Assembly: GCA_030679145.1 (NCBI GenBank) | Contig: JAUXTU010000049.1 | Location: forward strand, 1 to 32,371 | DNA from: Bacteroidota bacterium | GTDB taxonomy: Bacteria > Bacteroidota > Ignavibacteria > UBA10030 > UBA8401 | Length of the DNA: 32,371 nucleotides | Reading direction: 5' to 3' | In this document: piece by piece, positions 1-32,371 of the stretch | Layout: every line of letters starts with the position of its first letter | Position numbering within the stretch: position 1 is the stretch's first letter | The notes under the pieces: model-generated | Told to the model about the DNA's origin: nothing | Database searches by the model: none | Seen by the model: the letters and a program-made list of their open reading frames with translations, nothing else | Program-made: the position numbers and the translations under genes

Positions 1-141
1 GGATTAAACCATTCAACATTAAGATTTCCTGATGTAGCAGACAAGTCAACAACAATGGCACTTGACGAAGAAGGATCATACACCAAATACTCCGCTCCGG
101 TAGCAGAAGAATTTGCTAAACAATATGTTGTAGACGAAAGA
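1..141. repeat. Terminal direct repeat, copy 1 (identical to 32231-32371)
   Basis: Every base of 1-141 matches 32231-32371 in the same orientation. The repeat lies inside the large minus-strand glycosidase-like gene, and both copies are read in the same frame. A 141-base exact end overlap equals the largest default k-mer of a common short-read assembler, so it most likely marks a closed cycle in the assembly graph rather than a biological terminal repeat. See the partner entry and the finding on circularity. Confidence 0.97.
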
Positions 142-1391
142 GTATTCTGCGGTGTCATTGATGCCAGATTCATCCGCGTAGCAAACGAGCGTGTATAACC
201 AAGGTTCTTCCGAAAACTGATCCACGTTGCATTGCTCGAATCAAAGTTCACTCCGCCGTTCCCATACGATTTACCATCATATCCATCCATAAAGATTGGA
301 TTCAGTCCCCGTGTGAATGATTTCCACACCCATACCCTGTCTCCTCCTACTCCCCACAAATGGTCTGAGTCCGTAATCACTACTTTCGATCCATCGCCCG
401 CCGGAGGATCGTTCTGATACCCAGAACCGTTATCCCCTGCTCCCGGAGAGATCCAATCCGCATTGCTTGACCAAAGGTCACCGTTATCAATTCCCCAATC
501 TCCTGTGTATCCAACCGGATGCTGTTTTGGTTTTCTCAACTCATAAGCGTGGATCGTATCCACCATCCGTTTTTGCCACGCATCGGAACCATCATATGGG
601 CTCTCGTTGCTTATCTCATACAGGACATTATCAAGATCATTGACTGCGTCGATTACTCTTTTAACATACGTGTATTGGTAGGCATTAACCGTAGAGTCTA
701 ACAGTGAATGTGTTTCCTCACCATCTCCATCTCCATCGGCATCTCCATTAACTCCATTGATGTTGTTGCTTAAACGCATTGGACAACCATCGAATGGCTG
801 ATGGAAACCAAGTCTGTTTGACACACTCCATCCGTCAAAGAGCATTATGGATACATAGATCCCTCGCTCTCCTGCTTCAATTACCCGTGTCCGCATCCTC
901 TGAAAATATGCATCATCCAAACTATCTAAATTGAATTTTAGTTGTCCATCTAACGCTGTTCCCGGACCGGTGCGCTTATACGGGGTCTGCGGATAAAACC
1001 AGTAATCAGTATCGGCTGTTTCGGATGTCCACCGGCTCTGTTCCCAGCTCCATAATCTCATAAAATTATGGTTCAACGACTTCATCCACTCTATATACCC
1101 GATCCAATCGAATACCGGCGGTGGATTTCCATTCCCGTTGTCTTGAAAGTTTGACCACGTATGAGATCCTGTTAAATACACGATCTTCCCGCTGGCATCG
1201 GCAAAATAACGGGGATTACTCGGATGAACTCGTAAGGGTCCGAGGGTTTGAGCTGCACCAACGGAGATAAAATTCAATAAAATAAAAAAAAACAAAATGC
1301 CTCCAGACGAGGCGTTAGACAGGTTTGTGCTACACGATTTTTTTTTTACAGTAGCGGTCAATGTTATTCTCTTAATTAATGTTATTTTCAC
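1..1391 (-). CDS. Giant modular T9SS-secreted glycosidase-like protein, N-terminal part (continues at the other end of the window)
   Basis: I read this frame directly. It starts at GTG 1391-1389, overlapping the nitrilase stop by four bases (GTGA), and stays open to base 1. The N-terminus is basic, followed by a hydrophobic stretch (ILFFFILLNFI) ending near GAAQ, which looks like a Sec signal peptide. The rest closely parallels the protein at 2204-4285: HPSNPRYFAD, LTGSHTWSN, RLWSWEQSRW, VSIMLFDGWS, a YEISNES segment (Asn-Glu resembles the acid/base pair of clan GH-A enzymes) and DSDHLWGVGGDR. This pattern fits DUF4038/GH140-like (apiosidase-like) TIM barrels, so a secreted glycan-cleaving role is inferred. 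The chain ends with RKNLGY, a TYCLAN segment and AEYLVYDPS, and runs in frame into 28501-32371. Joined length is 1,706 residues. A run of ten A residues lies in the signal peptide coding region (1338-1347). Confidence 0.85.
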   Translation of the reverse strand, partial: MKITLIKRITLTATVKKKSCSTNLSNASSGGILFFFILLNFISVGAAQTLGPLRVHPSNPRYFADASGKIVYLTGSHTWSNFQDNGNGNPPPVFDWIGYIEWMKSLNHNFMRLWSWEQSRWTSETADTDYWFYPQTPYKRTGPGTALDGQLKFNLDSLDDAYFQRMRTRVIEAGERGIYVSIMLFDGWSVSNRLGFHQPFDGCPMRLSNNINGVNGDADGDGDGEETHSLLDSTVNAYQYTYVKRVIDAVNDLDNVLYEISNESPYDGSDAWQKRMVDTIHAYELRKPKQHPVGYTGDWGIDNGDLWSSNADWISPGAGDNGSGYQNDPPAGDGSKVVITDSDHLWGVGGDRVWVWKSFTRGLNPIFMDGYDGKSYGNGGVNFDSSNATWISFRKNLGYTRSFATRMNLASMTPQNTLSSTTYCLANSSATGAEYLVYDPSSSSAIVVDLSATSGNLNVEWFN

Positions 1392-2173
1392 ACGTAATAT
1401 TCAGGACGACGATCTTTGAAAAGATTATTTCGTTCATTCACGTTCTTGTTATCTGCACGTGTTAGATCAATTTCATCAACAAAAACTTCTAGTCTATCAG
1501 AAGAAGCACGGTGAAGTATTTCTCCTTTTACGGAAGTAATCTGACTTTGACCAATATACGATAAACGAATTCCACCGCGGTCTTCTGTGCCAATTCGGTT
1601 TGCTGTTGCAGCAAATACACGATTTTCCAAACATCGGGTTGGCATACTATTGGGGCAATTCGGAAGAACAAGATTTGACGGATGTGCAATCAATTGAGCC
1701 CCTTTTGCCGCAAGCGTGCGTGCACTTTCAGGGAAATACCAATCAAAACATATCATTATACCTATTTTCCCATACGGGGTGTCATATACATTGAATCCAA
1801 GATTGCCCGGCTGGAAAAAAAGTTTCTCACGATCAAATAGATGGATTTTTCTATAGACCTCTTCTTTTCCATCAAAACCAATCATCCCTGCTGAATTATA
1901 AAGAGCATCGTCGTCAATCTCAGCAAATCCGTACACAACATAACAACGACGATCGACTGCAAACTGTTTTATATTATTATACGTTTCACCATGGCGAAAC
2001 GGTTCGGCAAGAGATCTTGTTTCTTCAATACTTAAAAAATTATAACCGGATGCAAACAATTCCGGTAAGACATAGACATCAGCAGAGACAGATCGCATCA
2101 CGTGAAGCGCCTGATCTATATTCTTTCTCTTCTCGCCAAATTGTGGATCGGTTTGGACAACAGCCACTTTCAT
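1388..2173 (-). CDS. Nitrilase-superfamily carbon-nitrogen hydrolase
   Basis: This 261-residue cytoplasmic amidase-type enzyme has the full Glu-Lys-Cys triad of the nitrilase superfamily: E38 in LPELFASGYNF, K109 in YRKIHLFD and C142 in GIMICFDWYFPESAR. Length and motifs fit the family as a whole (N-carbamoylputrescine amidase, omega-amidase and similar); the substrate cannot be read from sequence. The start is ATG 2173 with an AGAAAGG Shine-Dalgarno-like sequence about 9 bases upstream. It lies 30 bases after the glycosidase-like gene at 2204-4285 and its stop overlaps the GTG start of the giant protein, so all three are probably translated from one mRNA. Its presence in an EPS operon is unexplained; it might release or transfer an amide-linked sugar substituent. 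Confidence 0.9.
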   Translation of the reverse strand: MKVAVVQTDPQFGEKRKNIDQALHVMRSVSADVYVLPELFASGYNFLSIEETRSLAEPFRHGETYNNIKQFAVDRRCYVVYGFAEIDDDALYNSAGMIGFDGKEEVYRKIHLFDREKLFFQPGNLGFNVYDTPYGKIGIMICFDWYFPESARTLAAKGAQLIAHPSNLVLPNCPNSMPTRCLENRVFAATANRIGTEDRGGIRLSYIGQSQITSVKGEILHRASSDRLEVFVDEIDLTRADNKNVNERNNLFKDRRPEYYV

Positions 2174-2203
2174 TTTTTATGAACCTTTCTACCAAAACAA
2201 TAT

Positions 2204-4285
2204 TTACCGAACCATGACTATCTTTCGAACCATAACGGCACCATCAACAACTAATCTACAAACGTAAACTCCGGAACCAACCGAAACACCTTCATCATTT
2301 TCGCCGTTCCAATGTACTATATGCTCTCCCGCATCGAGCTTTCCTTTTTCAATACTCTTAATTTTTTGACCAAGCGTATTATACATTGTCAATGAAATAT
2401 CCGACATCAGCGGTAATTCAAAGGAAATCATTGTGGAAGAATTGAACGGATTGGGATAGTTTTGCTTAAGTGATACTGAAGCTGGCTGAAGCTGAACATT
2501 CACAACAGTTGAATATTTCCAAACACCATCATTATCAATTTGTTTGAGTTTGTAGGAATAATTACCCGGAGTAACATTACGATCTATGAAAACATAAGAA
2601 TGCGGAATATTTGACGAACCATACCCTTCAACAAAACCGGACGGAACGGATTCAAACATTGTTGAACCTCCTTTTCGTCGCTCAATCTGAAAACCGTAAT
2701 TATTTATTTCTGTCGCCGTTGTCCATTCCAGTCTTATAGTATTGTTACTTGTCGATGTTCCGACAAATGAAATTAACTCAACCGGCAAAAGTGTAGCATC
2801 ATAAAGATATAACACTTCATCTTCATTAATAAACGGTGAAGTAAATGAACGCACCGCGCCCCCTGCAACAGTATTGCCAGATACTGTCTCTCCAGTAAGG
2901 GTATTGAACCATTCAACTGTCAGTTGAGTCGGTCCACCGGTCAGGTTAACATCCACGTTAGATGCATCACGGAGAAAGACTATATATTCACCCCCTGATG
3001 TAGAAGGATTTGCAAGACAGAAGAAAGGGTAAGTCACAAGATCACCACGCGGAACCATTGCAGTCAGATTCATTCTTTGAGCAAATGATCGAATATATCC
3101 AAGATTCTTGCGAAGATTCAGCATCCTTGGAATTGAGTATATATCCAATGAATCAAAGTCTGACGCACCACAACCGTATGCTTTTCCGTCAAAAACATCC
3201 ATATAAATTGGATTCATTCCTCTCATAAAAGCCTTCCATGCCCAGCTACGATCGCCGCCAACTCCCCATAAATGATCGGTATCAAGGATGATTACTTTCG
3301 CTCCGGTAGCGGAAGGGATATCGTCCATGTAGCCACCGTCAGAGTTCGGAGAAATCCAATCTGCATCCGACGCGAAAAGAATGCTGTTTGCGTAACCATT
3401 TCCGGTTAAATCAGGCCATTGAGCAGTCATGCCGACGGGATGCTGTTTTGGTTTCCTCGATTCATATGCGTGAATGGTATCGATCATCAAATATTGCCAG
3501 GCTGTTGATGAGGAAGATGAACCGGTATATGCTTCATTGCAAATTTCATACAGTACATTATCAAGATCATTGACCTCATCAATAACCTTTTTTACATATG
3601 CTAATTGTTTTGCAGTGACAGCAGGATTATATAGTGTATAAAGAGTTCGACCATCTCCAATCGGATATGCATCACCATTGATATCGCTAATGTTATTACT
3701 TACATGAAAAGGATGCCCTTTATACGGATCCAATCCTCCTCTTGCACTATTAACGTATACTGTTTGACCGCTCCATCCATTGAACAGCATGATCGAAACG
3801 TATATGCCCCTATCACCGGCTTGTATGATACGGCTTCTTAGAGTATCAAAATAAGTTTGATTAAATTGATCCAGGTCGAATTTTGGTTTGCCGTCGAGAG
3901 CAATACCTGGTCCAGTTCGGGCAAAAGGACTTGGTGAAAACCAATAGTTTGAATCGTATGATTCAGCACTCCATCGCGATTGTTCCCACGTCCACATTCT
4001 AAAAAAATTGTGGTTGAGAGTTGTTAGAGTATCGAGGTACTCCTGATAATTAAATTGTGGAGGAGGATCACTACCGCCATTATCAACAAGTGTTGACCAT
4101 GTATGCGAACCGGTTAACAGGATCGCCTCCCCATTATCATCTGTAAAATATCGGGGATTAGTCGGATGAACTCTCAAAACACCATTCAGTTGTGCATCAC
4201 TAATTGATACAAAAAATATAAATGACATGATTTCCCATGTCATTTTTTGATGAAATATTTTTGGCAAAATCCAGCTATTCATCAC
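2204..4285 (-). CDS. T9SS-secreted glycosidase-like protein (DUF4038/GH140-like)
   Basis: This protein has 693 residues. An N-terminal hydrophobic stretch (IMSFIFFVSISDAQ) looks like a signal peptide. Residues about 35-400 resemble DUF4038/apiosidase-like TIM barrels: HPTNPRYFTDD, LTGSHTWST, FFRMWTWEQSRW, VSIMLFNGWS, N250-E251 in YEICNEA (a likely acid/base pair if clan GH-A) and LDTDHLWGVGGDR. A beta domain follows (VEWFNTLTGETVSG ... EVLYLYDA), then an FnIII-like domain (LEWTTATEINNYGFQIERR) and a T9SS sorting domain (NYPNPFNSSTMISFELP ... SGVYVCRLV). The reading start is GTG 4285, but ATG 4282 is four bases after a GAGG and may be the real start. It is a paralogue of the giant protein and lacks its FnIII/CBM stalk. 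It probably trims or binds the polysaccharide outside the cell; activity is not proven. Confidence 0.88.
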   Translation of the reverse strand: MMNSWILPKIFHQKMTWEIMSFIFFVSISDAQLNGVLRVHPTNPRYFTDDNGEAILLTGSHTWSTLVDNGGSDPPPQFNYQEYLDTLTTLNHNFFRMWTWEQSRWSAESYDSNYWFSPSPFARTGPGIALDGKPKFDLDQFNQTYFDTLRSRIIQAGDRGIYVSIMLFNGWSGQTVYVNSARGGLDPYKGHPFHVSNNISDINGDAYPIGDGRTLYTLYNPAVTAKQLAYVKKVIDEVNDLDNVLYEICNEAYTGSSSSSTAWQYLMIDTIHAYESRKPKQHPVGMTAQWPDLTGNGYANSILFASDADWISPNSDGGYMDDIPSATGAKVIILDTDHLWGVGGDRSWAWKAFMRGMNPIYMDVFDGKAYGCGASDFDSLDIYSIPRMLNLRKNLGYIRSFAQRMNLTAMVPRGDLVTYPFFCLANPSTSGGEYIVFLRDASNVDVNLTGGPTQLTVEWFNTLTGETVSGNTVAGGAVRSFTSPFINEDEVLYLYDATLLPVELISFVGTSTSNNTIRLEWTTATEINNYGFQIERRKGGSTMFESVPSGFVEGYGSSNIPHSYVFIDRNVTPGNYSYKLKQIDNDGVWKYSTVVNVQLQPASVSLKQNYPNPFNSSTMISFELPLMSDISLTMYNTLGQKIKSIEKGKLDAGEHIVHWNGENDEGVSVGSGVYVCRLVVDGAVMVRKIVMVR

Positions 4286-4288
4286 ACC

Positions 4289-4945
4289 TCACAATGCAAT
4301 TTTTCTGCAATAAAATCCTTCTGCATATCTTGATGATCTACCAGATTCTATTCCTCGAAGCCGTAATACTGAGAGCAATGTTTCTTTAGTTAACCAGTGT
4401 TTTTCTTTTTGAGTTTGGAAATGTTTTATAATAAAATCATTTCTTTTCTTGCAAATCTTCTCATCGAGAGCGACAAAGAAATTTGGTGAGCCAAAATCAC
4501 CATCATATTTTGGGATCTCATATTCAAATATGAGATGGTTGCGAAAAGTATTCCAAGTTAAGTCGGAAATAAGACGATGGTCTTGATGTCGATCATTACG
4601 GTAATGGGTAAAGACTATATCAGGAGAGAAGTTTTTTTTTATAGACTCAAAAGATTCTTTAATTTCAATTGCGGTGAATGGAAAAAAACCATCCCTGTGT
4701 TTAAATGTAATAATGCGTTTTTGTTCAACATCCTTCAAAAATGAATTTGCACTTTTGAGCGCTTCTCTTTCTCTTTCGTCTTGGGCACTAAAAACCACCC
4801 AAACGATCTCGAGATTTTTTTTATATTGCTTGGCAAGTTTGAGTATCGTGCCGCCGCAACCAATCTCTATATCATCGGAATGAGCGCCTAAAAATAATAT
4901 CTTGAGAGGGGCTTTGGCATCTTTATTAAAGTTTATTGTCAACAT
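4289..4945 (-). CDS. PIG-L/LmbE-family N-acetylsugar deacetylase
   Basis: This protein has 218 residues. The PIG-L zinc motif is clear: LGAHSDDIEIGCGG at residues 19-32 (H22, D24, D25) and RHQDHRLISDL with H120, D122 and H123. Family members remove the acetyl group from N-acetylglucosamine-type sugars, free or attached to a carrier. The start is ATG 4945 with GAGGA just upstream. It follows the cytidylyltransferase gene by 6 bases and its stop is just before the GTG/ATG start of the secreted glycosidase-like gene, so it belongs to the operon. It likely acts in the cytoplasm on a sugar precursor, while the NodB-type deacetylase at 15553-16428 may act elsewhere. The exact substrate is unknown. 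Confidence 0.88.
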   Translation of the reverse strand: MLTINFNKDAKAPLKILFLGAHSDDIEIGCGGTILKLAKQYKKNLEIVWVVFSAQDEREREALKSANSFLKDVEQKRIITFKHRDGFFPFTAIEIKESFESIKKNFSPDIVFTHYRNDRHQDHRLISDLTWNTFRNHLIFEYEIPKYDGDFGSPNFFVALDEKICKKRNDFIIKHFQTQKEKHWLTKETLLSVLRLRGIESGRSSRYAEGFYCRKIAL

Positions 4946-4951
4946 TGTTCC

Positions 4952-5737
4952 TCACTTTTTTCCATTTTTCCAAACTTCCCATTTTGCATTTCCCTGAGCA
5001 GACATATCGTCTATTTCTTGCTTTTCTTTAAATGTATCCATCGCAAGGAAAAAACCGTCATGTTTATAGGTCGTGACTTGTCCATTTGCGATCAATCTCT
5101 TGAACGGCTCATACACAAGTTCTTCACCCTCTTTGATGTAATCAAAAATTTCTTTCTTAAAAGTGAAAAAACCTGCATTTATCCATAATCCATGTTTTGT
5201 AATATGAACAAGACCTTCAACATCATCCTCGTTTTTCATTTTCACAACATCGAAACTTTGACTTGGCTTTACCGAGACAAAACTTGCGATCTTATCCTTT
5301 TGATGAAAATGCTCGATCACTTTGTCGAGCGGAAGATCAGTTAATCCATCCGTATAATTTGCAAGAAACTCTGTTTCTCCATCAAGATATTTTTCTGCAG
5401 CTTTTAACCGCATCCCAATATTTGATTTTAATCCTGTGTCGACAAATGTTATCCTCCAGTCGTGAATATCACTATTCAGAAGCTCAACATTCTTGCCGCC
5501 TTGTGAGAGAACAAAATCGTTTGAAAACGTTTCACGATAGTTCAAAAAATATTCTTTAATCACTTCCCCTTTATACCCAAGACAAAGGATAAAATCTTTA
5601 TGTCCATAATGGGCATAATACCTCATTATATTCCACAGGATCGGGCGGTTACCGACGGGCACCATCGGTTTAGGAATGAGATCAGAAAATTCACGAATTC
5701 TCATTCCCATTCCGCCACAAAACAGAACTACTTTCAT
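4952..5737 (-). CDS. rfbF: Glucose-1-phosphate cytidylyltransferase
   Basis: This 261-residue nucleotidyltransferase begins MKVVLFCGGMGMRIREFSD, the nucleotide-binding loop, followed by the IPKPMVPVGNRPILWNIMRYY signature typical of RfbF; FLANYTDGLTD holds the metal-binding Asp. It joins CTP and glucose-1-phosphate to give CDP-glucose, the substrate of the dehydratase at 10181-11248. Finding both enzymes in one operon strongly supports the assignment. Start ATG 5737 has a GGAG about 6-9 bases upstream. Known RfbF proteins have about the same length. Confidence 0.9.
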   Translation of the reverse strand: MKVVLFCGGMGMRIREFSDLIPKPMVPVGNRPILWNIMRYYAHYGHKDFILCLGYKGEVIKEYFLNYRETFSNDFVLSQGGKNVELLNSDIHDWRITFVDTGLKSNIGMRLKAAEKYLDGETEFLANYTDGLTDLPLDKVIEHFHQKDKIASFVSVKPSQSFDVVKMKNEDDVEGLVHITKHGLWINAGFFTFKKEIFDYIKEGEELVYEPFKRLIANGQVTTYKHDGFFLAMDTFKEKQEIDDMSAQGNAKWEVWKNGKK

Positions 5738-5753
5738 AACAAACTCCTTTTAT

Positions 5754-6983
5754 TCAAAAAACGTGATCGTATTGTTGTTCCAATTGTTTTCTAAACTGTT
5801 CAACGTTTGTTTTAATTTTTTCCTGAGCTTCATCGGTTTGGCATTTAAGTGCAATAAATTTCTCAATAAGTTCATCAACAGTGAATGAGCGGATATCGAG
5901 GGCAAAATCCGATTGTCCTACTGAAGCCATTGCATTGTTAATCTTGCGGTCGTACGATACCCCGACCGAAGGGCGACTCATAACATATGAAAATATGATA
6001 GCATGGAATCGTGATGCAACGACATAATCTGTTTTGGCGATCGCATCAAATGCATCTGTGAACCATTGGACCGGATGTTCGGAAATATCCTCTTCAAGAT
6101 TGATTGAAGATTTTTTAGCAAGAACTTTTTTAATATCGGGTATAACTAGATCGTCGCCGTTGACCTGTGTGTGAAAGAACAGAACATGATGATTTGTTTT
6201 GACCAACCATTCCGTAAATGATGCCATCTTTTCAACATATTCCCGATATCGTGCCGGGTCAATTTCAGGCCAATGACGCGGGTCGAGATAAGCAATTGGT
6301 GCTACACCAACAACTATTTTTTTATGTTTTTGTTCTAATGCCTTTACATCAACATCGATTGAAAATGCCTGATCAGGACAAACAATATTATTTTCTTTGA
6401 CACCAAAACCTTCAACAAGTTTTTTTGAATAATCGTCACGGAAGGATCGGTAGCTCGCCATCAATAATGATTTTTTAATAAACCATTTTCCTAGATCGGT
6501 AAACAACGGACCGGCGCCGACACTGAGGAACATAAATTGAGCCCCAACCAACCGTGTCAGACACGACCATTTAAAATGATTGTACGGATGATTAAGTGGG
6601 CCTCCCTCATTATCAACCAATTGACCAGAACCACCCACGATGACCAAATCGATTCCTTTCAATCGTTTATACGATTGAACAAGAAAAATCAATTCGCTCG
6701 GCAGAATTACCGACATACGACGGGCTATTCTTCTAAAAAAAGATGTCGATGTATCGTTGACTCCAGTTCTATTTTTTTTAGGTAATCTCCGCAATGGAAA
6801 TGCGGAAATACCATGGTGTTTGGTTGTGTTTTCCGGGTCAAGACAAATACCAACGATCTCAATATTTGGATGACGTTTTTTTATTTTTTTTAATAATACA
6901 CCAACAACTGCCTCATCTCCAAGATTTCCCGCTCCAAAATAACCAAAAATAGCAATCTTCTTTAACGAATACTTTGTGCTCAA
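5754..6983 (-). CDS. Polysaccharide pyruvyl transferase family protein
   Basis: This 409-residue protein resembles the CsaB/WcaK family, which moves a pyruvate ketal from phosphoenolpyruvate onto a sugar. The N-terminal FGYFGAGNLGDEAVV, the LVIVGGSGQLVD segment and the late VVASRFHAIIFSYVMSRPSVGVSYDRK segment are typical. The start is TTG 6983, overlapping the upstream aminotransferase stop by four bases (TTGA). A GGAG six bases upstream and the lack of a nearby ATG make this start convincing. A pyruvate ketal would add negative charge to the exported polymer. Confidence 0.88.
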   Translation of the reverse strand: MSTKYSLKKIAIFGYFGAGNLGDEAVVGVLLKKIKKRHPNIEIVGICLDPENTTKHHGISAFPLRRLPKKNRTGVNDTSTSFFRRIARRMSVILPSELIFLVQSYKRLKGIDLVIVGGSGQLVDNEGGPLNHPYNHFKWSCLTRLVGAQFMFLSVGAGPLFTDLGKWFIKKSLLMASYRSFRDDYSKKLVEGFGVKENNIVCPDQAFSIDVDVKALEQKHKKIVVGVAPIAYLDPRHWPEIDPARYREYVEKMASFTEWLVKTNHHVLFFHTQVNGDDLVIPDIKKVLAKKSSINLEEDISEHPVQWFTDAFDAIAKTDYVVASRFHAIIFSYVMSRPSVGVSYDRKINNAMASVGQSDFALDIRSFTVDELIEKFIALKCQTDEAQEKIKTNVEQFRKQLEQQYDHVF

Positions 6984-8287
6984 TTAAATCTCCGAAAAAC
7001 AGGTTTTACAGGTTTACCAACAAGATATTTTTCAACACCGTCATTGAGTGCTTTTTTATATACTCCAAGTGCACCATCTATTGCTTCAATTGTCGTATCA
7101 ATATCTTTATCAGTATGAGAATATCCCACAACAAGCGACGATGCAAGAATGCCTCGTTTCATGATCTCCTGAATAAAAAGAGTTCTGAACGGCTGCGATG
7201 GTTTTTTTTCTTGATCACGTGTTCCATACACAAGGCAGCATGGTTTGCCAAGGACAATAATATGATCTTGTAAACCATGGTCGGAAATTACTCTGTTCAT
7301 TCCTTTTTCCAACCGTTCTCCTTGTTTCCATAATTGTTCTATCACGGGTTCATTTTTATAAACAGACATCGTTGCCATCGCTGCGGCAAGTGCATGGCTT
7401 TCAGCACCGTGAGTGGTCGAGATCAAAAATACCCTCTCTTTATCATGGTTGAATCCTCCCAATTTCATAATATCCCGTTTTCCAACAAGCGCCGATACCG
7501 AAAAACCATTTGACATCGCTTTGCCGAATGTTGATAAATCGGGATGAATTCCATGGTATTTTTGCGCGCCATTCTTATGCCATCGAAATCCAGTGATCAT
7601 TTCATCCAAAATAAATACGGTACCATGCTGCTTAGACAAACGCTGAACATCATGAAGAAAATTATTCACCGGTGCAGTTTCTTTTTCAGCTTCAAGAATT
7701 ACGCAGGCGATCTGATTGGGATATTGATTGAAAAGATTTTCAAGACTACCAATATCATTGTAAGTAAACTTTACTGTAAGATCTTGAACAGCTTTCGGAA
7801 TCCCAGCGTTCATAGCGGTGCTGCCGATAAACCAGTCGTCAACTGAATAGAAGGGATGACTGCTGCAAATAGCTACAAGATCTCGTCCGGTATAAGCACG
7901 GGATACCTTTACCGCAGCATTGTTTGCGTCGGAACCATTCTTGGCAAACTTTGCCATCTCTGCTCCTTCAATAAAGCTCAAAAGCATCTCAGCACATTCA
8001 AGTTCATTGACTGCTGGTCTAATAAAATTGCTTCCAAATGGAAGCTGCTTTGCAACAGCTTCAATAACCGGTTTGTAGGCATGACCGAGTGTTACTGCGC
8101 GGAGTCCAGAACCATATTCGATAAATTCATTTCCATCCGCATCCCATACATGGGAACCCTCTCCCCGCACGATATAAGGAGGCATAAACTCGGGAAATTG
8201 GTCGTCTCCCTTAGCATACGTATGCGAACCGCCAGGAATAATGGAATGAAATTTTTTTTGAAGTGAAATAGATTTTGTAAAATTCAT
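6980..8287 (-). CDS. Class III aminotransferase, glutamate-1-semialdehyde aminomutase (HemL)-like
   Basis: This PLP enzyme has 435 residues. D228 in VFILDEMITGFRWH and K256 in STFGKAMSNGFSVSAL are the expected PLP-binding Asp and Schiff-base Lys. The N-terminal HSIIPGGSHTYAKGDDQFPEF and GLRAVTLGHA match GSA-aminomutase-like proteins. Being in an EPS operon between a SAF-domain oxidoreductase and a pyruvyl transferase, it is unlikely to be the tetrapyrrole enzyme. It more likely aminates an aldehyde or ketone in making a sugar or a sugar substituent. Sugar aminotransferases of EPS loci usually belong to the DegT family, so this choice is unusual. The ATG start at 8287 is 21 bases from the upstream stop. 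Confidence 0.88.
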   Translation of the reverse strand: MNFTKSISLQKKFHSIIPGGSHTYAKGDDQFPEFMPPYIVRGEGSHVWDADGNEFIEYGSGLRAVTLGHAYKPVIEAVAKQLPFGSNFIRPAVNELECAEMLLSFIEGAEMAKFAKNGSDANNAAVKVSRAYTGRDLVAICSSHPFYSVDDWFIGSTAMNAGIPKAVQDLTVKFTYNDIGSLENLFNQYPNQIACVILEAEKETAPVNNFLHDVQRLSKQHGTVFILDEMITGFRWHKNGAQKYHGIHPDLSTFGKAMSNGFSVSALVGKRDIMKLGGFNHDKERVFLISTTHGAESHALAAAMATMSVYKNEPVIEQLWKQGERLEKGMNRVISDHGLQDHIIVLGKPCCLVYGTRDQEKKPSQPFRTLFIQEIMKRGILASSLVVGYSHTDKDIDTTIEAIDGALGVYKKALNDGVEKYLVGKPVKPVFRRFN

Positions 8288-8308
8288 TTTTTAACACCTT
8301 TCGGAGAA

Positions 8309-9589
8309 TCATCTATTGAAAAGATCATCTTGCTCTTTTCGTAATTTAAAGGGAACACTGGCTGGTATTTCAATATCATCATATGATAGGGCGGTGTCCT
8401 TCGATACATTTCGTTTTATACGGACACCTTCGGTAAGTCCCATTGGTAACAAATTGTTGTTCTTTACAACATCAGCATTGTCGATAACTCCGTAACATGT
8501 GAACCCTCCTACGCCATCAAGAATTTCTCCTGCTTTCAAATCTCGTTTTGCTAACGTGATGACATCACAGGAAGGTCCATTAAGAGGTGCGGTAGTAGCA
8601 TCATGAAACAGAACGGCACGTGCAATAGTAGATGGAAGTTGAATATGCGGCAAATGATATGGAGTGTAGAAAAGATAAAAAGGTCCATCGCCCATTTTTA
8701 AATAACTTAAATGTTTTTGTTTAATTGGATTATCCTCGTGAACAATAACATATGCACCGGTATACGGTTCAGCTCCAAGCGCATAATCCACCAATCCGCC
8801 GTTCAACAATTGATCAGCCGGAAGTAGTTTCGTCATCTCTTTAACATGTGCGCACTTCGGACCGTACATGCCTCGTTTGCCTACCTTAAAACCGCTTGCA
8901 TTCGCAAGAATTGCTTCTTCCATCGAAAGTTTCGTTCCATCGGCAAATGAGGTAACTATTCTTGGATTTTGATCATACTTCAATGCAAATTCTTTTTGTG
9001 TATCAGGAGTTCTATACGGATCGATCATCCCTTTAAGGTTTCCTGCACCGACAGGTCTAAAACCAAGTGTCTTTAGATATCGAAGCAACGTCATGGCAAC
9101 ACCCGGTTCATCACCATCAATATTTGTAAGAATGATTCCTGCCTTATCAGCACGTTGTTTCAAAATTGATCCAATAGTCGAATCAAGTTCTGCATTTACC
9201 AAAACCACATGTCTGCGGTTTTCAATTGCTTGAAGCACAACATTTGCACCAAATTCAACAGTACCGGTTACTTCAATAATAGCATCAATTCCATCCACAT
9301 TGCAAAGTAAAAACGGGTCGTCTGTTACAGCAAATTCTCCTTTTTCAATTGATGATTGGAGTTGTTGTTTTGAGCTAACCATATTGAATTTTTGAACACC
9401 CCCTTCTTTATAAGCTCGCTCAGCTTTACTCACGGTTCTATTTGCAATCGCCACTAATTTCATTCCAGTGATCGGCGTAAGAAGTTGAAGTGCTATCATT
9501 CTTCCCATTACTCCTGCTCCAACAAGACCAACATGAATCGGTTTCCCTGACCGTTCTCTTTTTTCTAATTCTGTATCGACAATAACCAT
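8309..9589 (-). CDS. Homoserine-dehydrogenase-like NAD(P) oxidoreductase with SAF domain (COG4091 type)
   Basis: This protein has 426 residues. An N-terminal Rossmann fold shows VGLVGAGVMGRMIALQLL (residues about 20-37), then VDGIDAIIEVTG and LTNIDGDEPGVAMTLLRYL. The C-terminal part (LAKRDLKAGEILDGVGGFTCYG) looks like a SAF domain. This architecture is known from predicted oxidoreductases next to nucleotide-sugar genes, but I know of no settled reaction. Its position between the RmlC-type epimerase and the HemL-like aminotransferase suggests that the three act on one pathway intermediate. The start at ATG 9589 is the first in frame; about 64 bases separate it from the epimerase stop. Confidence 0.82.
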   Translation of the reverse strand: MVIVDTELEKRERSGKPIHVGLVGAGVMGRMIALQLLTPITGMKLVAIANRTVSKAERAYKEGGVQKFNMVSSKQQLQSSIEKGEFAVTDDPFLLCNVDGIDAIIEVTGTVEFGANVVLQAIENRRHVVLVNAELDSTIGSILKQRADKAGIILTNIDGDEPGVAMTLLRYLKTLGFRPVGAGNLKGMIDPYRTPDTQKEFALKYDQNPRIVTSFADGTKLSMEEAILANASGFKVGKRGMYGPKCAHVKEMTKLLPADQLLNGGLVDYALGAEPYTGAYVIVHEDNPIKQKHLSYLKMGDGPFYLFYTPYHLPHIQLPSTIARAVLFHDATTAPLNGPSCDVITLAKRDLKAGEILDGVGGFTCYGVIDNADVVKNNNLLPMGLTEGVRIKRNVSKDTALSYDDIEIPASVPFKLRKEQDDLFNR

Positions 9590-9653
9590 AATACTATTTA
9601 TCCAATTTTGTGATGAAAAATTTTACAAGGCAAACAATTGATTTAAATTGAAA

Positions 9654-10184
9654 TCATAAACGGTAGTCAGGCCAGCTACTATCGCTCGGTGATATCTCTG
9701 TTACGGGTAACGGCCACGTAATTTGAAACGCCGGATCATTATATCTAACACCACTGGCATGTTGAGGAGCATAAAATTGAGATACTTGGTAAAATAATTC
9801 AGAATTATCTTCCAGTGTTTGGAATCCGTGACCAAATCCTTCAGGAACGAATAACATTCTATGACTTGTCGAATTCAACTCAACCGCAATCCATTGTTTA
9901 TGAGTCAATGATTCAGGACGCAAATCTATAATGATATCAACAACAACACCTTTTGTACATCGTACAAGTTTATTCTCGGCAAACGGTGGATGTTGAAAGT
10001 GCATTCCACGCAGGGTGCCTTTTTTATGATTCAACGATATATTGCTTTGAACCATTCGTGTCGCTAATCCATGTTCATCAGCTTCTTTTTCACACCACGA
10101 TCTGCCAAAGAATCCACGATTATCTTCGAGTTTCTTAACATCAATGATGAATACACCTTTAAGTTTTGTTTCGGTAAAAATCAT
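9654..10184 (-). CDS. dTDP-4-dehydrorhamnose 3,5-epimerase-family (RmlC/RfbC-like) protein
   Basis: This 176-residue cupin epimerase carries the RmlC active-site set: H62 (LRGMHFQHPP), K72 (AENKLVRC), D83 (VVDIIIDLR), H119 (VPEGFGHGF) and tyrosines at 132 and 138 (FYQVSQFYAP). Family enzymes epimerise C3 and/or C5 of a 4-keto-6-deoxy sugar nucleotide. Since the window has CDP-glucose rather than dTDP-glucose enzymes, the substrate is probably CDP-4-keto-6-deoxyglucose. The ATG start overlaps the stop of the dehydratase gene by four bases (ATGA), which implies coupled translation and a shared pathway. Confidence 0.88.
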   Translation of the reverse strand: MIFTETKLKGVFIIDVKKLEDNRGFFGRSWCEKEADEHGLATRMVQSNISLNHKKGTLRGMHFQHPPFAENKLVRCTKGVVVDIIIDLRPESLTHKQWIAVELNSTSHRMLFVPEGFGHGFQTLEDNSELFYQVSQFYAPQHASGVRYNDPAFQITWPLPVTEISPSDSSWPDYRL

Positions 10185-11248
10185 CGTTTCTCCAATGCTG
10201 TATACCTCGCAATTTGTTGGCGGGTTAATTCACTAATATTATTTTTTTGGTGGTAAACACTATACCATTCCGTCACCCATTCCAAAGCCTCCGATAATCG
10301 AAGCATTGGATGCCACTGTAAATGTGCTGTTGCTTTTGAAGCATCCAGTTTTAGATATCCGGCTTCGTGAGGTTGATTCGTAGTATCAATTTCAATAAGA
10401 TGCTTTCCACCCCACAATTGATTAATCTTTTCTGCAATCCATTCCACCGGCTTTGCATCATCATACGATGGACCAAAGTTCCATGCTTCTGCATATTTAG
10501 AACCTGTATCCCAAAGATGTTCTGCTAATGTCAAATATCCATCGAGCGGCTCCAAAACAAATTGCCACGGTCGTACGGCTTTCGGACTTCGCAGCAGGAT
10601 CGATTTATCAGTTAGGAGTGCGCGGAAAATATCAGGTATAAGTTGGTCTTTTGTCCAATCTCCACCTCCTATAACATTTCCCGCTCGTGCTGTAGCAATT
10701 GCAATGGTAGTATTTCCAGAAGAAAAAAAAGAATTACGATATGCTGACGTAACAAGTTCAGAACATGCTTTACTATTTGAATACGGATCAAACCCACCCA
10801 ATGAATCGGTTTCACGGTACCCCCATGACCATTCATGATTCTCGTAACATTTATCCGTTGTTACATTCACAAAAACCTTCACACTCGGCGCAGAACGGAG
10901 TGCTTCAAGAATGTTCACAGTCCCCATTACGTTTGTTTCGTATGTTTCAACAGGATTGTCATACGATGTCCGGACAACTGTTTGGGCTGCCATATGGATG
11001 ATTATTTCCGGTCTGTGTTCCGCAATACTTTTTTTCAACAATTGTAAATCACGAATGTCTCCAATAATGGACTTCATTCCTTCTTCAACATGTGCATCAG
11101 TAAATAAATTGGGTGATGTTGGGGGGGGCAACGCATATCCCACTAACTGTGCTCCGGCACTCTGAAGCCATAGTGAGAGCCAACTCCCTTTGAAACCGGT
11201 GTGTCCTGTTATAAAAACTTTTTTATTTTTCCAAAAAGAAGGATTCAT
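10181..11248 (-). CDS. rfbG: CDP-glucose 4,6-dehydratase
   Basis: This 355-residue extended SDR turns CDP-glucose into CDP-4-keto-6-deoxyglucose. The NAD motif is GHTGFKGSWLSLWL (residues 15-28), the YALPPPTSPNLF segment is typical of RfbG, T131-D132-K133 sits in VTTDKCYEN, and Y156/K160 (DPYSNSKAC) form the SDR YxxxK pair. An unbroken run of eight C on the coding strand (11121-11128) encodes part of the PPPT segment. Its partner RfbF is about 5 kb downstream in the same operon. There is no RfbH-type 3-dehydrase in the window, so the route does not follow the standard 3,6-dideoxyhexose pathway. Confidence 0.93.
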   Translation of the reverse strand: MNPSFWKNKKVFITGHTGFKGSWLSLWLQSAGAQLVGYALPPPTSPNLFTDAHVEEGMKSIIGDIRDLQLLKKSIAEHRPEIIIHMAAQTVVRTSYDNPVETYETNVMGTVNILEALRSAPSVKVFVNVTTDKCYENHEWSWGYRETDSLGGFDPYSNSKACSELVTSAYRNSFFSSGNTTIAIATARAGNVIGGGDWTKDQLIPDIFRALLTDKSILLRSPKAVRPWQFVLEPLDGYLTLAEHLWDTGSKYAEAWNFGPSYDDAKPVEWIAEKINQLWGGKHLIEIDTTNQPHEAGYLKLDASKATAHLQWHPMLRLSEALEWVTEWYSVYHQKNNISELTRQQIARYTALEKR

Positions 11249-11251
11249 TTT

Positions 11252-12172
11252 TTATCCAATTTGTTTCTTTTTAAATATCCGAAGTGGTAAGGCGGCCACT
11301 TGCAATAAGGCGATAAGAACATTTGCAATCAAACTTTTCCAAAACATCTTTACCCAAAAACTCATTTGCACATAACATAAAAATTTTTCACGCCAACCAA
11401 GCGGAACCGATGAAATTGCTTTCACATATTCAAAGCCCATACGCCATCGCGGCAATAGAATTTTTCCTGCTTTTGTCGGATCAAGCCACACAGTATATTC
11501 ACGGTATGTCTTGTAGAAATTCCATGATTTTTGAGCGTGCTCTCTATTATAATAAAGAAATTCTTGAATTTCATGATATCGTCCAAGTAAGCCCAAATGT
11601 GCTAATAACACTCCGTCATCATGACCAAATCCTCCGAAAAGCGGCGTTTTTCTTAATGCTTCGGATAGAACAACCCCATACAGTTCATAGACCATGTAAT
11701 CAACAAGCAAATCATGAAAACGAACATGAGGTTTCTCATTATCAACCCTCAGATTCGTTTCAAATTTTTTAACCGATTTTCCGTTCTCGTCTATAATAGT
11801 AGTTTTTGTATAGCAAAGAACAACTCCTTTATCGCGGTCAAGAACTTCAATACATTTTTCCACAAATTTAGGATCATACAGATCGTCATGTGGTGCCCAT
11901 TTAAAGTATTCATTTCGGGATAGCATGAAAACATTGTTGAAGTTCCAAGTTGCCCCCCGATTTTTCTCATAACGATGATAATGAAAACGTGAATCGTTCT
12001 CTGTAAATTTTTTACAAATCTCTTCTGTCCTATCTGTGGAAGCATTATCGGAGATGAATATTTCATAATCCTGATACGTTTGAGCCAGAAGTGAGTTGAT
12101 GGTCTCTTCAAGATAGTTTTCGCCGTTATAAACCGGTATACCGATACCGAGTCTCGGTACTCGCTCACTCAT
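11252..12172 (-). CDS. Family 2 glycosyltransferase
   Basis: This protein has 306 residues. The GT-A fold signature is plain: GIGIPVYNGENYLEETINSL (residues 9-28), YEIFISDNASTDRT and a KWAPHDDLYD segment with D96-D97, the probable metal/nucleotide-binding DxD equivalent. A hydrophobic C-terminus (SLIANVLIALLQVAALPL, followed by basic residues) suggests membrane attachment. It should add one sugar to the lipid-linked repeat unit on the cytoplasmic face. The acceptor and donor are unknown. It precedes the CDP-glucose dehydratase gene by 3 bases. Confidence 0.9.
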   Translation of the reverse strand: MSERVPRLGIGIPVYNGENYLEETINSLLAQTYQDYEIFISDNASTDRTEEICKKFTENDSRFHYHRYEKNRGATWNFNNVFMLSRNEYFKWAPHDDLYDPKFVEKCIEVLDRDKGVVLCYTKTTIIDENGKSVKKFETNLRVDNEKPHVRFHDLLVDYMVYELYGVVLSEALRKTPLFGGFGHDDGVLLAHLGLLGRYHEIQEFLYYNREHAQKSWNFYKTYREYTVWLDPTKAGKILLPRWRMGFEYVKAISSVPLGWREKFLCYVQMSFWVKMFWKSLIANVLIALLQVAALPLRIFKKKQIG

Positions 12173-12205
12173 TATATGCTCTCCATAATATTTTTAATTT
12201 GTAAT

Positions 12206-13366
12206 TCATGAAGCAATTATTTTGCGATCATCATTATTATGAACAGCTCGTTTCATATAATCTAGAATAATTTCTGCATTTTTTTGTATATCATATTTTT
12301 CTTCTACCAGAGCACGTCCACTCCGTCCGAATTCAACACGAAGTTCTTTTGATCCAACCAGAGTTTTCAATCGCAGGGCAAACTCTTCTTCTTCATCAGC
12401 AGGAACAATAAATCCATTCTTACCATCCAGGATGATCTCATCTAAACCTCCGACGTTCGTGGCAACAACAGGAAGCCGAAATGCCATTGCTTCACACAAA
12501 GCCGCTGGTGATAAATCGGCACGTGTGGGAAGAGCAAAAATATCAGCCATTTTATACAACCCAAGAAGTTCACCGCTATTCGCTTGTACATTATCGTATA
12601 CTTGAACATTATCTCCAGCCATTCCCTGAAAACTTCGTGTCACAAAATGAAATTTACATTTTTGAAATTCTGTGCGCGCAGCTACTCGCAGCAAAAGATC
12701 ACCACCTTTTCGTAAAAAATCACCACCCACAAAGAGGATATGAATACTATCCTGATCTTTTTTCCCATCATTATTTTCTGACTGATTCCACTGATGAACG
12801 TCAATTCCAGGGGGAACAACTTCAATTTTCTTTGTGTCAACTCCATAGTCATTCACCAATGATCTCTTTACTAATTGAGACCATGGAAGAATATACGAAG
12901 CATCGTTGTACACATTCCGAGTCATAGAATGTTTGATTCCAGAACCGAATGACTGTGAATTACTGCTCTTACCACGATACCATAGATTATATGGCTGCAA
13001 CAGTTCCGGTGTAATATCGAGCGAAAGAATTATTGGCACATTTTTCCTGAATCTCTGAAGAAACATTAATGGTATCGTATGATTTGCAAATACTGCATCA
13101 AATGATTTTCCTTCGCGCTCCAACTTCTTGAGACGTGTTCTTGCTATCATTCCTCCCTTCAAAGTCCAGTTCAACGAAATTGGTGGAATGCGTGCAATGA
13201 AGTCTTTCGGTTGAAAATCTATCCACATCCATGTCGCTTCAATATCGTTTTTTGTATCAACCACTTTTTGAATATTCTTACACAACACTTCAATACCACC
13301 GAACGGAGCACTTATAAATAAAAAATTATATTTCCTATTTTTACCTATTTGTTCAGATTCTGTCAA
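12206..13366 (-). CDS. Family 4 glycosyltransferase
   Basis: This 386-residue GT-B protein has the family-4 C-terminal half: IHILFVGGDFLRKGGDLLL, then ADIFALPTRADLSPAALCEAMAFRLPVVATNVGGLDEIILDGKNGFIVP, with the Glu-rich nucleotide-binding motif. The start is TTG 13366 in a TTGA overlap with the stop of the upstream tandem GT gene; an AGG lies nine bases before it, and no in-frame ATG occurs close by. It is likely one of the repeat-unit transferases. Donor sugar unknown. Confidence 0.88.
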   Translation of the reverse strand: MTESEQIGKNRKYNFLFISAPFGGIEVLCKNIQKVVDTKNDIEATWMWIDFQPKDFIARIPPISLNWTLKGGMIARTRLKKLEREGKSFDAVFANHTIPLMFLQRFRKNVPIILSLDITPELLQPYNLWYRGKSSNSQSFGSGIKHSMTRNVYNDASYILPWSQLVKRSLVNDYGVDTKKIEVVPPGIDVHQWNQSENNDGKKDQDSIHILFVGGDFLRKGGDLLLRVAARTEFQKCKFHFVTRSFQGMAGDNVQVYDNVQANSGELLGLYKMADIFALPTRADLSPAALCEAMAFRLPVVATNVGGLDEIILDGKNGFIVPADEEEEFALRLKTLVGSKELRVEFGRSGRALVEEKYDIQKNAEIILDYMKRAVHNNDDRKIIAS

Positions 13367-15414
13367 GATAATCGCCTGCGATCAATGATGACTCCATCAA
13401 TAACTTCTTTTACCGAAGCGACAAATTTATCGATCGTGTGATACTTCTCAATATATTTTCTCCCCTCTTCACCCATCTTCTGCGCAATATCCGGATTATT
13501 CCATAAATACAAAATCGCTTCTCTCAACGCTTTTGGATCATAAGGAGGAACAAAAATACCAGTAACATTTTCTTGAATGATATCGACTTGTCCGCGTGTA
13601 CGAGTGCAAATAACTGCTTTGCCCATAGCCATCGATTCCTCAATCACAGTGACACCGTTATCTGTATCCGTTTGATGCAGCGGAATGATAACAAATCGGG
13701 ACCGGCTATATAATTTTCTGAGTTCCGCATACGATAACATGCCAATCGAAATATTTTTCGGTAAATCACCCATAGCCCCAATCGCTTTTACTGTATCAAA
13801 TAATTCGCCTCGGAGAGCCCCTGTGGCTATATGGCATTTGATATCGATTCCATCAAGTGCTTTAATTAATGTAGGGTAGTCTCTCATTTCTTGTCCTGAA
13901 GAACAGATCATGTCAGTCGGTATATTCATAGGTTGCCAAAATTTTTGATCAACTCGTCTGCCAACAAGCACCGTTTTTGTTTCGGGAATTTTTAGAAACT
14001 CATTTGCAAATTGTTTCTGCACCGATGACCAAAGAATGATTTTATCAATATGTGTATGTACAAATTTAAGAAGTGTGCTCTTTTTAGGTCGTGAAATCCA
14101 TGTAACCATGGCAATATGTGGATGACGGGAGCCGAACATTTTAAGCAAAAAAGCGTACGGAATTGATAATCTACCTGACCAGGTCACTACCGCTTGATAC
14201 TTTTTCCGAACAAAAAATGCTTCTATAACCTGAGCGGCAATCGCCGGCAACAGACTATAGAACATTCGTTGTATGCCTGGCAAAGATGCAATATATTTTT
14301 CATCAAGCATATCAGAATCTACAGTATCCTCATAGAGCAACGCACGTGGATATAAATCAGCTTCTTCCATCTGCCGCAATTTAAAACGGGAGGGTCTGCG
14401 AAGACCGGTTGTTACAATAGTTAGAATTTTTTTCCGGTGCGAATTTCTTATCCTTTGTTGTTCCAACAGAATCTGTTTTTTCTCCTCCAAAACTTCAGTC
14501 ACAGTAGCTTGTACATTTTTAACAAATGAATCGAATGAATGATTCTGCTCGATAAACTTTCTCCCCTCCCTTCCCATTTTATCAGCAATCTCAAGATTAT
14601 TCCAAAGATACATTATCGCCTCTCGAAGCGCCTTGGAATCCAGCGGAGGAACAAACATTCCATTAACGCCATCTTCGATCACATCTGCCTGTCCGTCTAC
14701 TTTTGAACAAATCACCGCTTTCCCCATTGCCATTGCTTCAAGAATGCTGGTTGTTCCATTATCAGTTTCGGTGGGAAAAAGAGGTATCACAACAAATCGA
14801 GATCTTGCATATAATTCCCGTAGTTCAGAAAATGTTTTTTTACCGATCGTAATGTTCGAAGGGATTTTTTCAAGGTTTTGAACATCTTTCATCCACGCAT
14901 CTTTTTTATTTGTAGTAATACCGCCTGCTGCAATATGGCATCGAATATCCAATCCTTCTATTGCTCGTATTAATGTACCGTAGTCTCTCATTTCGCGACC
15001 AACAGCACAGATCATATCCGATTCGAAATTCATTGGCCTCCAAAAGTTCTGGTCGACCGGCCATCGCAACAACTGTACTTTATTCTCAGGAATTTTGAGC
15101 TGGTGAATCGCATGATCGCGCTGACGCGATGACATTAAAAATATTCGTTCGAATTCAGAGTGTACTCTTTTTAATAGAATTGCTTTTTTTGGTTTAGATA
15201 TCCATGAGAATATCCCAAAGTGTGGGATATGTGAACCGGTCAATTTTAACAAGATCGCTAATGGAATTCCCAAGTTTTCAGCCCAGGAAATTATCCCATC
15301 ATATTTTTTTTTAATAATAAATGCTTCCATCACTTGAGCAATATTGGTCGGAAGCATTCGATAAATTAAATTACGCCAGCGAGGAACTGTTTTAAGAAAT
15401 CGTTCATCCAACAT
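13363..15414 (-). CDS. Tandem-fused double family 4 glycosyltransferase
   Basis: The listed 683 residues contain two homologous GT-B units in a row. Unit 1 (to about residue 325) and unit 2 (from about 335) share MLDE.(F/Y), LLP..IAQV(M/I)EAF, (F/V)TWISRPKK-like and MNI/FESDMIC segments, then REMRDY.TLI(R/K)A, ARSRFVVIPL, ESMAMGKAVIC and ALREAI.YLWNN, about half identical by eye. The frame stays homologous to unit 2 upstream of ATG 15414, through to about 15537, so the real protein is probably about 41 residues longer (see the next entry). The protein could add two similar sugars in sequence, or one unit may have become structural. Both copies keep the nucleotide-binding end. Confidence 0.87.
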   Translation of the reverse strand: MLDERFLKTVPRWRNLIYRMLPTNIAQVMEAFIIKKKYDGIISWAENLGIPLAILLKLTGSHIPHFGIFSWISKPKKAILLKRVHSEFERIFLMSSRQRDHAIHQLKIPENKVQLLRWPVDQNFWRPMNFESDMICAVGREMRDYGTLIRAIEGLDIRCHIAAGGITTNKKDAWMKDVQNLEKIPSNITIGKKTFSELRELYARSRFVVIPLFPTETDNGTTSILEAMAMGKAVICSKVDGQADVIEDGVNGMFVPPLDSKALREAIMYLWNNLEIADKMGREGRKFIEQNHSFDSFVKNVQATVTEVLEEKKQILLEQQRIRNSHRKKILTIVTTGLRRPSRFKLRQMEEADLYPRALLYEDTVDSDMLDEKYIASLPGIQRMFYSLLPAIAAQVIEAFFVRKKYQAVVTWSGRLSIPYAFLLKMFGSRHPHIAMVTWISRPKKSTLLKFVHTHIDKIILWSSVQKQFANEFLKIPETKTVLVGRRVDQKFWQPMNIPTDMICSSGQEMRDYPTLIKALDGIDIKCHIATGALRGELFDTVKAIGAMGDLPKNISIGMLSYAELRKLYSRSRFVIIPLHQTDTDNGVTVIEESMAMGKAVICTRTRGQVDIIQENVTGIFVPPYDPKALREAILYLWNNPDIAQKMGEEGRKYIEKYHTIDKFVASVKEVIDGVIIDRRRLS

Positions 15415-15540
15415 GTCCGCCTTGAGAAATTTTTCAAAAAGAACAATGCGTGGATACTTATCAGCCTCTTCAAGTTCGATAAGTTTTTCGCGCTCTGGAT
15501 GTTTTAATCCTGCTTGTATGAGCGTTAAAGTTTTAATAAT
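15415..15540 (-). other. In-frame N-terminal extension of the double GT4, with no canonical start codon
   Basis: Reading on upstream of ATG 15414 gives KTLTLIQAGLKHPEREK, then EEADKYPRIVLFEKFLKAD. This lines up with residues of unit 2 (KILTIVTTGLRRPSRFK, EEADLYPRALLYED). No ATG, GTG or TTG lies in this frame between the upstream stop (15555-15553) and 15414. A strong AAAGGGAA sits at 15551-15544, followed by ATT codons at 15540 and 15537 at normal spacing. An ATT start (as in infC), a lost start or a base error are the options. Confidence 0.6.
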
Positions 15541-15552
15541 TAATTCCCTTTC

Positions 15553-16428
15553 TCAATGAAATCTATCTTGTCGTTCAGATTGAACAGGCATGTTGATGAT
15601 CTTTGAATTAGTTGAACTACCAGAACTTTTCACATTCCTTGACGTTAACCGCTTTAGTTTCCAATACAGCCAACGTAAAAAACTATACCATGGGTGTAAT
15701 TGTAACCTGAACAGAAGAGGATTGTCTGTATTAATTACTTTAATTCGGCGAATTTCATAAAGATCACTGCCGAATCCCGGTGGTCCTGTATAAGCGGCAC
15801 ACGCAAATAAATATCCTGCCTCAGATGCCATTTTTTTAATGGAGTCATTAAGTAGTCCGTAAGGGTACGCAAAGCTTCGAACCGGAGCATTTAAAAGTAT
15901 TTCCAACAACATTCGTGAACGTAATAACTCCCGCCATGCTTCTTCTCTTGAAAGTTTAGTCAAATCAGGGTGTGTCATGGAATGAGACCCTATTTCAAAA
16001 CCATCCTGCTTTAATTCTATGATCTGTTTATCATTTAAGAGTTTAAAAACGGTTCCAAGCTCTTTATCCCACACACTTTCTCGGATGGAGAGATCACCTA
16101 CAACAAATACAACGGCCGGCATACCGTATTTTTGTAGAATCGGACGGACAACTGAATGGATCTCTTCATAAGCATCATCAAATGTTATAATTATCGGTTT
16201 TTTTGGAAGGTCTAGTTTACCCTCTAAATAAAGGTTGTAATCTTCGAATGTTATTGCTGTATATCCCCAATGGTCAAGCAATTCAATTTGACGGTGAAAC
16301 ACAGTATCTAACACTGCAATATTTGCCCAGTCATCATTAATTGCCTCATCAATGATTCGATGATACAGAAGTACAATCACTTTATGTAAATCTCGATTAT
16401 GCTTAGTATGATTTTGTGGTGAACTCAT
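15553..16428 (-). CDS. Polysaccharide deacetylase (NodB/CE4 family)
   Basis: This protein has 291 residues. The CE4 motifs are present: IITFDDAYEEI with D84-D85 (catalytic base and metal ligand), and GSHSMTHPDL with H149 and H153 as zinc ligands; SFAYPYG follows. These enzymes remove N- or O-acetyl groups from polysaccharides. There is no clear N-terminal signal peptide, so it may act on the cytoplasmic face or be exported by an unusual route. It starts 3 bases after the flippase stop. Its stop is 13 bases before the probable non-canonical start of the double GT4. Confidence 0.9.
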   Translation of the reverse strand: MSSPQNHTKHNRDLHKVIVLLYHRIIDEAINDDWANIAVLDTVFHRQIELLDHWGYTAITFEDYNLYLEGKLDLPKKPIIITFDDAYEEIHSVVRPILQKYGMPAVVFVVGDLSIRESVWDKELGTVFKLLNDKQIIELKQDGFEIGSHSMTHPDLTKLSREEAWRELLRSRMLLEILLNAPVRSFAYPYGLLNDSIKKMASEAGYLFACAAYTGPPGFGSDLYEIRRIKVINTDNPLLFRLQLHPWYSFLRWLYWKLKRLTSRNVKSSGSSTNSKIINMPVQSERQDRFH

Positions 16429-16431
16429 AGA

Positions 16432-17913
16432 TTATTCTTGTGTTTCTTTAATTTTACGAAATCGATCGGGTATTAGATGCCCAATCAAAGCCATATCATC
16501 TGAAGTTATTGCTCTCGTGATAAATAAAATGGCAATATATACCACACCGGATAGACATCCTTGGAGAATGATGGGAGTATCTAGTGATCTCATAAACCAT
16601 AAAGCTAATGCCATCAAGCAACCAGAAAACAGTGCTTTTAATTGAACCGAGATGTTTGAATCCTTAAAAATATCTTTCTGAATAATGCTCAACATTGCTA
16701 CCATAACAAACAATTCTGTAACCAGAGTAGCAATTGCTGAACCGATTCCGCCATTTCCGAAATGCGTTTGTGTATATGGAATCAAAAAATAATTCAAAGC
16801 AACATTGACAAAAATAGCTATAAATGCATTTACCGTCAACTGTTTGTGTTTGTCAGAAGCAAGCAATATTGTTCCGAGCATAATGTCGATATAAAAAAGT
16901 AAAATTCCAGCACCAAAGATCATTAACAGCATTACAGATTGTTGGTAGGCTTCTATTCCATAGAAAAATTGAATGATCTGATGAGAAAAAGCAAATGCAC
17001 CAACACTTAACGGAACACCGGACAAGAAAATAAAATCGAGACTCTTTTGCAAAGGACGACCAAGCGATTTATTGTCTTCTCCCCACAGTCGGGACATGAT
17101 CGGAAAAATAGCAATTGTAAAAATGCTTGGTACAAACATCAATGTTTCGAAGAATCTGTATGATGCTGCGTACCATCCGACAACTCTCTCCGGAGCCATA
17201 AAGGATAACATTACTGTATCGATTCGATAATAGATAACACCAAATACTGAATTTAAAAAATATGGAAGACTATCTTTTAGTGATTTGCGTGCTGCTTTCC
17301 AATCTATTTTCGGCAATATTGGGGCCATTTTCCGGATGAATTTTAAACAGATAATAAAATTCAAGAGAGTGCCTAATATTGTAATCACAGCAAAACCGAT
17401 CGGACCAACCCCAAGTACAACAGCAGTGATACCTACAGATGCAATAAATACAGTCTCTGCAATTGCACCATAGGATGGGTATTTCAACATCTCAAACCCA
17501 CCGAATGCACTCCAAATAACCGAACGAGCTCCAGACCATAACATTCCAACACCAAAGATCATGATTATGATCTTAACTGACGAATGGTAATTAACAAGTA
17601 ATGCATACGTTATAACACCGATAAATGAGAGCAACCATAAAATTCCCCTTATACTTATAGCATTCACTATAATATGACCAGCTTCATCCCGTGCACGTGA
17701 AACAGCTTTTGTTATTGAGTAATTTCCACCAAATTCTATAAACAATGCAAACATCGCAACAATAGATTGTCCTAAATAGTACCTCCCATAATCAACAGGA
17801 CCAAGATACCGAGGGAGAAACATCATCAGCAGAAATGTTGATGTCCAAGTTATAATCCGAGTCAAGGTGAGAACGGCAACATTTCGAGTAGCAGATTTGG
17901 AAATTTCCGACAT
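16432..17913 (-). CDS. Wzx-like polysaccharide flippase
   Basis: This 493-residue protein is nearly all membrane helices, about 12-14 by eye, as expected for the MOP/Wzx superfamily. The N-terminal MSEISKSATRNVAVLTLTRI and FLPRYLGPVDYGRYYLGQSI segments are typical of oligosaccharide flippases. It moves the lipid-linked repeat unit across the inner membrane. The start codon shares one base with the stop of the WecG-like gene (TGATG). Confidence 0.92.
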   Translation of the reverse strand: MSEISKSATRNVAVLTLTRIITWTSTFLLMMFLPRYLGPVDYGRYYLGQSIVAMFALFIEFGGNYSITKAVSRARDEAGHIIVNAISIRGILWLLSFIGVITYALLVNYHSSVKIIIMIFGVGMLWSGARSVIWSAFGGFEMLKYPSYGAIAETVFIASVGITAVVLGVGPIGFAVITILGTLLNFIICLKFIRKMAPILPKIDWKAARKSLKDSLPYFLNSVFGVIYYRIDTVMLSFMAPERVVGWYAASYRFFETLMFVPSIFTIAIFPIMSRLWGEDNKSLGRPLQKSLDFIFLSGVPLSVGAFAFSHQIIQFFYGIEAYQQSVMLLMIFGAGILLFYIDIMLGTILLASDKHKQLTVNAFIAIFVNVALNYFLIPYTQTHFGNGGIGSAIATLVTELFVMVAMLSIIQKDIFKDSNISVQLKALFSGCLMALALWFMRSLDTPIILQGCLSGVVYIAILFITRAITSDDMALIGHLIPDRFRKIKETQE

Positions 17914-18746
17914 CAGTGGTTTTTTCCTGACACGCTCAATCTAAATTTGTATAGAAACACCTTCAGTGCAAATTGTGGTAACGTCAACATCCTTCTCCAT
18001 CTCCACGGTTCACGAAAGAGTCTGTAAAGCCATTCGAATCCAATATTCTGGATCCATTTTGGCGCTCGTTTAGCAATTCCAGCAATAAAGTCAAAGGTTC
18101 CTCCAACCCCAATTGCCAAAGGGACATTTAACCGGTGCCTAGTTCGAGCAATCCAAAGATCTTGTTTGGGTGGGCCATATGCCACCAACAATATATGTGG
18201 ATGCGATTTTTCAATAAGATTACAAATAAAATCTTCCTCTTCGACTTTTGGTGATCCTGAGTATGTTCCCGCAATTTCTAAGCCCGGATTCTCTAATTGA
18301 AGTAATGACGCGGTCCGTTCGGCAACGCCGGGCGCTGCACCTAGAAAAAAAATTCGCAATTTTTTTTGGTGAGAAATACGAGCCAATTCATAGACGGCAT
18401 CAACACCGGCAACACGTTCTTTCAAAGATTTACCCAATATACGCGCCGCCAGCAATACACCTACACCATCCGGTACCTTTAATGAAGCTTTTGACATAAC
18501 TGTTTTGAATTCATTGTTTTGCTGCGCCATCATTATAAATTCCGGGTTCACTGTCATAACATGATGAGACCTGCCACTTGTAGCCATATCTGTAAGGATG
18601 GTGATCGTTTCTTCCATCGTAACATCATGAATGTCTACTCCAAGAATATTTGATGTTGGAATTTGATAATCCATTCTTTTCAACTCGCTCTCATTAGAGA
18701 GTGACATCCTTGAATCATTTATTTGGTAATCATTCTTGCTTTTCAT
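17913..18746 (-). CDS. WecG/TagA/CpsF family glycosyltransferase (GT26)
   Basis: This protein has 277 residues. It shows the WecG/TagA pattern in order: HHVMTVNPEFIMMAQQN, LKVPDGVGVLLAARILG, RVAGVDAVYEL, FFLGAAPGVAE, LLVAYGPPKQDLWI and IGVGGTFDFIAG...RAPKWIQ. GT26 enzymes usually add the second sugar (for example N-acetylmannosamine type) to a polyprenyl-diphosphate sugar. The first transferase, which would make that acceptor, is not in this window. The first 28 residues are an extra hydrophilic extension, and MDYQIPTSNILG is a possible later start. Confidence 0.93.
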   Translation of the reverse strand: MKSKNDYQINDSRMSLSNESELKRMDYQIPTSNILGVDIHDVTMEETITILTDMATSGRSHHVMTVNPEFIMMAQQNNEFKTVMSKASLKVPDGVGVLLAARILGKSLKERVAGVDAVYELARISHQKKLRIFFLGAAPGVAERTASLLQLENPGLEIAGTYSGSPKVEEEDFICNLIEKSHPHILLVAYGPPKQDLWIARTRHRLNVPLAIGVGGTFDFIAGIAKRAPKWIQNIGFEWLYRLFREPWRWRRMLTLPQFALKVFLYKFRLSVSGKNH

Positions 18747-18759
18747 TTAATTTTTATTT

Positions 18760-19329
18760 TTAAACATTATTTTTTTGAAGGATATTTTGCGTAAGGATGC
18801 GTGCAGGTACGCCAGCTGCAATGGTGTCCGGAGGAATACTTTTCGTCACTACAGATCCGGCAGCAATGATCGCTCCCTTCCCAATCCGAACTCCCTTGAG
18901 AATGATACAACGGCAACCGATCCAAACATTATCTTCTATGATCACAGGCTTGTTCTCCAATGTCCGTCCAGAGATAGGATGCAGATCGGAATCCATTATG
19001 ACAACATCCCAGGCAATCCGGCAATCTTTTCCAATTTCAACTTTTTCTTGTGCCACCACAACAGTATTTCGATTCAGATATGTACCATTTCCAATTCGTA
19101 TTACTGCATTCCTTCCAACCTCTAACCGAACCCCTTGATAAAATTGGCAATTTTCAACAATGATCTCACCACCATCATTGAATATGCGTGGTGCCGGTTT
19201 CCCTCCCGTGACCACAATGATCCCATGTTTTGTCATCGAACGGGCAAACCATGCACCCTTGATGTACTCCGCAATTGAAAACTTGATAAGTCTTTTTTTT
19301 ATTTTAAATATTAATTCAAAAAAATTCAT
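18760..19329 (-). CDS. Left-handed beta-helix (hexapeptide) acyltransferase
   Basis: This protein has 189 residues. Hexapeptide repeats (I-G-x-x and V-G-R-N style) run from about residue 55 to 180, with IMDSDLHPIS giving the likely catalytic His117, and WIGCRCIILKGVRIGKGAIIAAGSVV typical of WbbJ/WcaF-type O-acetyltransferases. It probably acetylates a sugar of the repeat unit. The ATG overlaps the stop of the GT4 gene by four bases (ATGA). Confidence 0.9.
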   Translation of the reverse strand: MNFFELIFKIKKRLIKFSIAEYIKGAWFARSMTKHGIIVVTGGKPAPRIFNDGGEIIVENCQFYQGVRLEVGRNAVIRIGNGTYLNRNTVVVAQEKVEIGKDCRIAWDVVIMDSDLHPISGRTLENKPVIIEDNVWIGCRCIILKGVRIGKGAIIAAGSVVTKSIPPDTIAAGVPARILTQNILQKNNV

Positions 19330-20543
19330 GCTTTATGGTTTGCATCCTGTGTTTTAGTTTTGATTACAAGATCTTGATATAATTCAAGGATCCTTTTACC
19401 GATAACAGACCATTCATATTTTGACTGCACCACATCATAACCATTTCTAACTAGTTTTTTCTTCATAGAATCGTCTTGAATAAGAGAAATAATCCCATTG
19501 GCAAATGATATTGGATCGTCTGCTATGATTGCGGATTCACCAGATACAATATCAATTCCTTCACAACCGATACTTGTAGTCACAATCGGTATTTTCATAG
19601 AAAGCGCCTCACCTATTTTCAGTCTGGTACCCCCTCCCATTCTAAGTGGAACGATATATACACTGGCGCGACGAATATAGGGACGAACATCCTCTACGAA
19701 TCCGGTAATGATAACATTATCAGAAGCACGGGCAGACAATTGCTTAGGCGGTCTGTTGCCGACAATATACACTTTAACACTTGGAAATTTTTTTAGTACA
19801 ATTGGGAAAATCTCGTCAAGGAAATAAAGCATCCCATCATAATTCGGAACATATGCCATCATTCCGGTAAAAACCAATGTAAATGGCTCAGGCTGATTGT
19901 CTCCGGAAGAGAAAAAATTCGAATCTACTCCATTGGGTATTACAAACTTTGGAATATTAGGAATATCTTTATCGAATAGTTTCTTATCACGTTCTGAAGT
20001 CACAAAAAGTGCATCCTGTTTGCCACAACCTTTAATCTCTTCTTTAAAGAGTTTTTTATATTCTAAAAAATAATGAAACTTCCTGATCGGCCGGTGATCA
20101 TTCAACCACATTCTGCGAAAATTATCGTATTCAACATTGTGTGCATCAAGGATCTTTACTGCATCAGTCATTAAACGATATGAACCCAAATGCGAAAACT
20201 CAGTCTGCACTATATCATAAGAGTCATTTGATAATATTCTGTCTATCAATAATTGCATCTCGTTATTAACTGCCAGCATGTGAAAAAAACTATGACTGTT
20301 CAGCGTAGAGTAAAACTGACCCAATCGATAATGTTTGCGCTGCCATGGTGCTGAAACTGTATGGATATTTTGAATTGACCCCTTGAACTCTTGACGCAAT
20401 TTTTGCTCATCGGTTTGATTACCAAACATTGCCAATGTTACGTCATGATGAGGTAAAATATTTTTGAGAATATTATAATTACGCAACGCCCCACCGAAAT
20501 TAGGAGGGACAGGAGAATAAGGCATAAGATGAAGGATTTTCAT
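19326..20543 (-). CDS. Family 4 glycosyltransferase
   Basis: This GT-B enzyme begins MKILHLMPYSPVPPNFGGAL, the standard GT4 N-terminus. Later segments include FTGMMAYVPNYDGMLYFL, VYIVGNRPPKQL, YIVPLRMGGGTRLKIGEALS and IPIVTTSIGCEGIDI. I chose ATG 20543 (405 residues). The frame remains open 17 codons further to a TTG at 20594, but those residues are hydrophobic and not part of the family fold. Donor sugar unknown. It lies between the FkbM methyltransferase and the acyltransferase genes. Confidence 0.9.
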   Translation of the reverse strand: MKILHLMPYSPVPPNFGGALRNYNILKNILPHHDVTLAMFGNQTDEQKLRQEFKGSIQNIHTVSAPWQRKHYRLGQFYSTLNSHSFFHMLAVNNEMQLLIDRILSNDSYDIVQTEFSHLGSYRLMTDAVKILDAHNVEYDNFRRMWLNDHRPIRKFHYFLEYKKLFKEEIKGCGKQDALFVTSERDKKLFDKDIPNIPKFVIPNGVDSNFFSSGDNQPEPFTLVFTGMMAYVPNYDGMLYFLDEIFPIVLKKFPSVKVYIVGNRPPKQLSARASDNVIITGFVEDVRPYIRRASVYIVPLRMGGGTRLKIGEALSMKIPIVTTSIGCEGIDIVSGESAIIADDPISFANGIISLIQDDSMKKKLVRNGYDVVQSKYEWSVIGKRILELYQDLVIKTKTQDANHKA

Positions 20544-20617
20544 GCTAACGGCAGCTATAAGGAACAATTGAAAAATAAACCTTAAAACATACAAAAGAAT
20601 AATAGGTCTTCATAACA

Positions 20618-21433
20618 TCACTCTGATACAATGTCAATCAAATTGGCTCTTTGCAATCTCTCAATATGAGAAAGGCTTAAGAAAAAATAATCATTCTGCA
20701 GATCTCCCGTTTTTCGCTTATAAAGTCGTTGCCCATCATAGATGTACGGCTGATATCCCGCATGAGTAAGCAGTTGAAATGTTTCATATCCTTGCGACGA
20801 AACATCATCAGGATCACCCCACACTTCTATCATCCAAGCAGGATGGAATTTTTTAATTATTTTTTCCGCTCCTTTTAAACATTTAAGTTCATGACCTTCA
20901 ACATCACATTTTATGAACTCGATATTTTTGGAAAGATCGGCAAACAAAGTATCTAGCGTTCTTGTCTCTACAGTTATTGTATGCATATTCGATATTGCAA
21001 TATCGTCTACGATCTTCGCCTCGTAAAGATTTTCCTCTCCGGAACCCGTCAACGGTACCGCCATTGTTTGTTTTCCATTTCTATCTGAAATTGCGTAATG
21101 GAAGATTTGAACATTATCAAGATGCAAACTTTGAATAATGCCTTCCAACACATTGTAATTCAAGGGAACAGGTTCAATGCAGAATACTTTTCCTTCATTC
21201 TGAACGATCTCTGCCATAAATTTGGTGTACCATCCAAAGTTTGCGCCAAGGTCAAGAACTACATCTCCCGGCTTAATGAGATTTCGGATCACGTTAAACT
21301 CAGGTATATTATGCCCCCTGACCTCTTTTACGTAACGAGCCTTTGTTATTTTTTCTACAATAGATCGAGGGAGTTTTCTTTTAATAACAGATCTTATATG
21401 ATTTATTAATCGATGTTTAATTGGGACTTTCAT
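20618..21433 (-). CDS. FkbM-family methyltransferase
   Basis: This protein has 271 residues. The SAM motif is VVLDLGANFGWYTKFMA (about residues 58-74); next come VFCIEPVPLNYNVLE and IEFIKCDVEGHELKCLKGAEK, the FkbM core. It should O-methylate a sugar. An N-terminal basic segment of about 45 residues precedes the fold. Substrate unknown. Gaps to both neighbours are short, in line with co-transcription. Confidence 0.9.
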   Translation of the reverse strand: MKVPIKHRLINHIRSVIKRKLPRSIVEKITKARYVKEVRGHNIPEFNVIRNLIKPGDVVLDLGANFGWYTKFMAEIVQNEGKVFCIEPVPLNYNVLEGIIQSLHLDNVQIFHYAISDRNGKQTMAVPLTGSGEENLYEAKIVDDIAISNMHTITVETRTLDTLFADLSKNIEFIKCDVEGHELKCLKGAEKIIKKFHPAWMIEVWGDPDDVSSQGYETFQLLTHAGYQPYIYDGQRLYKRKTGDLQNDYFFLSLSHIERLQRANLIDIVSE

Positions 21434-21456
21434 ACGAACTGAAAATATTATGTTGG

Positions 21457-23001
21457 TTATGAAATATTTGTATCTACGTTGAGATTTTTATCAACTCGTT
21501 CAATGACAGGAATCATTCCTGTTAGGATACCTAGATGAACCATATTTCTGAAAAAAGTTAGTTGCATATCAACGTACGAAACTACTATCTGTCCAAACAC
21601 TGCAATGATACATACGGCGCAAGCAACACGGAGATATGGATCGTTTAGTTTAATAAATACTAAAGCACCGCGAAGAATAATACAATTGATAAAAAAGAAA
21701 AAAAGAAAAAAACCTATTGCACCACTCTTTGTTATCAACCATAGAATTTCGTTGTGTGTTATATATCCTTTTAGCGCAAATGAACCATAATTCATGATCA
21801 CCCACTCATGTTGTTTTCCAAAACCGATACCTAGGATCGGGGCATTTCTTAACGTCACCGCAAGATTATAGTTTTCCTGATCTCTGGCTAAACCAGATGT
21901 GTAGTCCGCATAATTAATATTCTTAGTGTCTCCAATTGCACTGAAGTATGTTGATTTAACAGCAGATGCAACCATGGCAATTCTACCATAACTGTTCCAA
22001 TACACAGCAAGATAAATAACAAATACAAAACCAAATGCCATTAAGTATTTTAGAGACTTTTGTCGCTGCTCTTTGGTCAATAGAAGTATTAACATAATGA
22101 CACCAACGGCGAAAGCAGCATACGTTGCCCGTCTATTTGCAACATAAAAACCTATTAGAAGTGGAAGTGTCAGATAGGTCAAAGCTTTTTTTTGTCGTAC
22201 GTGTCCTCCATAGGTTATTAATCCTAAAAGTAAAAAAAAAAGAGTGACAAAGAATAAAGGATCTTCATGATTTGAAAGTGTCCGTTTACCGCCAAAATCG
22301 AATCCAAGCCGGACAAAACGGTCAATCGCCTGATATGCTTTAAATGAAATTCCCCAGATAAAGATCCAAAAAATTGTCTGGATATGTTCTTTGCGGTTTA
22401 TAATTTGCGGAACAAAGAAAAAAAGTATTGCTAGATAAGAAAGTGCGCGCACTTCCCATAAGGCCATCATAGGATCTCCGCCTCTCATGCTTCCATAAAC
22501 CACAGAACCGATAAGCCAGCTAAAACATAACAATGCAGGACCCCAAATCGGTACAGGTTGAAGTTTAACATCCTTCTTTACTACCACAATAAAAATCCAC
22601 ACGAACACTAAAAAAATCAGATGGAGTTCCATCGGTGTTAACACGCCAACACCAAGACCCTTAAAGATTACATTAAATGTCATTAAATAATAAATAGTAT
22701 ATGTCCAGGGCCTAAGACCTGCGATGTCATATCCGTCCGCTGCAAAAACTAAAACAATGAAAATATAAAATCCCCAGTGAAGCCGATAGAACGATACAAA
22801 AACAACACTAATAATGATAAGAGTAGAAAGTGCAAAAACTACATTTCCATTTCCCGATATAATAATAAAAGGGAGCAGCATGCTGGTAACAATCATCAGC
22901 ATCGTTACCATTCCATTTTTTATTGTAAACGAAGTTCGATCCCGCAATCGTGTACCAAATAAACCAATATTTTTAGAGATTGTCTGAAACATTTGCATCA
23001 T
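21457..23001 (-). CDS. O-antigen ligase/polymerase-like membrane protein (Wzy/WaaL type)
   Basis: This 514-residue protein has about 11-12 predicted membrane helices and a long periplasmic loop before the late ITHNEILWLITKSGAIGFF, the end of the Wzy_C/O-antigen ligase domain. In a locus with Wzx, Wzz and Wza-like genes it is best taken as the polymerase (Wzy), though ligases and polymerases cannot be told apart by such motifs alone. The first ATG (23001) overlaps the stop of the small membrane gene by one base (TAATG), and a second ATG follows directly. Confidence 0.88.
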   Translation of the reverse strand: MMQMFQTISKNIGLFGTRLRDRTSFTIKNGMVTMLMIVTSMLLPFIIISGNGNVVFALSTLIIISVVFVSFYRLHWGFYIFIVLVFAADGYDIAGLRPWTYTIYYLMTFNVIFKGLGVGVLTPMELHLIFLVFVWIFIVVVKKDVKLQPVPIWGPALLCFSWLIGSVVYGSMRGGDPMMALWEVRALSYLAILFFFVPQIINRKEHIQTIFWIFIWGISFKAYQAIDRFVRLGFDFGGKRTLSNHEDPLFFVTLFFLLLGLITYGGHVRQKKALTYLTLPLLIGFYVANRRATYAAFAVGVIMLILLLTKEQRQKSLKYLMAFGFVFVIYLAVYWNSYGRIAMVASAVKSTYFSAIGDTKNINYADYTSGLARDQENYNLAVTLRNAPILGIGFGKQHEWVIMNYGSFALKGYITHNEILWLITKSGAIGFFLFFFFINCIILRGALVFIKLNDPYLRVACAVCIIAVFGQIVVSYVDMQLTFFRNMVHLGILTGMIPVIERVDKNLNVDTNIS

Positions 23002-23168
23002 TAATATAGGGGTGGCATTGGCATTGTCATCATTTTATAGACGGTAAGACCCATTTGCAGTAAAGCCAAAACAATTGCTATTCTATATTCTCTTGCACCA
23101 AATTTTTTACTGTTTTTGCCAACGATAAGAGCTATCATCATTAGAAAAAGTATCCCTGCTAAGTTCAC
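23001..23168 (-). CDS. Small membrane protein, 55 residues
   Basis: I found this by reading the gap between the kinase-like and ligase-like genes. It starts at GTG 23168 with AAGGG seven bases upstream and ends in TAA at 23003-23001, sharing one base with the next ATG. The N-terminus NLAGILFLMMIALIVG is a membrane helix, then a basic loop (KNSKKFGAREYR), a second helix (IAIVLALLQMGLTVY) and a Met/Pro-rich tail (KMMTMPMPPLY). I do not recognise a family. Its place between chain-length control genes and the polymerase suggests a role in that complex; this is inference only. Confidence 0.7.
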   Translation of the reverse strand: MNLAGILFLMMIALIVGKNSKKFGAREYRIAIVLALLQMGLTVYKMMTMPMPPLY

Positions 23169-23185
23169 AATAATTCCCTTAAGTA

Positions 23186-23977
23186 TTAAGTTGCCCGATT
23201 CATGACAAAACCAAGAATTTGATGTTGTTCAAGCTGTGTTACAATTTTATCGATATCTTCTTGTTTCGAAACACCTGCTGTGACAACAATAATTACACCA
23301 TCTAGTTGACTCATAAAGAGGGGGGGAACAGTAATGTCCCGCATCGATGGAAGATCAACTATAATGGAATCATACGATTCAAGCAATGAATAGATAATAT
23401 TTCGAAATTCAGGAAGCTGTTCCAACAACAACCCTAAATTTGATTCGTTAATTTCATCTGTTTTTTCATTCTTAGCATTCAACAATATGTCGTTAGCAGG
23501 ATTTGAAGTTACATTGCCGGCGGGTAAAACTGAAAGATTTTTAAATTTTGTTTCAGTAATATAAATTGAAGATTCATGGAGTGCATCCAATAAACCCGGT
23601 GATAAAGGCATTCCAAAAACCTTATGAAGCTGTGGTCTTCCGATATTGAGGTCAATTAATACCGTGCTTCGCTCGCGCGCTAATGCAAGTGAAACACCTA
23701 GATTAGCCGCGACAAGAGTTTTACCATCTTTCGGACTTGCACTTGTTACTCCGATGACCATTTTCCCCTCAGCATTACCCGAGGGAAGAATGGAATAATT
23801 AAAGCTATTATAAAATTTTGGCGATACAAACTGTTCGTCCACAAATCCACTGCTTTTGTCGTTAACAAACACTTTCTTTTTAAGACGAACAAGACTGTGA
23901 ATTTTTATGTCACCTTCATTATTGTCATTCTCTTGCTTAACTTCATTATCCGAAGATGGAATATCGTCTACCTGCAT
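23186..23977 (-). CDS. BY-kinase-like (CpsD/CapB-type) ATPase without a tyrosine tail
   Basis: This protein has 263 residues. After a hydrophilic N-terminus of about 70 residues comes a P-loop of the Wzc/CapB kind: VTSASPKDGKTLVAANLG with K86 (Walker A), VLIDLNIGRPQLHKVFG (Walker A', D109) and DSIIVDLPSMRD (Walker B, D208). Family members phosphorylate themselves on a C-terminal tyrosine cluster, but this protein ends ...GFVMNRAT with no tyrosine there. So it may be an ATPase partner of the GumC-like Wzz protein rather than a classic autokinase. The start is ATG 23977 with AGGA upstream. It follows the Wzz-like gene by about 50 bases. Confidence 0.85.
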   Translation of the reverse strand: MQVDDIPSSDNEVKQENDNNEGDIKIHSLVRLKKKVFVNDKSSGFVDEQFVSPKFYNSFNYSILPSGNAEGKMVIGVTSASPKDGKTLVAANLGVSLALARERSTVLIDLNIGRPQLHKVFGMPLSPGLLDALHESSIYITETKFKNLSVLPAGNVTSNPANDILLNAKNEKTDEINESNLGLLLEQLPEFRNIIYSLLESYDSIIVDLPSMRDITVPPLFMSQLDGVIIVVTAGVSKQEDIDKIVTQLEQHQILGFVMNRAT

Positions 23978-24028
23978 GCAAAAATTTCCTGTCCTTTTTG
24001 AATTGTATTCGTAAATGTTGATATCAAC

Positions 24029-25369
24029 TCAATCATTTTTCCATTCCGGCAATAGTGCAATAATAGGTTTTTTGTATACTTGAATCTCTGCAGTGGTCCG
24101 GATCGTAGTATCAAGAAGTTCTGCACCCATTACGGAGAATAATCCAACAATAATTCCTACAATAAACCCACCAAGGATGATTAACATACGACTTGGCTTT
24201 GATGGAAAAAGAGGCAATAAAGGCGGATCCATGACTGTATATTGATTCTCAGAATCTTGACCGATGGAAAGAGAAATCTGAGCTTCCTCAAGTTTCAGTT
24301 TCATCTCATTGTAAAGCCGTTCGTAGATAGTATAGTTCGATTCTTTATCTCGATCTTCCTGCTGTACCACTGATGAATTCATTATCTCTTCAATTGTTTG
24401 TGAGCGGGATGTTTGTATATCATTAATCTGAGACTTGAATTTCGAAATCTCTGAACCTAACGCAACCCGAATTCTCTCGAGAAGTTCAAGAATTCTACTC
24501 TCAACTTTCACTACTTCCGGGTGTTTCGGTGTGTATTTTGATGAAACTTCATCATACATACTTAGTTGTGATCGAAGTTCAATTGAATACGGAACATCTG
24601 ACCGTTGCAATTCAAATAATGACTGACGTGCCAGCTTTGAACCAATCAATGAGGGGAGTGTTTTAACTTGAGCAAGATTCCCTTCATATTGTTTAATTGT
24701 TATTCCAATGTCATGGATTTGTTGATCGAATTGTTCCACTCGTGTATATAAAAAAGTATTTGCACCCGGAGTACCCTTAGCCCGCTGCTTCAGCAATGAC
24801 ACCATATTCTTTTGGCTATTTTCTAACTTTTGTGAATATTCATCAAGTTTTTTTTGGTAAAAATCTACCGTAAGTTCATTCTTCTTATTTTTTGTAGTGC
24901 TTCTTGTTTGGATAAAAATATCTGCTAAAATTGTTGCACCACGTTGAGCCTGAACTGGGTTGTCTGATGCATATGTAATGCTGAATGATTCTCGTGGCTG
25001 AACTTTTGTTTGAATATTGTTTCTGACTTTTACCATTAACACTCGAAATTCTGCTTCATTCGTAATATTTTTTGCAAGATCCAAACTGTCAATCAACTGG
25101 CTTATCGTACGCTGGCTAAAAATAATATCATCAAACGATCTCAATGGATCATCATCCCTCGATGTCATCGCATTCGCTAAACTCGCCAATGGATTTTGTA
25201 CTTCAGTCCGTTGCACTAAAATTCTAATCGACGATTCATACATTCTTGGAAGCATGTAAGCGCCTGTGATCGAAATAATCGTCATAATAATTGGAGGCAG
25301 AAATAAAAAAAATTTCCGACGGCGAATGATTGCCGCAATATCTTTGATTTTTACCTGAGCTTTACTCAC
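24029..25369 (-). CDS. Wzz/GumC-type polysaccharide co-polymerase (chain-length determinant)
   Basis: This 446-residue inner-membrane protein is the first gene of the long minus-strand operon. A first helix (FFLFLPPIIMTIISITGAY) follows a short cytoplasmic end, then a long, partly coiled-coil periplasmic part (about residues 100-370), a Pro-rich stretch (PPLLPLFPSKPSR) and a second helix (MLIILGGFIVGIIVGLF). This is the layout of Wzz/GumC, which sets chain length with Wzy. The kinase domain sits in a separate gene (23186-23977). The start is GTG 25369, with AAAGGT 9 bases upstream. The sigma54-type promoter at 25420-25435 would give an untranslated leader of about 40 bases. Confidence 0.92.
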   Translation of the reverse strand: MSKAQVKIKDIAAIIRRRKFFLFLPPIIMTIISITGAYMLPRMYESSIRILVQRTEVQNPLASLANAMTSRDDDPLRSFDDIIFSQRTISQLIDSLDLAKNITNEAEFRVLMVKVRNNIQTKVQPRESFSITYASDNPVQAQRGATILADIFIQTRSTTKNKKNELTVDFYQKKLDEYSQKLENSQKNMVSLLKQRAKGTPGANTFLYTRVEQFDQQIHDIGITIKQYEGNLAQVKTLPSLIGSKLARQSLFELQRSDVPYSIELRSQLSMYDEVSSKYTPKHPEVVKVESRILELLERIRVALGSEISKFKSQINDIQTSRSQTIEEIMNSSVVQQEDRDKESNYTIYERLYNEMKLKLEEAQISLSIGQDSENQYTVMDPPLLPLFPSKPSRMLIILGGFIVGIIVGLFSVMGAELLDTTIRTTAEIQVYKKPIIALLPEWKND

Positions 25370-25419
25370 TGTTTTTTACCTTTCACATTCAATGATCTGA
25401 CAATTCATTGAACTTTATA

Positions 25420-25435
25420 CGCAATTCATGTGCCA
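25420..25435 (-). promoter_or_regulatory. Sigma54 (-24/-12) promoter for the long minus-strand EPS operon
   Basis: Reading the minus strand gives TGGCACATGAATTGCG. It matches the consensus TGGCACRNNNNTTGCW at all positions except the last, with GG and GC separated by ten bases. Transcription would begin near 25410, about 40 bases before the GTG start of the Wzz-like gene at 25369. Confidence 0.85.
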
Positions 25436-25757
25436 TCGTAAGTTGGCTTTATTAATAATTTATTGCACAATATATAAAGAAATTTCAATCATTTTACATT
25501 AAAACTGCATACAATTAAGAGATAAACACCTAAGTGGGAAAAACTTACACTATAGCATGCTTCAACAAAAAAAAGTGAGAACATATTACCAATAACTTAC
25601 AAACCAAATGCTTTTCGGCATTAATACTAAAGATTGATCTATACCAAAAAAGATCATAGTATTTTCTGACAACTATTGCTATTATTTGTTGATTGTATCA
25701 TAGATTAACTATTAACTTTCTTTTTAATTAAACAGTTGGTTCTTCGTACATCAAATC

Positions 25758-25773
25758 TGGCATATTTGTTGCC
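25758..25773 (+). promoter_or_regulatory. Sigma54 (-24/-12) promoter for the plus-strand export operon
   Basis: The plus strand reads TGGCATATTTGTTGCC, which matches TGGCAYRNNNNTTGC with the ten-base GG-GC spacing. Transcription would begin near 25784, some 95-135 bases before the OPX start. This element and the one at 25420-25435 point away from each other. Confidence 0.75.
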
Positions 25774-25916
25774 TCTAATGATATAGAACTATTAGAAATA
25801 ATGATTGTATATCATAACACTTTTTAAAAAATAGCGCAAATATGCAAACTTCAAGAAGAACTCAAGACTGATTACGTATGAATGATTGTCTTGGACAATT
25901 TGTTAAAAGGTGTAGT

Positions 25917-26642
25917 GTGAAAAAAATACTTGTTGTGGTAATTAATGCTTTAAAAGAATCGATCATTATTGGTGGTATTATTCTTTCCGGATGCTCGACA
26001 AATCCGATTGTTAATGATAACATCCGTTCTAATTCAGAGCTTGATACTCTCAATCAGCAAATTATAAATGTACAGTCACCATCGTACATATTCCGACAGG
26101 GAGATCAACTTCGTATTACGATTCGCGGTTATCCCGAATTCGATACAACAATGGTCGTCAATGATGTCGGGACTATCTCTATGAGATATATTGGTGATTT
26201 GATCGTAGCGGGAATAACACGCGCACAATTGAGCGAAGATATTGTGACAAAACTTTCAGATTATATTAAAACAGAAATTTTTCCATCAATCGTCGTGCTT
26301 AATGCGTTAACTCAAAAAGTTGCAGTGTTAGGAGCGGTTGGACGCCAAGAAAATTATTCAATTCAGTCTGATGTGACTGTACTCCAAATCCTTGCAATGG
26401 CAGGAGGAGCAACAGCTGAATCGGACCTTCAACATATTAAAATTTTTCGCAATGGCGATTCAGGATATTTCGAAGAAATTGATATTACAAAATATATTTC
26501 AAATGGGAATATCAGTGAAATGCCATTGGTAAAGCCGGGAGATACTGTATACGTCCCGAGGGAAGAGAATATTATTCGTGAACTTTCCAGCTTTTTTAGA
26601 GATACTATTTTTATTTTTACTCTTTTTACTATTTCAAACTGA
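25917..26642 (+). CDS. Polysaccharide export outer-membrane lipoprotein (OPX/Wza-like)
   Basis: The protein has a lipoprotein signal peptide ending in LSGC (lipobox), then a poly-export domain (YIFRQGDQLRITIRGYPEF) and an SLBB-type segment (QKVAVLGAVGRQENYSI, LVKPGDTVYVPR). It ends with a hydrophobic stretch (DTIFIFTLFTISN), the likely outer-membrane helix of OPX proteins. It forms the exit channel for the polymer together with the Wzz-like protein. I prefer GTG 25917 (241 residues), because AAAAGG lies six bases upstream and MKKIL begins the signal peptide. An in-frame ATG at 25878 would add 13 residues but has a weak upstream site. Confidence 0.9.
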   Translation: MKKILVVVINALKESIIIGGIILSGCSTNPIVNDNIRSNSELDTLNQQIINVQSPSYIFRQGDQLRITIRGYPEFDTTMVVNDVGTISMRYIGDLIVAGITRAQLSEDIVTKLSDYIKTEIFPSIVVLNALTQKVAVLGAVGRQENYSIQSDVTVLQILAMAGGATAESDLQHIKIFRNGDSGYFEEIDITKYISNGNISEMPLVKPGDTVYVPREENIIRELSSFFRDTIFIFTLFTISN

Positions 26643-27577
26643 TGCGTTTTTTCACTTTATCGTTCGGGATGAACAAAAAAATTTTAATATCAGCTTCTTT
26701 ATTTTTTATGGTCACGAACTGTCTTGTAAGCCAAACAGTCTTCGATTTCATTGGTCGACCAGTTAATGGTTCTGCAAGAATAGCTTCATTAGGTGGTGCA
26801 GCGGTCGGCGAGGGATACGATGTGAATTCAATGTATTGGAATCCGGCAACGCTCAGTTTTCTTCGACACTCATCTGTTACTGTTTCGTCTATTTTAGGAC
26901 GGAATGGTGAAAGTTTTAATAATACTTTATCCCTTCCGCCGTTATATGTAGATAATTATCAAGTGGTTGCAGCCGGATTTGCTGGCAGCTATTTCGGAAA
27001 AAATTGGTCTCAACCATATTTTGCATATAACGGTATTGATATGGGATATTCCATTAAACTCCATCCTACGCTCAGTGTTGGTGTATTAACAAATATACGT
27101 TACGGAAATAAATCTTCATCAGGCTTATGGGCAACATCGGGTTCGCTTGGCGCTTTTTACGCTCCATCATCAGGTATAAGTTATGGAATTGTTTATACCG
27201 GAATTGGATCTGGTGTTTTGTACAGGTACAACGGTTATGCCGGAACTTTAAAATATCAACGCAATCTTAATCAGAGTATTCATATTGGATCTTCATTCAG
27301 ATTCCCTTCATTGTACAGACTACCGTACATCATTATAACAATGGAAAGCCAGAAATTTATCAATACATCCGGAATCACTTATCGCGCGGGATTTGAAACA
27401 TATCCTGCACAAAATTTATCATTGAGACTCGGCATTATATCAAGTTCAATTGCTACTGCGGGATCGTTTGGATTGGGGTATCATATCGGAAATTTACATC
27501 TCGATTACGCCTATTTCCCTGATAGAGAAGCAAATCGTTACCATCAAATTTCAATTTCATATCAATTGGGAACTTGA
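26642..27577 (+). CDS. PorV/PorQ-like outer-membrane beta-barrel protein
   Basis: This protein has 311 residues. A signal peptide (MNKKILISASLFFMVTNCLVSQ) is followed by SARIASLGGAAVGEG and NSMYWNPATLSFL, hallmarks of the PorV/PorQ (FadL-like) family of FCB bacteria. The remainder is rich in alternating beta strands and ends in ISISYQLGT. The first ATG (26642) shares a base with the OPX stop (TGATG); ATG 26669 (residue 10) fits the signal peptide better. PorV acts in T9SS by bringing cargo to the translocon or anchoring it. With two T9SS cargo genes in this locus, a role in their secretion or in polymer export is a reasonable inference. Confidence 0.8.
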   Translation: MRFFTLSFGMNKKILISASLFFMVTNCLVSQTVFDFIGRPVNGSARIASLGGAAVGEGYDVNSMYWNPATLSFLRHSSVTVSSILGRNGESFNNTLSLPPLYVDNYQVVAAGFAGSYFGKNWSQPYFAYNGIDMGYSIKLHPTLSVGVLTNIRYGNKSSSGLWATSGSLGAFYAPSSGISYGIVYTGIGSGVLYRYNGYAGTLKYQRNLNQSIHIGSSFRFPSLYRLPYIIITMESQKFINTSGITYRAGFETYPAQNLSLRLGIISSSIATAGSFGLGYHIGNLHLDYAYFPDREANRYHQISISYQLGT

Positions 27578-28440
27578 TTTGCGAATGCAATTTATCATAT
27601 CCAAAATTTTCAATGTCAATATCGTATGATCGTTTCATGAATAAATCTTTTGAAATATCCCATAACATGGCAATGCAAGAGGTCATCCGTACTGCCGAAA
27701 AAGTTGCAGTAAGCGATCTCAGTGTTGTCATCATTGGTGAACATGGAACCGGAAAAGAATGGCTCGCACGAGCTATTCATCGATTGAGTAAACGGGCAAA
27801 CGGACCATTTTATCCTATTGACTGTGCGGCACTTCCTCCGGAAGAATTGGAACGCGAACTATTCGGTTATGAGATTCTTACAAGAGAAGGTGTTACAATT
27901 CAACGCGGTGCATTCGAAGAAGCCGGTGGCGGCATATTACTTTTAAATGAAATAGGTTCTTTGCCGCTTGCAATTCAGTTGAAGATTTCCCGTGCACTTG
28001 AGTATAAAACAATCTATCGCATCGGGAATGATCAACCAATCCACATTGACACCCGGGTAATAGCAACGCTGAGCCAACATGCAGACATCCTTCTGCAAAA
28101 CGGTTTATTGCAAAAGGATATGTTTTACCGCATTAGTCCATTCGTTATTGAATTACCACCGCTGAGGGATCGACGCGAAGACATTCCATTTTTAATTGAA
28201 AAATTTTTGAGAGCACTTAAAGACGATCATCAGGGAAGCGTCGAAGGAGTAACACCTGAAGCTTTACATTTATTCCTTGAAAATGATTGGCCGGGCAACG
28301 TACGCAGATTGAAAAATGCGATCGAATATGCTTTTGTCATGTGTACATCTCAATGGATACAGCCGAAAGATTTACCCATCTACTTACAATCAAACCACTT
28401 CAATGGCAATTCATCGATTAAATTAAGTAACAAAAAGTGA
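27574..28440 (+). CDS. Degenerate sigma54-activator-like AAA+ protein (no GAFTGA, no DNA-binding domain)
   Basis: It aligns with the central domain of bacterial enhancer-binding proteins: Walker A GEHGTGKE (K61), ERELFGYE, GGILLLNEIG (Walker B), KDMFYRISPFVIELPPLRDRRED with the arginine finger, and ENDWPGNVRRLKNAIEYAF (sensor II). Three features are abnormal. The sigma54-contacting GAFTGA loop is replaced by ILTREG (about residues 101-106) and is one residue shorter. The Walker B acidic pair is Asn-Glu (N125-E126) instead of Asp-Glu. No receiver or other sensory domain precedes it, and no Fis-type HTH follows: it stops about 35 residues after sensor II. The TTG 27574 start overlaps the previous stop (TTGA); ATG 27613 or 27637 are alternatives. 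A regulatory AAA+ role for this locus is inferred. Confidence 0.85.
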   Translation: MICECNLSYPKFSMSISYDRFMNKSFEISHNMAMQEVIRTAEKVAVSDLSVVIIGEHGTGKEWLARAIHRLSKRANGPFYPIDCAALPPEELERELFGYEILTREGVTIQRGAFEEAGGGILLLNEIGSLPLAIQLKISRALEYKTIYRIGNDQPIHIDTRVIATLSQHADILLQNGLLQKDMFYRISPFVIELPPLRDRREDIPFLIEKFLRALKDDHQGSVEGVTPEALHLFLENDWPGNVRRLKNAIEYAFVMCTSQWIQPKDLPIYLQSNHFNGNSSIKLSNKK

Positions 28441-28500
28441 TATTTTTTAGTTGGAATGTGTGAAAAAAAATGTTTCTGGTTTAGAAATATTGCTTCGGAA

Positions 28501-31500
28501 CTATTTCAACAGCGACATTTTTTTGACATTTGTAAAACGTTTGGAAGGATTATCACTTGAAACCGCTTCAAAACGATAGAAATATACGCCAGAGGCGTAT
28601 CCTCCTTTGGAGGACAATCCACTTGCAGTCCCCCCATTCCAAACTACCTCTCCAAATCCAGCATCCATTTCTTTGTCGATCAATCGTGATACGGATTGCC
28701 CCAAACTATTAAAAACCTCAAGACTGACTCGACTCTTCGCCGGTAAAGAATATCGTATCGTTGTGAATGGATTAAACGGATTAGGGAAGTTCTGTGAAAG
28801 TTCATAATTCTCCGGAATATATAACTTTTGGAGACTGAATTTTTTAGATGTGTTAATTGTCATTTCAGAGGCTTCTGAAAATGAACGCATAGTAACTTGA
28901 ATGGAATCATCACCGATCGCGGAAAGCCGAGTTATTGCCATTTTGAACAATCCTGAAGACAAAAGTTGATTACTTAAAGGAATGGATGTAGAAGCAATTA
29001 TTACCACAGCGGTTCCAAAATTATTATCAATATTTTTAAGCAACAACAATCCATTATTACTGTCCGTTAAAATATCTTCAACCCTGGTTTTAGACGGATC
29101 ATACTTAACAATCATTTCAACAGTTTGAGATTCTTCGAAAGTAGGTAATTGTACTTTGAATATTTGATTTTTTAATGAGGTGACTGTTGAAAGACTTACT
29201 ATTCTAATATCCCTATCATTATCAATGGTGTTGTCAAAGATCGTTCTTTCGTTAAACTCATCAACAAAGTGAGTCTGACTCCATTTCCATAAAGATTGAA
29301 AAACTTCAAAATCTTTGGAATTTATACGTCCATCCTTTTTTAATATGAGATTAGGTAATGTCCCCTCTACCGGACCAATGTCTGCAATTCCTAAGTCGTT
29401 TCTTTTCCAAGCATCCACAAAAAAAGCAATGTCCTGTCCGTCGATTTTTCCATTATTTGAAAAATCAACACGAACATTTTTATCCTTGGGTACAGTTTTC
29501 GCCGGAGGTGGTGAAGTTTGTTTGTAGACTAAGCCGATATTATCAAGCGAGAATGTCACATTAGATGCAAGTGCTGTAATATACAGTGAAACAAATGGAA
29601 CATTGGCTAACTGGCTCATTAAGATTGATTTATTTTGCCATGTATTTGCCGGGACAGATATACTAACTGGTGTAAAAATATTCCCTCCCGATGGATTTTG
29701 ACAACTGACTTTTAATGTTACACCAGACGAACCGCCATGTACTGCAAAATCGAGACTTTGGAAAGGTGTCGGACTTATATTCACAAATGATCCCCAGGTT
29801 CCTTGCGAGAATTGAAGCACAGCCCAAGGGCTGTGAACAATTCGTGCAGAAGTAGATCCTTGAAATACCGGATTGGTGCTTGCATAATTGCGAGTAACAC
29901 TCCACGACCTAATATCATTCCAAGGTGAAGAAAGCGCTCCTTCCTGATAAATATAGCTCACGGTTGGAGTTACCGGAGCCATCGTGGTAAACCTCCAGTT
30001 GGAGGAAAAAGAGCTTTTCCCTACTGAGTTTTGAGATCTCACTCGCCAAAAATATGTTGTATTGGTATTCAACGATACAATGGCTCGAGATGTATCAATC
30101 AATGTTGAATCATTTACAAATGACGTTGCAAACAATGAATCAGTTGATATTTGGACATGATAGGATGTTGCATTTGAAGCAGTATTCCATTTTAACGTCT
30201 GCGATGTAGATAGATTTAGACCATTATTTAAAGGTGATAATAATGTTGGAACCGTAGGAATCGTTCCCGTAGTAAAGCTCCAAACCGTACTATACGCACT
30301 GGTTCCGCCTACTCCTGCCGCTCTAACGCGCCAGAAATAATTGGCAGAGTATAACAGAGATGAACTAACTTTGTTCGTATCAGTCAAGATAGAATCTTCC
30401 ATTACTATCGTTGTAAATGAAGAATCCTGTGATACTTGAATTCGATATGAAGAAGCATTTAGAGATTTATTCCAGCGGAACGTAAATACAATCATCTGAT
30501 TTGTTGCACCATTCGTAGGCGAAACAAGTTGAGGCGCCATTGGAGCAGGGGCAATAGTAGTTAATCGACGTATTGATGAAAAGGAACTTGATCCACCCGA
30601 GTTTGAAGAACTTACTCGCCAAAAATATTTTGACAAATTATTGAGCGGGGAGATTTGTAAAGTCGTATCAGTGATTGAGTTTTGATCATGTATCAAATTT
30701 GTAAATATGGAATCTTGAGATAATTGCAAACGATATGACGTTGCATTAGAAACACTATACCATGAAAACTGGATGTTAACCGGTTGACCTGTTGCGTTAT
30801 CATTGGGTGATGAAAGCAACGGTGCGTTTGGCGGAGTAATCGAGGTTGTATATGTCCATACTGTTGAGAATGGGCTTTGTCCGGCAATATTTTTTGCACC
30901 AACACGCCAATAATATTTCGTGAACGATTGGAATGATGATACCGTCCGAGTCGTATCGGTAAGCGTTGAATCATTCAAAACTATTGTTGCAAATGTAGAA
31001 TCAGTAGCAATCTGTAATCGATATTCCGTAGCTCCTTGCGAGACATTCCACCGAAATGTTAATGGCATGGTTTGGTCAACGCTGTTATTTGCGGGTAATT
31101 GAAGTTGTGGAGTTATTGGCGGAGCCACTATGGTTGTAAATTTTCTTATTGAAGAAAAAGCACTTTTGCCAACAGTGTTCCGTGCCGACATGCGCCAAAA
31201 ATAATTTGAGCCATTATTCAATCCTGAGATTGTTCGTGAAGTATCGGTAATCGTTGAATCATTAAGGAATGTTGTTGTAAATAGAGAATCTGCTGATACC
31301 TGTAATTGATATGAGACGGCACCGGATGAAGAATTCCAAATGAGAGCTAATGATGTCGGTTGATTGATAGAATTATTGAAAGGAGATAAAAGATTTGGAG
31401 CAGATGGAGCAGTTGGTCCGCTCGGTTTTAATACAAGGGAGATATTATCGAGATAAAAAGTAACATTTGATCCACTAGCGGTAAACTGAATCGAAATGAA

Positions 31501-32371
31501 TGGCGCTGATGCTATCTGACTCATTGGAATGGATTTGATCAACCATGAGTTTGCAGGTACCGCAAAACTTACCGGCGTGAAAATAGAACCTCCGGAAGCA
31601 TTCAAACAATTGACCTTCAATGTAAAACCGGTTGCCCCACCATTGATTGCAAAATCGAGACTCTGGTAAAGAGCTGGATCTATATTCACAAATGATCCCC
31701 AATTACCTTGACTGAACTGGAGTGATGCCCAAGAACTATGAACAATACGTGCAGATGTAGAACTCTGATACACATTGCTCGTATTTGCATAATTACGAGT
31801 AACACTCCATGATCGGATATCATTCCATGGAGATGTCAGAACGTTTTCTGTATAGATAATATTGGTTTGTGGAGCCGGGGGTGATGCAACGGTTACTGTC
31901 GTCGTTAATATTATTGTGCCATTGGAATTGATCAGTCTAAGAGAAAACATCGTTGTTGTTGTAACAACGACATTTATTGAACCATTGAAAGGAACAACTC
32001 CTATACCTTGATCTATATCAGCATACGTTGCGCCGACCGATGACCAATTAAGTGTTACAATTCCTCCGCCTGAAGGTAAAGATGTGATATTACTTTGAAA
32101 TGTACCAGATGGAATAGGACCATTTCCAACGGAACTAAGATATAACACAACGTCGCCAGAAAACGGGGCAGTGAATGTTTGATTAGTACTTCCTGCTACA
32201 GTTCCTGAAAAAGTGGTCATTCCAGTTTCGGGATTAAACCATTCAACATTAAGATTTCCTGATGTAGCAGACAAGTCAACAACAATGGCACTTGACGAAG
32301 AAGGATCATACACCAAATACTCCGCTCCGGTAGCAGAAGAATTTGCTAAACAATATGTTGTAGACGAAAGA
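28501..32371 (-). CDS. Giant modular T9SS-secreted glycosidase-like protein, C-terminal part (starts at 1391 across the window ends)
   Basis: In order this part holds: the end of a beta-rich domain also found after the catalytic domain of the 2204-4285 protein (VEWFNPETG, SGTVAGS, VVLYL); an Ig-like segment; a CBM-like jelly-roll module (PWNDIRSWSVTRNYA ... FYLDNISLV); five fibronectin type III repeats of about 95 residues, each with a LLSP/W..S..A..Y.LQ.S.DS.F core and a YFWRV...N..G.S.FS..W.FTT end; a second copy of the CBM-like module; two dockerin-like calcium loops (FSNNGKIDGQD, KKDGRINSKD); a cohesin-like segment (VKYDPSKTRVEDI, SSGLFKMAITRL); and a T9SS sorting domain (NFPNPFNPFTTIRYSLP ... 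SGVYFYRF). It is therefore probably exported by T9SS and held at the cell surface or released. Internal Met codons would make this look like a 1,271-residue gene starting at 32316, but that start is an artefact of the window edge. Confidence 0.9.
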   Translation of the reverse strand, partial: LSSTTYCLANSSATGAEYLVYDPSSSSAIVVDLSATSGNLNVEWFNPETGMTTFSGTVAGSTNQTFTAPFSGDVVLYLSSVGNGPIPSGTFQSNITSLPSGGGIVTLNWSSVGATYADIDQGIGVVPFNGSINVVVTTTTMFSLRLINSNGTIILTTTVTVASPPAPQTNIIYTENVLTSPWNDIRSWSVTRNYANTSNVYQSSTSARIVHSSWASLQFSQGNWGSFVNIDPALYQSLDFAINGGATGFTLKVNCLNASGGSIFTPVSFAVPANSWLIKSIPMSQIASAPFISIQFTASGSNVTFYLDNISLVLKPSGPTAPSAPNLLSPFNNSINQPTSLALIWNSSSGAVSYQLQVSADSLFTTTFLNDSTITDTSRTISGLNNGSNYFWRMSARNTVGKSAFSSIRKFTTIVAPPITPQLQLPANNSVDQTMPLTFRWNVSQGATEYRLQIATDSTFATIVLNDSTLTDTTRTVSSFQSFTKYYWRVGAKNIAGQSPFSTVWTYTTSITPPNAPLLSSPNDNATGQPVNIQFSWYSVSNATSYRLQLSQDSIFTNLIHDQNSITDTTLQISPLNNLSKYFWRVSSSNSGGSSSFSSIRRLTTIAPAPMAPQLVSPTNGATNQMIVFTFRWNKSLNASSYRIQVSQDSSFTTIVMEDSILTDTNKVSSSLLYSANYFWRVRAAGVGGTSAYSTVWSFTTGTIPTVPTLLSPLNNGLNLSTSQTLKWNTASNATSYHVQISTDSLFATSFVNDSTLIDTSRAIVSLNTNTTYFWRVRSQNSVGKSSFSSNWRFTTMAPVTPTVSYIYQEGALSSPWNDIRSWSVTRNYASTNPVFQGSTSARIVHSPWAVLQFSQGTWGSFVNISPTPFQSLDFAVHGGSSGVTLKVSCQNPSGGNIFTPVSISVPANTWQNKSILMSQLANVPFVSLYITALASNVTFSLDNIGLVYKQTSPPPAKTVPKDKNVRVDFSNNGKIDGQDIAFFVDAWKRNDLGIADIGPVEGTLPNLILKKDGRINSKDFEVFQSLWKWSQTHFVDEFNERTIFDNTIDNDRDIRIVSLSTVTSLKNQIFKVQLPTFEESQTVEMIVKYDPSKTRVEDILTDSNNGLLLLKNIDNNFGTAVVIIASTSIPLSNQLLSSGLFKMAITRLSAIGDDSIQVTMRSFSEASEMTINTSKKFSLQKLYIPENYELSQNFPNPFNPFTTIRYSLPAKSRVSLEVFNSLGQSVSRLIDKEMDAGFGEVVWNGGTASGLSSKGGYASGVYFYRFEAVSSDNPSKRFTNVKKMSLLK
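29518..29957 (-). repeat. CBM-like module, copy 2 (C-terminal)
   Basis: It encodes about 145 residues nearly parallel to those at 31424-31866. Both contain SPWNDIRSWSVTRNYA, TSARIVHS.WA.LQFSQG, WGSFVNI, SGG.IFTPVS and DNI. The DNA also matches over long stretches, so this is a recent internal duplication within one gene. Likely a carbohydrate-binding jelly roll; ligand unknown. Confidence 0.8.
29985..31424 (-). repeat. Five tandem FnIII-type repeats
   Basis: There are five repeats of about 285-290 bases in the giant secreted protein. Each starts near a LLSP..N or LSSP.DN motif and ends in SIRKFTT, VWTYTT, SIRRLTT, VWSFTT or NWRFTT. They are diverged at the DNA level, so they are unlikely to be recombining freely. 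They probably act as a stalk separating the two CBM-like modules. Confidence 0.85.
31424..31866 (-). repeat. CBM-like module, copy 1 (N-terminal)
   Basis: This is the partner of 29518-29957. The two modules bracket the array of five FnIII repeats, giving a symmetrical CBM-FnIII(5)-CBM design. Boundaries are approximate. Confidence 0.8.
32231..32371. repeat. Terminal direct repeat, copy 2 (identical to 1-141)
   Basis: This is an exact copy of 1-141. Removing one copy and joining the ends gives a molecule of about 32,230 bases and keeps the reading frame of the gene that crosses the junction. Confidence 0.97.

Follow-up and report, generated by a model that had tools for sequence, protein, structure and literature searches.

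Introduction

FleT from Rhodobacter sphaeroides is the described sigma54 activator (bEBP) that comes closest in build to the protein considered here. According to the accessible part of PMC7175178, it is an AAA+ bEBP without receiver or DNA-binding domain, and the accessible parts of PMC7277832 and PMC3162934 place its gene in a sigma54-driven operon with structural genes, in a cell that also contains a full bEBP. The gene family reported here resembles FleT in its domain composition, and the gene that we started from resembles it in its putative sigma54-driven operon with structural genes and in the presence of a full bEBP in the genome. As far as PMC3162934 is accessible, FleT is placed in a GAFTGA-filtered set; the family reported here has neither GAFTGA nor the Walker B pair Asp-Glu (DE). 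FleT further differs by being a co-activator, unlike the inhibitor proposed below, and by having no HTH, while two relatives of our protein keep one.

TyrR, DhaR, HupR, VpsR and YplP act through a DNA-binding HTH. Like the family considered here, they are sigma54-activator homologues with a broken GAFTGA motif (PMC3162934, in the part available), and some of these GAFTGA-defective proteins of the TyrR/VpsR type are described there as sigma70-dependent. In contrast, the present family is mostly without HTH and entirely without Walker B DE.

Interaction or co-dependence between paralogous bEBPs, as would apply to the candidate pair discussed below, is described for HrpR/HrpS, the VnfA paralogues and RedR1/RedR2 (PMC9542535, accessible part). 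However, these are co-dependent or mutually tuning activators and not ATPase-dead subunits, and the same text describes interactions between bEBP homologues as rarely reported, with activators making up the named pairs. For a bEBP family that has lost GAFTGA together with Walker B and the HTH, no description was found in the accessible portions of the open-licence literature, PMC12054792 included, in line with an earlier note on this DNA, made from the sequence alone, which knew of no family with this combination.

Here we analysed a stretch of 32,371 nucleotides from a Bacteroidota bacterium of the class Ignavibacteria, referred to as the window, which carries a gene of this kind, termed pseudo-EBP in the following. 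Another close counterpart belongs to the same locus: a canonical family of "EPS activators" (e.g. L182, L184 and L199) has the sister AAA+ domain, with the motifs intact in the aligned rows and a Fis HTH in the two members scanned with Pfam.

Results

The pseudo-EBP gene and its locus

The pseudo-EBP gene is the third of its operon, after the genes for an OPX protein and a PorV-like protein, and an exact putative sigma54 site lies upstream, so that the operon position and sigma54-like promoter described in the earlier note could be reproduced. The genes of the locus and the motifs within pseudo-EBP are as follows:

23186-23977: tyrosine-autokinase-like gene, next after the Wzz-like gene in the divergent operon
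24029..25369, minus strand: Wzz-like chain-length determinant, gene 1 of the divergent operon (TIGR03007 and TIGR03018, below cut-offs)
25878..26642, plus strand: OPX polysaccharide export protein, operon gene 1 (Pfam domains Poly_export and SLBB)
26642..27577, plus strand: PorV/PorQ-like outer-membrane protein, operon gene 2 (NF033709 at 45 bits with a cut-off of 90, and synteny)
27637..28440, plus strand: pseudo-EBP gene, AAA+ domain and lid, without receiver, HTH or GAFTGA and with Walker B NE (ATG 27613 is an alternative start)
27736..27759, plus strand: Walker A GEHGTGKE, intact
27874..27891, plus strand: L1 loop ILTREG replacing GAFTGA, with a one-residue deletion common to all 16 family members
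27946..27951, plus strand: Walker B residues Asn-Glu (LLLNE; DE in active EBPs)

Beyond the wzz and kinase genes lies a polysaccharide cluster with an O-antigen ligase domain, a flippase, glycosyltransferases and a pyruvyl transferase. For the Wzz, kinase and OPX proteins the best-scoring models were those of the XrtA/PEP-CTERM system, all below their cut-offs; an exosortase was not matched among the window proteins scanned with Pfam.

The pseudo-EBP open reading frame covers 27574-28440 on the plus strand and yields 288 aa if counted from its TTG. This TTG, from which the earlier note had counted, is doubtful as a start, since it overlaps the stop of the preceding gene, and ATG 27613 or 27637 is likelier. 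The protein matches PF00158 at 154 bits and the EBP lid PF25601 at 85 bits, confirming its identity as a sigma54-activator AAA+ domain. The Pfam scan gave neither receiver domain nor HTH, and an HTH that could have been missed downstream in the window was not found either, with 11 residues remaining past the lid match. The earlier reading of the motifs holds for the loss of GAFTGA from L1, for Walker B NE instead of DE, and for the intact Walker A and sensor II (WPGNVR). Its intact arginine finger stood only in part: the arginine-finger residues of PspF are R162 and R168 (PMC4132715, in the part accessible), and while the equivalent of R168 is indeed Arg, that of R162 is Gln, with R162/D164 and R168 mapped onto the FRED..YR stretch by our own reading. 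In addition, the sensor I Asn is absent, and Asp takes the place of the "glutamate switch" Asn (PspF N64).

An AlphaFold2 model based on a seven-row alignment reached a pLDDT of 77 and a pTM of 0.73, with low confidence for the N-terminal 7 and the C-terminal 15 residues. Its top matches in the PDB are bEBPs (NtrX, FleQ, FlrC, NtrC1 and PspF), with TM values of 0.81/0.85 against FleQ, and in the structural comparison with known bEBPs it fits the AAA+ folds of FleQ, NtrC1 and PspF. Because the model matches bEBP AAA+ domains in this way, the ring-forming fold is probably kept.

Members and synteny of the family

A profile of four homologues, run over the 98 genomes of the order and followed by inspection of the PorV-like neighbourhoods in the 27 locus genomes, gave 15 members; the 16th (G063), whose gene had been masked by a longer overlapping frame, came from an all-frame recheck of the loci. 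The family consequently comprises the window copy and 15 homologues at the same place beside OPX and PorV-like genes, all from genomes that are related to that of the window and belong to its order (Ignavibacteria), the named carriers being Ignavibacteriae, Ignavibacteria, Ignavibacteriales and one Bacteroidetes. The gene lies after the PorV-like gene in 16/16 members, and OPX precedes the PorV-like gene in 15 of these loci, the remaining contig (G064) beginning within the PorV-like gene. A WecA-like gene, labelled by PF00953 in L099 and by phmmer to the L099 protein for the others, is located immediately 3' in 12/16 loci, making OPX/PorV-like/pseudo-EBP/WecA-like the usual order. The exceptions are the window and G089, where no WecA-like gene comes immediately after (in G089 it lies at a distance of 3.8 kb), and G049 and G046, whose contigs stop short.

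At least nine of the 27 locus genomes have no pseudo-EBP gene at that place. The PorV-like gene is followed directly by the WecA-like gene in G008, G010, G016, G021, G033, G047 and the second G064 locus, and neither pseudo-EBP nor WecA-like gene occurs within the stretch read after the PorV-like gene in G030, G035 and G043; presence was not scorable in G057 (contig edge) and G096. G064 has two PorV-like loci (L151 and L101), one with and one without pseudo-EBP.

A profile search over 391 genomes of the class had 14 members on its list with scores from 342 bits upwards; the contig-end-cut G046 scored 258 bits, and ordinary activators reached up to 275 bits. Since this search scored only six candidates in most genomes, and since the G063 member was absent from its list as well as from the order-wide profile list, the family may extend beyond the members counted here. 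Outside the order, no pseudo-EBP relative came up in an initial scan of 84,980 species genomes. A second scan gave 33 loci, of which six hold family members, 20 carry a GAFTGA-like motif by pattern and seven are without the pattern (L084, L088, L091, L094, L095, L096 and L098); with the family profile these seven scored 114-237 bits vs 258-388 bits for members, and L096 sits among unrelated genes.

Loss of motifs and selection across the family

Neither GAFTGA nor Walker B DE occurs in any of the 16 members, where the Walker B pair reads NE, EN, HD, HD, ND, DQ, NE, SG, EN, EN, DK, EN, EN, DN, DN and DM. The Walker A Lys is kept in 14 members and replaced by Arg in two, with the full GxxGxGK present in nine; the switch Asn is replaced throughout, by Asp in 15 members and by Glu in one. 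The equivalent of R162 is found in 2/16 members and that of R168 in 11/16, and the EBP lid and WPGN region are kept. Among the 13 members scanned for it, a Fis HTH was found in two (G064 and G080) and no HTH in the window copy and 10 further members; the scan left out G027 (near copy of G037), G063 (9 residues past the domain) and G046 (cut by the contig end). Judged by these features of their sequences, pseudo-EBPs are a pseudo-enzyme branch of the bEBPs and not themselves activators.

In four congeneric pairs, dN/dS of pseudo-EBP amounts to 0.166, 0.118, 0.174 and 0.153 (NG86, first 25 aligned codons omitted; dS 0.12 in one pair and 0.88-1.0 in three), and the gene is under purifying selection in all four. 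Its dN/dS is the highest of five compared genes in three pairs, i.e. selection is looser than on the neighbours, and the lowest of four genes in the pair G049/G089. A single decayed copy, which the earlier note had named as one way for its reading to fail, can be ruled out because none of the 15 same-place homologues keeps GAFTGA or Walker B DE and because of the purifying dN/dS.

The canonical activator family

Maximum-likelihood analysis of AAA+ domains placed the pseudo-EBPs in a single clade (100/100), to which the canonical family, with its own support of 100/96, is joined by a branch supported at 97/90; the tree has 64 rows, 11 of them pseudo-EBPs, nine more long-branch rows (four pseudo, five canonical) having been dropped and canonical rows having been chosen partly for resemblance to the pseudo-EBP profile. 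Quick trees agree on this joint branch, with 88 in a tree of 73 rows (75 minus two duplicates) and 89 in one of 74 rows containing all 16 pseudo-EBPs, where the pseudo clade has a support of 100; several pseudo-EBP branches are long in the quick trees. In all 18 aligned members of the canonical family, Walker A and Walker B are intact, GAFTGA is present (reading EAFTGA in two) and the C-terminus is Fis-like; HTH_8 was matched in both members scanned with Pfam. Mostly they carry an N-terminal receiver-like domain, which in one scanned member reached 23 bits, below the cut-off. For the genome of the window, the motif table covers eight of 13 canonical EBPs.

With a profile of 12 canonical members, 27 of the 98 genomes score 460 bits or higher and are set apart from the next match at 423 bits. 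The canonical family is present in 25/27 genomes with the PorV-like gene vs 2/71 without it (Fisher p 8.6e-19, with species not independent), and counting by genus gives 17/1/1/36 (p 4.6e-12). As it occurs at similar frequency in locus genomes with pseudo-EBP (15/16) and in those where none was found (10/11), it marks the locus and not pseudo-EBP as such. G049 is the pseudo-EBP genome in which the profile detected no canonical member. In seven of the 25 genomes the canonical gene lies on the same contig, 6-26 kb from the locus, and rpoN is present in all 16 pseudo-EBP genomes.

The canonical member in the genome of the window is L199 (G000:C53, 3145-4155), a protein of 336 aa without receiver domain. 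It reads EAFTGA, as does its homologue in G089 (L104, 14708-15958), and its stop overlaps the start of a WecA-like gene, the kind that follows pseudo-EBP in 12/16 loci. The earlier proposal of mixed hexamers with a true activator, or of an anti-activator, has thereby gained a candidate partner in a sister family that co-occurs with the locus. In L185, L189 and L194-L198 the genes next to the canonical activator cluster with a histidine kinase of the PAS type and a response regulator of the receiver/LuxR type, domains that were scanned with Pfam in L197 only; such a pair is a possible signal input to the canonical activator.

The divergent promoter region

Between the two operons we noted three elements:

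25421-25435, minus strand: sigma54-like -24/-12 site TGGCACATGAATTGC upstream of the divergent wzz operon, exact consensus match
25534..25550, no strand: candidate activator-binding palindrome GTGGGAAAAACTTACAC, 10/12 positions of GTGTAA-N5-TTACAC
25758-25772, plus strand: sigma54-like -24/-12 site TGGCATATTTGTTGC upstream of the OPX operon, exact consensus match

TGGCATATTTGTTGC and TGGCACATGAATTGC are the only exact matches to TGGCAYN5TTGC in the window. With one mismatch allowed, the whole window has seven matches vs 3.9 expected, which is not significant (12/100 shuffles were as high), and shuffles of the divergent region gave p values of 0.02 and 0.025 for the two sites. Among the 24 loci scored, sites with at least 10/11 sigma54 positions face wzz in 11 and OPX in four; roughly half of the loci, whether or not they carry pseudo-EBP, have no such site. 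L102 and L135, outside these 24, have one 11-position site each. Since several sites occur in genomes without pseudo-EBP, sigma54 control is independent of its presence.

A first dyad count over the divergent regions, from which six near-duplicate regions were omitted, recovered nothing beyond the sigma54 core and a marginal TGTG..CACA. Extension of the dyad led to GTGT-N9-ACAC, which is exact in 8/26 divergent regions (two congeners), compared to a mean of 0.12 and a maximum of 1 in shuffles. The consensus GTGTAA-N5-TTACAC was derived from these very regions, and the p values calculated for it are therefore not independent. Over the whole window, 15 palindromes with up to three mismatches vs 14.6 expected correspond to chance level, and the window copy taken alone is weak. 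The recurrent palindrome is a plausible candidate for the activator site.

Discussion

Among eukaryotic kinases, the tuning of active paralogues by pseudo-enzymes is well known. We propose, with a confidence that we would place about midway between doubt and acceptance, that pseudo-EBP is an inactive paralogue of the sigma54 activator of its locus, which joins this activator and most likely damps transcription of the polysaccharide operons. Both divergent sigma54 promoters would be fired by the canonical activator, here the candidate C53 EBP, and once the operon is switched on, its third gene would be expressed and pseudo-EBP would enter the activator's ring. Because such a subunit would add neither a sigma54 loop nor hydrolysis nor an anchor on DNA to the ring, activation would most likely be lowered, and because it is encoded within the operon under regulation, it would feed back negatively and limit how much polysaccharide is made and exported.

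The behaviour of PspF offers an analogy. As reported in the accessible part of PMC4132715, single-chain rings in which wild-type subunits and the L1 mutant T86A alternate fail to sustain transcription efficiently, the reason being that two adjacent intact L1 loops are required, and rings alternating with the Walker B mutant E108Q support transcription, best on pre-opened DNA. By analogy, a subunit without L1 motif and Walker B should poison the ring when entering in number. Counting against this reading, loss of the R162 equivalent in 14/16 members and of the Walker A Lys in two could weaken ring assembly, and the heteromeric pairs FleQ/FleT and HrpR/HrpS are, in the accessible descriptions, co-activators. 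Also speaking against it are the occurrence of the canonical family at loci irrespective of pseudo-EBP, the missing canonical match in G049, the lack of sigma54-like sites with at least 10/11 positions at roughly half of the loci, and the dN/dS of pseudo-EBP, which exceeds that of the other genes compared in three of the pairs. More tentatively, and with rather more doubt than conviction, pseudo-EBPs may constitute the first dedicated pseudo-bEBP family, selected as a poison subunit in the hexamer of its sister activator and providing feedback on a sigma54 exopolysaccharide switch.

The position of the gene would also suit a role in export or assembly, e.g. in the cytoplasm as a nucleotide sensor or scaffold working with Wzz/kinase or WecA-like proteins, given that it lies after the PorV-like gene in 16/16 loci, with OPX before in 15 and the WecA-like gene directly next in 12, that the HTH is absent in most members and that Walker A is altered in some. 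However, pseudo-EBPs are sister to the activator family of the locus and keep the EBP lid and WPGN region, and at least nine locus genomes are without them, so that we regard such a role as unlikely. Alternatively, the inactive subunit could join the activator ring in the manner of FleT, as a co-activator that is needed for full activity or alters promoter choice. This would fit the similar layout, since FleT is produced from an operon activated by FleQ and sigma54 and then forms a heteromer with FleQ (PMC7277832, accessible part), and FleT is named as the sole known bEBP without regulatory and DNA-binding domains (PMC7175178, accessible part). It is difficult to reconcile with the loss of the L1 motif in 16/16 members if the need of PspF for two adjacent intact L1 loops (PMC4132715, accessible part) applies, and at least 9/27 locus genomes manage without the gene; co-activation is therefore improbable in our view, if still deserving of attention.

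Outside any activator ring, pseudo-EBP might be a stand-alone regulator of sigma70 promoters or of another protein, as are TyrR, DhaR and VpsR without intact GAFTGA, of which VpsR controls polysaccharide genes (PMC3162934, accessible part). A DNA-binding domain would be required for this; HTHs are kept in two family members, yet the scan found none in the window protein or in 10 other members, and we consider this reading quite improbable. That the family consists of decaying, functionless activator genes, as freely differing catalytic residues and several long branches could suggest, is hardly credible, since all 16 members have an open frame at the shared syntenic position, with one frame truncated where its contig ends, and since dN/dS is close to 0.15 in the four pairs.

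If the proposed damping by pseudo-EBP is true, blocking by a disabled paralogue would be a little-known mode of gene-switch control. With a selected dead bEBP paralogue and a candidate partner at hand, it becomes testable how many dead subunits are tolerated per natural sigma54 activator ring, and further whether bacteria exploit dead ring subunits as feedback. The analysis additionally supplies a predicted activator, a promoter architecture and a candidate operator for an exopolysaccharide system of a little-studied order.

Two further groups of genes in the window should be mentioned. Convergent with pseudo-EBP, a gene at 28501-32316 (minus strand) encodes a large fibronectin type III protein with an FlgD-like C-terminal stretch (below cut-off); proteins with phmmer similarity to it, which may reflect shared domains only, adjoin the locus in many related genomes, and some similar proteins near the canonical activator have a GH18 glycosidase domain (L104, 6143-8299). 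Inside the polysaccharide cluster, the gene at 2207-4288 (minus strand) encodes a DUF6298 protein whose tail matches the type IX secretion sorting model TIGR04183 above its cut-off, and a second DUF6298 gene is located at 3-1400.
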